Part shown: piece after piece, positions 1 to 57,784 of the stretch | Numbering within the stretch: the first letter of the stretch is position 1 | How the letters are laid out: each line of letters opens with the position of its first letter | Assembly (NCBI GenBank): GCA_009927665.1 | Contig: RFMM01000180.1 | Location: forward strand, 1 to 57,784 | Length of the DNA: 57,784 nucleotides | DNA from: Actinomycetota bacterium | Lineage (GTDB): Bacteria; Actinomycetota; Acidimicrobiia; Acidimicrobiales; Ilumatobacteraceae | Direction of reading: 5' to 3' | Notes under the pieces: generated by a model | The model's input: the letters and a program-made list of their open reading frames with translations, nothing else | Databases searched by the model: none | Told to the model about the DNA's origin: nothing | Program-made: the position numbers and the translations under genes

Positions 1-668
1 TCGTCTTTGATGACGCCATAGTTCGTGACCTCGCACTCGGCAGCAGCAATCAACAGCTCGAGCATCGTCAGATTGCTTTCACGAATCTGCCCACGCACGA
101 GTGGCGAGCCATCGGTGACCAACTCGTCGCCGGTCGACAACAATGCCACTCGCGCGCGCGGAAACACACTCACTCGCCGTGCGTTGATGCTGGCAAGCAC
201 ACCCGCGCCCGCGGCGTTTAGCAAAGTTCCAGCTGAGAACACCACATCGCCTGCCCGCACATCGTCGGCAACTGGGCGCACCGCCACGCCACTCTTCACA
301 CTGCGACGTACAATCACCTGGTCACCCTCGGCTTCGCAGTCTTCGACCATCACTACCGCGTCGGCACCGGTCGGCATCGGTGCACCCGTCATGATGCGCA
401 GAGCTTGACCAGCATCAACATGCCACTCGGTGCCGTCGCCTGCCGCCAACGTGCCGATGACTCGCAACGTCGCCGGAACCTCGGCCACGTCAGCAGCGCG
501 CACGGCGAACCCATCAACGGCAGTGTTCGCAAAAGGTGGCACGTTCTCATTGGCCACGACATCGGCAGCCAGCACCAGACCGGCTGCGGTTTCACACGAC
601 ACTTCACGCGGGTCGAGCGCGGTGACACCAGACCACACTCGCTCTTGCGCCGCCGTGAGCGTAATCAC
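1..668 (-). CDS. moeA: Molybdopterin molybdenumtransferase MoeA, C-terminus cut off by window edge
   Basis: MoeA inserts molybdate into adenylylated molybdopterin in the last step of molybdenum cofactor synthesis. The minus-strand frame reads as a MoeA N-terminal and central region: an AVDGFAVRA-type segment, then MTGAPMPTGADAVVMVED, then an ALLSTGDELV segment, and it runs off the left end of the window. The start is GTG at 668 or GTG at 674. The 668 choice is favoured by a TACCGT -10-like box at 676-681, seven nucleotides upstream, as in a leaderless transcript. It is divergent from the glycolipid-binding gene about 30 bp away. Family assignment is confident; the start is not. Confidence 0.85.
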   Translation of the reverse strand, partial: MITLTAAQERVWSGVTALDPREVSCETAAGLVLAADVVANENVPPFANTAVDGFAVRAADVAEVPATLRVIGTLAAGDGTEWHVDAGQALRIMTGAPMPTGADAVVMVEDCEAEGDQVIVRRSVKSGVAVRPVADDVRAGDVVFSAGTLLNAAGAGVLASINARRVSVFPRARVALLSTGDELVTDGSPLVRGQIRESNLTMLELLIAAAECEVTNYGVIKD

Positions 669-697
669 CCTCACGACGGTATCTGCGAGGCTGTGGC

Positions 698-1263
698 GTG
701 GCTGTGCTGATGCCGTTTCCACATTCGGGGCTGCATGCCGAATGGTCGATGCGTGACGTCGACGGCACGAGCCACACGAGCAGCGTCGACATTCGCTTCG
801 AGAACGAGGGCTACACCGCACAGGGCACACTCGGTGCCGACCGCGCACAATTCGTGCTGCGACTGTCTGCCACGCTCATCGTGCAACAATTCATGCTCTT
901 TCGCGACATGGATGAACCTGACCTCTGGCTTGGGCGCGACCGCTCGGGTCGCTGGGGTGAGATCAACGGCGCCCACCGCCCCGATCTCGATGGGTGCAGC
1001 GATATCGCACTGCGCATGACGCCTTTGCCTCGTCAATCATCTGCAAGCGTCTGCCGCTGCACGTCGGGCATGCCGCGAGCCTGAGTGTCGCACTCGTCGA
1101 CATCGAGACCCTGCAGATCGAACCCCGTCTTCGCACCTTTGCACGCATCGATGAGCGGCGTTGGCGTTACACGAGTGAGTATTCAGCCAACGAAGTCGAC
1201 GTCGACGTCGACGACTATGGCATCACACGCGACGTGCCGGGCGAGTTCACGCGCCTCGCGTAG
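698..1263 (+). CDS. Putative glycolipid-binding family protein (DUF1089-like), frame broken by one base
   Basis: The locus encodes about 188 residues if one base is restored. The first frame carries the N-terminal part up to PDLDGCSDIALRMTP. The +1-shifted frame continues as FASSIICKRLPLHVG and ends with the Y-T/S-type C-terminus (RRWRYTSEY). Adding one T to the TTT run at 1024-1026 joins them as MTPFASSIICKRL, which matches the conserved PFTNTLPIRRL-like region of PF06475. Start is GTG at 698 with GAGG eight bases upstream. It is divergent from moeA. Members of this family are small cytosolic proteins of poorly known function; the glycolipid-binding label comes from the family. Either a sequencing error or a true pseudogene; error is favoured because five other genes here show the same kind of lesion. 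Confidence 0.7.
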
Positions 1264-1310
1264 TCAGTCGGCACATGCGCTGGGCGCACGGCGCCACTTG
1301 CGGCACAGAA

Positions 1311-2546
1311 TCAGTCGACGAAAGCCTGATACACCAGGTTGCGGAAATACGGCCGAATCGGCCACGTGCTCGACGGCAAGAGCTGTGTGTAGAACGCGGC
1401 CGCAACACCGTCGGTCGGGTCGATCCAGAACGTTGTGCTCGCCGCACCGCCCCAACCGAAGTCGCCCACCGAACCATGCACCTTGGCCGCAGCGGCGTCG
1501 ACGACGACGCTGAAACCCAACCCGAAACCGAACCCGTCGTAGGCGTTCTCGAGATCGATCGGCCGACCGAATTGCGAGATGTCGGCGTTGCCAGGCAGAT
1601 GATTGCTCGTCATGAGTCGCAGCGTGCGCGGCGAAAGCAGCCGTGCACCGTCGAGTTCGCCGCCGTTGGCGAGCATCATCATGAAGCGGTGATAATCGTG
1701 CGCGGTCGAAACCAGCCCACCGCCGCCACCGAGAAAGTTCGGCGCGCGCGTCGCAGCTCTGCCCATCGTGTCGAGTTGTTTCGCGAGTCGAGTTTCTGGG
1801 TCGGGCTGATACAGCGCTGCAAGACGACCGTGGTGTTCTTCTGGCACGAAGAAGCCCGTGTCGCGCATCTGCAACGGCGCAAAGATGCGTTTGGCAAAGA
1901 ACGCGTCGAGTGACTCACCCGACACCACCTCGACGATGCGGCCGACGACATCGGTGGCGACGCTGTAGTTCCACTCGGTGCCGGGCTGAAACAGCAGCGG
2001 CAGTGACGCCCAGGTGTCACATGCATCAGCCAGCGTTGCGCCGCGCGGAATTCCCCACTCGTACCCCGCGCGACGATAGAGATCATCAACCGCAGACTGA
2101 TACAAGAAGCCATAGGTCAGACCCGATGTGTGCGTCAGCAAATGCCACACCAACATCGGCTCGGTCACCGGCTCGGTGAATGGCTTTACGACCGAGCCGC
2201 CGCGCCACACCTGTGCATTGCCAAAACTTGGGATGAATTTGCTGACCGGGTCATTCAGCTGCAGCTTGCCCTCTTCAACGAGCATCATCAAAGCGACCGA
2301 AGTGATCGGCTTGGTCATCGAATAGATGCGATAAATCGTGTCGGCTTCGACCGGCAATGCTGACTCAAGGTCGCGCATGCCGTAGCGATGTTGATGCGCG
2401 ACTTTGCCGTGCCGTGCAACGACGAGATGAAAGCCGGGCAGTCGACCGTCGTCGACGTAGTGCTCAAAGTGTGCGTTCAGCCGTTCGAGTCGCGACGGGT
2501 CGAGACCAGCATCAGCGTGCGAGATCTCGTTCTGCAGCGTCGTCAT
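1311..2546 (-). CDS. Serine hydrolase, class C beta-lactamase / esterase family
   Basis: A 411-residue protein of the beta-lactamase superfamily (PF00144), probably an esterase or peptidase rather than a resistance enzyme. The nucleophile motif SMTK lies at residues 76-79. The tyrosine motif is YSV at 194-196, as in esterase-like members, instead of the YSN of true class C lactamases. A C-terminal HGSVGDFGWGG segment supplies the third motif. No signal peptide is visible at the N-terminus, so it is probably cytoplasmic. Its ATG overlaps the galU stop codon (ATGA), so the two genes are translationally coupled. The substrate cannot be predicted. Confidence 0.85.
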   Translation of the reverse strand: MTTLQNEISHADAGLDPSRLERLNAHFEHYVDDGRLPGFHLVVARHGKVAHQHRYGMRDLESALPVEADTIYRIYSMTKPITSVALMMLVEEGKLQLNDPVSKFIPSFGNAQVWRGGSVVKPFTEPVTEPMLVWHLLTHTSGLTYGFLYQSAVDDLYRRAGYEWGIPRGATLADACDTWASLPLLFQPGTEWNYSVATDVVGRIVEVVSGESLDAFFAKRIFAPLQMRDTGFFVPEEHHGRLAALYQPDPETRLAKQLDTMGRAATRAPNFLGGGGGLVSTAHDYHRFMMMLANGGELDGARLLSPRTLRLMTSNHLPGNADISQFGRPIDLENAYDGFGFGLGFSVVVDAAAAKVHGSVGDFGWGGAASTTFWIDPTDGVAAAFYTQLLPSSTWPIRPYFRNLVYQAFVD

Positions 2547-3346
2547 GTCGAGAGCCTGCGTTCAAGCCATGTGCGCAGCGTTGGGCTGACGTCTTTGCGT
2601 CGCAGCGCTGCATCAACCGATGCCGTCAACATGCCCAATGGCGTGCCGGTGTCGTGACGCGAACAGTTGACGAGCACGCCATTGACGGCTCCCGTGCGAG
2701 CCGACGCCCCGATCGCATCACTCAACTGCAGTTCACCGCCGGCTGCCGGTTTGAGGTCGGCCAAGTATCCGAAGATGTCGCGGCCGAACACATAGCGGCC
2801 GATGATTACCAAGTCACTGGGCGCATCGACGGCATTGGGCTTTTCCACCACATCGCGCACACCGACACGACCCATCGCATCGGGCACACCTTGCGGCGTG
2901 ATGCATCCGTACGCCGACACTTCGTTGCGCGGCACACGCTTCACACCGATTGCCGACTTGCCGCTCGCCTCGTGTTCGGCGATCAAATCACGCAGATGCG
3001 AACTATCGCCCAGCAGTTCATCGGGCAACATCACGGCAAAGGGAGCGTCTCCCACCACCTCGCGCGCACACATGACGGCATGCCCAAGACCGCGCGGTGA
3101 GTCTTGGTACACCACGGTGATGCGGGCTCCACCACTGGCGCGCTCGGCGAATGCCTCGATCGATGGTTTGGCTCGATTCGACACGAGCACTACATGATCG
3201 ATGCCCGCGCCGATTGCCTCGTCGACGGTCAACTGCAAGGCCGGCGTGTCATAGACCGGCAGCAGTTCTTTCGGAACCACCTTGGTTGCCGGAAGAAAGC
3301 GCGTGCCCATGCCCGCCGCTGGAATCACCGCGAGTCTGACAGGCAC
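2543..3346 (-). CDS. galU: UTP-glucose-1-phosphate uridylyltransferase
   Basis: GalU makes UDP-glucose from UTP and glucose 1-phosphate for cell-envelope and storage glycans. The 267-residue protein begins with the nucleotidyltransferase signature PAAGMGTRFLPATKVVPKE, followed by QLTVDEAIGAGIDHVVLVSNR and a VEKP segment, all typical of bacterial GalU. It is slightly shorter than the usual 290-300 residues. Start is GTG at 3346, with a TACGAT box six bases upstream and no room for a normal Shine-Dalgarno, which suggests a leaderless message. It heads a two-gene unit with the serine hydrolase. Confidence 0.92.
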   Translation of the reverse strand: MPVRLAVIPAAGMGTRFLPATKVVPKELLPVYDTPALQLTVDEAIGAGIDHVVLVSNRAKPSIEAFAERASGGARITVVYQDSPRGLGHAVMCAREVVGDAPFAVMLPDELLGDSSHLRDLIAEHEASGKSAIGVKRVPRNEVSAYGCITPQGVPDAMGRVGVRDVVEKPNAVDAPSDLVIIGRYVFGRDIFGYLADLKPAAGGELQLSDAIGASARTGAVNGVLVNCSRHDTGTPLGMLTASVDAALRRKDVSPTLRTWLERRLST

Positions 3347-3358
3347 CGCCTCATCGTA
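3347..3358 (-). promoter_or_regulatory. Candidate leaderless -10 box of galU
   Basis: TACGAT (TANNNT) occupies 3353-3358 on the minus strand. Six bases separate it from the GTG start of galU, the spacing expected when transcription starts at the start codon. No convincing -35 was found. Confidence 0.45.
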
Positions 3359-3371
3359 GACTTTTCTTCCC
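3357..3371 (+). promoter_or_regulatory. Candidate leaderless -10 box of the fmdB-like gene
   Basis: TAGACT at 3357-3362 on the plus strand is followed by nine pyrimidine-rich bases and then the GTG start. There is no Shine-Dalgarno sequence. The box overlaps the galU -10 box on the other strand by two bases. Confidence 0.4.
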
Positions 3372-3776
3372 GTGCCGACCTACGTGTACCGCTTCATTGA
3401 CACCGGTGAGACCATCGAAGTGCGCCAGTCGTTCGATGATGCTGCGCTCACCGAGGCCCCGCACCCCAGCGACGGCAAACCGCGACCCGTGAAGAAGGTC
3501 TTCACCCCCGTCGGGGTCACCTTTAAGGGGTCGGGCTTCTATAAGACCGACAGCTCGTCGGGTTCGAGCAAGTCAAGCAGCGCCGGCGCAGCGGGCGGAG
3601 ACGGTTCGACCAGCACAGCAGACAGTGGTGCCAAGTCTGACGGCGCCAAGACCGGCGGCTCTACAGCAGACGGTGGAAGTGCCGGCGCTACGAAGACTGA
3701 CGGCGGCACGGCATCGTCGGGCGGCTCGTCGAGCGGCTCGTCGAGCGGCTCGGGCACGTCGACGACCCCCGTGTAA
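3372..3776 (+). CDS. FmdB-family-like small protein lacking the zinc-ribbon cysteines
   Basis: A 134-residue protein. Residues 1-60 align by eye with the FmdB / CxxC_CxxC_SSSS putative regulatory family: MPTYVYRF at the start, then KKVFTPVGVTFKGSGFYKTDS. In the usual family the loop after MPTY and the loop before the KVF segment each carry a CxxC that together bind zinc. Here they read FIDTGETIEV and TEAPHPSDG, and the whole protein has no cysteine. Residues 61-134 are a low-complexity Ser/Gly/Ala/Thr tail. Start is GTG. The gene converges on uppP with one base between their stop codons. Function unknown; the family name does not establish a regulatory role. Confidence 0.75.
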   Translation: MPTYVYRFIDTGETIEVRQSFDDAALTEAPHPSDGKPRPVKKVFTPVGVTFKGSGFYKTDSSSGSSKSSSAGAAGGDGSTSTADSGAKSDGAKTGGSTADGGSAGATKTDGGTASSGGSSSGSSSGSGTSTTPV

Positions 3777-3777
3777 C

Positions 3778-4614
3778 TCAGCGCAGGCCGGTGAGAGCGA
3801 GGTTTAGCACCACAAGGGCAAGCACGGCTCGATAGATGACAAAGGCGTTGAAGTTGGTGCGCGCTGCCAGGCGTTGCAGCGCGTTGATCGCGAGCCAGCC
3901 CGTGAGCGCCGCAGCAGCGATGCCGATCACCATCGCCTGACCGAGACCATCGGGTAAACCATCGGCGATGAGGCCCACCGTCTTCCATACTCCTGCACCG
4001 GCGATGATTGGCACACCCAGCACGAACGACATCTGCACTGCTTCGGTGCGAGCAAAACCGAGTGCCCGCATGGCAGAAATAGTGATGCCAGAGCGCGAAG
4101 TGCCGGGGTTAAGTGCCAGCACTTGGGCTGCGCCAATCAGCCAAGCGTCGCGAACACCGAGGTCACGTGCAGTGCGCTGACCCGCGCGACGATCTGCCCA
4201 CCACAACACCGCACCAAACACGATGAGCGAGAACGCAACGATGACGGGCCCGCCCAGCTGGTTTCCGATCACATCATCGAAGAGTGCGCCAACCACTGCG
4301 GCAGGCACGGCGGTGAGCACGTACAGCCACGCGAGTCGGCCGGTGACGTTGTTGGTGCGTGCGCCACGCGCAGCGAGTGGGTATCTCACGCCCTCGCGCA
4401 CGAGCAGCCACAACTGTCGTCGTGTCGCGAACACCACGGCCGCCAGCGTGCCGAGATGCAGCGACGCGTCAAACGCCGTGCCGACTGCTTCGCCGCCAAG
4501 GTCTCCCCAACCAAAGATCCACGGCACCAACTCAAGGTGCCCGCTACTCGAGATGGGGAAGAACTCCGTCAGCCCTTGCACCACACCCAGAATCAGGGCC
4601 TGCCACCACTCCAT
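3778..4614 (-). CDS. uppP: Undecaprenyl-diphosphatase
   Basis: UppP (BacA) dephosphorylates undecaprenyl diphosphate at the membrane so the lipid carrier can be reused in wall synthesis; overproduction gives bacitracin resistance. The 278-residue product carries both catalytic signatures: EFFPISSSGHL near the N-terminus and NPGTSRSGITIS in the middle, plus about eight hydrophobic segments. The start was set at the ATG preceding EWWQALILGVVQGLTEF. The open frame extends 33 codons further up but that part is not membrane-like and overlaps the upstream gene. It follows pmbA by about 30 bp on the same strand. Confidence 0.93.
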   Translation of the reverse strand: MEWWQALILGVVQGLTEFFPISSSGHLELVPWIFGWGDLGGEAVGTAFDASLHLGTLAAVVFATRRQLWLLVREGVRYPLAARGARTNNVTGRLAWLYVLTAVPAAVVGALFDDVIGNQLGGPVIVAFSLIVFGAVLWWADRRAGQRTARDLGVRDAWLIGAAQVLALNPGTSRSGITISAMRALGFARTEAVQMSFVLGVPIIAGAGVWKTVGLIADGLPDGLGQAMVIGIAAAALTGWLAINALQRLAARTNFNAFVIYRAVLALVVLNLALTGLR

Positions 4615-4646
4615 CGTTGTCAGCGACGCTAGTTCGTATGTTGGCG

Positions 4647-5998
4647 CTACGAGCCGCTGATGGTTACGTCGCTGATCACGAGCGAGAGGCCCGCGGCACG
4701 CATCGGCAACCAATCGACATCGTTGCCGATTGCCACGATGTCGAGCAACATGCGCTGCAACGTCGAGCCGATGGTGAACTCGCGAATCGGCGCGCCGATG
4801 GTGCCGTTGGTGATCGTCATACCCGATGCACCGGTCGAGAAATCACCCGAAATCGGGTTGACACCGCTGTGCAGACCCGAGACTTCTTGAATCAGCACAC
4901 CGTCATCGATGTCAGCAATGAGCTCGGCCTGTGACTTCGCCCCGGGTGTCACCTGCATCGCCAGACAACCGACGCCGGGCGAGCCTGCGAAGCCGCCGCG
5001 TGTGGCGTTGCCCGTGCTGGCGGTCTTCATGCGTCGAGCGCTGTATGACGAGTGAACGAACATCTTCAGCACACCGTCTTCGATCAACACGTTGCGGCGA
5101 GCGGCAAGCCCTTCACCGTCGATGTCGGTGGCGGTGTAGGCGAGTTTGTTGGTCGGGTCATCAACCAACGTGAATGAAGGAACCGCCACTTGCTCACCAA
5201 GTCGCTCGGCAAAAATGCTGCGACCCTTCGAGACGTTTTCGCCATTGAACGCACTCGACAAAATGCTCACGAACTGCGAGGTCACATACGGGTCGAGCAC
5301 AATCGTGGTGCGCTTGGTGGTGGGTTTGGTGGCACCGAGCAGTCGAGTAGCACGATCTGCTGCTTCACGCGCCGCCTTGTCGAGGTTGAAGTCTGCGGGT
5401 GAGTCACCGACAGAAAAGCCGAAACCGTTTGCGATTCTTCACCGTCATCGGCGAGCGTCACCACTGACACATAACAGCCGTTCGAGCGCCCGCTCGTGCG
5501 AATGCCGCTGGTGGTCGCGAATGCGGTTTCATCCCACCCGTCGTCGTAGTTCGCCGACTCGGTGCGCACGCGCGAATCAGCGGCCAGGGTGCGCTGCTCT
5601 AGGTCTTTGGTCAGCGCCACCTTCTGGTCGGTCGGATACTTGGCGAGGGTGTCATCCCAAAATTTCTGCGGCACTGGTTCGACGCCATCGGGCGTCGCGA
5701 GACCGGCGAACTCATCGGGGTTGCCAAACTGCACGTTGTCTCGGGCTTCGGCGAGCACTTCGGCGATGGCCGAGTCGTCGAGCGTGCCTGCATATGCCGT
5801 ACCGGTTCGACCATCTTTGATGACTCGCACACCCACGCCAGCGCTCTGCGCCGAGACGAAGTGTTCGACCTCGCCTTCGTAGACGCGCACCGATGTTTCA
5901 CCACCGCGGCCGACATAGGCCTCAATCTGCTCACCTTGCTTTGCCTGCGCAACGATGCGGTCAGCAATCGCCTGCAGGTCGGGAACCTCGATTCTCAC
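4647..5998 (-). CDS. pmbA: TldE/PmbA-type metallopeptidase subunit, frame broken by one base
   Basis: PmbA (TldE) is the non-catalytic partner of TldD in a heterodimeric peptidase that degrades or matures unfolded and ribosomally made peptides. The N-terminal frame (from the ATG at 5998) has the VGVRVIKDGRTGTAYAGTLD segment. The frame is lost at about 5419-5420 and resumes as GFSVGDSPADFNLDKAAREA in the next frame, ending with the SGDFSTGASGMTITNG segment. Restoring one C in the CC pair (G on the coding strand) gives a continuous 450-residue protein, the normal family length. Its ATG overlaps the tldD stop (ATGA), so the two subunits are coupled. Probably a sequence error. Confidence 0.85.
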
Positions 5999-7407
5999 GC
6001 GGCCGTGCCGCCAATCGTCATGCTCTTCACGCGCAACGTCGGTTGGCCGTCACCCACCGGCACACCCTGGCCGTCTTTGCCACATGTGCCGGGGTTGCCC
6101 ATCGCAAAGTCGTTGCCCAGTAGATCGATGTCGCGCAACACCTGCGGGCCATTGCCGATGAGGTTGCCATCGCGCAATGGCTCGGTGATTTCACCGTTCT
6201 CGATCAGATATGCCTCGGTCATGCCGAAGACGAAGTCACCGCTTGCGGTGTCGACTTGACCGCCACCCAACTTGGCGACATACACACCGTTCTTGGTGTC
6301 ACGCACGATGGAGTCAGGGTCGTGAGGGCCGTTCAACACGAAGGTGTTCGTCATGCGCACCATCGGCAGGTGCTGGTAACTCTGGCGACGACCATTGCCC
6401 GACTGGCGACGACCTTCTTTGCGGGCGCGCAGATAATCCCACATGTAATCGGTGAGCACACCGTCTTGAATCAACACGTTGCGCTGCGATGGGTGACCCT
6501 CGTCGTCGATGCCAATAGCGCCCCACTCGGCGGTCATCGTGCCGTCGTCGATCAGCGTGACGAGCGGCGAAGCAACGAGTTCGCCGCGCTTGTCTTTGTA
6601 GACACTCGCCCCCTTGCTGATGATGTCGGCTTCGAGACCGTGGCCGCACGCTTCGTGAAACAACACGCCACCCGAACCGTGCTTGATGACCACGGGCAGC
6701 GAACCTGACGGTGCCGGGCGTGCACTCAGTTTGGTGACGGCTTGCTTGGCTGCGGTGATGGCAAGTTGTTCGACGTCGTTCTCGTCGAACACTTCAAAGC
6801 CGATCGTGTGACCCAGTGACTGAAAGCCGGTCTGCATTCCCCCATCGCCGCTCGCCACCACGCTGATGCGCATGAGTGTGCGCACTTGTTCGTCGGCCGC
6901 CAAGACGCCATCGCTGTTGGCAATGAGTATTCGCTTGCGCGAGTCGCCATAGCCCGCAGACACTTGCACGATTGCCTTGTGAACTCCGCGAGCCGCAGCG
7001 TTGACGCGCTGTAACAACGCCACCTTGTCGCGCTTGGCGACTTCGTCGGGCCACTTTTGCACGGTGTTGACGGGGTGACGAACCACCGCACCGAGGGCGA
7101 CGGTGTTGACGCCACCACCACCCTGTGACGCGGCTGCTGCAGCCGCTTCGGCCGCTGCAAGCAGGCCCTTCTCACTCAGGTCGCTGGTGTGGGCAAAGCC
7201 GGTGGTGTCGCCCTTGATCACGCGAATGCCTGCACCGCGGTCGCGACCGCTCGAGACCTGTTCAACTTTGCCGTCATCGAGGCTGGCCGACGTCGACCGC
7301 TTGTCTTCGACGAACACCTCAGAGAATTCTGCGCCCGTTGCACGACCGCGCGAGAGCACTCGCGACAACACATCGGGGGCAACGAGCAAGTTTTCGGTTT
7401 GCGACAT
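5995..7407 (-). CDS. tldD: TldD metallopeptidase, catalytic subunit
   Basis: TldD is the zinc-bearing subunit of the TldD/TldE peptidase (family M103). The 470-residue protein has HEACGHGLEAD at residues 251-261, which is the HExxxH zinc site, and a C-terminal segment GGGQVDTASGDFVFGMTEAY typical of the family. It is complete and starts with ATG. It is first in a tldD-pmbA unit that overlaps by four bases. No obvious peptide-precursor gene lies nearby, so a role in general protein quality control is more likely here than maturation of a dedicated modified peptide; that is inference. Confidence 0.92.
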   Translation of the reverse strand: MSQTENLLVAPDVLSRVLSRGRATGAEFSEVFVEDKRSTSASLDDGKVEQVSSGRDRGAGIRVIKGDTTGFAHTSDLSEKGLLAAAEAAAAAASQGGGGVNTVALGAVVRHPVNTVQKWPDEVAKRDKVALLQRVNAAARGVHKAIVQVSAGYGDSRKRILIANSDGVLAADEQVRTLMRISVVASGDGGMQTGFQSLGHTIGFEVFDENDVEQLAITAAKQAVTKLSARPAPSGSLPVVIKHGSGGVLFHEACGHGLEADIISKGASVYKDKRGELVASPLVTLIDDGTMTAEWGAIGIDDEGHPSQRNVLIQDGVLTDYMWDYLRARKEGRRQSGNGRRQSYQHLPMVRMTNTFVLNGPHDPDSIVRDTKNGVYVAKLGGGQVDTASGDFVFGMTEAYLIENGEITEPLRDGNLIGNGPQVLRDIDLLGNDFAMGNPGTCGKDGQGVPVGDGQPTLRVKSMTIGGTAA

Positions 7408-7510
7408 GCCGAGAGCCTACCGACGATGGGGTTCGCGCTACTGAGCGCAGATTGCGGATTGCCGAGCGCCGTGCGCGACTTGCCATGCGCAAATTGCCGA
7501 TTGTGTCACG

Positions 7511-7522
7511 TAGCCTCATCGC
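7511..7522 (+). promoter_or_regulatory. Candidate leaderless promoter of the PAP2-family gene
   Basis: TAGCCT at 7511-7516 is a TANNNT -10 box placed exactly six bases before the GTG start. TTGCC-type hexamers lie upstream but none at clean 17-base spacing. The 115-bp divergent gap between this gene and tldD holds no other feature that I can see. Confidence 0.5.
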
Positions 7523-8359
7523 GTGACGGCCGCGGGCACCGAACGTCGACATCGCACCGTCTGGTGGAAAGAAGCGTTGATTGTCAGCGCGTTCTACGGC
7601 ATCTACACGTTGGTGCGAAACCTCTTCGGCTCGGCACTCGTCTCTGGCTCGCAGGTGCCGGTCGAGGCATTTCTCAACGCGATGCGCGTCATTCGCGTCG
7701 AACGTGCACTCGGGTTGTATCACGAAGAAACGATTCAAGACTGGGTGTTGCCCTACGTCAACGTGATCAAATTCTTCAACGTGTGGTATGGCACCGCACA
7801 CTTTTTTGTGACTCTCGGGGTGTTCATCGCACTCTTCGTATTGCGACCCGATGTTTTCGGCTTGTGGCGCAACTGCCTTGCGGCGATGACAGCTCTTGCG
7901 ATCGTCGGCTTTGCCCTCTTCCCACTCATGCCCCCTCGATTGCTCGACGCGCCATGCCCACCGAGTGGCTATGGAGCCGAGTGCATCGAGCACGAGTTGC
8001 GCAACTACAACGACGCCGAAAACTTCGGCTACATCGACACCATCAAAGAGTTCGGCGGGCCGTGGGCGTTCGATCGAGGGCCGGGCAAGACGCTCTCTAA
8101 TCAGTATGCGGCGATGCCGTCACTGCACGTGGGGTGGTCGACGTGGTGCGTGTTCGCATTGTTTCCGTTGGCACGAAGGCGTTGGATGCGAATCTTGCTG
8201 CTCGTCTACCCGCTCATCACACTCGCGTGCATCGTGATTACGGGTAACCACTTCTGGATCGACGGTGTCGGCGGTCTCGCAGTCTTTGCGGGCGGCTATT
8301 GGATAGGCGCCCGAATTCACTCATGGAACGAACGGCGTCTCGCCCTGCGTCACGGCTAG
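7523..8359 (+). CDS. PAP2-superfamily membrane enzyme (Aur1/Ipt1-like)
   Basis: A 278-residue integral membrane protein with about six hydrophobic segments. Two motifs of the type 2 phosphatidate phosphatase fold are visible: NQYAAMPSLHVGWS with H202, and GNHFWIDGVGG with H243 and D247. This arrangement matches the Aur1/Ipt1-like branch that transfers or hydrolyses phospho-alcohols on lipids such as phosphatidylinositol. Start is GTG at 7523, six bases after a TAGCCT box. It lies just upstream of dxs with 13 bp between them. The substrate is not predictable; an isoprenoid or inositol phospholipid role is only suggested by context. Confidence 0.8.
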   Translation: MTAAGTERRHRTVWWKEALIVSAFYGIYTLVRNLFGSALVSGSQVPVEAFLNAMRVIRVERALGLYHEETIQDWVLPYVNVIKFFNVWYGTAHFFVTLGVFIALFVLRPDVFGLWRNCLAAMTALAIVGFALFPLMPPRLLDAPCPPSGYGAECIEHELRNYNDAENFGYIDTIKEFGGPWAFDRGPGKTLSNQYAAMPSLHVGWSTWCVFALFPLARRRWMRILLLVYPLITLACIVITGNHFWIDGVGGLAVFAGGYWIGARIHSWNERRLALRHG

Positions 8360-8372
8360 CGTTCGTTGCGCC

Positions 8373-10325
8373 ATGGCGCTCGCTGACATACGACAACCGA
8401 GCGATTTGCGGGGCCTCAGCAGCCAGCAGCTAACCGAACTATCGAGTGAAATCCGTGATTTCATCGTTGCTGCGGTCGCTGAAACTGGCGGTCATCTGGG
8501 CTCAAACCTCGGGGCGGTTGAACTGACGCTCGCCCTGCACCGCGTGTTTGAGTCGCCGCGCGACGCCATCTTGTGGGACACCGGGCATCAGGCTTACGTG
8601 CACAAGATCGTGACCGGTCGGCGCGGAGGCTTCTCGCAGCTGCGGCAGGCCGGCGGGCTCTCTGGATACCCGAGCCGCGAAGAGAGCGTGCACGATTTCA
8701 TCGAAAACAGTCACGCCTCGACGGTGTTGTCGTATGCGCACGGCATGGCGGTGGCACGCGACAAGGGTCAATCGCCCGACCGCCGACATGTCGTCGCCGT
8801 GATCGGTGATGGTTCTCTCACCGGTGGCATGGCGTATGAGGCGTTGAACAATCTCGGGCACAGCAAGTGTCGTGTCATCATCGTGTTGAACGACAACGGC
8901 CGCTCGTATGCGCCGACCGTGTCAAACCTCGTGGGCGCACCGAACCCACTCGAAGACGCCACCGAGCGTCCACGACCCAAAGACCGCTTCACATCACGAC
9001 TGGCGCGCGCGTTCACGAATGTGCGACTCAACCCGGTGTACGTGCGCCGACAGCGTCGACTCGAAGAGTGGTTGTATGAGTTGCCCTATGTCGGCCCGCA
9101 AGCCGAGCGCGGTCTCGAAGCGATCAAGGCGGGCATACGCGAGTTCTTGCAACCGACTGCATTCTTCGAAGCACTCGGCGTGCGCTACGTAGGGCCCGTC
9201 GACGGCCACGACATCGCCGAAATGGAACACGCCTTCAGCGCAGCCGCCGCCCGTTCAGAAGAAGGCCCGATCGTCGTGCACGTCATCACCCAAAAAGGTC
9301 GTGGATACTCGCCAGCTGAAGACGACGACGAGAAGCACCTGCACGACGCACCAGTGTTTGACCCGATCAACGGCCCACCCAAGTCGGTGCCGACCGGTTA
9401 CACCCAGGCATTCGCCGACGCGCTAATCAAAGAAGCAGAGACCGACCAGCGCATCGTGGCAATCACCGCCGCGATGCCGGGGCCGACCGGGCTCATCGCG
9501 TTTCAGTCGCACTTTCCCGATCGATTCTTCGACGTGGGTATTGCCGAGCAACACGCCGTTACCTTTGCAGCTGGTCTCGCGATGGGCGGGTTGCGACCCG
9601 TCGTGGCGATCTATTCCACCTTCCTCAATCGCGCGTGGGATCAGTTGGTCTACGACGTGGCGCTGCATCGTCTGCCGGTGATCTTCTGTCTCGATCGCGC
9701 TGGTGTGACGGGCGATGATGGTCCGAGCCACCACGGCGTGTACGACATGGCTCTGCTGTCAAAAGTGCCGGGCATGCGGGTGCTTGCTCCGTCAAGCGCC
9801 CAGGATCTGCAGCAGATGTTGCACGACGCGCTGTCGCTCGCTGACACTGGTCCAGTAGTGATTCGCTACCCCAAAGGAAACGCTCGACTGGTCGGCGAAC
9901 ATGAGGTCGGCTCAGGTTTGAGCGCGCGACGCATGACGAGTGACCCGGGTAAGGGTCTGTGCATCTTGGCCGTGGGCAAGATGGTGGCAGCAGCCGAGCA
10001 GGTGGTTGCCACACTCGCCCGCGAGAACGTGTCGGCGACACTGTGGGATGTGCGCAGCTGCGTGCCCGCCGACGACGCGATGATTCGCGATGCTGCAGCG
10101 CATCGCCGTGTTATCACCATCGAAGACGGTGTGCGCGACGGCGGCATTGGCTTCTTGCTCGCCGATGCGATCACCGCCGTGGTGCCCGTGGCTCCGCCAA
10201 CTATTCGCGTGCTTGGTCTACCCACCAAGTTCGTGCCGCACGCCAAACCCGACACGATTCTGGCCAAGTTCGGCCTTGATGCAGCCGGACTCGAACGCAC
10301 CGCGCGCGAGATGCTCACCCAGTGA
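8373..10325 (+). CDS. dxs: 1-deoxy-D-xylulose-5-phosphate synthase
   Basis: DXS condenses pyruvate and glyceraldehyde 3-phosphate in the first step of the MEP isoprenoid pathway, using thiamine diphosphate. The 650-residue protein shows GHLGSNLGAVELTLALH, the cofactor-binding motif GDGSLTGGMAYEALNN ending in NDN, the transketolase-type FFDVGIAEQHAVTFAAGLA and the DRAGVTGDDGPSHHGV segment. The length is normal. The ATG has no Shine-Dalgarno, and translation may depend on the PAP2 gene that ends 13 bases upstream. Its stop overlaps the start of the next gene (GTGA). Confidence 0.96.
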   Translation: MALADIRQPSDLRGLSSQQLTELSSEIRDFIVAAVAETGGHLGSNLGAVELTLALHRVFESPRDAILWDTGHQAYVHKIVTGRRGGFSQLRQAGGLSGYPSREESVHDFIENSHASTVLSYAHGMAVARDKGQSPDRRHVVAVIGDGSLTGGMAYEALNNLGHSKCRVIIVLNDNGRSYAPTVSNLVGAPNPLEDATERPRPKDRFTSRLARAFTNVRLNPVYVRRQRRLEEWLYELPYVGPQAERGLEAIKAGIREFLQPTAFFEALGVRYVGPVDGHDIAEMEHAFSAAAARSEEGPIVVHVITQKGRGYSPAEDDDEKHLHDAPVFDPINGPPKSVPTGYTQAFADALIKEAETDQRIVAITAAMPGPTGLIAFQSHFPDRFFDVGIAEQHAVTFAAGLAMGGLRPVVAIYSTFLNRAWDQLVYDVALHRLPVIFCLDRAGVTGDDGPSHHGVYDMALLSKVPGMRVLAPSSAQDLQQMLHDALSLADTGPVVIRYPKGNARLVGEHEVGSGLSARRMTSDPGKGLCILAVGKMVAAAEQVVATLARENVSATLWDVRSCVPADDAMIRDAAAHRRVITIEDGVRDGGIGFLLADAITAVVPVAPPTIRVLGLPTKFVPHAKPDTILAKFGLDAAGLERTAREMLTQ

Positions 10326-11131
10326 GCCAGGCCGACCTCGCGCTCGCGCTGCGCGCAGCCGATGTTGCTGACGCGGTCAGCCTGCCGGGCTTCGAGTCGC
10401 GCTCGTTTCGCGTCGACCACAAGGCCGACGCGAGTGAAGTCACCGAGATTGACCGCAACACCGAGTCGGCGATTAGCGACCTGTTGCGCCGCGAACGACC
10501 CGACTATTCGCTCTACGGCGAAGAGCACGGGGTGGTTGGCCCCGCCGATGCCGCACGTCAATGGGTGATCGACCCGATCGACGGCACGAGCAACTTCGTG
10601 CGCGGGGTGCCGGTGTGGGCAACGCTCATCGCACTGGTTGACGATGGCACTCCGGTGCTCGGCGTGGTGTCGGCACCGGCGCTCGGCATGCGCTGGTGGG
10701 CGGTGCGTGGCGGTGGTGCGTTCTACGGCAGGCTCGGCGCGGCAGTCGACCATCTTCGCGATGCCATTCGCCTGAGCGTTAGCGACACTGCCTCGCTCGA
10801 CTCAGCAAGTGCGAGCATCACCGTGACCGAGGCGTGGCATCGTGCGGGCAAGACTGCACCACTTGATGCATTGCAACGTGGTGTCAAACGTCTGCGCAAC
10901 TACGGCGACTTCTGGCAGCACATGCTGGTGGCGCAGGGCGCGGTTGACTTCGCCATCGACGGCATCGGGCTTGGCCCCTATGACAACGCAGCGATTTACC
11001 CGATCGTCACCGAGGCCGGCGGACGCGTCAGCAACCGCCACGGTGCCTTCGACTATCAATCAGACTCGCTCATTACGAGCAACGGCCGCCTCCACGACGC
11101 CGTGATTGGCGCGCTTGAAGGCGACCGTTAA
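10322..11131 (+). CDS. hisN: Inositol-monophosphatase-family phosphatase, histidinol-phosphatase-like (HisN)
   Basis: A 269-residue Mg-dependent phosphatase of the IMPase fold. The metal-binding motifs are GEEHG and WVIDPIDGTSNFVRGVP, followed by the C-terminal GPYDNAAIYPIVTEAGG. The GEEHG motif and the NFVRGVPVWATLIAL context resemble actinobacterial histidinol-phosphatase HisN more than SuhB, so HisN is the first choice. No other histidine gene is near, so a sugar or inositol phosphatase remains possible. Start is GTG at 10322, overlapping the dxs TGA. Confidence 0.75.
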   Translation: MSQADLALALRAADVADAVSLPGFESRSFRVDHKADASEVTEIDRNTESAISDLLRRERPDYSLYGEEHGVVGPADAARQWVIDPIDGTSNFVRGVPVWATLIALVDDGTPVLGVVSAPALGMRWWAVRGGGAFYGRLGAAVDHLRDAIRLSVSDTASLDSASASITVTEAWHRAGKTAPLDALQRGVKRLRNYGDFWQHMLVAQGAVDFAIDGIGLGPYDNAAIYPIVTEAGGRVSNRHGAFDYQSDSLITSNGRLHDAVIGALEGDR

Positions 11132-11148
11132 CTCGAATCTCTTGAGTT
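11130..11148. terminator. Weak hairpin between convergent hisN and groEL
   Basis: AACTCGA and TTGAGTT form a seven-pair stem (one G-U) around ATCTC, overlapping the hisN stop codon, in the 41-bp gap between two convergent genes. There is no T-run on either side, so a terminator role is uncertain. Confidence 0.3.
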
Positions 11149-11172
11149 GTTCCGCGTGAGCGGGACGATTCG

Positions 11173-12831
<1,659 letters not shown>

Positions 12832-13125
12832 TTACTTCGTGACAATCGCGAGCACGTCGCGGCTGGTGAGAATCAAGAGGTCGTCGCCCTTGTGCGCGAC
12901 TTCGGTGCCGCCGTACTTGCTGTAGAGCACGGTGTCGCCGACTTTGATCTCGAGCGGAAAGAACTTGCCTTCAGCGTCGCTCCAGCGACCAGGGCCAACG
13001 GCGAGCACGGTGCCCTGCTGTGGCTTTTCTTTGGCGGTATCAGGAATGACGAGACCAGAGGCAGTGGTCTGCTCGGCTTCCGATGGCTTGACGACGACCC
13101 GGTCGTCGAGGGGCTTCAGGTTCAT
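12832..13125 (-). CDS. groES: Co-chaperonin GroES (10 kDa)
   Basis: GroES caps the GroEL chamber. The 97-residue product begins [19 protein letters not shown], has the [18 protein letters not shown] mobile-loop region and the [11 protein letters not shown] strand. The ATG at 13125 is chosen because AAGGAA lies six bases upstream; the frame could open further up but that portion is not GroES-like. It is the first gene of groES-groEL. Confidence 0.97.
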
Positions 13126-13190
13126 GGTTCTTCCTTTATGGTGCGGGTTCCCCGAGTGGGAAACGGGCTGATTTTGGTGCCGTTGGAGCG

Positions 13191-13217
13191 TTAGCACTCT
13201 CCCTCGGCGAGTGCTAA
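13191..13217. promoter_or_regulatory. CIRCE operator for HrcA
   Basis: A perfect inverted repeat, TTAGCACTC, nine bases, GAGTGCTAA, lies 66 bases before the groES start. This is the consensus CIRCE element bound by the heat-shock repressor HrcA. It sits directly downstream of a -10 box, where bound repressor would block transcription. Confidence 0.97.
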
Positions 13218-13246
13218 TGCTAGGGGTAGGTTCGCGTGGGCGACAA
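13217..13246 (-). promoter_or_regulatory. groESL promoter overlapping the end of maf
   Basis: On the minus strand TTGTCG (13241-13246) and TAGCAT (13217-13222) are separated by 18 bases, giving a primary-sigma-type promoter. Its -10 shares one base with the CIRCE operator. The promoter lies inside the last codons of maf. Confidence 0.7.
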
Positions 13247-13852
13247 CCCGAACGGCGCCAGCAGGCGTTCGACCAGTTGCACAGGCAGTCCTACGACCGT
13301 GGTGATGTGACCGTTGACGCTCGCGACAAAGGCGGCCGCCTCACCCTGCACGGCGTAGGCGCCCGCCTTGTCGAGCGATTCACCGGTGGCGAGATACCGC
13401 TCAAGCAGGTCGGGGTCAATCGCCACGAACGAGACGGCGGCGGTGTCAAGTTCGCAGTGCAGGTCGCCCGGCACGGGGCCGCGATCGACATGGTCGGCGA
13501 GGCTGCCCCGCGTAGCGCACACCGCCGTGTGCACCAAGTGGGTGCGGCCCGACAGACGCTGCAGCATGCGGCGAGCCTCCGTCGTGTCGCCGGGTGTGCC
13601 GAAGATTTCTCCATCGACATCGACCGTGGTGTCGGCCGCCAGCACGACAGCGTCGCGTGAGTGGCGGGCGGCGACCACCGCACACTTGGCGCGAGCCAGT
13701 CGCTGCACGTGTTCTCGCGGCGACTCTCCGGTCACGATCGCCTCATCGATGTTGGCTGCATCGACCGTGTGCGTGAGACCGAGTCGCTCGAGCAGCTCTC
13801 GTCGCCGCGGCGAACGCGACGCGAGCACCAGAGTCGGTGCGGCGGTGGTCAT
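13220..13852 (-). CDS. maf: Maf-family nucleoside triphosphate pyrophosphatase
   Basis: Maf proteins hydrolyse dTTP, UTP or modified NTPs and affect septum formation. The 210-residue protein has the signature [16 protein letters not shown] at the N-terminus, the [18 protein letters not shown] segment with the catalytic aspartate, and [14 protein letters not shown] near the C-terminus. The last residues and stop codon overlap the groESL promoter. It overlaps the dusB stop by four bases, and is the last gene of the overlapping minus-strand series. Confidence 0.93.
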
Positions 13853-15066
13853 CCTCCGCTCAAGGTGGTGACGAGTGCGTCATCGGGCACGGTGAGATCG
13901 TCAAGATGATCGAGATAGCCGTGCGGCAGCATCACCTTGATCGGCCCGTTGGTGTGGCCGCGTGCGAGGCGCTCGCCGCCGTCGACGAGTTGGAGGGTGC
14001 GGTCGAGTGTTGCTGCGAGCTGTCGAACCTCGTCAAGCGTCGAAACTTCGGCGAAGCGGCGTCGCACCTCTGGCCCGACCGGGTAGCCCGTGAGATACCA
14101 CCCGCAGTGTTTGCGAAATTCGCGAATGCCTTTGCCTTCGTCGTTGCGTCCGTTGGCCTGATGGTGGTGCATCAACGACTCGGCATGCGTAAGCATCACG
14201 TCGAGCACGTCGCCAAGCAGCGGAGCCGGTTGGGGCTCACGGCCAGAAAACGCATCGATCAAATCACGAAACAACCACGGTTTGCCGAGACAGCCGCGAC
14301 CGATGACCACACCATCGCAACCCGTCTCGCGCACCATGCGCACGGCATCGCCAGCAGTCCAGATGTCGCCGTTGCCCAACACCGGAATATCTGGCACATG
14401 TTGCTTGAGTGCAGCGATGGCCTGCCACCGGGCATGTGGCGCATAATGCTGCTCGGCAGTGCGTGCATGCAGGGCAATGGCCACCGCGCCCTCGTCGCGA
14501 CAGATGGCGCCGGTGTCGAGATAGGTCAGCAGATTGTCGGTCACCCCCATGCGGAACTTGCACGTCACCGGAATGCCATAGCGACGTGCCGCGCGCACCG
14601 TGCTGGCCACGATCTCGCGCAGCAGATTTTTTTTGAGGGGCACCGCAGCGCCGCCGCCCTTGCGAGTCACTTTCGCGGCGGGGCAACCGAAGTTCAGATC
14701 GATGTGGTCGACCAAGTCTTCGCGTCCGAGAATGTCGACGGCAGCTTCCATGATTCGCGGGTCGCTGCCGTACAACTGCAGACTGCGAAACTGCTCATCG
14801 GGAGAAAAAGTGACCATCGATCGCGTGCGCGTGTTGCCGTAGACCAGGGCCGCTGCCATGATCATCTCGTTCACATAAATGAGGCCCGGCCCGAAACTGC
14901 GGCACAAGCTGCGAAACGGTGCGTTGGTCACCCCGGCCATCGGGGCGAGCACGACGGGCGGCCACACTTCGATGCCACGACCCGGTGAGCCGTCGGTGTG
15001 TGTGCCGCGCAAGGCGAGCGGGCGAATCACCTCTGCGGGCGATGCGGCAGCGGCTGACTGCGTCAC
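13849..15066 (-). CDS. dusB: tRNA-dihydrouridine synthase (DusB-type)
   Basis: This flavoenzyme reduces uridine in tRNA D-loops. The 405-residue product contains VVLAPMAGVTNAPFR, the IDLNFGCPAAKVTRKGGGAA active-site region with the catalytic cysteine, and NGDIWTAGDAVRMV and GVVIGRGCLGKPWLF for flavin binding. An eight-A run on the coding strand (14627-14634) falls at PLKKNLL and the frame is intact through it. It overlaps tsaD by four bases upstream and maf by four downstream. Confidence 0.94.
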   Translation of the reverse strand: MTQSAAAASPAEVIRPLALRGTHTDGSPGRGIEVWPPVVLAPMAGVTNAPFRSLCRSFGPGLIYVNEMIMAAALVYGNTRTRSMVTFSPDEQFRSLQLYGSDPRIMEAAVDILGREDLVDHIDLNFGCPAAKVTRKGGGAAVPLKKNLLREIVASTVRAARRYGIPVTCKFRMGVTDNLLTYLDTGAICRDEGAVAIALHARTAEQHYAPHARWQAIAALKQHVPDIPVLGNGDIWTAGDAVRMVRETGCDGVVIGRGCLGKPWLFRDLIDAFSGREPQPAPLLGDVLDVMLTHAESLMHHHQANGRNDEGKGIREFRKHCGWYLTGYPVGPEVRRRFAEVSTLDEVRQLAATLDRTLQLVDGGERLARGHTNGPIKVMLPHGYLDHLDDLTVPDDALVTTLSGG

Positions 15067-16109
15067 CTTTGGCCCGCCGCCAACTTGAGGTTCGGGTTCG
15101 CACCAGTATCCAGCGGCGAGGTTTCTCCACGCGCCAAGCGATACCAGCCAGCACTCGCAATCATCGCCGCATTATCAGTGCACATCTCACGCGACGGCAA
15201 CACGACACGCACCCCATCGTCATCACCCGCACGCTGCATTTCTCGACGCAGCAGCGAGTTGGCCGCCACCCCACCACCGAGAGCAATCGTGCGGGCACCG
15301 CACTGACTTGCCGCTCGACGCGCCTTGTGCACAAGCACGTCGACCACCGCACGCTGAAACGATGCCGCTACATCGTCACTTGCAACCTGCGGGTGGGCTC
15401 GCACATGGTTGATGACCGCCGTTTTCAGACCGCTGAACGACACGTCGAAGCCCTCGTTGCGCATCGCGCGCGGGAAGTCGATGGCCTTCTCGTTGCCACG
15501 TGTCGCCGCCTTGTCGATGGCCGGCCCACCCGGAAACCCAAGCCCGAGAAATCTCGCCACCTTGTCGAAGGCCTCACCTGCTGCATCGTCGATGGTCTGG
15601 CCGACGACGCGATAGTCGTGCGGGTCGTTCATTGCTACGAACATCGTGTGGCCACCCGAGACGAGCACGAACAACATCGGAAACTCTGCGTCGGGAGCAT
15701 CAAGCAACGCCGCGTACAGATGCGCTTCGAGATGGTTGACACCCACGAATGGCACATCAAGGGCGAGTGCCATGGCCTTGGCTGCCGACACACCAACGAG
15801 CAAAGCGCCGACGAGCCCAGGCCCGACCGTGGCGGCAACTGCATCGACTCGCCCAACGTCGATACCAGCGCGCGCGATGGCTTGGGCAGTCACGTGTGGC
15901 AACGCCTCAAGATGCGCACGGCTTGCAATCTCGGGCACGACGCCGCCGAACCGGGCGTGTTCATCGAGCTGACTCGCGACCACCGACGACAACACGTCAC
16001 CGCCACCCATTACCACCGCGACTGCCGTTTCGTCGCAGCTCGTCTCGATGCCGAGCACCACGGTGCTTTCGTCAGCCGTCACCTTGTGACCAGTCAGGTC
16101 TTCAGCCAT
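15063..16109 (-). CDS. tsaD: tRNA N6-threonylcarbamoyladenosine transferase TsaD
   Basis: TsaD transfers the threonylcarbamoyl group to A37 of ANN-decoding tRNAs. With the start at ATG 16109 it has 348 residues, with VLGIETSCDETAVAVV at 18-33, the metal-binding pair H126 and H130 in NHLEAH, and a C-terminal MCTDNAAMIA motif. The frame opens 14 codons further upstream, but the chosen start matches family length and overlaps the rimI stop by eight bases. It forms the t6A machinery with the adjacent tsaB and tsaE. Confidence 0.95.
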   Translation of the reverse strand: MAEDLTGHKVTADESTVVLGIETSCDETAVAVVMGGGDVLSSVVASQLDEHARFGGVVPEIASRAHLEALPHVTAQAIARAGIDVGRVDAVAATVGPGLVGALLVGVSAAKAMALALDVPFVGVNHLEAHLYAALLDAPDAEFPMLFVLVSGGHTMFVAMNDPHDYRVVGQTIDDAAGEAFDKVARFLGLGFPGGPAIDKAATRGNEKAIDFPRAMRNEGFDVSFSGLKTAVINHVRAHPQVASDDVAASFQRAVVDVLVHKARRAASQCGARTIALGGGVAANSLLRREMQRAGDDDGVRVVLPSREMCTDNAAMIASAGWYRLARGETSPLDTGANPNLKLAAGQR

Positions 16110-16650
16110 TTCGTTCTGCCTCGATCTTCTCGAGCCGTGCGCGAAACGCATCTGCCTGAATGTCGGTGCACCACATCACGATGGCGTCGTCACGATTCTC
16201 GTAATACTTCGGTCGCACACCCACCGGCGCGAAGCCGAAACGCTGATACATCGACTGTGCCGAAACATTCGACTGGCGCACTTCAAGCGTGAGTGAGGCC
16301 ATCCCCGCGCGACGCGCCTGCCAGGCGAGATCCAACAGCAGCTCAGTGGCGATGCCGCGGCGGCGCATTGATACATCTACGGCGATGTTGGTGATGTGGG
16401 CGGCGTCGTCCATGTAGATCATTCCGCCGTACCCGACAAGACGACCGGCGAGAAGCGCCACCAAATAGTGCCGCGAACCACGTGACTGCATGGCGAGTTC
16501 GTCTTCAAAGACGCCCCGAGTCCAAGGTGCGGGATACGACACCGACTCGATTGCCATCACCTCGTCAAGATGCGATTTGCGCATCGGTTCGATGTGCAAC
16601 GCATCGGGATCGTTCATCGTGCGTCGCAGAAGGCGGCTCAAGATGCTCAT
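16102..16650 (-). CDS. rimI: GNAT N-acetyltransferase, RimI-like
   Basis: A 182-residue GNAT-fold acetyltransferase. The acetyl-CoA-binding motif reads ITNIAVDVSMRRRGIATELL, followed by LEVRQSNVSAQSMYQRFGF, typical of RimI, which acetylates the N-terminus of ribosomal protein S18. The location between tsaB and tsaD is the usual place for rimI in Actinobacteria. The ATG at 16650 overlaps the tsaB stop (ATGA). An ATG/GTG start seven codons earlier is possible but less natural. Confidence 0.88.
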   Translation of the reverse strand: MSILSRLLRRTMNDPDALHIEPMRKSHLDEVMAIESVSYPAPWTRGVFEDELAMQSRGSRHYLVALLAGRLVGYGGMIYMDDAAHITNIAVDVSMRRRGIATELLLDLAWQARRAGMASLTLEVRQSNVSAQSMYQRFGFAPVGVRPKYYENRDDAIVMWCTDIQADAFRARLEKIEAERNG

Positions 16651-17417
16651 GCGCTGCTCCGTGTCGACCAATGGATGTCGGCATCAGCATCGCGCAGATA
16701 GAGAGCGGCCACCGTCGCGACCTCAACCGCGTCACCCTCGCCTTCGCTGTCGTCGTGGCTGTCGTCTTGGCTGTAGTCCTCGAGCAGCTTGTCGATGGCC
16801 AGCTGCGTAATGGCACGAGCGTGCGGAAAATCCAGCGACTCATCACCGAAGGTGACGCACCACGCCTGGGCGCCGACGGCTTCGCGAATCTCTTCGGCGT
16901 TTCGGCGGGCAAACTCACCGATCAAACGACAGTTCTGGCCTCGCTCACGCACCGTGAGCACGAGGTCGGCAAGACTTCCCACTCGAGGCGGCGCGACGCT
17001 TGTCGTTGTGCCGTCATCGCCCACCCGGTGCAGCGACCATGCCACCTCACGACGGCGTGTGTCGATCGTTGGCACCACAACATCACACTCACCGAGCGCT
17101 GCTGCCGGCACCGATGCGGCGAGCGCGGTGAGACCGTCGATACCCACCAGACGCACGCCCAACACCTGAGCCAACGCCTGCGCGGTCGCAATGCCCACGC
17201 GCATACCAGTGAAGAGCCCCGGGCCAACATTGACCGCAATCGCCTCGATTTCGGCCAGCGTCAACTTGGCACGCTTCACGACGAACTCGACCATGGGTGT
17301 GAGGTCTTCGGCATGGCGACGATCGCTGCGCGACTCACTTGCTGCCAACACGTCGCGACCGTCAGCCACCGCAACGCTCACCAGCGAGGTAGCAGTGTCA
17401 ATACCAAGCACGATCAT
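16647..17417 (-). CDS. tsaB: t6A synthesis protein TsaB
   Basis: TsaB is the scaffold partner of TsaD in tRNA t6A formation. The 256-residue protein begins MIVLGIDTATSLVSVAV and has AIAVNVGPGLFTGMRVG, both family signatures. The start at 17417 overlaps the tsaE stop (ATGA). Near the C-terminus an acidic stretch rich in Asp, Ser and Glu (around EDYSQDDSHDDSEGEGD) is inserted before the terminal AALYLRDAD element; this looks like a flexible loop. Confidence 0.93.
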   Translation of the reverse strand: MIVLGIDTATSLVSVAVADGRDVLAASESRSDRRHAEDLTPMVEFVVKRAKLTLAEIEAIAVNVGPGLFTGMRVGIATAQALAQVLGVRLVGIDGLTALAASVPAAALGECDVVVPTIDTRRREVAWSLHRVGDDGTTTSVAPPRVGSLADLVLTVRERGQNCRLIGEFARRNAEEIREAVGAQAWCVTFGDESLDFPHARAITQLAIDKLLEDYSQDDSHDDSEGEGDAVEVATVAALYLRDADADIHWSTRSSA

Positions 17418-17902
17418 GGCGCCACCGTCGTGCCGAGATGTGCTGCAATTCGTTCGAGGCGAGATTGCCAACCAGAACCGTGTGCCGCGAGAGTGATGCT
17501 TCGCTGGTTGGCGTCATCAGCGTGAGCGAATCGAAGCGCAAGATGGTCTGGGAAGGCGTCGCTCAGCACTTCTCCCCACTCAATCACCAGCACGTTGCCC
17601 GCTGCTCGCGCACCGTCGAGATCGAGGTCGTCGAACTCTGCCGTGCGCTCAAGGCGATAGACGTCGGCATGACACACGTTGAGTGCGCGACCTCGATATT
17701 CATGCATCAACGTGAAGGTGGGCGAAGTCACGGCATCGACCACACCGAGTGCTGCACACAGCGCCTTGGTGAACATCGTCTTGCCGGCACCGAGGTCGCC
17801 TGACAACAGCACCACGTCTCGTGGTCGCAGCACACCTGCCACGGCAACGGCAAGCTGCTCAGTGTCGCCCGGTGACGCCGACTCAAGGTGCAGATGCGTC
17901 AT
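17414..17902 (-). CDS. tsaE: t6A synthesis ATPase TsaE
   Basis: TsaE is the ATPase that regulates the TsaB-TsaD complex. The 162-residue protein has the Walker A loop GDLGAGKT at 35-42, the SPTFTLMHEY segment and the VIEWGEVL Walker-B-like region. The ATG at 17902 shares one base with the alr stop (TGATG), and the gene end overlaps tsaB, so the whole series is likely co-translated. Confidence 0.93.
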   Translation of the reverse strand: MTHLHLESASPGDTEQLAVAVAGVLRPRDVVLLSGDLGAGKTMFTKALCAALGVVDAVTSPTFTLMHEYRGRALNVCHADVYRLERTAEFDDLDLDGARAAGNVLVIEWGEVLSDAFPDHLALRFAHADDANQRSITLAAHGSGWQSRLERIAAHLGTTVAP

Positions 17903-19101
17903 CACTGATCGCCATAGATTCGCGGCACACGAGAGGAAACATTGCATACGACCTCATAGGTGATGGTGTCGAGTGCGCGAGCCCAATCTTCGATGGTGAT
18001 GCGCTCGCTGCCCTGCATGCCAAAGATGACCGCTTCGTCACCAACGCGAACGGTGTCGTTTCCACAATCGACCATCAACTGATCCATCGTCACCACGCCG
18101 AGAATTCGGCGGCGGCGACCGCCCACCAACACCCGCGCGTCGGTGCTCCACGCGCGACGCGAGATTCCGTCGGCGTAACCGAGTGGCAGCGTCGCAACGG
18201 TCGTGTCGTGCTCAAGCACCGTGCGCAGACCATAACTGACGCCCTCACCCGCACCCACGCGCTGCACATGGGCCACCTCGGTGCGCAGGCGCATCACAGG
18301 CTCGAGCGATGCAGCAAGGTCGGCAACCCCGTCGCCGGGCAAAAGGCCGTATGCCGAGATTCCGGCGCGCACCATCGTGTGCTGGGCTACGCCTTGTGCC
18401 GCTGCGTTCGCCGCAGCCGTGAGACCGCGCAACGTTGCAGCCGAGTTCGCCGCGTGTACATATCGCAGATGTGGGGCAACAGCACGAACCTCGGCGAGCA
18501 TCTGCTCAAACGTGACGAGTTGCCGTTGCGTGGCAGGGTGCTGCGGATCATCGGCGGTCGCGAGATGCGTCATGACGCCTTCGAGCTCAAGCCCTGCAGA
18601 GCTGACGATCTGACGCGTGCGCTCGACCGCTCGCGACGGGTCGACGCCGGCGCGGTGCATGCCGGTGTCGATCTTCAGGTGCACTTTCACCTGTCGTTTC
18701 GCGCGTGTCGCGGCTGCAGACAGCGCGGTGACGTAGTGCTCGTTGTACACCACGCACGTCACGTCGTGAGCAACGAGCAGGTCGGCAGCTGCAGGTGATT
18801 GCTCGCTCAACACCATGAGCGGTGCAGTCACCCCCGCTTCACGTAGAGCCACGGCTTCTTGCGCAAGCGCCACACACAAACCGCTGGCACCGGCTGCAAG
18901 CACCTGCGGCGCACACTGCAAAGCACCGTGTCCGTAGGCATCAGCCTTCACGACGACCCACAACTCTGCGGGGGCTGCCAGAGTGACGAGTCGAGCGACA
19001 TTGCGACGCAGGGCGGCGAGATTCACCTCGGCACGAGTGGGGCGCAGCGCACGCGCCGCAGCCGAGCCCGAAGTTGCCGAACCCACAGCACCGTTGCTCA
19101 C
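17902..19101 (-). CDS. alr: Alanine racemase
   Basis: Alr makes D-alanine for peptidoglycan with pyridoxal phosphate. The 399-residue product has the PLP-lysine motif VVVKADAYGHGA (K52) and the second catalytic tyrosine in MVRAGISAYGL. The start is a GTG at 19101, chosen because GAGGGG lies about nine bases upstream and because it follows the acpS stop by 13 bases. The frame is open further up inside acpS. In many Actinobacteria an NAD(P)HX repair gene lies between acpS and alr; it is absent here. Confidence 0.94.
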   Translation of the reverse strand: MSNGAVGSATSGSAAARALRPTRAEVNLAALRRNVARLVTLAAPAELWVVVKADAYGHGALQCAPQVLAAGASGLCVALAQEAVALREAGVTAPLMVLSEQSPAAADLLVAHDVTCVVYNEHYVTALSAAATRAKRQVKVHLKIDTGMHRAGVDPSRAVERTRQIVSSAGLELEGVMTHLATADDPQHPATQRQLVTFEQMLAEVRAVAPHLRYVHAANSAATLRGLTAAANAAAQGVAQHTMVRAGISAYGLLPGDGVADLAASLEPVMRLRTEVAHVQRVGAGEGVSYGLRTVLEHDTTVATLPLGYADGISRRAWSTDARVLVGGRRRRILGVVTMDQLMVDCGNDTVRVGDEAVIFGMQGSERITIEDWARALDTITYEVVCNVSSRVPRIYGDQ

Positions 19102-19114
19102 GAGTGTTGACCCC

Positions 19115-19480
19115 TCAGTTGGCGGCCACAACGGCAATCGCGGTCTGATCGGTGTGGGTGATCGACACATGCCATTGCTGCACACCGCGCGTTGCCGCCA
19201 ACTGAGCGGCACGGCCGCTCACCAGCAAGTGGGGTTGGCCACTCGCATCGCTGCTCACCGACACGTCGTGAAAGTCGAACGCCCCGAGCCCAACACCGAG
19301 TGCCTTCATCGTGGCTTCACGCACCGCGAATCGTGCAGCCAACATCTGGGTGGCGTCAGCACGTCGCTCAGCCGCCTCACACTCAGCAGAGGTAAAGAGT
19401 CGCGTCACCAGCCTTGGGCTGCGAGCAAGCACGTCGCGAAAGCGTGGCACATCGACCGCGTCGATACCGAGACCGAGCAT
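19115..19480 (-). CDS. acpS: Holo-[acyl-carrier-protein] synthase
   Basis: AcpS attaches phosphopantetheine to acyl carrier protein. The 121-residue protein begins MLGLGIDAVDVPRFRDVL with the metal-binding aspartate, and has the FAVREATMKALG motif with the catalytic glutamate and lysine, and a WHVSITHTDQTAIAVV C-terminus. The ATG at 19480 gives the normal family N-terminus; GTG codons at 19483 and 19498 are alternatives. It follows the giant glmS-like gene by a few bases. Confidence 0.93.
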   Translation of the reverse strand: MLGLGIDAVDVPRFRDVLARSPRLVTRLFTSAECEAAERRADATQMLAARFAVREATMKALGVGLGAFDFHDVSVSSDASGQPHLLVSGRAAQLAATRGVQQWHVSITHTDQTAIAVVAAN

Positions 19481-19485
19481 CACGT

Positions 19486-22400
19486 TTACGCCCGCCACAT
19501 ATCGGCGGTTGAGGTGATCGGCAAGATCAGCGCATCAGCAACCGACACCTCGGCCAGGCGATCTTCACGGAACGCCGCCTCGGTCTCGGTCACCGCATCG
19601 ACCAAACGCTCGTATCGGTTGTCGTAGCCCTGCAACACCTGCTTCATCACGCCAGCAGACAGACGATCGTGGAAGAGCACGTGCAACAACGTGATACCCG
19701 TCGTCTCTGCACCCTTGGTCTCGGGCACCAGAATCACCGTGCGATTGTCGCGACGCCCACGGGCGACCAACACTTCTTGCGACATCGCAATTCGTCGCTT
19801 GGTGCCACGCAAGATGTTTGATGCATCAACTCGCGACTGCAAATCGCGCGAGATGCCGCCCCGATCGACGATTGCGACAGTCGCATCATTTGTCGCTGGG
19901 TCGCCTTCGATGCGATAGCGCGTGAAACCGACGACTTGGCTGACTGCGGCATCAAGGTCAGCGAGCACCTTCAATACGCCGTACGTCAGACGCTCGCGTG
20001 CCGCACCTGCGTTGAGCACCGCTTTCACCAGTGCGCGGTCGAGCAGACCTTCTTCGCTGCGCGAGATACCGACGGTGATCGTCTTGGCCTGATGCTTGAT
20101 GGCGTCAATCGGCCGAGTGAGTTCATCGACTGCACGAGTGAGCGCCGCAGTCAGGTCGTCAAGCAATGCCTCGGGTGTCGCAATCTTGCCGAAATCGCGT
20201 TGAAAACTCTGCAACGGGTTCGCCGACATCACCGTGCGCAGCATGCCAACCACTCGCACCGCAGTCGACGCCTCGAGATTGCCGTCATAGGTGCCGGTAG
20301 CAAGTGAGTCGAAGAAGCGAGTCGCAGGCACACCAATCTCGGCGTGCACCTTGTCGAGTAGCACCGCGCCTTGACCGCCGCGGGCGACCGCACGCTCAAC
20401 GACTTCGCGGGTTTGGCGTAGTGGTCGTGCCAATGCATCAATCGCCAATGCCGCTTCGTAACCAAACAGGTGCCCGACCATCACGCTCAACACGAAGGCA
20501 AGCCGTGGGTCAACAGCGGGCACTTCAATGACTGCGGCTGCGGCACCGAAACGCTCTTCGCCAGCGGTCGCCACGACGATTGGCAGGGCCTTGTGGGCGC
20601 GGTAGATCTCGATTTCCTTCGCAACGTCGCTTGCCGTGCCACCCGACAGCCCGGCCGCGCATACGAAGATCAGCGGTTCGCACGACAAGTCGATGTGTTT
20701 CTTGTCTTCGGTGATGTCGCACGCAATTGACTTGTAACACAGTTCGCTCAGCTTGATGCGCACTTCTTCTGCGGCAACTGCGTTGGTGCCGTTACCGACA
20801 ACTGTCCAATACCGACGCGACGTCGCAAACGTGCGAGCTGCGTCGGCAACCTTGCTGCGCGACGCAAGCACCGTATTCATCGCATCGGGCAAGGCACGTA
20901 GCCCAGCCAAGAGTTGAGCGCGGTCATCGGCTTGACCGGTGCCGAGTGCCTGTGCAACCGCGCAGGCAAGCAACGCACCAGCGGCGACCTGCGCGTAGAA
21001 CGCCTTGGTGCTGGCGACGCTCATCTCGACGTCGCGGCCGTCAGAGGTATAGATGACGCCATCGGCTTTGGCCGTCAACTCGCTTCCCCGTCGGTTGACG
21101 ATTGCCAAGACGCGTGCGCCACGTGACCGAGCCAGGTCGACCGTGCGGTTCGTGTCGGTGGTGGTGCCACTCTGACTGATGGCGACAATCAAGGTGTCGC
21201 TCATGTCGAGCGACAGCCCGAAGCCCGACAACTCGGTGGCAGGCAATGCGTCGATGCGCAGACTGTCACCGGTGAGCGCACGCAACAGATTGGCCAACGA
21301 ACGACCAGCGATTGCGGCCGTGCCCTGGCCGATCACTCGAATGCGCCGCAGAGCACCAGATGAGAGTTCGTCGACAATGCGCTGCGGCAGCTGCGAGTCA
21401 TCTAACGACACCGTGAGCAGACCACCTGATTCGGTCACACGTCCGCGCAATGTCTTGGCGAATGATCGCGGCGCCTCAGTGATCTCTTTGGCGAGAAAGT
21501 GACTGTGGGCCCCGCGGTCGATGTCGCGCGTCGTGACTTCGGCGGTCAGCATGTTGTGGTTGCCCATCGAAAGAGCCGTGCCGTCATAGGCGACGAGTTG
21601 AATTCCTTCCGCTTCACCGGCGTGCGCAGCATCGAGCACCACCACCTGCCCGCGGCTCGACGGGTTGTCGGCGTGCGCGAGCGACTCGCCATCCATGCGC
21701 AGGTAGTGCTGCGTCTCTTCGACCAAGCCGTAGGGCTCACTCGCCACGACGAAACGATTCGGCGCCAAACCGACGCACAGACCCTGACCGCTGCCCTTCA
21801 GCGCCAAGAGCAACGACTCTGGAATCTCAGCCGACGCCGCCGCAATCGCAACCGACCCTTCGAATGATGCGACCGTCTCGCGAAATGCGTCAGCAAGCGC
21901 ATCGGCCGACACCGGCGAGCCGCCATCTTTCGTCAAAGAAGCAAGGCGGCGCGAAACAAGTGCAGGTATCACCTTGGCATCGGTGGTGATTGGTTGAGCG
22001 AGCCGCAACTCATGGCGAGCACGCAAGTCGGCATGATTGTCGACATCACCATTCAAAGCCGCAATGAGGTAGGCCGCATTTGCATTGCCTTCGAGCTCTT
22101 CGCTGTTGACCGGGTGGGCATTCGGCTCAGAGATGATGCCGACGCTCGCCCAGCGCGTGTGACCGAGCACTGCGACGCGCGCTTCGGGTTGGCTCACCAA
22201 GAGTCGCAGCAGGTCATCTTGCAGAACGGCATGGCGCATAGCTCGGGTGTTGTCTCCGAGCTCACCGATTTCTGCTGCTGCCTTGTAGACAAATGACCAC
22301 GCTGCACGGGTGATGCGTACCGAGCCAGACGTAAAGAGGCTGTCGTCATGACGTGTGCCAAGCATCGCGCGCACGCGTGCGTCATCTGCCGACACACCAT

Positions 22401-22944
22401 GACCCCACACCATGACGTGCACGCCTGCCGAATCGCGGCCGCGCACTTCCAGTCGATCGATGCCCGAGAAGACCTGCTGAATCGAGAGATATGCGGCGAT
22501 CGCCGAGCGGCTCGCACCGGCGCCGGCCAGGCTGTCGACCGCGGCCGCAGTGCGCAGGCGATCCATGCGAATCGACCACACGGCATCACGCAACACAGTG
22601 AGCAGACCAAGTCGGTGCTCAAGCGCCGCTGCACCAAGCGTGCCAGATGTTTCGAGTGCGTTCTCTGCAGCCGTGATGCGACCCTGCATCTGATCGAGCG
22701 AGGTCCCGAGAGCGGCGACAAACTCGCGGTTGCCTGCCATGAGCCACATGCCTGCGTCGCCGCGCAGTGACGAATCGATGGCAGACATCTGCTGGCCCAT
22801 CACTTCGAGCGCAGCGTCACTTGGCAGAGCGGCCCCCTCAAGCGGCCATTGGTTGACGACGGCAGCGAGTTGGCCGAGCACGTCAGCGGCAACCGGCACG
22901 CTGCGGGTTTCAGGGCGTGACAGCACTGCGATAATGCCGCACAT
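19486..22944 (-). CDS. glmS: Giant GlmS-like glutamine-fructose-6-phosphate aminotransferase (1152 residues)
   Basis: It occupies the glmS position between glmM and acpS and probably makes glucosamine 6-phosphate. Normal GlmS has about 610 residues; this has 1152. Cys2 (MCGIIAVLSR) is the N-terminal nucleophile. A helical insert of about 130 residues (20-160) separates it from the rest of the glutaminase domain: RGRDSAG (168-174), GHTRWA (261-266), NAHP (275-278), NGD (298-300) and the TTDAKV aspartate (322). The first sugar-isomerase domain has QSGTTTDT (591-598) and SVASTKAF (642-649). The second aligns K731, E734 and H750 with E. coli K485, E488 and H504 at identical spacing. AKTITVG (953-959) matches the usual C-terminal AKSVTVE. 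Beyond that lie about 190 extra residues of no recognised family. One intact frame; the glutaminase motifs are diverged but complete. Confidence 0.85.
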   Translation of the reverse strand: MCGIIAVLSRPETRSVPVAADVLGQLAAVVNQWPLEGAALPSDAALEVMGQQMSAIDSSLRGDAGMWLMAGNREFVAALGTSLDQMQGRITAAENALETSGTLGAAALEHRLGLLTVLRDAVWSIRMDRLRTAAAVDSLAGAGASRSAIAAYLSIQQVFSGIDRLEVRGRDSAGVHVMVWGHGVSADDARVRAMLGTRHDDSLFTSGSVRITRAAWSFVYKAAAEIGELGDNTRAMRHAVLQDDLLRLLVSQPEARVAVLGHTRWASVGIISEPNAHPVNSEELEGNANAAYLIAALNGDVDNHADLRARHELRLAQPITTDAKVIPALVSRRLASLTKDGGSPVSADALADAFRETVASFEGSVAIAAASAEIPESLLLALKGSGQGLCVGLAPNRFVVASEPYGLVEETQHYLRMDGESLAHADNPSSRGQVVVLDAAHAGEAEGIQLVAYDGTALSMGNHNMLTAEVTTRDIDRGAHSHFLAKEITEAPRSFAKTLRGRVTESGGLLTVSLDDSQLPQRIVDELSSGALRRIRVIGQGTAAIAGRSLANLLRALTGDSLRIDALPATELSGFGLSLDMSDTLIVAISQSGTTTDTNRTVDLARSRGARVLAIVNRRGSELTAKADGVIYTSDGRDVEMSVASTKAFYAQVAAGALLACAVAQALGTGQADDRAQLLAGLRALPDAMNTVLASRSKVADAARTFATSRRYWTVVGNGTNAVAAEEVRIKLSELCYKSIACDITEDKKHIDLSCEPLIFVCAAGLSGGTASDVAKEIEIYRAHKALPIVVATAGEERFGAAAAVIEVPAVDPRLAFVLSVMVGHLFGYEAALAIDALARPLRQTREVVERAVARGGQGAVLLDKVHAEIGVPATRFFDSLATGTYDGNLEASTAVRVVGMLRTVMSANPLQSFQRDFGKIATPEALLDDLTAALTRAVDELTRPIDAIKHQAKTITVGISRSEEGLLDRALVKAVLNAGAARERLTYGVLKVLADLDAAVSQVVGFTRYRIEGDPATNDATVAIVDRGGISRDLQSRVDASNILRGTKRRIAMSQEVLVARGRRDNRTVILVPETKGAETTGITLLHVLFHDRLSAGVMKQVLQGYDNRYERLVDAVTETEAAFREDRLAEVSVADALILPITSTADMWRA

Positions 22945-22949
22945 ACGAA

Positions 22950-24275
22950 TCAGACTACCGAAGTACGCGTTTCTACGAGACGAACGAGACGTGCTGCCGT
23001 GGCTTCGGCGCGCTCTTGCGAAACTGCTTCAACCATCACACGCACGACAGGTTCGGTGCCTGATGCACGCACCAAAATGCGACCGTCGTCTCCGAGCGCT
23101 GCCCGTTCGCTGCGCAACTCTTCGCCGAGCAGATCTTCGATGTCGTTTGGCATGCGCGCTACTCGCACATTTCGCAAGATCTGCGGCACCGACTGCATCA
23201 CGTTCGTTGCCAGCGAGTGCAGCGACTCGCCACTTCGTCGAACGATCTCAAGCAGCGTGAGCCCAGCCAACAATCCATCACCAGTGGTGGCATGCTGCGA
23301 GAAGATGATGTGACCGCTTTGTTCGCCGCCCAGCGAGTAGTTTCCATCACTCATTGCTGAGAGCACCGACCGGTCTCCGACATCAGTCGTCACGACCGTC
23401 ACGCCGGCTTCACGCATGGCGCGGTGAAAGCCGAGATTGCTCATCGACGTGACCACGACGGTGTTCGCGTGCAGAAGACCACGACGCTGCAGATCGAGTG
23501 CCGCGAGGGCAATCACTCGGTCGCCGTCGACAATATTGCCCTGTTCATCAACGGCGATTACCCGATCACCGTCGCCATCGAATGCAAGCCCAATGCAACC
23601 CAGCTGCGCACAGCGTTGGGCCAAGGGTTGCGGGTGAACCGCGCCGCAACGATCGTTGATGTTGCGACCATCTGGCGCGGCATTGAGCACTTCAGCCGCA
23701 AGACCGAGTGCTGCCAGCACCCGCGGTGCCACGTGGCTCATGGCTCCGTTCGCACAATCAAGCACCACACGTTGGCGATCGAGCGTCACCACCTTGGCGA
23801 AGTGATTGACGTAGTCGTCGATGCTCGGCCCTTGGCTAGCCGGCGGCGCGTCAACTGCCTGCGCCCCGACCGCCGGCGCCACGTCTCCCGATGCTTGCCA
23901 TAGGCGCTCGATGCGGCCTTGCTCGTCGTCGCTGAGTTTTGTTCCACCCGGCGCAAACACCTTGACACCGTTGTCGTGATACGGGTTGTGTGATGCGGTA
24001 ATCGAAACCGCGACACAGTGATGCTGTGCCGAGAGAAATGCCAGTGCGGGGGTCGGCACCACACCCAACTCATGCACGACGCTGCCTTGTGATCGAGCGC
24101 CAGCAGCGAAAGCGGCGAGCCATGATGTGCCACTCTCTCGACCGTCGTGGCCAATGATGATCGGTGAGTGCGGCCACTGGCGCGAAACACATGCGCCAAG
24201 GCGCGCAACATCGGCTGCGCGAATGTCGGTGTCGACTCGGCCGCGAACTCCGTCGGTGCCGAAACGCAGCGCCAA
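22950..24275 (-). CDS. glmM: Phosphoglucosamine mutase
   Basis: GlmM interconverts glucosamine 6-phosphate and glucosamine 1-phosphate on the way to UDP-GlcNAc. The 441-residue protein begins FGTDGVRGRVDTDI, has the active-site SITASHNPYHDNGVKVF with phosphoserine S95, the magnesium loop AFDGDGDRV and a C-terminal ILVRASGTEPVVRVMVE phosphate loop. It directly precedes the giant glmS-like gene, so two successive steps of the pathway are adjacent. It is followed upstream by rpsI with two bases between them. Confidence 0.96.
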   Translation of the reverse strand: MALRFGTDGVRGRVDTDIRAADVARLGACVSRQWPHSPIIIGHDGRESGTSWLAAFAAGARSQGSVVHELGVVPTPALAFLSAQHHCVAVSITASHNPYHDNGVKVFAPGGTKLSDDEQGRIERLWQASGDVAPAVGAQAVDAPPASQGPSIDDYVNHFAKVVTLDRQRVVLDCANGAMSHVAPRVLAALGLAAEVLNAAPDGRNINDRCGAVHPQPLAQRCAQLGCIGLAFDGDGDRVIAVDEQGNIVDGDRVIALAALDLQRRGLLHANTVVVTSMSNLGFHRAMREAGVTVVTTDVGDRSVLSAMSDGNYSLGGEQSGHIIFSQHATTGDGLLAGLTLLEIVRRSGESLHSLATNVMQSVPQILRNVRVARMPNDIEDLLGEELRSERAALGDDGRILVRASGTEPVVRVMVEAVSQERAEATAARLVRLVETRTSVV

Positions 24276-24277
24276 GA

Positions 24278-24673
24278 TCAGCGCTTGGTGTACTGCGGGG
24301 CCTTGCGTGCCTTCTTCAAGCCGTACTTCTTGCTCTCCTTGCGGCGAGCGTCGCGGGCGAGCAGACCGGCTCGCTTCAGCGCCGGACGATGCGACGGATC
24401 AAGAGCGACGAGCGAACGGGCGATCGCCAGTCGCATCGCACCTGACTGACCGGCAGGACCTCCACCAGCAATGTCGACATCGATGTCGTAGGTCGACATC
24501 GTGCCAGTGATGCGTAGCGCTTCGGTGGCGTTGTTGCGATGAATCGTGGTGGGAAAGTACGTCTCGAATGCGCGACCGTTTACGGTGACTCGACCGGAAC
24601 CCGCGCGCAAACGAGCGCGTGACACTGCGCTCTTGCGACGACCGGTGGTTTGGGTGAGAGGTTTGGTAGCCAC
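24278..24673 (-). CDS. rpsI: 30S ribosomal protein S9
   Basis: S9 binds 16S rRNA in the small-subunit head, and its C-terminal tail reaches the P-site tRNA. The 131-residue protein has TGRRKSAVSRARLRAGSG near the start, GGGPAGQSGAMRLAIARSL in the middle and the basic tail ending KAPQYTKR, all diagnostic. It is paired with rplM, as in most bacteria. Confidence 0.97.
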   Translation of the reverse strand: MATKPLTQTTGRRKSAVSRARLRAGSGRVTVNGRAFETYFPTTIHRNNATEALRITGTMSTYDIDVDIAGGGPAGQSGAMRLAIARSLVALDPSHRPALKRAGLLARDARRKESKKYGLKKARKAPQYTKR

Positions 24674-24690
24674 GGTGAAATGCTCCTTTA

Positions 24691-25137
24691 TCAGCGCGCC
24701 TTAGCGGCGCTCATGTCGACGGGTTGCGGCTGTTGCGCCACATGTGGATGTTCTGCGCCGGCGTACACCTGCAGCTTCTTCAACATGGCGCGACCGAGAC
24801 GACCCTTTGGCAACATGCCATGCACGGTGCGACGAATCGCCGCCTCGGGGCTGCGATCAAGGAACTGACTGAACTTCTCGACGCGAATACCACCTGGGTA
24901 GCCGCTGTGTCGGGCGACGATCTTGGCCTCGGCCTTACCGCTGGTCAGCACCACCTTCGACGCATTGATCACGATGACATGGTCGCCCGTGTCAATCGAC
25001 GGCGTGAAGGTTGGCTTGTGCTTGCCGCGCAACAGCGTTGCGATCTCGGTGCTCATGCGACCCAAGACGAGTCCGTCGGCGTCGATCACGTGCCAGGCGC
25101 GCTGCACCTCGCTTGGCTTTGCCGAATAGGTACCCAT
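24691..25137 (-). CDS. rplM: 50S ribosomal protein L13
   Basis: L13 is an early-assembling large-subunit protein. The 148-residue product has WHVIDADGLVLGRMSTEIA, GDHVIVINASKV and the AIRRTVHGMLPKGRLGR segment. The ATG at 25137 is chosen over an upstream in-frame start because AGAGG lies seven bases before it. It is the first gene of rplM-rpsI-glmM and has its own candidate promoter upstream. Confidence 0.96.
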   Translation of the reverse strand: MGTYSAKPSEVQRAWHVIDADGLVLGRMSTEIATLLRGKHKPTFTPSIDTGDHVIVINASKVVLTSGKAEAKIVARHSGYPGGIRVEKFSQFLDRSPEAAIRRTVHGMLPKGRLGRAMLKKLQVYAGAEHPHVAQQPQPVDMSAAKAR

Positions 25138-25194
25138 GTGACTGCCTCTCGTACGTCTCGTGCGGGCCAAACAACCCTGCAACCCGAACACTGA

Positions 25195-25222
25195 ATGATA
25201 ACGGGCTAGAGCTCACCCTCCA
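25195..25222 (-). promoter_or_regulatory. Candidate promoter of rplM-rpsI-glmM
   Basis: On the minus strand TGGAGG (25217-25222) and TATCAT (25195-25200) are 16 bases apart, giving a leader of about 50 nt before rplM. The -10 is good and the -35 weak. Confidence 0.45.
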
Positions 25223-25231
25223 CCTGGCAGC

Positions 25232-25250
25232 GATGCGCGGGCTTCGCATC
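25232..25250 (-). terminator. Hairpin after the glycosyltransferase gene
   Basis: GATGCG and CGCATC form a six-pair stem around a seven-base loop, about 20 bases past the glycosyltransferase stop. No T-run follows. It may end the rplQ-truA-glycosyltransferase transcript; weak evidence. Confidence 0.3.
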
Positions 25251-25270
25251 CACCCGTCGCGAAAAAGCCG

Positions 25271-26353
25271 CTACCCGACGGTTGCTTGGGCACTGAGCCA
25301 GCGCTCGACTCGCTCGGCGAATGCCGACGCCGAATACTGCGCCACAACGGCCGCACGGCACGTCGCCCGGTCGATCGCATCGATCTTTGTCAGAGCGGCG
25401 GCAACAGCGCCCGGGTCGTCGGCTTTGACAACGTACCCCGTGACCCCGTCGCTGACGATCTCCGCTGGGCCGCCGCGGTCATACGTGACGACTGGTACGC
25501 CACACGCCATCGCCTCGATTGCAACGTTGCCGAACGCCTCTACCCATCGATGCACCATGACGAGTGCAGCGCACTGACCGAGTTGGGCCGCCAACTCGCG
25601 GGTCGAAAGAAAGCCAACGTGATGTACCTCAGCCTCGGGGTAACGAGCCTGGGCATCGCGCCATGCCACTTCGTCTTCCATGATGCCGAACACCTGCACT
25701 CGTCGCGCACTGAGCGACGCCACGTGAAAGAGATCGTCGATTCCCTTTTCTCGCGAGATGCGTGAGACGAACGCCAAGTCACTGCCCGGTGTTGCCACGA
25801 ACGGATAGTTCGCGAGGTCGATTCCACTGAGCACGATATTGGCGTGTTGCAGCACGCTCGCGCCGAATGTCGCGGCTTGAGCACGAGTGTGCATGGCAAC
25901 ACAATTCGGTTTGCGGGCCAGAGCTGATGTGACGGCAGCATCCATTTCGTCACTGAGCGAGCCCATGCTCACCAAGTGTGCGGTCGGCACAGCGAGTGGC
26001 GCGTCGACGAACGGCACCACGTCATAAGCAAAGTTCAGCACCACATCACACTCACCACGTTCTGCTTGATCACGCGCCATCTTCCACATTGTGACGAGCA
26101 CCGAGTCATGGGGAACCTGCAGTTTCGTGCCGCGGTCAAGCGTCTGACTCGGCACGTGAAGTGCGCCATCCACTTGCACCAGCTCGACCGTCGGTGGCAA
26201 GTTCGGCAACGTCGACCCTCGCGGAGCAAGCACGGTGATGACATGCCCCCGCGCCGCAAGACCTGCAGCCAGGGTGCGCAACGTGAGTTCGACTCCACCG
26301 CCGATACCTGAGCCGAGCGGCCCTACCGACGTCGAGAGAAAAGTGATGCGCAC
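25271..26353 (-). CDS. Glycosyltransferase, GT4 family
   Basis: A 360-residue GT-B-fold glycosyltransferase. The N-terminus reads RITFLSTSVGPLGSGIGGGVE with the glycine-rich loop of the acceptor domain. The C-terminal half has FVSRISREKGIDDLF and the EAFGNVAIEAMACGVPVV motif, the E-x7-E signature of GT4 retaining enzymes that use UDP- or GDP-sugars. The GTG start at 26353 follows the truA stop by a few bases; the frame is open upstream inside truA. It interrupts the conserved truA-rplM neighbourhood. Donor and acceptor are unknown. Confidence 0.82.
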   Translation of the reverse strand: MRITFLSTSVGPLGSGIGGGVELTLRTLAAGLAARGHVITVLAPRGSTLPNLPPTVELVQVDGALHVPSQTLDRGTKLQVPHDSVLVTMWKMARDQAERGECDVVLNFAYDVVPFVDAPLAVPTAHLVSMGSLSDEMDAAVTSALARKPNCVAMHTRAQAATFGASVLQHANIVLSGIDLANYPFVATPGSDLAFVSRISREKGIDDLFHVASLSARRVQVFGIMEDEVAWRDAQARYPEAEVHHVGFLSTRELAAQLGQCAALVMVHRWVEAFGNVAIEAMACGVPVVTYDRGGPAEIVSDGVTGYVVKADDPGAVAAALTKIDAIDRATCRAAVVAQYSASAFAERVERWLSAQATVG

Positions 26354-26360
26354 GATGCAC

Positions 26361-27170
26361 TCAGTCGACTGAAGTCGGATACCCGACTTCCCACAAGCAC
26401 AGACCATGCGCTGGGGCAATCTGTGATGCGTCTTGGCGTCGACCCGAACGAATAAGCGACATCATGTCACTAGCCGAGCGTCGACCAAGCCCGATGTCAA
26501 CGAAGGTGCCCACGAGCGAACGCACCATCTGGTGACAGAACGCGTTGGCGCGCACCTCGAATTCGACGAGATCTCCGGTGCGCTTCCACGTCGCCTTCAT
26601 GACATAACGCTTCATAGACACGGGTGCTTCGTCATCTTCATTCAGCGAGGTGGCAATTGCCGACGCAGACGATGTGGGCTTGCGGCAGAACGCCGAGAAA
26701 TCGCGCTCGCCCATCACGGCGTCGCACGCCAACTGCATCGGGCGAACGTCGAGTGGCTGATGCACATGCCAAGCAGTCGTCGCCACGAACGGGTCGGGGG
26801 TCAAGGTGTTCAGCACGGTGTAGCGATAGTGGCGCCAGATCGCCGAGAACCGGGCGTGAAACGACGCAGCAGCCCACGCAGCCTCACGCACCGCAATGCG
26901 GGGGCCGCAGAGGGCATTGAGCTTCTTAGGTAGCGACTCGATCTTGATGCGCGCCGGAACATCAAGGCTCACAACCTGACCACGGGCGTGAACTCCGGCA
27001 TCGGTGCGACCCGCTGCCACGAGATGAATGTCGGTCTGGGTGATCTTCTCTAGCGCCTCAGTCAACATGCCTTCAACAGTCGGCACTTCAGGGTTCTTCG
27101 CGAAGCCGTGAAACGTTGAGCCGTCATAGGCGACCACCAGTCGTGCCCGGCGCAACGAGGTGTTGGCCAT
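26361..27170 (-). CDS. truA: tRNA pseudouridine synthase A
   Basis: TruA converts uridines 38-40 of tRNA anticodon arms to pseudouridine. With the ATG at 27170 the protein has 269 residues, starting ANTSLRRARLVVAYDGSTF. The catalytic motif AGRTDAGVHA places the nucleophile at D57, and FCHQMVRSLVGTFVDIG lies near the C-terminus. The frame is open 45 codons further up, into the rplQ end, but that part is not family-like. It follows rplQ, its usual neighbour in Actinobacteria. Confidence 0.94.
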   Translation of the reverse strand: MANTSLRRARLVVAYDGSTFHGFAKNPEVPTVEGMLTEALEKITQTDIHLVAAGRTDAGVHARGQVVSLDVPARIKIESLPKKLNALCGPRIAVREAAWAAASFHARFSAIWRHYRYTVLNTLTPDPFVATTAWHVHQPLDVRPMQLACDAVMGERDFSAFCRKPTSSASAIATSLNEDDEAPVSMKRYVMKATWKRTGDLVEFEVRANAFCHQMVRSLVGTFVDIGLGRRSASDMMSLIRSGRRQDASQIAPAHGLCLWEVGYPTSVD

Positions 27171-27267
27171 GACCTGTGGAGCGGCGCGTGCTAGGCGGTG
27201 ACGCGAACGAGATGGTGACGCGGCCTGTGTTGTAGCGCGGCTCGCGACGACGACCGAACGCCTGGCT

Positions 27268-27636
27268 CTAGACCAGTTCGATGCGGGCCATTGGCGCTTT
27301 GTCACCGAGGCGCTCGCCCAGTTTCAAGATGCGCACATAGCCACCGTTGCGCTCCATGTAACGAGGAGCGAGATTCTTCACGAGTTTGTTCGTCATCTCT
27401 TTGTCGTTGAGAAACGCCTGAATCTGACGAATCTTGTGCAGGCTCGCGGCGTCACTGTTCTGCGCCTTCTTTGCCTTCGTGATGAGACGCTCAGCAATCG
27501 GACGCAGTGCCTTGGCCTTTGCTTCGGTCGTCTCGATGCCCTCGGCAGCAAAGAGCGATGCGGCCAGGTTGGCCATCATCAAACGCTGATGCGACGACGA
27601 GCCACCGAAACTTTTACTACGGCGTGGTTCGGGCAT
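27268..27636 (-). CDS. rplQ: 50S ribosomal protein L17
   Basis: L17 lies near the polypeptide exit tunnel. The 122-residue protein has SSSHQRLMMANLAASLF near its N-terminus, a TEAKAKALRPIAERLITKAK helix and ends GDKAPMARIELV, the normal family form. It follows rpoA by 27 bp, as in the alpha operon of most bacteria. Confidence 0.96.
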   Translation of the reverse strand: MPEPRRSKSFGGSSSHQRLMMANLAASLFAAEGIETTEAKAKALRPIAERLITKAKKAQNSDAASLHKIRQIQAFLNDKEMTNKLVKNLAPRYMERNGGYVRILKLGERLGDKAPMARIELV

Positions 27637-27663
27637 GATCGGTCTCCTTGGGCTGTTTGATCG

Positions 27664-28596
27664 TCAGACTCTGAGTGCGAGGCCGCGCTCGTCGAGCTTG
27701 GCCTTCACTTCGTCGATGCTCTGCTTGCCGAAGTTCGGCAAGCCCATCAATTCTTCTTCGGTACGAGCGACGAGATCACCAATCGTGTTGATCTGCGCAC
27801 GCTTGAGGCAGTTGAACGGACGCTGCGACAACAGCAGGTCTTCGACCGGCATGTCGAGTTCCGGTGAACCACTGCCGCTCACGGTCGACTCACCGAGCTC
27901 GAGTGCGACGGGCTCGTCAGACAGCGAGGCGACGAGGTCGAGCAAGCTACGCATCGTGGCACCGGCAGAGGCGAGCGCCTCAGCAGGGGTGATCGACCCG
28001 TCGGTCTCGATGTCGAGAATGAGGTTGTCAAAGTTCGTCGACTGGGCGACACGTGTTGGCTCAACGTCGAAGGTGACACGGCGCACGGGTGAGAACAAGG
28101 CGTCAACCGGAATCACACCGATGGTCTTGCGACCAGAGTCGCGGTCGCTACCGAGATAGCCCTTGCCCCGCTCGACGGTGAGTTCAAGCGACAGGCGAGC
28201 CTTTGCCGACAGTGTTGCGATGTGCTGGTCGCCGTTGATGAACTCAACGCCCGCGGGCAACGAGATGTCTTTTGCCTTGAGGTCGGCGGGCCCACTCACG
28301 TCGACGCTGATCGAGACGGTGTCGTCGATCTCGCTCTTCACCACGATGTCTTTCAAGTTGAGGATGATCTCGGTGACGTCTTCAGTGACGCCATCAATCG
28401 TCGTGAACTCATGCAACGCCTTCTCAAACTTCACCGAGGTGATTGCCGCACCAGGAATCGAAGAGAGCAACATACGACGCAGCGAGTTGCCGATCGTGTG
28501 GCCGAGACCCGGGTCAAGCGGCGAGACGGAGAACTTCTGGCGGTTGCCGGCGGCTTCTCCGACTGCGGCGACGGTGGGGCGCTGAATAACGAGCAT
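27664..28596 (-). CDS. rpoA: RNA polymerase alpha subunit
   Basis: Alpha dimerises to nucleate RNA polymerase assembly and contacts UP elements and activators. In this 310-residue protein the N-terminal domain has PLDPGLGHTIGNSLRRMLLSS and FEKALHEFTTIDGV. The C-terminal domain, after an acidic linker, has LLLSQRPFNCLKRAQINTIGDL and GLPNFGKQSIDEVKAKL. Length is slightly below the usual 320-350 because of a short linker. It lies in rpsM-rpsK-rpsD-rpoA-rplQ. Confidence 0.97.
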   Translation of the reverse strand: MLVIQRPTVAAVGEAAGNRQKFSVSPLDPGLGHTIGNSLRRMLLSSIPGAAITSVKFEKALHEFTTIDGVTEDVTEIILNLKDIVVKSEIDDTVSISVDVSGPADLKAKDISLPAGVEFINGDQHIATLSAKARLSLELTVERGKGYLGSDRDSGRKTIGVIPVDALFSPVRRVTFDVEPTRVAQSTNFDNLILDIETDGSITPAEALASAGATMRSLLDLVASLSDEPVALELGESTVSGSGSPELDMPVEDLLLSQRPFNCLKRAQINTIGDLVARTEEELMGLPNFGKQSIDEVKAKLDERGLALRV

Positions 28597-28623
28597 GATG
28601 TGGTCTCCTGGTGGTCTTGGGGA

Positions 28624-29241
28624 TTACTTCGAGTAGAGCTCGACGATCAGTTGTTCCTTCACAGGAACATCGATCTGTTCGCGCGTTGGCAGCTCGCGCA
28701 CGACGACTGCCTTGCCGCCATCTTGCGCATCGAGCCACGCCACCGGGGCACGCCCGAGGGTGTCGATGTTGTGCTGGATGACGATCATGTTCTTGGCTTT
28801 ATCTGACAAGGTGACGATCTCGCCCTTTTCCAGGGTGTACGACGGAACGTTCACGCGCTTGCCGTCAACTTTCACCAGACCGTGACTCACGAACTGACGG
28901 GCCTGCGGACGAGTCGCCGCCCAACCAGCGCGGTACACCACGTTGTCGAGGCGCAATTCGAGCAGACGGAGAATGTTCTCACCCGTCGGGCCGCTCATGC
29001 GCACCGCGGTTTCGTAAATCTTGCGGAACTGGCGCTCGAGCACGCCGTAGATGTACTTCGCCTTCTGCTTTTCTTGCAACTGGTTGAGGTACTCACCCTC
29101 GCTCGAACGACGTCGGGTGCGACCATGAGGCCCTGGCGGGAACGGACGACGATCGAGCGCCTTGGTGCCTTTCGCGTTCTCGAACACGTTGATGCCGAGA
29201 CGACGCGAAATGCGAACTTTTGGACCGGTGTAACGAGCCAT
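28624..29241 (-). CDS. rpsD: 30S ribosomal protein S4
   Basis: S4 starts assembly of the 16S rRNA 5' domain. The 205-residue protein begins ARYTGPKVRISRRLG, has an RRSSEGEYLNQLQEKQKAKY helix and the S4 RNA-binding domain RLDNVVYRAGWAATRPQARQ. The N-terminal zinc-ribbon cysteines found in some S4 proteins are absent, so this is the zinc-free form. Confidence 0.97.
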   Translation of the reverse strand: MARYTGPKVRISRRLGINVFENAKGTKALDRRPFPPGPHGRTRRRSSEGEYLNQLQEKQKAKYIYGVLERQFRKIYETAVRMSGPTGENILRLLELRLDNVVYRAGWAATRPQARQFVSHGLVKVDGKRVNVPSYTLEKGEIVTLSDKAKNMIVIQHNIDTLGRAPVAWLDAQDGGKAVVVRELPTREQIDVPVKEQLIVELYSK

Positions 29242-29243
29242 GG

Positions 29244-29648
29244 CTACGGACGCTTTCTCTTTGGCTGGCGGCAGCCGTTGTGCGGCACCGGGCTGACGTC
29301 TTTGATGCTCGTCACTTCGATGCCAAGGTTTTGAATCGAGCGCAGCGCAGTATCGCGGCCTGAACCTGGGCCCTTCACCAAGACTTCAGCACGGCGCAGG
29401 CCAAGCTCCATGGCGGCGCGACCGGCCTTCTCGGCGGCGAGTTGTGCGGCGAATGGTGTCGACTTGCGCGAACCACTGAACCCCACCCCACCCGACGACG
29501 CCCAGGCGATGACGTTGCCTGCTGGGTCGGTGATGGAAACGATCGTGTTGTTGAAGGTGCTCTTGATGTGCACGACACCAGTGCTGACGTTGCGCTTCTC
29601 GCGCTTGCGCGTCTTGCGGGGTGCTGCTGCGGGCTTGGCGTCTGACAT
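29244..29648 (-). CDS. rpsK: 30S ribosomal protein S11
   Basis: S11 lines the small-subunit platform by the mRNA exit. The 134-residue protein has [20 protein letters not shown], the [20 protein letters not shown] region and the [20 protein letters not shown] motif, ending [13 protein letters not shown]. It sits in the standard order with two bases before rpsD. Confidence 0.97.
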
Positions 29649-30029
29649 TTACTTCCTCACGGCGACTTTCTTGTTGGCGACGGTCTTCTTCGGGCCCTTA
29701 CGAGTGCGCGCATTCGTGTGCGTGCGCTGACCACGCACGGGCAGACCCTTGCGGTGACGCGAACCCTGATACGAACCGGTTTCGATCTTGCGCTTGATGT
29801 CGGTCTGCACGTCGCGACGACGATCGCCTTCGACCTTGAGATTGTTCTCGATGTACATACGAATCTTGTTCACCTCTGCGTCGGCAAGATCACGCACTCG
29901 CGTGTTCGGGTTGATGCCGAGGTCGGCGCACATCTTCGCCGAGGTCGGGCGGCCGATGCCGTGAATGTAGGTGAGCGAAATCTCCACGCGCTTTTCGCGC
30001 GGGATGTCAACGCCGGAAATACGAGCCAT
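29649..30029 (-). CDS. rpsM: 30S ribosomal protein S13
   Basis: S13 forms the bridge between small-subunit head and large subunit. The 126-residue protein begins [20 protein letters not shown], continues [13 protein letters not shown], and has [20 protein letters not shown] near the lysine-rich C-terminus. Its stop codon abuts the rpsK start. Confidence 0.97.
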
Positions 30030-30044
30030 GTGTAGTTGCCTTCT

Positions 30045-30158
30045 CTAACCCTGGCGCTGCTTGTGGCGCGGGTTCTCGCAGATGACCATGACGCGACCGT
30101 GGCGACGAATGACTTTGCACTTCTCGCACATCTTCTTGACGCTTGGACGGACTTTCAC
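30045..30158 (-). CDS. rpmJ: 50S ribosomal protein L36
   Basis: A 37-residue protein. It reads [19 protein letters not shown], followed by [18 protein letters not shown]. The C-x2-C, a third cysteine and a histidine form the zinc ribbon, so this is the zinc-binding form of L36. It starts with GTG at 30158 and ends TAG at 30045. It lies between infA and rpsM as usual. Confidence 0.95.
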
Positions 30159-30175
30159 GGTGATCTCTGTTCCTG

Positions 30176-30400
30176 TTACTTGAATCGAAAGGTGATGCGA
30201 CCTCGAGTGAGGTCATATGGTGAGAGCTCGACTTGCACCCTGTCCCCCGGATTGATGCGAATGTAATTCACGCGCATTTTTCCGGAGATGTGAGCCAGGA
30301 CGGATCGCCCGTTGGAGAGTTCCACCCGAAACATTGCGTTGGGCAACGATTCGGTAATCGTGCCTTCCAGCACGATGGCATCTTCTTTATTCTTTGCCAG
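30176..30400 (-). CDS. infA: Translation initiation factor IF-1 with apparent CTG start
   Basis: IF-1 binds the A site of the 30S subunit during initiation. The coding frame reads (start)[19 protein letters not shown] and ends GRITFRFK, 74 residues, the normal IF-1 length. The codon that aligns with the family initiator methionine is CTG at 30398-30400, and a perfect AAGGAG lies six bases upstream. No ATG, GTG or TTG in this frame occurs between the adk stop codon and this point. The next possible start is GTG at 30373, which would delete nine conserved residues and lacks a good ribosome site. Either a genuine CTG start or a base error in ATG. Confidence 0.88.
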
Positions 30401-30406
30401 AACTGA

Positions 30407-30412
30407 CTCCTT
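30407..30412 (-). promoter_or_regulatory. Ribosome binding site that fixes the infA start at CTG
   Basis: AAGGAG on the minus strand, six bases before the CTG at 30400. It is a full anti-Shine-Dalgarno match and decides the unusual start of infA. Confidence 0.75.
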
Positions 30413-30438
30413 CGAGCCCCGCAGGGCGACCCGTAACG

Positions 30439-31050
30439 CTATCGGGATGCTTTCCCGTCGCCACCTGCACCCTGCACACCCGTGGTGCTGGTGATCACCG
30501 ATACCAGGCGTGCGAACACCTCGTCGGGGGTGCCCAGACCATCCACCACGGCCAGGGTGCCTTGGCGGCGATAGTGGGCGATGAGCGGTGCGGTCTGCTG
30601 TTCGTACAGCGCCAAACGCTGCTCGACTGCTGCCGGTGAGTCGTCGGCGCGACCTTCTGCCGCCAAACGGGCGCTCAGTCGGGCCATCACCACCTCGCGC
30701 GGCACTTCGAGATCAACCACGATGTTGACGGGGCGGGCGCGAGCAATCTCGTCCATGGCATGCGCTTGCGGCAAGGTGCGCGGAAAGCCGTCTAACAGGT
30801 AGCCCTTCGTGCGGGCATCGGCCTCGCCGAGGCGACCCTTCACCAGCGAGGCGATGAGGTCGTCTGCGACGAGCCGACCCTGATCAATGACGTCTTTAAC
30901 TACGCGGCCAACCGGCGAGTCGTGTTTGATGGCGTTGCGCAACATCTCACCAGTCGAGATGTGGGCGATGCCGTAGTGAACGGCAAGGCGCGCACCCTGA
31001 GTGCCCTTGCCCGATCCTTGACGACCGAGCAAGACCAACCGAATGGTCAC
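30439..31050 (-). CDS. adk: Adenylate kinase
   Basis: Adk interconverts ATP plus AMP with two ADP. The 203-residue protein has the P-loop [10 protein letters not shown] at 9-18 (the family more often has GPPGxGKGT), [11 protein letters not shown], and [15 protein letters not shown]. The lid is the short form without zinc cysteines. It is placed after secY as usual, but the methionine aminopeptidase gene that often follows adk in Actinobacteria is missing; infA comes next. Confidence 0.95.
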
Positions 31051-32366
31051 TTGAGGAAGCCCTCATAGTCACGTTGCATGAGCTGGCTGTCGATCTGACG
31101 CATCAACTCAAGGGCGACGCCCACCGCAATCAACACGGTGGTGCCGGCAAACGGGAAGCTCTGCACATCGCCCACCCACAAGATGATGTAGGGCGTGATG
31201 GCGATGAAGGCAACGAACAGTGCTCCGGGCAGTGTGATGCGGTTCACTGCTTTTCCGAGGAACGACTCAGTCTGCGGACCCGGCCGAATTCCGGGCACGA
31301 AGCCACCCTGCTTGCGTAGCTGATCAGCTTGGCGAATCGGGTCAAACGCAATCGAGTTGTAGAAGTAGGCGAACGCAATGATCATCACGAAGAAGATCGA
31401 GATGTAGAGCGGGTTCTGGCTGTTGATGAGATAGCGGTCGACGAACCGCGCCACCGAACCGCGCCAACCCTCGGCGCTACCGAGCATGTTCGAGAGCAAC
31501 ACCGGCAACAGCAACACCGACGACGCAAAGATGATCGGCACGACACCCGATTGGTTGACCTTCAACGGAATGTAGGTCGATTGCCCACCGAACTGACGAC
31601 GACCGACCACTCGCTTGGCAAATTGCACCGGGATTCGGCGCTGCGCCAGCTCGACGCGCACGACTGCCGCGAGTATCAGCAGCGACACCGCTACCAAAAT
31701 CACGAAGACGACAATCTTCTTGCTCTGCAACAGCGAATAGTACGAATACGGCAGGTGGCTGACAACCGAGACGAAGATCATCATCGACATGCCATTGCCG
31801 AGCCCGCGCTGGCTGATCAACTCACCCAACCACATCAACATCGTGGTACCAGCGACGAGCGAAGGAATCACGATGAGAGCACGCGGCATGAACGGATCGA
31901 GCAACACAACGTCGGGTACCGTTCGGGCAGCACCAAAGAATGCCGAGCCATTGCCCTGGCCGAAGATAAAGGTGAGGCCAGCGGCCTGCAACGTGGCGAT
32001 TGCAACAGCGACGTAGCGGGTCCACTGCGTGATCTTTCGCTGCCCAACCGCACCTTCTTGCTGCCATTGCTCGAGTTTGGGAATCACCACGGTGAGCACC
32101 TGCATGATGATGCTCGCGGTGATGTAGGGCATGATGCCGAGTGCAAAAATCGAGAAGCTACCGAAGGCACCGCCCGAGAACAGGTTCAAGAAACCCAGCG
32201 CACCTTGCGACTGCGAGGCTTCGCGCAACTGGCTGACCGCTTGGGCGTCGACGCCCGGGGCACGCACGGTGATACCGATGCGATAGACCGCGAAGATGAA
32301 GAGCGTGAAGAGCACCTTGTTGCGCAGGTCGGCAACGGTGAACAGGTTCTTGATTCGTGCGAACAT
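31047..32366 (-). CDS. secY: Protein translocase subunit SecY
   Basis: SecY forms the protein-conducting channel in the membrane. The 439-residue protein has about ten hydrophobic segments, FSGGAFGSFSIFALGIMPYI in the plug/TM2 region, RRIPVQFAKRVVGRRQFGGQ in the cytosolic loop, and RKQGGFVPGIRPG in a later cytosolic loop. Four-base overlap with adk. It follows rplO as in the spc operon. Confidence 0.97.
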   Translation of the reverse strand: MFARIKNLFTVADLRNKVLFTLFIFAVYRIGITVRAPGVDAQAVSQLREASQSQGALGFLNLFSGGAFGSFSIFALGIMPYITASIIMQVLTVVIPKLEQWQQEGAVGQRKITQWTRYVAVAIATLQAAGLTFIFGQGNGSAFFGAARTVPDVVLLDPFMPRALIVIPSLVAGTTMLMWLGELISQRGLGNGMSMMIFVSVVSHLPYSYYSLLQSKKIVVFVILVAVSLLILAAVVRVELAQRRIPVQFAKRVVGRRQFGGQSTYIPLKVNQSGVVPIIFASSVLLLPVLLSNMLGSAEGWRGSVARFVDRYLINSQNPLYISIFFVMIIAFAYFYNSIAFDPIRQADQLRKQGGFVPGIRPGPQTESFLGKAVNRITLPGALFVAFIAITPYIILWVGDVQSFPFAGTTVLIAVGVALELMRQIDSQLMQRDYEGFLK

Positions 32367-32396
32367 CTTCGTTCTCCGATCCTCTGCGAGCGAAAA

Positions 32397-32885
32397 CTAG
32401 CGGTTCGTGAACTGGCTGCCGCTGGCCGGCGGACGCACACCACGGAACGGCTTGGGCAAGATGGTGATCTTGCCGCCCGCTGCCGTGATGGCCTCTTGCG
32501 CAGTTTGCGACACCGCATGCACCGAGAGCGACAGGGCCTTCGAGACCTTTCCGCGACCCAACACCTTCACCAGATTGCCCTTGCGAATCAGGCCCTTGCT
32601 GATGAGCAGTTCGGCGCTGATCTCGCTCACCCCGAGTGCTTCGAGCGTGTCGAGGTTGATCGCCTGATACTCAACGCGGAAGGGGTTGTTGAAGCCCTTC
32701 AGTTTTGGCACACGCTGCTTGAGCGGCATCTGGCCACCTTCGAAGCCGCGCGCGACGGTGTTTCGGGCGTACTGACCCTTGGTGCCTCGACCCGCAGTCT
32801 TGCCACCTTTGCCACCGATACCGCGGCCCACGCGCTTGCGTGATTTCTTCGCCCCGTGCTTCGGGCCCATCTGGTCGACGCGCAT
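32397..32885 (-). CDS. rplO: 50S ribosomal protein L15
   Basis: L15 is a late-assembling large-subunit protein. The 162-residue product has KKSRKRVGRGIGGKGGKTAG with its glycine-rich loop, GFEGGQMPLKQRVPKLKGF and an AAGGKITIL segment. ATG at 32885 is used; an in-frame ATG five codons later is possible. Two bases separate it from rpmD. Confidence 0.96.
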   Translation of the reverse strand: MRVDQMGPKHGAKKSRKRVGRGIGGKGGKTAGRGTKGQYARNTVARGFEGGQMPLKQRVPKLKGFNNPFRVEYQAINLDTLEALGVSEISAELLISKGLIRKGNLVKVLGRGKVSKALSLSVHAVSQTAQEAITAAGGKITILPKPFRGVRPPASGSQFTNR

Positions 32886-32887
32886 GT

Positions 32888-33085
32888 TCAGCTGCCCTTC
32901 TCGTCATTGACGATGATGTCGATGAGGTGCGGCACGCGTGCAATCATGCCGCGAATCTCGGGGCGGTCAGGCAGCACGTTGGTGTCGCCGATCTTGCGCA
33001 AGCCAAGGGCCCGCATGGTGGCGCGGGTCTTGGGCATGCTGCCGATTTGCGAACGCTTCTGTCGAACGGTGATGGTCTTGCTCAT
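32888..33085 (-). CDS. rpmD: 50S ribosomal protein L30
   Basis: A 65-residue L30 with ITVRQKRSQIGSMPKTRATM and ALGLRKIGDTNVLPD, the single-domain bacterial form. It lies between rpsE and rplO as expected. Confidence 0.95.
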   Translation of the reverse strand: MSKTITVRQKRSQIGSMPKTRATMRALGLRKIGDTNVLPDRPEIRGMIARVPHLIDIIVNDEKGS

Positions 33086-33094
33086 GGTGCTTCC

Positions 33095-33733
33095 TTATCG
33101 GGCCTGTGCTCGCTGCTTCTTCGACTCGTTGTAGGCGCGCAGCAAGCCACGCGGCACGAACTCATCTTCAGTGAGACCGCGTCGCTTGGCGACTTCGTCG
33201 GGCCGCAACAACGAGCGCAACCCGTTGATCGTTGCGCGCGCCACGTTGATCGAGTTCGGCGAACCCAACGACTTGGCGAGCACGTCTTTGATGCCGGCTT
33301 CTTCGAGAATGATGCGAGCCGCACCACCGGCGATAACGCCAGTACCAGGCGCAGCAGGCTTCAGCAACACTCGAGCCGCACCATTGACGCCTTCGATGGC
33401 GTGCGTGATGGTCGGGCCGGCGAGTGCGACGTGGAAGATGTTGCGCTTGGCATCTTCGGTGCCTTTTTGAATGGCGAGGGGCACTTCACGCGCCTTGCCG
33501 TAGCCGAGACCCACGCGACCAGCTTTGTCACCAATCACGACGATGGCGGCGAACTGGAATCGACGACCACCCTTCACCACTTTGGCGACACGGTTGACGT
33601 GCACGACACGTGACTCACCGAACTCGCCTGGCTTGGCTTCGGGGCGGGGCTCACGCGGCTTGCGCTCGCGACGATCGCGACGATCGCGACGGTCGCGGCC
33701 TTCGGTTGCTTCTGGTTGCTGTACGTCAGTCAT
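33095..33733 (-). CDS. rpsE: 30S ribosomal protein S5 with Arg/Asp-repeat N-terminal extension
   Basis: S5 acts in translational accuracy near the mRNA entry. From about residue 42 the protein reads [20 protein letters not shown], then [18 protein letters not shown] and [19 protein letters not shown], all diagnostic. The first 40 residues are an extra charged segment ([18 protein letters not shown]) encoded by a short tandem DNA repeat near 33664-33700. Actinobacterial S5 proteins often carry such extensions. Confidence 0.96.
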
Positions 33734-34101
33734 TAGAACTCCAGTCCTCCCTCGCGCGCTGCTTCTGCAAGCGCTGCGATACGTCCGTGATAGAGGAATC
33801 CGCCGCGGTCAAAGACCACCTTGCTGATTCCGGCTTGCTTGGCGCGTTCTGCAACCAAACTGCCGACTGCCTTGGCCGCCACGACGTTGCCGCCGACCTG
33901 CTTGCCGCGGAATTCCGCCTCGAGCGACGAGGCCGAAACAACGGTGCGACCCGAGTCGTCGTCGATCAACTGAGCGACGAGGTGCTTGTTGCTGCGGTAC
34001 ACCGCGAGACGAGGTCGTTGCGCCGTGCCGTGAATCTTCTTGCGGACGCGGCGGTGGCGGCGAAGCCGGCTGTCGCGACGCTTCTTGGCGATGGTGGTCA
34101 T
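33733..34101 (-). CDS. rplR: 50S ribosomal protein L18
   Basis: L18 binds 5S rRNA with L5. The 122-residue protein has [34 protein letters not shown] and ends [20 protein letters not shown], the standard form. Its stop codon shares one base with the rpsE start. Confidence 0.96.
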
Positions 34102-34112
34102 GGTCGAATCTC

Positions 34113-34655
34113 CTACTTCTTGCCCGTCTTGCCGGCCTTGCGCAACACCCGCTCGTTGACATAGCGCACACCTTTGCCCTTGTACGGCTCAGGTGAGCGA
34201 AACGCTCGAATCTCGGCTGCGACTTGGCCAACGAGTTCTTTGTCGGCACCCTTCACCACGATGCGCGTGGGCTGCGGCACGTCAAAAGTGATTCCTTTCG
34301 GTGCGGCATAGGGCACGGGGTGCGAGAATCCGAGCGCCAACTCAAGCTTGTCTTGGCCCTTGGCGACGGCGCGATAGCCGACGCCGATGATCTCAAGCTC
34401 ACGGGTGTAGCCCTGCGTGACGCCGTCGACCATGTTGCGAATCATTGCGCGCATCATGCCGTGGCGTGAACGCTCGTCTCGACCGCTGCTGGCTCGCTCG
34501 ACGACGAGTGAGGTTTCCACCTTCTTCACGCTGATGCCGGCCGGAATCGGGCGAACGAGTGTGCCCTTCGAACCCTTCACGGTGATGCTCTCGGCTCCGA
34601 GGGTGACTTCGACGCCTTGCGGAATGGTGATTGCTGCTTTACCTACGCGTGACAT
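34113..34655 (-). CDS. rplF: 50S ribosomal protein L6
   Basis: L6 sits near the factor-binding centre. The start is the ATG at 34655 giving [17 protein letters not shown], the standard N-terminus; 15 upstream codons of the open frame are ignored. The 180-residue protein has [20 protein letters not shown] and ends with the signature [20 protein letters not shown]. Confidence 0.97.
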
Positions 34656-34668
34656 GATGTGCTCCGAT

Positions 34669-35070
34669 TCACCAGACGTAACACATGACTTCGCCACCAA
34701 CGTTGCGCTTGCGCGCCTCGCGGTCGGTCATGAGCCCGTGACTCGTAGAAAGAACAGCAACGCCGAGACCGCCCAACACGCGGGGCACGTCGGTGGCACG
34801 ACGGTAGATGCGCAGACCGGGTGTCGACACGCGCTTGATGCCCGAGATCGTGCGGCGGCGATCGTCGGAGTACTTCATCTGAATCTTCAGCACCTTGGTG
34901 CCGCTGGCCACGCCATCGACCAACTGAAAGTCGGCGATGTAGCCCTCTTTCTTCAAGATCTCGGCGAGCGCCACCTTCTGCTTCGACGACGGCATCGTCA
35001 CCTCGTCGCGCATCGCCGAGTTGGCGTTGCGAATGCGGGTGAGCATGTCGGAAATCGGATCAGTAATCAT
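34669..35070 (-). CDS. rpsH: 30S ribosomal protein S8
   Basis: S8 binds the central domain of 16S rRNA and in E. coli represses the spc operon. The 133-residue product begins [18 protein letters not shown] and ends [19 protein letters not shown] followed by EVMCYVW. The ATG at 35070 was chosen because the upstream 37 codons read through the rpsZ end and are not S8-like. Confidence 0.97.
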
Positions 35071-35074
35071 GCGC

Positions 35075-35260
35075 CTACCAGCTCGACTTTCGCAGCCCAG
35101 GAATCTCGCCGGCATGCGCCAATTCGCGCAAGCAGATGCGGCACAGCCCGAACTTGCGGTACACCGCGCGGGCGCGACCACAGCGCTGACAGCGCGTGTA
35201 GGCGCGCACCTTGAATTTCGGTGTCGCAGCTGCTTTGTTGCGGAGTGACTTCTTTGCCAT
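35075..35260 (-). CDS. rpsZ: 30S ribosomal protein S14, type Z (zinc-binding)
   Basis: A 61-residue S14 beginning [20 protein letters not shown]. The zinc ligands are CQRCG and [16 protein letters not shown]. This is the short, zinc-dependent type; many Actinobacteria also have a zinc-free paralogue elsewhere. It lies between rplE and rpsH with a four-base gap to rpsH. Confidence 0.96.
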
Positions 35261-35280
35261 GTGGTGTGTGTTGTCCTTTG

Positions 35281-35906
35281 TTACGAGTTGCTCTGAACGA
35301 TTGACTTCTTCTTGGTCTGCTTCTTCGTGCGCTTCGTCGACGCCGGCATCTCGCCCTTGCGGAACGGGAAGCCGAATGCATCGAGCAATGCCTTGCCGGT
35401 GAGGTCGTCTTTCGCCGTCGTCACGATGGTGATATCCATGCCGCGTGGCACGTCGACCTTGTCGTAGTTGATCTCCATGAACACCATCTGCTCGGTGAGA
35501 CCGAAGGTGTAGTTGCCATGTCCGTCCCACGAACGACCAGGAAGACCACGGAAGTCGCGAATGCGGGGGATCGCCACGGCCAGCAAGCGGTCGAAGAATT
35601 CCCACATGCGGTCACCACGCAAGGTGACCTTGGCGCCAATCGCCTGATCTTCACGCAACTTGAACGAAGCAATGGCGATACGCGACTTGGTGACGATGGG
35701 CTTCTGGCCGGTGATCGCGGTCAGGTCAGCCACTGCCCCGTCGAGCAATGACGCCTGCTGGGTCGCTTTGCCGACACCCATGTTGATGACGATTTTTCCA
35801 TCGTCGGCACTTGCATCGGGTTCTTCACGCCGAGCGATTGCATGAGTTCGGCACGCACCACATCGCGGTAGTGCGCCTTCAGACGGGGAACGTAGGTGGT
35901 GGCCAT
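35281..35906 (-). CDS. rplE: 50S ribosomal protein L5, frame broken by one base
   Basis: L5 binds 5S rRNA and contacts the P-site tRNA. The N-terminal frame starts at ATG 35906 ([20 protein letters not shown]) and runs to PMQVPTMEK; the protein then continues in the next frame as [20 protein letters not shown] to a basic tail ending [10 protein letters not shown]. The break is at the five-T run 35793-35797; restoring one T (A on the coding strand) joins MEK to IVINMGVG with no other change. The whole is 208 residues, slightly long because of a lysine-rich C-terminal tail. L5 is essential, so the lesion is best read as a sequence error. Confidence 0.93.
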
Positions 35907-36208
35907 CAGATTTCGTCTCCTGTGCTGCGCGCGATGCGCACCTTGTTGCCCTTGGCATCGACCTTGTAACCGACGCGAGTGACCTTGCCCTTGTGCACGA
36001 GCATCACGTTCGCAGCCGGCATCGGCATAGGGATCATCTTGATCTCGCTCTTGTCTTTGTCACTGCGGCGGGCGGTGTGGCGCTTGGCAATGTTCAGACC
36101 GTCGACTACGACCTTGTTCGCCGCCGGCAAGACGTGCAGAATCTTGCCCTCTTTGCCGCGGTCTTTGCCGCGAATGACTCGCACGACGTCGTCTTTGCGC
36201 AACTTCAT
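35906..36208 (-). CDS. rplX: 50S ribosomal protein L24
   Basis: L24 helps start large-subunit assembly. Start at ATG 36208 gives [20 protein letters not shown] with the KOW motif, then [18 protein letters not shown]. 100 residues. Its stop shares one base with the rplE start (TGATG). The preceding 30 in-frame codons overlap rplN and are not used. Confidence 0.96.
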
Positions 36209-36209
36209 G

Positions 36210-36578
36210 TCACAGCACCTCCGGGGCGAGCGAAACGATGCGCATGAACTTCTTGTCACGCAGTTCACGACCAACGGGCCCGAAGATTCGGGTGCCACGT
36301 GGGGTCAGGTCTTCTTTGATCAAGACCGCTGCGTTCTCATCGAAGCGGATGTAACTGCCGTCTGGGCGGCGCTTCTCTTTGGCAACGCGCACCACGACGC
36401 AACGCACCACTTCGCCCTGCTTCACGCCGGCGCCAGGAATCGCATCTTTGACAGTGCCAATGAAGACGTCGCCGATCGAGGCGTAGCGACGGCGGGTGCC
36501 GCCCAACACCTTGATGACGAGCACTTCGCGCGCGCCACTGTTGTCAGCCACCTTGAGGCGGCTCTCTTGTTGGATCAT
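36210..36578 (-). CDS. rplN: 50S ribosomal protein L14
   Basis: L14 is a core large-subunit protein that bridges to 16S rRNA. The 122-residue product begins [20 protein letters not shown] and has [20 protein letters not shown] and a [21 protein letters not shown]-terminus. It overlaps rpsQ by four bases. Confidence 0.97.
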
Positions 36579-36841
36579 TTCGCACGCTCCAGAACCTCGA
36601 CGACGCGCCAGCGCTTGGTCTTGCTGAGCGGACGAGTCTCGACCACACGCACGCGGTCGCCCACTTTGGCATCGTTGGCCTCGTCGTGGGCGTACAGCTT
36701 CTTGGTGCGGGTGATGAACTTGTCGTACTTCGGGTGGCGCACGCGCTCAACCAAGGCGACGACGATCGTCTTGTTCATCTTGCTCGACACGACGAGACCG
36801 TCGCGCTCTTTGCGGGCGTTGCGTTCAGTGGTCTCGGGCAT
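36575..36841 (-). CDS. rpsQ: 30S ribosomal protein S17
   Basis: S17 binds the 5' domain of 16S rRNA. The 88-residue product starts [20 protein letters not shown] with the [20 protein letters not shown] signature. ATG at 36841 shares one base with the rpmC stop. The frame is open much further up through other genes; that part is not coding. Confidence 0.96.
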
Positions 36842-37089
36842 CAGCGGCTCGCTTTCGACGTGGTGCTGGCCGCCTCGGCAGCGGCGATTTCCTTGGTGCG
36901 AATCGCCAGGTTGACGCGCGCAATCTGTTTGCGCAACGCACCGATGCTGGCGGTATCGGTCAATTGACCCGTGGCGAGTTTGAAGCGTGCGTTGAGAGAA
37001 TCCTGCTTCAGGTTTTCCAACAGCTCCACCAGACCAGCCAGGTCGAGTTCGTTGATTTCTTGCATCGACTTTTCGAGGTTCTCGGCCAT
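36841..37089 (-). CDS. rpmC: 50S ribosomal protein L29
   Basis: L29 sits at the tunnel exit near the trigger-factor site. 82 residues with [20 protein letters not shown] and [20 protein letters not shown], plus a short Ala/Ser-rich C-terminal tail. Two bases after rplP. Confidence 0.95.
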
Positions 37090-37091
37090 GA

Positions 37092-37508
37092 CTAGATGCC
37101 CTCCTCACGTTGAATGATGCGGCACTTGATCGGCAGTTTCTGCACTGCACGGCTGAGTGCCTGAGTGGCAACATCTGACGTCGGGTACGACAACTCGAAC
37201 AGCACACGGCCGGGTTTCACCACGGCCACCCACAACTCGGGGTTGCCCTTGCCGCTGCCCATGCGGGTTTCGGCGGGCTTCTTGGTCACCGACTTGTCGG
37301 GGAACACGTTGATCCACACCTTGCCACCGCGCTTGATGTGACGGGTCATGGCGATACGAGCCGCTTCGATTTGCCGCGACGTGATCCAACCCGGCTCAAG
37401 CGCCTGAATGCCGTACTCACCGAACGCCAACTCGCGCGCACCCTTCGACTCACCCTTCATGCGACCGCGATGGTGTTTGCGGTGCTTCACTTTCTTTGGT
37501 TGCAACAT
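37092..37508 (-). CDS. rplP: 50S ribosomal protein L16
   Basis: L16 positions A-site tRNA. The 138-residue protein begins [20 protein letters not shown], has [20 protein letters not shown] and the [20 protein letters not shown] motif. Standard form and position. Confidence 0.97.
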
Positions 37509-37510
37509 GG

Positions 37511-38374
37511 TCAGTCCTTCTTGAAGTGCGGGGTCTCGGTCGAATCGCTCAGGCGACGCTCAATCTCTTCTTCGGCGTCGATCAGCGTTTCCATGTGTTG
37601 ATCGGCTTCGCCCACGAGTGGGTCGTTCTCGTCGCGCGGGCCAGCAGAGGTAATCACGCTGGCTGAACGCGGCGCGGCTGCCATGGTGTCACCGGCTGCC
37701 ATCTGTGCTTCACGCATCGCGCGATCGGCGTTGTCGGTTGAGTACGGAAGAATCTCACCCTTGTACAGCCACACCTTGATGCCAACGCGACCAGCCGAGG
37801 TAACGGCTTCGCGGAATCCGTAGTCGATGTTCGCACGCAACGTGTGCAGCGGAACACGACCCTCGCGGTACCACTCGCGACGGGTCATCTCGGCGCCACC
37901 GAGTCGGCCCGAACACTGGATACGAATGCCCTGCACGCCGGCCTTCTGTGCGTTCTGCACGGCGCGCTTCATCGCACGGCGGAACGCCACTCGGTTGGCC
38001 AACTGGTCAGCGACACCTTGAGCAACGAGTGCTGCATCGAGTTCAGAGTCTTTGATCTCGTTGATGTTCAACTGCAGTTTGTTGTTGCCCGTGAGCGCCG
38101 ACAGGTGCTCGCGCAACTCGTTGGCTTTTGCACCGGCTTTGCCGATGACCACACCGGGGCGAGCGGTGTGAATGTCGATGCGCAGCTTGTCGATCGTGCG
38201 CTCGATGTCGATTCGACTGACGGCCGCATCAGCAAGGCGCGCCATGAGGTAGCCGCGAATCTTCCAGTCTTCGGTGAGGTACTCGCGGTACTGCTTCTTG
38301 CCGGCAAACCACTTGCTCTTCCATTCGGTCGTGATGCCGAGGCGGAAGCCGTACGGATTGATCTTCTGGCCCAT
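37511..38374 (-). CDS. rpsC: 30S ribosomal protein S3 with acidic C-terminal extension
   Basis: S3 forms part of the mRNA entry helicase. The 287-residue protein begins [20 protein letters not shown], has the KH-domain motif [20 protein letters not shown] and the [20 protein letters not shown] segment. About 50 residues beyond the usual core form an acidic tail ([20 protein letters not shown]). Its start shares one base with the rplV stop. Confidence 0.96.
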
Positions 38375-38943
38375 TACTTCGACTCCTCGTTCGTTGCTGC
38401 ACTCGACTCGGTGGCCTCGCCCGCGTCATCGGCGGTCGCGGCTTCGTTCTTGGCGTCAGTAGCTGCCGCGGCGGCTGCGCGAGCCTGGCTGGCAGCCACG
38501 CGCTTGCGGCGGTCTGACTTCTCGCTGCCACCCTGGGCGGCAAGTGACTTCAGCGTGTTCTCGTCCATCTCGCCGACGACGATCGTGACGTGCGCGCCAC
38601 GGCGCAGGCGCGTGTTGGCGCGACCGCGTGCACGCGGGCGGAACCGCTTGATCGTTGGCGACTCGTCGGCGAAGCACGCCTTGACGTACAACTTCTCTTC
38701 GTCCATCTCGTGGTTGGTCACGGCGTTCGAGACGGCTGATTTGAGCAACTTCTGAATGATCGCGGCTGCACCGACTTCATGCAGGCTGAGCAGTTCGCGC
38801 GCGCTCGTCACGTCGAGGCCGCGCATTTGATTGAGCACCGGGCGAAACTTCGAGGCCGACATGCGCACCCAGCGCACCTGCGCCTTGGCGCCGCCACGGC
38901 TGCCCGCGACGCGATTGGCTTCGTTGAGCTTCGGGCCGGTCAT
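38374..38943 (-). CDS. rplV: 50S ribosomal protein L22 with Ala/Glu-rich C-terminal extension
   Basis: L22 lines the exit tunnel. The core has [20 protein letters not shown] and [20 protein letters not shown]. The C-terminal 55 residues, after the family core ends near residue 133, are an Ala/Ser/Glu/Lys low-complexity tail ([19 protein letters not shown]). Family members are normally 110-130 residues; this is 189. It overlaps rpsS by four bases. Confidence 0.95.
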
Positions 38944-39251
38944 GACGAAGCCCCGGGTGCCGCAGGTGCAGACTCGGCTCCGGCCATCTTCTCCGAGCTG
39001 GCGTGGGCCTTGAAGGTTCGGGTGTTGGCAAATTCACCCAACTTGTGTCCGACCATCGATTCGGTGACATACACAGGCACGTGCTTGCGACCGTCGTGCA
39101 CGGCGAAGGTGTGGCCCACCATGTCGGGAATGATCGTCGAGCGACGCGACCACGTCTTGATCGGCTTGCGATCGCCACTCTCGTTCATTGCGTCGAGCTT
39201 CTTCAAGAGATGCTCGTCCACGAACGGACCCTTCTTCAGACTGCGAGCCAT
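38940..39251 (-). CDS. rpsS: 30S ribosomal protein S19
   Basis: S19 pairs with S13 in the subunit head. The 103-residue product begins [20 protein letters not shown] and has [20 protein letters not shown] and [20 protein letters not shown], followed by a short Ala/Pro tail. Standard position after rplB. Confidence 0.97.
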
Positions 39252-39254
39252 GCG

Positions 39255-40091
39255 TTAACCACGTGCCTTTCCTGAACGACGACGACGCACGATGAACTGC
39301 TGCGACGCCTTTGACTTCTTGCGCGTACGACGCTCGGGCTTGCCCCACGGCGAAACAGCCGGACGACCGCCCGACGTCTTTCCTTCGCCACCACCGAGCG
39401 GGTGGTCGACGGGGTTCATGGCGACGCCGCGTGACTGCGGGCGCACACCCTTCCAGCGATTGCGACCTGCCTTGCCGATCTTCACGAGTTCGTGTTCGGC
39501 GTTACCGACTTCACCAATGGTGGCGCGACAATCGATCGGCACACGACGCATTTCGCTGCTTGGCATGCGCAACGTGGCGAAGTCACCTTCTTTGGCAACA
39601 AGCTGCACCGAGACGCCAGCCGAACGCGCGATGCGACCACCCTGGCCGGGGCGCATCTCGACGTTGTGCACGACGGTGCCGACAGGCACGTAACGCAACG
39701 GCAGTGCGTTGCCCGGCTTGATGTCGGCGCGCTGACCGCTTTCGACATGCTGACCCACTTCGAGACCCTTCGGCGCCAAGATGTACGCCTTCGTGCCGTC
39801 GAGGTAGTGCAAGAGCGCGATGCGACAGGTGCGGTTCGGGTCGTACTCGATGGCGGCAACTTTGGCGCGAACTTCGTCTTTGCCGCGCTTCCAGTCGATG
39901 ATGCGGTACTGCTGCTTGTGTCCGCCACCCTTGTGGCGCGAGGTGATGCGACCCGATGCATTGCGACCGCCGCGCTCAGGCTTCGAGGTGAGCAACGACT
40001 TTTCTGGTCGGTGCTTCGTGACTTCCGAGAAGTCAGCCGACGTCTGGAATCGACGACCGCTGCTGGTGGGGCGACGTTTGCGAATGGCCAT
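39255..40091 (-). CDS. rplB: 50S ribosomal protein L2
   Basis: L2 supports peptidyl-transferase-centre assembly and subunit joining. With ATG 40091 the protein is 278 residues, begins [20 protein letters not shown], and has [40 protein letters not shown] and the active-region [20 protein letters not shown]. Upstream in-frame codons within rplW are not used. Confidence 0.97.
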
Positions 40092-40101
40092 GGTGGTGCG
40101 C

Positions 40102-40392
40102 TCAGTTCTCGAACAGCGGGATCTGTTGACCGGGGGCGAGTGTGACGATGGCCCGCTTCGAACCATCACGCACACCGACTCGATTGGTGCCGCGGGTGAT
40201 GCGGCGCTTGCCCAGACGGTTCAGGGTGTTGACCTTCACGACCTTCACATTGAAGATGCGCTGCACTGCGTCACGAATCTCGGGCTTGCTGGCCGAGGGG
40301 TGCACTTCGAAGGTGTACACGCCGACGCTCGAGCCGGCGTAGCTCTTTTCCGACACCACTGGGCGGATGATCACGTCGCGTGGGTCTTTCAC
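40102..40392 (-). CDS. rplW: 50S ribosomal protein L23
   Basis: L23 docks the trigger factor and signal recognition particle at the tunnel exit. 96 residues starting [20 protein letters not shown] with the [20 protein letters not shown] segment. Overlaps rplD by four bases. Confidence 0.96.
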
Positions 40393-41012
40393 TTTGCACC
40401 TCCGGCGGTCGTGGGCAGGCTGTCTTGCGAGAACACGATCCAGTCGTTGACGAGCACGTCATAGGCGTTGAGTTCGCTCGTCAGAACCACCTGCACATTG
40501 GCAAGATTGCGCATGCTCTTGGCGGCATCGCTGGTCGCACTCTTCACGACGACCATCACGTTGCCGCTCGTGCCGAGCGCGGCAAGCGCGGCAGCGCCGG
40601 CCTTGGCGTTGGGCTTGTCGAACGACCAGGCATCGACGACGATGACCTTGCCGTCGCGAGCGCGATCAGAAAGAGCAGAACGCAACGCCAATTGCACCAT
40701 CTTTTTCGGGGTGCGCTGGCTGTATTTGCGTGGCGTCGGGCCAAGCGTGACTGCGCCACCGACGAACTGCGGCGCACGAATGGAACCCTGACGGGCGTTA
40801 CCAGTGCCCTTCTGGCTGAATGGCTTCTTGCCACCACCACGCACTTCGGCACGACCCTTGGTGCTCTGTGTACCCGCTCGACGATGGGCCAACTGAGCGA
40901 CAACGACTTGATGCATCACGGCGACGTTCGGCACCAAACCGAAGAAGTCGTCTGACAATTCAACGCTCGCGGCGTTCTTGCCGGCGGGGTTCTTCATCGT
41001 GAGTTTGGCCAT
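40389..41012 (-). CDS. rplD: 50S ribosomal protein L4
   Basis: L4 is an early assembly protein that reaches the exit tunnel; in E. coli it also autoregulates the S10 operon through the mRNA leader. The 207-residue product has [40 protein letters not shown] and a [11 protein letters not shown]-like segment. Standard position after rplC. Confidence 0.96.
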
Positions 41013-41014
41013 GA

Positions 41015-41656
41015 TTACTTGCCGCCCTTCATCGCGTTACGAACGATGACGACGCCACCGTTCGGGCCGGGCACTGCACCCTTCACGAGCAGCAAATTGC
41101 GCTCAGCGTCGGCTTGCACGATTTCGAGATTCATGATGGTTACTTGCTGATGGCCGAGATGGCCGGCCATGCGCATGCCGCGGAACACGCGACCAGGAAA
41201 CGAGCGCTGACCAATCGAGCCCGGTGCGCGGTGGTGTTTGTGGTTGCCGTGCGCAGCACCCTGACCGCGGAAGTTGTGGCGCTTCATGCCACCGGCAAAG
41301 CCCTTGCCGCGGCTGACTGCAGTGACGTCAACGATTTCTCCTGCCACCAACTTGTCGACACCAATTTCTTGACCAACTTCGAAACCGTCGACGGAATCAA
41401 GGCGCAGCTCGACCAGACGACGACCCGGCGCCACGTTGTGCTTGGCGAAGTGGCCCGCTGCCGCCTTGGTGAGTTTCTTGGCGTCTTTTTGCCCAAAGGT
41501 CACTTGCAATGCGTTGTAACCATCGGTGGCATTCGTCTTCACCTGCACGATGCGCGCAGGCTCGACGCGCAGAACGGTGACGGGCACGACGCGACGGTCG
41601 GCCGTCCACACTTGCGTCATGCCGACCTTCTCGCCGACGATCGCTTTCTGTGCCAT
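41015..41656 (-). CDS. rplC: 50S ribosomal protein L3
   Basis: L3 starts large-subunit assembly and borders the peptidyl transferase centre. The 213-residue protein has KAIVGEKVGMTQVW, VTAVSRGKGFAGGMKRHNFR, GQGAAHGNHKHHRAPGSIGQ and RVFRGMRMAGHLGHQQVTIM. A ribosome site (AAAAGG) lies six bases before the ATG. It is separated from rpsJ by htrA and a structured leader, so its transcription must pass or restart after a terminator. Confidence 0.97.
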   Translation of the reverse strand: MAQKAIVGEKVGMTQVWTADRRVVPVTVLRVEPARIVQVKTNATDGYNALQVTFGQKDAKKLTKAAAGHFAKHNVAPGRRLVELRLDSVDGFEVGQEIGVDKLVAGEIVDVTAVSRGKGFAGGMKRHNFRGQGAAHGNHKHHRAPGSIGQRSFPGRVFRGMRMAGHLGHQQVTIMNLEIVQADAERNLLLVKGAVPGPNGGVVIVRNAMKGGK

Positions 41657-41963
41657 GGTGAACCTTTTCTGTTGCGACTATTGCTGCTCTTCGCGTGCGC
41701 CCGCACCGCGGCGACGGTCTCGTTCGCTTCCACGAAAAAGCCCCGCTCGGCAAAGCCGGCGGAGCCCGAGATCGTTTTCGCTGTGAGGTACCTGACGAAT
41801 CAGGCGCACACAGACATCAATTGGGTGTGGGGTGAACCCCACGAAGTCAACTGACGACTGCGACTGGTCTGGCGTGAGCCGTTCCAAACGCGACTTGGCA
41901 CGCTATCGGGCGTTTGCGCCTGCCCCACCGGGGCCGAGGTTTGCCCGAGCGAGGGCCGTGGGC
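41657..41963 (-). promoter_or_regulatory. 307-bp intergenic leader between htrA and rplC
   Basis: The only gap over 300 bp in the window. In the direction of transcription it holds three hairpins: GTGGGG/CCCCAC (41827-41842), CCTGA/TCAGG with a CGAA-type tetraloop (41791-41804) and the terminator at 41735-41765. About 80 nt then remain before rplC. No convincing promoter was found, although TTGACT occurs near 41850. The order fits a transcription attenuator or r-protein-responsive leader; that is inference. Confidence 0.5.
41735..41765 (-). terminator. Intrinsic terminator upstream of rplC
   Basis: On the minus strand GCTCCGC, then CGGC-TTT-GCCG, a bulged A, GCGGGGC and TTTTT: an 11-pair GC-rich stem with a U-run. 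It ends the htrA transcript or attenuates transcription into rplC. Confidence 0.8.
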
Positions 41964-43109
41964 CTAGTCCTTGGGGCGTGCGACCAGCGTCGCCGAGAGC
42001 GTCAGGCGCTCACCATCACGCACAAGGTCGATCTCAATGGTGTCGCCCGGGCTGCGGTCACGAATCGCCGCCACGAGACCGGCCTGACCGTTGACCGGCT
42101 CGCCGTCGACCGCCAGCACCACATCGCCCTCACGAATGCCCGCCGTCTCAGCTGGAGAATCGGGCTGCACGGTGGTGATGATCGAGCCGGCTCCACCGTC
42201 AGTGCGGGCATCAATGCTGACGCCGAGAAAACCTTCGGTGCGCTCTTCGCCAGCTGCTTGACTGCGCAATTGCTCGAGCACGGCCAGTGTCTCGTCGACG
42301 GAGATGGCAAACCCGATGTTGTTTGCCGACGAGGTGGAATCGCCACGGGCTACGGCCGTGTTGATGCCCACGACTTCTCCCCGCATGTTGACGAGCGGTC
42401 CACCCGAGTTGCCTGATGAGATTGCGGCGTCGGTCTGGATGAGGCTGTTCAATGCACCAGAGTCGGTGAAGATCGTGCGCTTCAAGGCCGACACGATTCC
42501 GGTCGTCACGCTCGGACCACCATCAAGGGCGAGTGCGTATCCGATGGCCACCACTTGGTCGCCAACTCGCACGCTTCCAGGTTTGGCAAACGTCGCAGCA
42601 ACGAGACCGCTCGCATTCACCTTGAGCAGGGCGAGATCGTTGCCGGTGTCGAAAGCGAGCACTTCTGCCGTGACTGGCTCGGTGTCGTTCGCGAATCGCA
42701 CACGAACATCCGTGGCACCTTCGACAACGTGTGCGTTGGTGAGAATCTCACCGTTGCTCGACACCACCACACCGGTTCCCGTAGCTTCTCCGTCGCCCAT
42801 TGCGCCGTTCACTTGCGCCGAGATGGTGACGACGCTGTTGGCCAATCGTTGCGCCACGAGCGCAACTGACGTTGCATCTGTTGACTCGACATCTGACACC
42901 ACGGGGGCAGACGTCACCTGCGTGTACGGCTCGTCATTCGTCGCTGTCGAAGCGTCATTGAGTTGTGTCGCGATCACGCCGCCGATGAATCCGGAAATCA
43001 CCGAGAGCAGTGCAGCGAGCAACGCGACGCGCCAAACGCGAGGCTTGGCCGGCGACCGTTGTGATCCGGTGTACTCCGAGGGCGGTGGCGGGGGTAGCAC
43101 GAAACTCAT
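41964..43109 (-). CDS. htrA: Membrane-anchored HtrA/DegP-type serine protease with PDZ domain
   Basis: A 381-residue S1C protease. Residues 1-24 are a proline-rich cytoplasmic tail, 25-50 one membrane helix (RVALLAALLSVISGFIGGVI), then an extracytoplasmic linker. The trypsin-like domain carries the triad H127 (TNAHVV), D158 (NDLALL) and S235 (SSGNSGGP). A C-terminal PDZ domain starts near EGFLGVSIDA. Such proteases degrade misfolded exported proteins. The ATG at 43109 is used; GTG/ATG at 43151/43148 would add 14 residues. The gene sits between rpsJ and rplC, splitting an otherwise standard S10 operon, and is followed by a terminator. Confidence 0.9.
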   Translation of the reverse strand: MSFVLPPPPPSEYTGSQRSPAKPRVWRVALLAALLSVISGFIGGVIATQLNDASTATNDEPYTQVTSAPVVSDVESTDATSVALVAQRLANSVVTISAQVNGAMGDGEATGTGVVVSSNGEILTNAHVVEGATDVRVRFANDTEPVTAEVLAFDTGNDLALLKVNASGLVAATFAKPGSVRVGDQVVAIGYALALDGGPSVTTGIVSALKRTIFTDSGALNSLIQTDAAISSGNSGGPLVNMRGEVVGINTAVARGDSTSSANNIGFAISVDETLAVLEQLRSQAAGEERTEGFLGVSIDARTDGGAGSIITTVQPDSPAETAGIREGDVVLAVDGEPVNGQAGLVAAIRDRSPGDTIEIDLVRDGERLTLSATLVARPKD

Positions 43110-43231
43110 AGGGAGTTGTCTAGCGCCACACTGTCGCGGCTGCGACATCACTCTGGGCGCTTCTCACCAAGCTCTTAACCGTGCTTATGACGGTGTTTTC
43201 ACGGCTTCAACCGCCGCGTGTCTGAGTTCAC

Positions 43232-43546
43232 TCAGTTCATCTTGATTTCGATGTCAACGCCGGCGGCAATCTCGAGGCGCTGCAGCGTCTCGACCGTCTT
43301 GGCATTGGCATCGACAATGTCGATGATGCGCTTGTGAATGCGCATTTCGAAGTGCTCACGCGAGTCTTTGTCGACGTGCGGTCCGCGAATCACCGTGTAG
43401 CGGTGCTTGTCGGTGGGCAGCGGAATCGGCCCACGCACCGTGGCGGCAGTGCGCACGACCGTCTCAACGATCTTGCGCGACTCGTTGTCGAGCACGGCAT
43501 GGTCGAACGCCTTGAGGCGAATGCGAATGCCCTGCTTTTGCGCCAT
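43232..43546 (-). CDS. rpsJ: 30S ribosomal protein S10
   Basis: S10 is a head protein and also NusE in antitermination. The 104-residue protein begins [20 protein letters not shown], has [20 protein letters not shown] and [20 protein letters not shown]. It follows tuf by 39 bp. A CTGAG/CTCAG mini-hairpin (43222-43235) overlaps its stop codon. rpsJ is normally followed by rplC; here htrA intervenes. Confidence 0.97.
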
Positions 43547-43585
43547 GGTGAGTGAGTCTCGGTTCCTGAGTTGATCCGTCGTTGC

Positions 43586-44770
43586 TTACTGGAGGATCTT
43601 CGTCACTCGACCGGCGCCAACGGTGCGGCCACCTTCGCGAATCGCGAAGCGCAGACCTTCGTCCATGGCGATCGGCTTGCCGAGTTCGACCGTCATCACG
43701 ACGTTGTCACCAGGCATCACCATCTCGGTGCCCGAAGGCAACTGAATGGTGCCGGTTACGTCAGTGGTGCGGAAGAAGAACTGCGGACGGTAGTTGTTGA
43801 AGAACGGCTTGTGACGGCCACCCTCTTCCTTCTTCAGAACGTACACCTGACCCTCGAACTTGGTGTGCGGGGTGATGCTGCCAGGGGCGCACAGCACCTG
43901 ACCACGCTCGACGTCTTCTTTCTTCGTGCCGCGCAAGAGCGCGCCGATGTTGTCGCCGGCCTGACCTTCGTCAAGCAACTTGCGGAACATCTCGACGCCC
44001 GTGCACACGGTCTTCTGGGTGTCACGCAAGCCGACGATTTCAATTTCGTCGCCGGTGTTGACCTTGCCCTGCTCAACCTTGCCGGTCACGACGGTGCCAC
44101 GACCAGTGATGGTGAACACGTCTTCGATCGGCATGAGGAACGGCTTGTCGAGCTCACGCTTCGGCTCGGGGATGTAATCGTCACAGGCCTTCATGAGCTC
44201 CATGATCTTTTCTTGCCATGCGGCATCGCCCTCGAGCGCCTTGAGCGCCGAGACACGCACGACCGGCACATCTTTGCCCGGGAACTCGTACATCGTGAGC
44301 AGGTCGCGAATTTCTTCTTCGACGAGCATCAGCATGTCTTCGTCATCGACCATGTCGGCCTTGTTGAGGGCGACCACGATGTAGGGCACGCCGACTTGGC
44401 GGGCCAACAGCACGTGTTCACGCGTCTGGGGCATCGGGCCGTCAGTGGCGGCGACCACGAGGATCGCACCGTCAACCTGAGCGGCACCGGTGATCATGTT
44501 CTTGATGTAGTCGGCGTGACCCGGCATGTCGACGTGCGCGTAGTGGCGCTTCTCGGTCTCGTATTCAATGTGCGCGATCGAGATGGTGATACCGCGCGCC
44601 TTCTCTTCGGGCGCCTTGTCGATCTGATCGAACGGGGTGTACTCGGCCAGACCCTTGTCGGCGAGTGTCTTGGAGATGGATGCGGTCAACGTGGTCTTGC
44701 CGTGGTCAATGTGACCCATCGTGCCGATGTTGACGTGGGGCTTGTTGCGCTCGAATTTACCCTTCGACAT
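43586..44770 (-). CDS. tuf: Elongation factor Tu
   Basis: EF-Tu delivers aminoacyl-tRNA to the ribosome. The 394-residue protein has the P-loop [14 protein letters not shown], the [20 protein letters not shown] segment, the guanine motif [10 protein letters not shown] and domain 2 and 3 signatures ending [11 protein letters not shown]. Standard str-operon position after fusA; only one copy is seen in the window. Confidence 0.98.
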
Positions 44771-44817
44771 TGCTGTTTCTCTCCTGTGTTGCTTTCTTTG
44801 TTGAGATCGGTTGCTTG

Positions 44818-46898
44818 CTATTCCCCGCGCACGCGCTTGACGATCTCTTGCGAGATGGCCTCAGGCACCTGCTGGTACGAGTGGAATTGCATGGTGTACG
44901 TCGCGCGCCCTTGGGTGCGAGAACGCAGGTCTGTACTGTATCCGAACATTTCCGAAAGCGGCACTTGCGCACGCACGTTCTGGAAATTGCCGTTGGCCTC
45001 CATGCCTTCGATGCGACCACGGCGGCTCGACAAGTCACCGATGACGTCGCCCATGTGGTTCTCTGGCGTGACCACTTCGACAGCCATGATCGGCTCAAGG
45101 AGCACGGGGCGAGCCATCGCCGCGGCCTTCTTGAACGCCATCTGGCCGGCGATCTTGAACGCCATTTCGTTTGAGTCAACGTCGTGGTACTGGCCGTCAA
45201 CGAGGCTCACCTTCACATCGACCGTCGGATACCCGGCGAGCACACCGTTGTCGAGTGCAGCCTGAATGCCTTGGTTCGTCGGCTGGATGTACTCACGCGG
45301 AATGCGGCCACCAGTGATGTCGTCGACGAATTCATAGCCCTTGCCAGGGTTTGGCTCGACGGTGATTTTCACGACCGCGAACTGACCAGAACCACCCGAC
45401 TGCTTGATGTGGCGGTACTCAACGGTGTCAACGGTCTTGGTCACCGTCTCGCGATACGCGACCTGCGGTTTGCCCACCGTCGCATCGACATTGAATTCAC
45501 GCTGCATGCGGTCGACGAGAATCTCGAGGTGCAACTCGCCCATGCCCGAGATCACGGTCTGGCCGGTCTCGTGGTCGGTGCGCACGCGGAACGTCGGGTC
45601 TTCGTCTGACAACGACTTGAGTGCCTTACCCAGCTTGTCTTGATCGTTCTTCGTCTTCGGCTCGATGGCGACGTGAATGACCGGGTCGGGGAACTCCATG
45701 CGCTCCAAGATGACCGGGTTGTCGCGATCGCACAGCGTGTCACCAGTGGTGACGTCTTTGAAACCAGGCCAGCAACGATGTCACCGGCGAGTGCGACATC
45801 AATGTCTTCGCGCTGGTTCGCATGCATCAACAGCAGACGACCGACGCGCTCGCGCTTTTCTTTCACCGAGTTGTACAACTCTTCACCCTTGGCGATGCGA
45901 CCCGAGTAGACGCGGAAGTAGGTGAGCTTGCCGAAAGGGTCAGCAACGATCTTGAAGGCGAGTGCCGCAAACGGCGCCTTCTCGTTCGCTTCGCGGGTGA
46001 CCTTCTCGTCGCCCTTCAGGTTGGTGCCCTCAGCCGGCGGAATGTCGAGCGGCGACGGCAGATAGTCGACGACGGCGTCGAGCATCTGCTGCACACCCTT
46101 GTTCTTGAACGCCGAGCCACAGAGCACCGGCACGAAGCTGAACGCAAGCGTGCCCGTGCGAATCGCGCGCTTCAGGTCGGCTTCTGACAAGTCGCCGTCG
46201 CTGAGGTACTTCTCCATGATTTCTTCGCTCTCGCCGGCGGCGAGTTCGAGCAACTCCGCCCGGTATTGCTTGGCCTTCTCGACGTATTCGGCAGGAATCT
46301 CGGTCTCGAAATACTTCGAGTCTTTGTCGTCACCATCCCACTGAATGGCCTTCATCTTTACGATGTCGACGATGCCGGCGTAGCCACCCTCGGCGCCCAA
46401 CGGCAACATCACGACTGCGGGTGTCGACTGCAGACGATCTTTGATCATGTCGACGGTGCGGTAGAAGTTGGCGCCGGTGCGGTCCATCTTGTTGATGAAG
46501 CACAGGCGGGGCACGCGATATTTGTTGGCTTGACGCCACACGGTCTCGGTCTGCGGTTCGACACCAGCGACCGAGTCGAAGACCGCAACGGCGCCGTCGA
46601 GCACGCGCAGCGATCGCTCTACTTCGATCGTGAAGTCGACGTGACCCGGGGTGTCAATGATGTTGATGCGATGGTCGCGCCAGAATGCCGTAGTGGCAGC
46701 GGCAGTAATGGTGATGCCGCGCTCTTGTTCTTGCGCCATGTGGTCCATGATCGCTGCGCCTTCGTGCACTTCACCGATCTTGTACGACTTGCCGGTGTAG
46801 TAGAGCACGCGCTCGGTCGTGGTGGTCTTGCCGGCGTCAATGTGCGCCATGATGCCGATGTTGCGGTATCGCTCGAGTGGAAACTCTCGTTCAGACAT
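44818..46898 (-). CDS. fusA: Elongation factor G, frame broken by one base
   Basis: EF-G drives translocation. The N-terminal frame (ATG 46898) has [40 protein letters not shown] and [10 protein letters not shown], and reaches DIVAGL. The frame then shifts; the continuation is [14 protein letters not shown] leading to [20 protein letters not shown] and domains III-V ending KRVRGE. One base restored in the CC pair at 45764-45765 (GG to GGG on the coding strand) yields a continuous 693-residue EF-G. The gene is essential, so an error in the sequence is the likely cause. Confidence 0.95.
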
Positions 46899-46937
46899 GG
46901 GGGGATACTCCGTGCGGTTCGTCGTGCGTGTGGGGGT

Positions 46938-47408
46938 TTACCAGCGGTAGTGCGCGAAGGCTTTGTTAGCTTCCGCCATCTTCTGCGTGTCTTCGCGCTT
47001 CTTCATCGAGGCACCGACGCCGTTCGAGGCATCAAGCAACTCATTGGCGAGACATTCAGCCATCGTCTTTTCGCGACGGGCGCGGGCGTTGTCGACGACC
47101 CAGCGAATGGCAAGGGTGGTCGAGCGACGAGGCTTGACCTCGACAGGCACCTGGTAGGTGGCACCACCGACGCGGCGGCTGCGCACTTCGAGCGGGGGCT
47201 TCACGTTGTCAATCGCCCGCTTCAGCGTTGCGAGCGGCTCGCTGCTGGTCTTTTGTTCGATGATCTTCATCGCACCGTAGACGATCTGTTCGGCAGTGCT
47301 CTTCTTGCCGTGCAGCATCACCTTGTTGACGATTTGCGTGACGAGCGTGGAATGGAAGACCGGGTCAGCGAGCAACTCGCTGCGTACGGCTGGACCTTTG
47401 CGCGACAT
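46938..47408 (-). CDS. rpsG: 30S ribosomal protein S7
   Basis: S7 nucleates head assembly and in E. coli autoregulates the str operon. The 156-residue product begins [20 protein letters not shown] and has [20 protein letters not shown] and AHYRW at the C-terminus. Two bases after rpsL. Confidence 0.97.
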
Positions 47409-47410
47409 GA

Positions 47411-47782
47411 CTACTTCGCTCGCTTCGCACCGTAGCGGCTGCGGGCCTGTTTGCGATCTTTCACACCGGCAGCGTCGAGCGCACCGCGAATGATCTTGTA
47501 GCGAACACCGGGCAGGTCGCGCACACGACCGCCGCGCACGAGCACGATGGAGTGCTCTTGCAGGTTGTGCCCTTCACCAGGGATATACGCCGTGACTTCG
47601 ACGCCGCTCGTCAATCGCACGCGGGCAACTTTGCGCAACGCCGAGTTCGGCTTTTTCGGGGTGGTGGTGAACACGCGGGTGCACACACCGCGACGTTGCG
47701 GCGAACCCTTCAGGGCCGGCGTCTTGGTCTTAGACGACTTCGAGCTGCGACCTTGGCGGATCAGCTGTTGGATGGTGGGCAC
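47411..47782 (-). CDS. rpsL: 30S ribosomal protein S12, Arg at position 88
   Basis: S12 controls decoding accuracy and forms part of the streptomycin site. The 123-residue protein has [11 protein letters not shown], the [20 protein letters not shown] motif with K43, and [17 protein letters not shown]. Position 88 is Arg (codon CGC), whereas K88 is the usual residue; K88R or its equivalent is a known streptomycin-resistance change in other bacteria. Start is GTG without a strong ribosome site. First gene of the str operon. Confidence 0.96.
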
Positions 47783-47873
47783 GCGGAAAACCGATGTCTT
47801 TCTTTCGTAGTGACGGGCACTGACTTTTCACCCGCACGACAGGGCCAAGAAGGCCGCCGTCAGCGGGCTCTAC

Positions 47874-47903
47874 AGCCTACGGGCGACCCGCGAAGGTCGC
47901 CAA
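47874..47903 (-). promoter_or_regulatory. Candidate promoter of rpsL (str operon)
   Basis: TTGGCG (47898-47903), 18 bases, TAGGCT (47874-47879) on the minus strand, in the 140-bp gap between rpoC and rpsL. It gives a leader of roughly 85 nt. Confidence 0.45.
47882..47901 (-). other. Hairpin downstream of rpoC
   Basis: GGCGACC and GGTCGCC form a perfect seven-pair stem around a six-base loop, about 20 bases past the rpoC stop. It has no U-run and overlaps the spacer and -35 region of the candidate rpsL promoter. It may protect or end the rpoBC message. Confidence 0.45.
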
Positions 47904-47922
47904 CCCGCCGCGTCGAGCGCGA

Positions 47923-50900
47923 CTAGGCGTTGTCGTCGGCGGAACCGTCGGCAGCGTTGTCGTCGGATTCAGCGGGGGTGACATCGTCTGCCTCAGTGGT
48001 GGCCTCGTCGGCGGCACCGTTCTCCCCTGCTGGCAACACCGAGACACCGAACACCGATTGCAATTCCGAGGCATCAACCGAGGCTGAGCTCGACGGCTTC
48101 GGGGTACCGAAGCGCTCGGGGTCGACCGCGATACCAGCTTCGTCGTCTGACGAATAATTGGTCTGCGGAACATAGCCCGGGTAGTCGAGACCGAAGAGGT
48201 TGTAGGAGTCCATACCGGTGCCGGCAGGGATTACCTTGCCGATGATGATGTTCTCCTTCAAGCCGATCAACGAGTCGCTCTTGCCGTCGATAGCCGCTTC
48301 GGTCAAGACGCGGGTGGTCTCTTGGAACGATGCTGCCGACAGCCACGACTCGGTCGAGATCGCCGCCTTGGTGATGCCCATCAGTTCTGGGCGACCTTCG
48401 GCGGTGCGCTTGCCTTCCTTGGCCAACTGATCGTTGGTCTCGCGCAGCAGTCGCGCATCGACGCGCTCGCCAGGCAAGAACTGGGTCTCGCCCGGATCTT
48501 GCACGACATAGCGGCGGGTCATCTGACGCAGAATCAACTCAATGTGCTTGTCGTGAATCGCAACACCCTGGTCGCGGTACACCTTCTGCACTTCGTCGAC
48601 GATGTAGTTCTGGGTGTCACGGATTCCGCTGATCTCCAGCAGTTCCTTCGGGTCAATCGGGCCATCGGTCAGCAACTGACCAGCTTCCACCGAATCGCCG
48701 TCTTTCACCTTCAACTTGCTGCCTGTGGGCAGGGTCAACGGCACTTCGACGCCACTGTCGTCGATGATGTTGACGACCAAGCCCTTGCCGTCGTCGGCAC
48801 CGATACGCACCACGCCGGTGGCACGCGCCAGAGACGACGCACCCTTCGGATGGCGCGCTTCGAACAACTCGACGACGCGTGGCAGACCGCCCGCGATGTC
48901 TTTGCCCGCCACACCACCGGTGTGGAAGGTGCGCATGGTCAGCTGCGTGCCAGGCTCACCAATTGACTGAGCGGCAATCACACCGACTGCTTCACCAAGT
49001 TCAATCTCGCTACCCGTGGCCAGCGAACGGCCATAGCACTTTGCGCAGATGCCGTTCTTTGACTCACACGTCAGCACCGAGCGCACTCGCACTCGGGTGA
49101 TCGCGGGGTCTTCGCGCAACAGCGCCAATTCGGTGTCGCCAACGATGCTGTTCTTCGGCAACACCGTGCCGTTCGACAGCGTCACGTCAGTGTGCAAGCT
49201 GCGACCAAAGAGACGGGTCTCCAACCAGTTGCGCTTCGACGGTGTGTCGGGCTGCACGTCTTCGACCCAGATGCCTTGCACGGTGCCGCAGTCATCTTCG
49301 CGCACGATCAGTTCTTGTGCGACGTCATGCAGACGACGCGTGAGATAGCCAGAGTCGGCGGTGCGCAACGCGGTGTCGACCAGACCCTTGCGGGCACCCG
49401 GTGTGGCGATGAAGTACTCGAGTGTTGCGAGACCTTCACGGAAGTTGCTCTTGATCGGGCGCGGAATCATGTCACCGCGGGGGTTGGCCACGAGACCACG
49501 CATGGCGGCGATCTGACGCAGCTGCGTCATGTTGCCGCGTGCGCCTGAACCGACCATCATGTCGATCGGGTTGAAGCGGTCGTTCTTGAACGACTGCTGC
49601 ATCGCCGACTGCACTTCATTTGTGGCATCTGACCAGATCTGCACTTCCTGCTGACGGCGCTCTTGGTCGGTGATGATGCCGCGACGGAACTGCGTCTCGA
49701 CCTTCTCTGCCTTGTCTTCGTATTTCTCCAAGATGGCGCGCTTGTCGGTGGGCGCCTTGATGTCGTTGATCGAGAACGTCAAACCGCTCTGCGACGCGTA
49801 GCGGTAGCACAGCGACTTGATGCGGTCGAGTGACGCCGCAACGGTGGCCTTCGGATAGTTGTCGCTGAGTCGTTCAACGACCTCTGACAACTGGCCCTTG
49901 CCGAGCGCGCGGTTGATGTGACCAAACTGCGCGACGTAGTTCTCGGGCAATGCTTCTTCGAGGATGAGTCGGCCGGGCGTGGTTTCGAGCGGCTTCTTCA
50001 CCGTCGAGCCATACCAATGAATCTTCGAGTGCAACGTGACGGTGCGGCCATCGAGCGCGTTGATGAGCTCGGCCATGGTGCGGAACGCACGTCCTTCGCC
50101 TTCACGACCTTCGATCATCTGCGTGAGGTAGTAGCCACCGATGATGAGGTCTTGGTTCGGCGCCACGATCGGGCGACCCGATGCCGGCGACAACAGGTTG
50201 TTGGCTGACAACATCAAGACGCGCGCTTCAGCCTGGGCTTCGAGCGACAGCGGCAGGTGCACTGCCATCTGGTCTCCGTCGAAGTCGGCGTTGAACGCGG
50301 TGCACACGAGCGGGTGCAGGTGAATGGCTTTACCTTCCACCAGCACGGGCTCGAACGCCTGAATGCCGAGGCGGTGCAGGGTCGGTGCGCGGTTGAGCAA
50401 CACGGGGTGCTCTTTGATCACTTCTTCAAGCACGTCCCACACCAGTGGGTGACGACGCTCAACCATGCGCTTCGCAGACTTGATGTTCTGTGACAGACCG
50501 CGGTTCTCGAGCTTGCGCATGACGAACGGCTTGAACAACTCAAGCGCCATCAGCTTGGGCAGACCACACTGGTGCAGGCGCAGTGTCGGACCAGCAACGA
50601 TGACCGAACGACCCGAATAGTCGACACGCTTACCGAGCAGGTTCTGACGGAAGCGCCCTTGCTTGCCCTTCAGCATGTCTGACAGTGACTTGAGCGGACG
50701 ATTGCCCGCACCGGTCACGGGGCGGCCACGACGGCCGTTGTCGAAGAGGGCGTCGGCAGCTTCTTGCAGCATGCGGCGCTCGTTGTTGAGAATGATTTCT
50801 GGTGTCGCCAATTCGAGCAGTCGCTCGAGACGATTGTTGCGGTTGATCAGACGGCGATACAGGTCGTTCAGGTCGCTGGTCGCGAATCGACCACCATCGA

Positions 50901-51978
50901 GCTGCACCATCGGGCGCAGATCAGGCGGAATCACCGGAATCGCATCGAGGATCATGGCCCGCGGATTGTTGACGAGCTCGCCGTTTTCGTTGCGCTTGTT
51001 GAACGAAGCGACGATCTTCAGGCGTTTGATGGCCTTCGACTTGCGTTGTGCCGACAGGGGCTTGCCCTTGTAGCCGTTCGCGATGGCGTCACGCAGTTCC
51101 GCTTCATCTTTTTCGAAGTCGATCGTGTCGATCAACGACTTGATGGCTTCTGCGCCGGTGCCACCAGAGAAGTAGTCGGAGTAGCGATCAACGAGTTCGC
51201 GCCACAGGTTCTCGTCCTCAATGATCATGCGCGGGTACAGTTCGCCGACGGTCTCCCATGCGCGGGTCATCACGTCGATCTCGTTGTCGATGTTCGCACG
51301 AATCAGGTCGATTTCTTTGTCGATCTGCTTCTGACGGTTCTTGATCTCGGCATCTTTGGCGCCATCTTGCTCGAGTTGCTTCAGTTCAGCCTCGGCGTCT
51401 TTCTGACGCTGCTTCACATACGACTCACGTCGCTTCAACAGCTCTTCTTTGTCTTCGAGGTACACCTGCTCGAGTTCGGGCTTGGCTTCGTGCAGTTCGT
51501 CGGTCTTCACCGAGCTGACCAGCCAGGCCGAAAGGTAGATGACCTTCTCCAGCTGCTTGGCCTTCATCTCATCACGCGGCTCAAGACCACCGAGGAGATA
51601 CGCCAACCACGAGCGGGTGCCCTTCAGATACCAGATGTGCACCACGGGTGCGGCCAACTCAATGTGGCCCATGCGGTCGCGGCGAACGCGCGAACGGGTG
51701 ACTTCGACGCCGCACTTATCGCAGATGATGCCCTTGAACTTGACGCGCTTGTACTTGCCGCACGCACATTCAAAGTCACGCTGGGGCCCGAAGATCTTTT
51801 CGCAGAACAGACCGTCGCGCTCGGGGCGCAACGTTCGGTAGTTGATCGTCTCGGGCTTCTTCACTTCACCGAACGACCACTTACGAATGTCGTCGGCCGT
51901 TGCCAGGCCGATGCGCAATTGGCGGAAGTCATTGACTTCCGTGGCCGGAGTGACTGCGGGTGCTGCCGTGTCGGTCAT
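47923..51978 (-). CDS. rpoC: RNA polymerase beta-prime subunit
   Basis: The 1351-residue beta-prime is intact. The N-terminal zinc ribbon reads [20 protein letters not shown]. The catalytic magnesium loop NADFDGDQM is at about residue 561. The second zinc site includes [13 protein letters not shown]. Between about residues 165 and 320 a coiled-coil insertion ([20 protein letters not shown] onward, through [18 protein letters not shown]) matches the insertion typical of Actinobacteria. The C-terminus is acidic low complexity ([19 protein letters not shown]). It follows rpoB with 20 bp between. Confidence 0.98.
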
Positions 51979-51998
51979 TGCTGGCGTGTGCTTTCTCG

Positions 51999-54900
51999 TT
52001 AGAACGTGTTCTGGCGCAGACGATCGTCAGCGTCAGAACCGCGCTCGGGGCGGGTGAGGTTGATTCCAAGTTCCTTCTGGGTGCGGTAGATGTCTTCGTC
52101 GAGATCGGCGAGTTCAACGGCGCGACCATCTTCGCGCAGCACCTCGACGTCGAGGCAAAGTGCCTTCATCTCTTTCATCAACACCTTGAAGCTCTCGGGC
52201 ACGCCTGGTTCGGGCAGGTTCGAGCCCTTGACGATCGACTCGTACACGTGCACGCGGCCGAAAACGTCGTCGCTCTTCAGCGTGAGAATTTCCTGCAGGC
52301 AATATGCCGCGCCATATGCCTCGAGTGCCCACACTTCCATCTCACCGAAGCGCTGACCACCGAACTGGGCTTTACCGCCGAGTGGCTGCTGCGTGATCAT
52401 CGAGTACGGACCAGTCGAACGAGCGTGAATCTTGTCGTCGACCAAGTGGTGCAACTTGAGCATGTACATGTAACCGACGGTGATCGGGTTGTCGTAGTAC
52501 TCACCGGTGCGACCGTTGCGCAGACGAACCTTGCCGTCTTGGCCAACGAGACGCTTGCCATCGATGCTCTCGGGGTTGATCGAGCCGAGCACTTGCTGAA
52601 TCGTCGGGTGCGGCGAGTTCGCCGAGTCGCCCGACGTTTCATCCCAGTGGGCTCCGTCGAACACGGGGGTCGCGACATACACGCTCGGCGTGGTGACCGT
52701 GCGGGTCTTCGACTCGGTGCCGCGCTTGGGTTCGTCGCCCACGGTCTTGCCTGACTTGGCATCAACCCAGCCCCAGCGAGCGCCGTAACCGAGATGCGCT
52801 TCGAGCACCTGACCGATGTTCATGCGGCTCGGCACGCCGAGCGGGTTCAAAATGATGTCGACCGGGGTGCCGTCATCGAGGTACGGCATGTCTTCGATCG
52901 GCAAGATCTTGGAGATGACGCCCTTGTTGCCGTGACGACCCGCGAGCTTGTCGCCGACGCTGATCTTGCGCTTCTGCGCAACATACACACGCACGAGCTC
53001 GTTGACGCCAGGCGGCAATTCGTCGCCATCGCTGCCGTCATCTTTCTCACGTTGCAAGACTTCAATATTGATGACCTTGCCGGTCTCTCCGTGCGGAACG
53101 TTGAGCGAGGTGTTGCGCACCTCACGAGCCTTTTCACCGAAGATGGCGCGCAAGAGGCGCTCTTCTGGTGTCAGTTCGGTTTCACCCTTCGGGCTCACCT
53201 TTCCGACGAGCACGTCGCCCGGCGCCACTTCGGCACCGACGCGAATGATGCCGCGGTCGTCGAGATCAGCGACGATGTCTTCCGACAAGTTCGGAATGTC
53301 GCGAGTGATCTCTTCTGGTCCGAGCTTGGTGTCACGCGAGTCAACGTCGTGCTCTTTGATGTGAATCGACGTGAGCACGTCTTCTTTGACGAGACGTTCA
53401 GAGATGATGATGGCGTCTTCGTAGTTGTAGCCCTCCCACGGCATGAGCGCCACGAGCAAGTTCTTGCCCAGTGCCAACTCGGCGTGGTCGGTGCTCGGGC
53501 CGTCGGCGAGCAGGTCGCCCTTCTTCACCTTCTGGCCCTCGCGCACGCGCGGAATCTGGTTGATCGTCGTGTCTTGGTTCGAACGACGGAACTTCACCAG
53601 CGGGTGGTCGTGCTCTTTCTTGGGCAGGTCGTCGTAGCGAACGACGATGTGGTCGCCGCTCACGCTCTCGACCACGCCGTCACCCTTGGCGAGCACCAGG
53701 TCGGCACCGTCTCGGCAGCGCGCGCTTCGACGCCGGTTCCGACGAACGGGGCTTCGGCGCGCACCAGCGGCACGGCCTGGCGTTGCATGTTCGCACCCAT
53801 CAACGCACGGTTGGCGTCGTCGTGCTCAAGGAACGGAATCAACGACGTCGCTACCGACACGATCTGGCGTGGTGACACGTCGATGAAGTCGACTTGCTTG
53901 GGTTCAACGAGCGCCAAGTCAGTGGTCGAACCGAAGAACGACTCGGCTTCGAGCATCTTCTTCAGGTCTTCGAGGGTCGCTGCCTGTGGCGAGCGGCGCA
54001 CCAGCACCTTGTCGTCGACGAATGATCCATCGCTGTTGATGGCGGTGTTCGCTTCGGCGATGACGTATTCCTCTTCTTCGTCGGCGGCCATGTAGCGCAC
54101 CTCGTCGGTGACGCGGCCGTCTTTCACGCGGCGATACGGCGTTTCGATGAAGCCGAATGGGTTGATCTTGGCGAATGTCGCCAACGCACCCTGCAGACCG
54201 ATGTTCGGACCCTCGGGTGTCTCGATGGGGCACATACGGCCATAGTGCGAGAAGTGCACGTCGCGCACTTCGAAGCCGGCACGCTCGCGCGACAGACCGC
54301 CAGGGCCCAGTGCCGAGAGACGACGGCGGTGAGTCAAGCCCGACAGCGCATTCGTCTGGTCCATGAACTGCGACAGCTGCGACGAGTTGAAGAACTCTTT
54401 GATCGCACCAACGAGCGGGCGCACGTTGATGAGGGTGAGCGGCGAGATGCCGTCTTGGTCTTGCGAACTCATGCGCTCACGCACGACGCGGTCCATGCGC
54501 GAGAGACCGATTCGCACCTGATTCTGAATCAACTCGCCCACCGGACGCACGCGTCGGTTGGCAAAGTGATCTTGGTCGTCGAGGCGGTAGCCCGGCTCTT
54601 GCTTCACGAGATGCAAGAGATAGGTGATGGTCGCGAGCACTTCGCAACGCGAGAGCACGTTCTGACCTTCACGCGGAATATCGATCTGACCAAGTTCATT
54701 GCCCTCGGGCAAGCCGAAGAGTTGCGACAACTTGCGCACCTCGGGGCCAATCTTGCGATTCAACTTGTAGCGACCCACGCGCGAGGTGTCGTAGCGACGT
54801 GATTCGAAGAATGAACTCTCGAAGTTGATGCGTGCCGACTCGACCGTTGCGGGCTCGCTCGGGCGGGTCTTGCGCATGATCTCGACGAGTGCTTCGTCGC

Positions 54901-55630
54901 GCGACGGTGCAAGGTTCTTTTCGCGCAGCCACTGCTCTTCGAGGAAGTCAAAGTGCTTGACGAATCGCTCGAGGAACCCGGGCGCGTTCTGCTCGTCATA
55001 GCCGAGCGCACGCAAGATGAGGAAGATGCTGAGGCGACGCTTGCGGGCGATGCGCGCACCAGCGGTCGGGTTCTTGCCGGGCTTGTGCTCAACGTCGAAC
55101 TCGAGCCACTCGCCACGCTGCGGGTGCACGGTGCCTTTCACCAACTGGTGCTTCGACAGGTTGCGCAAGCGGTAACGCTCACCGGCCTCGAAAATGACGC
55201 CAGGCGAACGCACCAACTGCGAGACGATGACCTTCTCAATGCCGTTGACGAGGAAGGTGCCACGCTCGGTCATCTTCGGGAACTCGCCGATGTAGACGAC
55301 TTGTTCCTTGATTTCGCCCGTGTCGCGGTTCGAAAAACGCGCCTTCACGAAACGCGAAACGGCGTACGTGTGGTGCTTCTCGCGGCACTCAGCCTCGGTG
55401 AACTTCGGACCAGGTGTCAGTTCACGGTCGTCTGGATCGAACTCGAGTTCAAGTTGCAACGAGTTGTCGTTGGTCTTGATCGGCGAGAGGTCGGTGAAGA
55501 CGTCGCGAAGACCGTCACGCATGAACCACTCGAAGCTGTCTTTTTGTACCGCCAGCAGGTCGGGCATTTCAAGAACTTCTTCGAGTGACGCGAACGAATA
55601 ACGTTCGCGTGCGGCGGCGCGAGACGGCAC
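51999..55630 (-). CDS. rpoB: RNA polymerase beta subunit, frame broken by one base
   Basis: The N-terminal frame (GTG at 55630, AGGAG nine bases upstream) covers the lobe and fork regions and ends near GVEARAAE. The continuation [20 protein letters not shown] is in the next frame and reaches the C-terminus. Restoring one base near 53711 (GAGACGG to GAGGACGG) makes a 1210-residue beta subunit reading [15 protein letters not shown]. The rifampicin pocket at about 412-440 reads [20 protein letters not shown] then [19 protein letters not shown], with wild-type S, D and H at the main resistance positions, so sensitivity is predicted. Sequence error is the likely cause of the break. Confidence 0.96.
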
Positions 55631-55720
55631 GAGATTCGACTCCTACTTATTTGGTGATGGGCTGGCGGGGACTAACGAACTGCAACAAGGTGGGTGGGGT
55701 TCGACGACACGGCGCACACC

Positions 55721-55741
55721 ACGCTCCCCTGCGGGGAGTGT
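55721..55741 (+). other. Short GC hairpin in the rplL-rpoB gap
   Basis: ACGCTCCCC, TGC, GGGGAGTGT: nine pairs on the plus strand with one G-U; on the minus strand the same position is an A-C mismatch. No U-run. Role unknown. Confidence 0.3.
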
Positions 55742-55780
55742 TGGTGGGGGCGACGCACGGCGACCCGTCAGGCTAACCGT

Positions 55781-55820
55781 GCGAGTCGAGATTTCCACCC
55801 AAAACGGGTGCTCGACTCGC
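55781..55820 (-). other. Long hairpin between rplL and rpoB, candidate attenuator or RNase III site
   Basis: In the 200-bp gap, 11 bases after the rplL stop, a ten-pair outer stem GCGAGTCGAG/CTCGACTCGC encloses an inner stem CACCC/GGGTG with a GTTTT loop and an asymmetric internal bulge. No U-run follows. The position matches the processing and attenuation region between rplL and rpoB in E. coli; the function here is inference. Confidence 0.7.
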
Positions 55821-55831
55821 TCGGGCTGGCG

Positions 55832-56215
55832 TTAGGCCAACTCGACGGTTGCGCCGACCTCTTCGAGCTTCTTCTTGGCAGCGTTGGCGTCGGCCTTGCT
55901 GACCTTTTCCTGAATCGGCTTCGGGGCGCCATCGACCAGTTCCTTGGCTTCCTTCAAACCGAGACCGGTCAGTTCGCGCACGACCTTGATCACTTGGATG
56001 GGCTGGCCACCCTTGTCCTTCAAGATGACCGAAAACTCGTCTTTGTCTTCGGCGGCTGCGGCCGGGGCGGCGCCACCGGCACCTGCTGCGGCAACGGCGA
56101 CAGGGGCTGCGGCGGTCACGCCGAACTTCTCTTCAAACGCGTCGAGCAGTTCCTTCAACTCGAGCACGGTGAGGGCGGCGATCCCGTCGAGGATCTCTTC
56201 CTTGGTGAGTGCCAT
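55832..56215 (-). CDS. rplL: 50S ribosomal protein L7/L12
   Basis: L7/L12 forms the stalk that recruits translation GTPases. The 127-residue protein has [20 protein letters not shown], an Ala-rich hinge, then [20 protein letters not shown] and [20 protein letters not shown]. Standard form. It follows rplJ with a 78-bp gap and precedes the rplL-rpoB hairpin. Confidence 0.97.
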
Positions 56216-56293
56216 GGTGTGTTGTCTCTTTCTGTGTTGGTGTTACTGGGTGTGGTATTCGGATCTGGGTTCGTTGATTCTCGTGCCGGTGGT

Positions 56294-56821
56294 TCAGGCC
56301 GCTTGCTTCTGTTCGACGAGCGCCTTCAGGCCGTAGGCGGCCTTGCGCGGCAGCGCCGACAACATGTACGCCGTGTTGGCCATCGGGGCCTTGAGCAAGC
56401 CTGCGAACTTGGCGAGCATGACCTCACGCGACGGCAAGTCGGCAAGTGCCTTGAGGCCTTTGGCGTCGACTGCCTTGCCGTCGACGACACCGCCCTTCAA
56501 CTTGAGGGCATCGTTCTCTTTCGCAAAATCGCGCAACGCTTTGGCGACTGCAGTCACTTCACCTTGCACGAAGGTGATGGCAACCGGGCCAGTGACCATG
56601 CTGTCGACGGCCGACATGGCACCGTCGCGCGCGGCGATCTTGATGAGGGTGTTCTTGTAGACCTTGTATTCGGCACCGAGCGGGCGCAGGGTGCGGCGCA
56701 GTTTGGAAAGGGCACCAACGGTCAACCCGCGGTACTCGGTGACGATGATCGAGTTCGACGCAGCGAGCTTGTCGCGAACTTCAGCGACGACCGCAGCCTT
56801 CTCGGCGCGAGCTTCAGACAT
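56294..56821 (-). CDS. rplJ: 50S ribosomal protein L10
   Basis: L10 anchors the L7/L12 stalk and usually autoregulates its own mRNA leader. The 175-residue product has VAEVRDKLAASNSIIVTEYR, GLTVGALSKLRRTLRPLGAE and YKVYKNTLIKIAARDG. Start is ATG at 56821. It is preceded by a structured leader. Confidence 0.96.
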   Translation of the reverse strand: MSEARAEKAAVVAEVRDKLAASNSIIVTEYRGLTVGALSKLRRTLRPLGAEYKVYKNTLIKIAARDGAMSAVDSMVTGPVAITFVQGEVTAVAKALRDFAKENDALKLKGGVVDGKAVDAKGLKALADLPSREVMLAKFAGLLKAPMANTAYMLSALPRKAAYGLKALVEQKQAA

Positions 56822-56942
56822 CTGGAATCCTTCCTCGTGAGGCCGGGGCCCGTATCGGGACTCCGATTCTTCGCCCGAAGGCGAACCGCACTTCTTTGGT
56901 TGGTAGAACGTTGCTTTCTAGAGCGCCGTGCAGGCTAGCGGG
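56822..56942 (-). promoter_or_regulatory. rplJ leader, candidate L10 autoregulatory RNA
   Basis: The 121-nt region before rplJ folds locally: TTCGCC-TTCG-GGCGAA is a six-pair stem with a UUCG tetraloop at 56870-56885, followed by pairing CGG/CCG segments and CCTC/GAGG close to the start. L10 leaders occur at this place in many bacteria. The kink-turn consensus was not verified. Confidence 0.4.
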
Positions 56943-57652
56943 CTAGGCGCTGGCTTCCACCACGCTCGGGTCGATGCGAACACCGGGGCTCATCGTTGAC
57001 GAGATGGTGATTCGCTTCAGGTAACGGCCCTTGGCAGCGGCTGGTTTCGAGCGTTGCAGCTCATCGAGCACCGCTTGCACGTTGGCGGCGAGGGCGGCCA
57101 CTTCGAAGCTCGCCTTACCGACGGGCACGTGCACGTTGCCGTAGCGGTCGGTGCGGTACTCGACCTTGCCACCCTTGAACTCTGCGACGGCGCGGGCCAC
57201 ATCGGTGTCACCGTGCCGGTCTTCGGGTTCGGCATCAAACCGCGCGGACCAAGCGCTCGACCGAGTTTGCCGACGAGCGGCATCATGTCGGGCGTCGCAA
57301 TCGCAAGGTCAAAGTTCATGTTGCCCTTTTCGATTTCGGCAGCGAGATCGTCGGCACCGACGAGGTCAGCGCCAGCGTCACGCGCAGCTTTGGCGTTGTC
57401 GCCCTGGGCAAAGACGGCGACTCGCACCGACTTGCCGGTACCTGACGGCATCGAGACAGTGCCACGAATGGTCTGCTCGCTCTTCTTGGTGTCGAGACCG
57501 AGTCGCACGGCGAGATCAACGGTCTCGTCAAACTTGGCTTTCGCCATCGACTTCACTTTGGTGACTGCTGCGGCAATGTCGTGCAGTTCGTCGCGGTTCA
57601 AGTCGGTCGCTGAAGCGACGTACTTCTTGCCGCGGTGATTTTCCTTGGCCAT
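56943..57652 (-). CDS. rplA: 50S ribosomal protein L1, frame broken by one base
   Basis: L1 forms the stalk that moves E-site tRNA. The N-terminal frame (ATG 57652, GGGAGG before it) reads [20 protein letters not shown] to [17 protein letters not shown]. It then shifts; the continuation [20 protein letters not shown] runs to [14 protein letters not shown]. One base restored in the GG pair at 57204-57205 (CCC on the coding strand) gives [18 protein letters not shown], the exact family sequence, and a 236-residue L1. Sequence error likely. Confidence 0.95.
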
Positions 57653-57717
57653 AAGGCCTCCCTCGTGGTAGCGCCCGCCAGACGAGGTGATTCCGACGAA
57701 GCGATTGATGTGAACGG

Positions 57718-57784
57718 TCAGGCTATCGGTGCCGCTGGTTGTTGCGCAGTGGCAACAGTTCCGGCAGCAGTAGCTGTGGCGGCT
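57718..57784 (-). CDS. Possible 3' end of rplK (L11), cut by window edge
   Basis: A minus-strand frame entering from the right edge reads [20 protein letters not shown] and stops at TGA 57718-57720, 65 bp before rplA. The Ala/Thr-rich composition is coding-like and rplK normally precedes rplA. The residues are not recognisable as L11, so only the position supports it. Confidence 0.35.

Follow-up and report, generated by a model that had tools for sequence, protein, structure and literature searches.

The glmS locus and the anatomy of its product

The window, which is the whole stretch of 57,784 nucleotides that was analysed, carries a glmS gene within the gene order rplM-rpsI-glmM-glmS-acpS-alr. 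GlmS makes glucosamine-6-phosphate, the first amino sugar on the way to the cell wall. It is near-universal and usually essential, has about 600 residues, and has a C-terminal tail (C-tail) lid that is a textbook part of ammonia channelling. The product of the window gene, here called GlmS-L, starts with MCGI and has 1152 residues. The sequence-only reading of a 1152-residue GlmS at 19486-22944 was confirmed by the open reading frame, which has the same coordinates, and by GlmS homology over the core; its placing of the gene in the normal glmS slot beside glmM was borne out by the gene order. The genes at the locus are as follows.

19486..22944, minus strand: glmS, encoding the long form GlmS-L of 1152 aa; the coordinates take in the stop codon
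22950..24275, minus strand: glmM, 5 bases upstream of glmS, next pathway step
19115..19498, minus strand: acpS, directly downstream of glmS

The listed GTG start of acpS overlaps glmS, and an in-frame ATG at 19480 is a better fit. No known RNA element was found at Rfam thresholds in the window between 19000 and 25500. Elsewhere in the window, a 457-codon open frame (14919..16292, plus strand) lies antisense to tsaD and its neighbours and is most likely a codon-usage by-product.

The anatomy of GlmS-L was derived by aligning it with E. coli GlmS and with normal GlmS from its own class, Acidimicrobiia.

22909..22944, minus strand: residues 1-12, opening strand of the glutaminase domain, which carries the catalytic Cys, from the alignment with E. 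coli GlmS
22489..22908, minus strand: I1, residues 13-152, helical, fast-evolving insert in the glutaminase domain
22207..22392, minus strand: I2, residues 185-246, about 45 net extra residues, from the alignment
21625..22206, minus strand: residues 247-440, remaining glutaminase core with HTRWA (Q-loop), NGD and D322
20953..21504, minus strand: SIS domain 1, residues 481-664, from Pfam (SIS, E 6e-18 at 533-660) and structure
20440..20952, minus strand: SIS domain 2, residues 665-835, with K731, E734 and H750
20113..20439, minus strand: I3, residues 836-944 (about 109), helical insert that follows the last SIS2 helix and precedes the C-tail
20059..20112, minus strand: internalised C-tail lid DAIKHQAKTITVGISR, residues 945-962, with K954, low model confidence
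19489..20058, minus strand: C-domain, residues 963-1152, predicted PAS/GAF-like alpha/beta domain

The catalytic cysteine is Cys2 of the gene product and Cys1 of the mature enzyme, and I2 carries the nearly invariant motif EIGELGDN. Every normal GlmS in the alignment ends with the C-tail. In GlmS-L the C-tail is internal: I3 precedes it and the C-domain follows it. The alignment gave four additions where two had been read from the sequence, I2 and I3 having been missed. An N-terminal insert does exist, as I1, but its size is about 140 residues rather than the 130 first estimated, and the stretch after AKTITVG, put at about 190 extra residues, was measured at about 193.

Mean identity to the window protein among 61 relatives was 0.65 for the C-domain, 0.57 for I3 and 0.91 for the C-tail; for the main catalytic parts it was 0.66-0.72 and for I1 merely 0.36. 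Compared with two close relatives, the dN of the C-domain (about 0.09, with dS > 1.2) was below that of the catalytic domains, and the dN of I1 was 0.39-0.44. The C-domain contains 29 near-invariant residues. The identity and dN values indicate roughly equal constraint on the C-domain and the catalytic core, and far weaker constraint on I1.

Family membership, distribution and divergence

The two best NCBIfam models for GlmS-L were both GlmS models, NF001484 (E 5e-75; 253 bits against a curated cut-off of 381) and TIGR01135 (E 1.1e-67; 229 bits against a cut-off of 418). None of the long forms of the class reached the TIGR01135 cut-off of 418 bits. The length and architecture of that family (about 600 residues, with the chain ending at the C-tail) also differ from those of GlmS-L, which has 1152 aa with the C-tail at 945-962. 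Pfam found one SIS domain and GATase_6 in GlmS-L and nothing else. Judged by sequence and fold, GlmS-L works like GlmS, yet it stands outside the curated glmS family by score and architecture.

All catalytic residues tested, from Cys1 to Lys603 (E. coli numbering), were in place and invariant in 36 long forms. These were the N-terminal catalytic Cys and the glutamine-binding R26, R73, N98, G99 and D123 of the glutaminase, and K485, E488, H504, K603 and the SQS phosphate loop of the isomerase. The register first proposed, K731/E734/H750 with E. coli K485/E488/H504, held in the alignment. K954 is equivalent to E. coli Lys603, and Trp265 to E. coli Trp74. Changes present throughout the subfamily were T76S and H77V/I/M in the Q-loop and N600H and L601Q in the C-tail, all of which fall in the two mobile ammonia-channel loops. 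GlmS-L is very probably catalytically active as GlmS.

The class sample comprised 148 Acidimicrobiia genomes, in which normal glmS was scored by the TIGR01135 cut-off. The long form was present in 57 and a normal glmS over the cut-off in 83, with no overlap, and every sampled taxonomic family of the class was uniform for one form. Complete long forms span 1111-1182 aa, and no architecture intermediate between normal and long GlmS was found in the sampled class genomes. Named carriers of the long form include Ilumatobacteraceae, Candidatus Microthrix and Aquihabitans sp. G128. Four single-contig genomes (G002, G027, G110 and G003) had the long form only, so that gaps in the assembly do not explain why a normal copy is missing. 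The gene had been taken for a single oddity; it is instead the standard GlmS of a large actinobacterial clade. Neither form was over the cut-off in 8 of the 148 genomes, 7 of which came from one small-genome family (f14). These f14 genomes are small and incomplete. G054 also had neither form over the cut-off, though it is listed as 95% complete.

A search of the window genome for a second, normal glmS, as had been suggested, found none, leaving GlmS-L as the sole copy. The other candidate in this genome, a 338-aa frame on contig C34, was rejected, having a 21-bit SIS match. In a phylum-wide sample of 396 genomes, the tail was found in 9 outside the class, 8 of them without a normal glmS over the cut-off and 1 with both. 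The latter, G187, was the sole genome with a normal glmS over the cut-off and the long form (C155:14039-15844 and C313:20897-24400, approximate positions); since its contamination is 5%, the double glmS may stem from mixed binning. Chance and assembly error were both rejected as the source of GlmS-L: intact copies from many genomes all show the full-length architecture, and purifying selection on the added C-terminal parts is strong. The C-domain was not found in plasmids, and 26 pattern matches in viral contigs yielded no confirmed case. Five public contigs (L047, L057, L048, L072 and L038) have record titles that name Bifidobacterium breve, Acidobacteria or Ferrithrix thermotolerans. Their long glmS genes are Ilumatobacteraceae-like, with 59-68% identity, so these titles look wrong.

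Identities computed over a 593-column core were 29% between the long form and normal GlmS of the same class, about 44% between the normal forms of the class and the E. coli, Azospirillum, Cetobacterium and Pusillibacter sequences, and about 40% between E. coli and haloarchaeal GlmS. The long forms make up one clade (support 100/100) with a stem of several changes per column. In a mixture-model tree, all normal GlmS, archaeal included, fell on one side of this very long branch, which attached at a weakly supported inner branch; in a simpler FastTree run, the long clade attached beside one normal group of the class. The attachment point thus differs between the two trees. In a tree of three neighbour genes, the carriers of the two forms separated, apart from one long-form genome that belongs to another class; this pattern is consistent with the type having changed once within the class. 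The normal and long forms occupy the identical operon slot, indicating that one form replaced the other in place or that both diverged in place. The long form may have arisen either through replacement by a distant GlmS or through rapid divergence in place.

The low core identity to normal GlmS, the scores under the GlmS cut-offs and the changes throughout the subfamily at Q-loop His77 and C-tail Asn600 and Leu601 could also be expected of a divergent relative with another reaction, e.g., one yielding another amino-sugar phosphate or using free ammonia. This is very unlikely, however, given that all key glutaminase and isomerase residues are invariant, that the gene lies in the glmS slot beside glmM and that it is the sole glmS candidate in the class genomes carrying it, single-contig ones included.

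Predicted structure and fold of the C-domain

The full-length AlphaFold2 model of GlmS-L had a pLDDT of 87.0 and a pTM of 0.77, with stretches of pLDDT < 50 in the C-tail (945-965), in part of the Q-loop (267-269) and at 571-575. An Ntn glutaminase fold followed by two SIS domains was present in the model, according to the superpositions and to Pfam (GATase_6 and SIS), and I1 and I3 were helical. The best whole-chain match was human GFAT-1 (6r4i; Z 43.2, 606 residues, rmsd 4.2). The match to E. coli GlmS (1jxa) had Z 42.7 over 592 residues, and that of the glutaminase part to 1xff had Z 31.1 over 236 residues with an rmsd of 1.6.

GlmS-L shares with bacterial GlmS (E. coli, TIGR01135; 1jxa, 2j6h) the glutaminase and two SIS domains, the same catalytic residues and the position beside glmM. 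Eukaryotic GFAT (human GFAT-1; 6r4i, 6r4e) is likewise a GlmS whose glutaminase domain has gained a regulatory loop (PMC7948480). Unlike GlmS-L, GFAT lacks a C-domain, its chain stops at the C-tail and its additions are far smaller.

Residues 964-1152 modelled alone had a pLDDT of 94.9 and a pTM of 0.90. Foldseek gave no match to this model at E <= 0.001; its best row was 7jsr, the large glutamate dehydrogenase of M. smegmatis (E 1.3e-3, probability 1.00). With VIA, residues 174-358 of 7jsr matched with Z 9.3 over 156 of 189 residues, a match that takes in flanking helices. The next matches were GAF, PAS and Cache domains with Z 5.7-7.1 over 75-99 residues. All of these Z scores, that of 7jsr included, are middling and were obtained with a predicted model. 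The C-domain looks PAS/GAF-like in its predicted fold. The earlier statement that the tail resembles no known family holds by sequence but probably not by fold: the HMM check against Pfam that had been proposed matched no family to the tail, and no consistent match, PAS or GAF included, was found in 62 members.

The best fold match of the C-domain lies in the PAS region of the mycobacterial mL-GDH180 (7jsr, residues 174-358; resolution 6.27 A). A PAS-region query from a related enzyme aligned with about residues 213-325 of this protein. As in GlmS-L, a PAS-like part is joined to a nitrogen-metabolism enzyme of an actinobacterium. The two differ in that identity is 14%, the catalytic partner is another one and the position in the chain is different. 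Comparison of the C-domain with PDB sequences gave chance-level matches only, and profile-profile comparison with the N-terminal regions of 19-20 large-glutamate-dehydrogenase relatives gave no sequence support. Against a PAS-module profile the C-domain scored 17.6, and the best decoy window scored 19.5. Common descent of the C-domain and the PAS region is not supported by the profiles; a similar fold is claimed and common descent is not. For the large glutamate dehydrogenase, ACT-like and PAS modules were proposed by the authors as possible metabolite sensors (PMC8175468).

Proposed control of the lid

The hydrophobic ammonia channel of E. coli GlmS takes shape once both substrates are bound and is made up of the C-tail and Trp74 of the Q-loop (summarised in PMC7948480). 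We infer that catalysis by GlmS-L follows the usual GlmS route: the N-terminal Cys would free ammonia from glutamine, the ammonia would travel along an internal channel whose gate is Trp265 (E. coli Trp74), and fructose-6-phosphate would be converted to glucosamine-6-phosphate by the SIS domains together with Lys954 (E. coli Lys603). The lid, a free chain end in the normal enzymes aligned, is tethered in GlmS-L between the helical I3 and the putatively PAS/GAF-like C-domain. The predicted PAS/GAF-like fold of the C-domain and the position of the lid between two added modules make allosteric or channel control plausible. The C-domain would sense a metabolite or partner, the signal would alter the mobility of the lid, and this would set channel sealing or coupling and the flux into amino sugars. 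A regulatory role of the C-domain is somewhat favoured; that it controls the lid in particular is possible but less assured.

The main rival to sensing is a purely structural or oligomerisation role, in which the inserts and the C-domain would serve to assemble or maintain an unusual oligomer, or to make the long subunit more stable. PAS/GAF-like folds often act as dimer interfaces and also as structural parts, I1 and I3 are helical, and I1 is poorly conserved (mean identity 0.36), all of which would suit such a role. On the other hand, the C-domain, with its 29 near-invariant residues and a dN lower than that of the catalytic domains, is attached directly to the lid, although both features are compatible with a structural role too. 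The structural explanation has a substantial but lesser chance of being correct.

The reading preferred here is that GlmS-L is the only glucosamine-6-phosphate synthase of the organism and belongs to a distinct long subfamily with a C-domain sensor acting on the lid; the probability of this whole reading is put at about 0.55. No description of such a long GlmS was found in the literature searched. We tentatively suggest that GlmS-L may represent an undescribed GlmS class in which a built-in PAS-like sensor operates a lid fixed between two added modules.

GlmR (YvcK) is a protein activator of GlmS known from Bacillus. The C-domain might be thought to replace it, since no GlmR over the cut-off was seen in the window genome or in any other sampled genome of its family. 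However, GlmR was over the cut-off in 33/57 long-form and 46/83 normal-form genomes, showing no association, and these counts make such a replacement most improbable. GlmR/YvcK (TIGR01826) was over the cut-off in 0/12 sampled genomes of the window's family (G000 and 11 others), and many related families keep GlmR.

If GlmS-L does represent such a sensor-operated class, the first committed step of amino-sugar synthesis would be under direct allosteric control in these bacteria, by a route that differs from eukaryotic UDP-GlcNAc feedback, the glmS ribozyme, GlmZ/RapZ and GlmR. In a large part of one class and in a few other lineages of the phylum, the glmS operon slot holds a form almost twice the usual length, which offers a natural experiment on the control of ammonia channelling and amino-sugar flux. 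A direct hunt for the ligand of the predicted sensor domain is feasible, and Aquihabitans sp. G128, whose genome is complete, is one organism suited to it. For automatic annotation, the curated cut-offs miss the sole glmS in long-form genomes.

Follow-up and report, generated by a model that had tools for sequence, protein, structure and literature searches.

The S10 operon of Escherichia coli is regulated by ribosomal protein L4 (PMC10931766). Like the L4 leader of E. coli and its relatives, the element described here is structured and stands before the same ribosomal operon; feedback by a protein of that operon is, in the present case, a guess. Unlike it, the present leader precedes rplC and not rpsJ, its core motif is absent upstream of E. 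coli rpsJ, and it has no match in Rfam.

A second point of comparison is provided by Eckert and Weinberg (2020). In Table 1 of that article and the passages around it (PMC7247131), an L4 leader before rplC and rplD is listed only in Archaeoglobi. This r-leader, likewise a prediction, resembles ours by its position in front of rplC-rplD and differs in being archaeal. The article's main text contains no word beginning with ‘Acidimicrobi’, and the passages of PMC2965389 that were consulted mention neither rplC nor rpsJ. Our literature collection, which is limited, yielded no paper title on an rpsJ-rplC junction with htrA, and no account of an S10-operon or rplC leader in Acidimicrobiales or Ilumatobacter, so that the novelty of the latter is provisional. 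With regard to gene order, cyanobacteria and plastids offer a parallel from a different phylum: there, rpsJ closes the str operon, following tuf, and is separated from rplC as it is here.

The window, i.e. the whole stretch of 57,784 nucleotides that was analysed, belongs to a 1.77 Mb genome assembly in 268 contigs, whose nearest named relatives are records labelled Acidimicrobiia and Ilumatobacteraceae (best HtrA identity about 90%). On its minus strand, the ORFs follow each other in the order tuf, rpsJ, htrA, rplC, rplD, with these features:

43586..44770, minus strand: tuf (EF-Tu), ORF named from its sequence, directly upstream of rpsJ, an adjacency kept in close relatives
43232..43546, minus strand: rpsJ (S10), TIGR01049/NF001861 above cut-off
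43117..43122, minus strand: TAGACA, possible -10 element of htrA (perhaps leaderless), suggested by conservation in the genus
41964..43109, minus strand: htrA, complete, 381 aa, ATG start, with Pfam and NCBIfam matches
41900..41905, minus strand: TAGCGT, putative -10 element of an rplC promoter, within the invariant CCGATAGCGT (11/11 genus genomes)
41728..41821, minus strand: predicted core of the rplC leader RNA (model R1; helices P1, P2, P3), from covariance model and covariation
41781..41813, minus strand: predicted P1 (41808-41813 with 41781-41786) and P2 (41801-41804 with 41791-41794), enclosing the conserved internal loop NNG / DACC, with compensatory changes
41735..41765, minus strand: predicted P3 hairpin (41740-41765), then UUUUU, from hairpin prediction and leader alignment
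41015..41656, minus strand: rplC (L3), the first of the genes that follow the leader, TIGR03625 3.2e-85, above cut-off
40389..41012, minus strand: ORF directly behind rplC, by this position presumably rplD (L4), whose product is our guess for the ligand of the leader

The htrA gene and its place in Ilumatobacteraceae

A first, sequence-only reading of this DNA had singled out a complete HtrA gene between rpsJ and rplC on the same strand, which the ORF and its family matches bear out. The product matches Trypsin_2 (3.5e-33) and, at residues 293-375, PDZ_2 (5.4e-17) in Pfam, and contains the protease motifs TNAHVV, NDLALLK and GNSGGPL, to which we assign the putative catalytic triad H127, D158 and S235. 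Its relatives in the PDB include DegP-like (2.7e-46) and PepD (4.3e-33) proteins, and no other full-length HtrA match occurs in the host genome. With its trypsin-like domain, triad motifs, N-terminal hydrophobic segment (as in a membrane-anchored protein) and single C-terminal PDZ domain, the protein resembles HtrA/DegP (Do) proteases and actinobacterial HtrA/PepD. It has their domain make-up and scores below the cut-offs of the curated NCBIfam HtrA models, which represent named subgroups (TIGR02037, Do family: 8.2e-70, 235.9 bits, cut-off 416.2; NF047968: 214.7 bits, cut-off 470); beyond this, only the position of its gene beside the S10 operon is unusual.

Within the genus of the host, rpsJ, htrA and rplC follow each other in this order on one contig in 11 of 13 genomes, the host's own included; in one of the two exceptions (G009) all three genes went unmatched, and in the other (G011) they lie on different contigs. 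In this genus, htrA is the sole inserted gene, at a distance of 35-143 bp from rpsJ on one side and 273-384 bp from rplC on the other. That the arrangement could be due to chance or to a local misassembly, as had been considered from the outset and as the fragmentation of this metagenome-assembled source (268 contigs) may suggest, is a negligible prospect and in practice excluded, because the same order recurs in ten further genomes of the genus and across the family.

Our family survey covered 150 Ilumatobacteraceae genomes, with an rpsJ match in 109, an rplC match in 125, and both on one contig and strand in 85; in the remaining 65, one gene was unmatched or the two lay on separate contigs. 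The 13 weakest HtrA rows, none of them on its own genome's rpsJ or rplC contig, were left out. In 79 of the 85 genomes, the rpsJ-rplC gap contains an HtrA match, often alongside other genes. Among the six without it (G020, G021, G067, G090, G106, G137), the gap is shorter than 600 bp only in G067 (364 bp) and G137 (305 bp). While the arrangement is thus common in the family and not the oddity it had seemed, its distinctiveness stands in the comparison with 24 genomes from 24 other Acidimicrobiales families (22 with an rplC match), none of which has an HtrA match near rplC.

In a midpoint-rooted tree of 56 HtrA proteins, the 51 rows from the family form one clade (support 100/99), against five rows from other families; two of the 51 (L021, L026) lie on contigs that carry neither rpsJ nor rplC. 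Since the HtrA rows of the family form a single clade, htrA was probably in place early in Ilumatobacteraceae, in agreement with the initial impression that it is no obvious recent import. The htrA insertion is ordinary for its family, and the neighbouring leader is the point of interest.

As the rpsJ-rplC gap spans 0.3 to 27 kb in the 85 genomes, other genes are gained and lost there. The idea that they constitute one system was rejected in view of the mixed Pfam content of 20 proteins scanned from family genomes: ABC transporter, PhyH, methyltransferases, NeuB, CorA, luciferase-like and Mutator transposase. This cargo is named by Pfam matches only, because the greedy ORF caller also reports antisense ORFs. 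Several genera carry a four-gene ABC transporter cassette between rpsJ and htrA (L179:446-4435), and a protein of about 400 aa without a family above cut-off repeatedly adjoins htrA in many genera (L174:1710-2909 and relatives; cluster c5). A tandem pair of htrA genes lies between rpsJ and rplC in L151 and L180 (genus g21). Many family contigs start inside the 3'-terminal part of tuf, shortly ahead of rpsJ (L018-L020, L024, L071, L075, L078-L081 and others), which looks as though assemblies tend to break at tuf because of repetition or variability.

The insertion could also be understood as functional coupling, with an envelope-stress protease scaled to ribosome output. The persistence of htrA at this place in 79 of 85 genomes despite turnover of the other cargo, and its distance from rpsJ, as short as 35 bp in the genus, would fit this explanation. 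However, other genes separate rpsJ from htrA in several Ilumatobacteraceae genera, six of the 85 genomes lack htrA in the gap, and the gene may simply be inherited in place. Furthermore, a conserved TAGAAC or TAGACA precedes the start codon of htrA by about 7 nt in all 11 genus genomes and could be its own promoter, an alternative to the expression behind fusA-tuf-rpsJ that the sequence-only reading had put forward. On balance, we regard coupling as quite unlikely.

The conserved element in front of rplC

In the 11 genus genomes, the spacer between htrA and rplC is mostly variable, with the exception of the invariant CCGATAGCGT and a subsequent near-invariant stretch of about 100 nt, which includes two compensated pairs within the genus. 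The same element is seen in front of rplC throughout the order. The alignment of 39 leaders (A2) yields the helices P1, P2 and P3, with 117 double-change cells compared to 38 after shuffling and far fewer in slid registers, its P1 percentages being biased by seeds that were picked partly by P1 pairing. Because of this choice of seeds, the covariation test was repeated on anchor-only loci (67 of 101). Here, P1 has 334 canonical cells, compared to a mean of 267 and a maximum of 290 in 2000 shuffles, and P2 has 233, compared to a mean of 192 and a maximum of 206; as shuffling does not keep relatedness, these figures are not exact probabilities. The window leader folds only modestly better than shuffled sequences when taken alone (z -1.83, 14 of 200 as good), and the case for the leader therefore rests on comparison.

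No Rfam family was found for the leader, the best on the window sequence being sX13 with 15.7 bits (E 0.87) versus a gathering score of 50. For mimicry of an rRNA binding site, the P1-P2 loop was also searched for in E. coli rRNA, with no sign of such mimicry there: 23S gave 4 sites versus 3.4 in shuffles, and nothing was seen in 16S, where the scan was made without the shuffle comparison.

Upstream of the leader, a promoter-like pair (TTGNNN-16..18 nt-TANNNT, within 150 nt) is present in 43 of 70 loci, where mononucleotide shuffles give 2.8; its distance from the leader is mostly 65-100 nt. In the window, the -35 partner of TAGCGT is weak by eye. Another small hairpin, variable in sequence, is often present between the promoter-like site and P1 (L143-L170, by eye).

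The hairpin at 41739-41757, some 205 nt beyond the stop codon of htrA, had at first been taken for htrA's own terminator; it lies downstream of the promoter-like site and is better assigned to the rplC leader, as its P3. More generally, the conserved element might be a terminator or boundary of the upstream unit, be it rpsJ or htrA, instead of a regulator of rplC. P3 of the genus indeed has the appearance of a terminator, a GC hairpin followed by UUUUU. Yet the element keeps a distance of 11-193 nt from rplC whichever gene lies upstream, it is preceded by the promoter-like pair, P1 and P2 covary, and P3 usually lacks a U run, none being found in the other rows of alignment A2. We thus give this explanation little credence. 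Since P3 comes without a U run outside the genus, it is likewise doubtful that a single attenuation mechanism is shared by the whole order.

The rpsJ-rplC junction and its leader across the order and the phylum

Our order survey comprised 148 genomes, of which 109 are from outside Ilumatobacteraceae with the two genes, rpsJ and rplC, on the same strand of a single contig. After removal of three rplC fragment rows (G043 twice, G044:C33), the gap is shorter than 600 bp in 64 of the 109 genomes and at least 600 bp in 45; short gaps in Acidimicrobiales mostly measure 170-500 bp. By contrast, among 133 Actinomycetota genomes outside the order, the gap is below about 120 bp in 112, 120-600 bp in 16 and at least 600 bp in five, all five from the families f71 and f91; these lengths are approximate, with 27 bp subtracted for model ends and rplC fragment rows dropped (G348, G406, G353, G322, plus any unlisted). 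The closeness of rpsJ and rplC, which the sequence-only reading had called conserved, is thus the rule outside Acidimicrobiales, where 128 of 133 gaps fall below 600 bp. Given this order-wide shift compared to the closed gaps of the phylum, we ascribe the loose junction to the order: it is a feature of Acidimicrobiales and not of htrA. The closeness of tuf to rpsJ is not special to the order, since tuf was seen to precede rpsJ in 18 of 20 order regions and in 11 of 20 phylum regions. In f71 (G307, G361, G414) and f91 (G370, G378, G385, G392), gaps range from about 0.4 to 7.8 kb, and the only R1 match, in G385, is weak and on a contig other than that of rplC.

For the leader, we used the covariance model R1 with a threshold of E 0.01 or better; the window leader, itself a training sequence, scores 79.7 bits (6e-19). 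R1 matches 126 of the 148 order genomes, and 103 of the 125 outside training. Without nine rows with E above 0.001, 125 genomes have a match on the same strand as rplC and at a distance of 11-193 nt (median 47) upstream of it. It is found beside rplC in all 39 Ilumatobacteraceae genomes searched, 17 of which are in training. In the order without Ilumatobacteraceae, it occurs in 44 of 45 genomes with a gap of at least 600 bp, in 50 of 62 with 150-600 bp and in neither of the two with less than 150 bp. As the leader is also present where the gap has no room for a gene the size of htrA, the data do not support the earlier proposal that htrA is what uncouples rpsJ from the rest of its operon. The genome search found no R1 match in 22 of the 148 genomes. 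Nine R1-negative loci were inspected: two match R1 in a local search with laxer filters (L201, L214), three hold the P1-P2 core (L199, L237, L238), and a strict motif search upstream of rplC found nothing in L205, L209, L210 and L239.

Among 148 genomes from the phylum, strong R1 matches are restricted to 11 of 12 members of the order and a class-mate, G311, whose rpsJ and rplC are some 255 bp apart. Weak matches (E 0.003-0.08, 19.6-25.8 bits) occur in six more genomes, and R1 finds nothing in three further class-mates, whose gaps are all closed. The strict core motif occurs upstream of rplC in 61 of 100 loci, versus 0.04 expected, and upstream of rpsJ in none of 20 order regions, none of 20 phylum regions and not in E. 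coli. The leader may be specific to Acidimicrobiales and near kin and is apparently undescribed. We also considered that it had moved from a place in front of rpsJ and rejected this, as neither R1 nor the motif left a trace upstream of rpsJ in the 20 phylum regions or in E. coli.

A proposed regulation of the S10 operon from rplC

We propose, with a probability of roughly 0.7, that the rplC operon of Acidimicrobiales has its own promoter and a leader of the ribosomal protein type, and that the region between rpsJ and the leader can consequently take up genes with no harm to rplC expression. The S10 operon would start at rplC and not at rpsJ, which would remain next to tuf as the last gene of the str cluster, and the space between rpsJ and the leader would be a boundary between transcription units. 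The cis-acting leader would have a structured core of about 95 nt, with P1 and P2 around the conserved internal loop, followed by P3. Insertions would land between rpsJ and the promoter, and the leader would stay beside rplC. By this account, htrA would have settled there once, early in Ilumatobacteraceae, and have been inherited since, to become the sole inserted gene in this reduced genome, transcribed from its own promoter or by read-through.

From the comparative data, we infer promoter activity upstream of the leader, and feedback through the leader may act by attenuation or by a block of translation. In the genus, P3 and the subsequent UUUUU could attenuate transcription, with translational control or another path elsewhere in the order. 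The element probably senses one of the operon's own ribosomal proteins. For this ligand, analogy with the S10 operon of E. coli makes L4 the first, tentative candidate, at a little under even odds; L3 is named next but seems rather unlikely, and the chance of a ligand other than these two is also fairly low.

Ribosomal operons are a textbook case of a fixed gene order held by shared regulation, and here a whole order of bacteria breaks with it at one point, the likely cause being a portable leader with its own promoter. It is possible, at somewhat less than even odds, that a new class of ribosomal protein leader, confined to Acidimicrobiales and near kin, took over the control of the S10 operon at rplC and thereby opened an order-wide landing site, in which htrA stayed in Ilumatobacteraceae. 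If so, this would extend the short list of leader classes, locate the start of the S10 operon in a large, mostly uncultured group and explain the accumulation of genes at the rpsJ-rplC junction: a self-sufficient rplC would have turned a highly conserved bacterial junction into a landing site for genes throughout the order.
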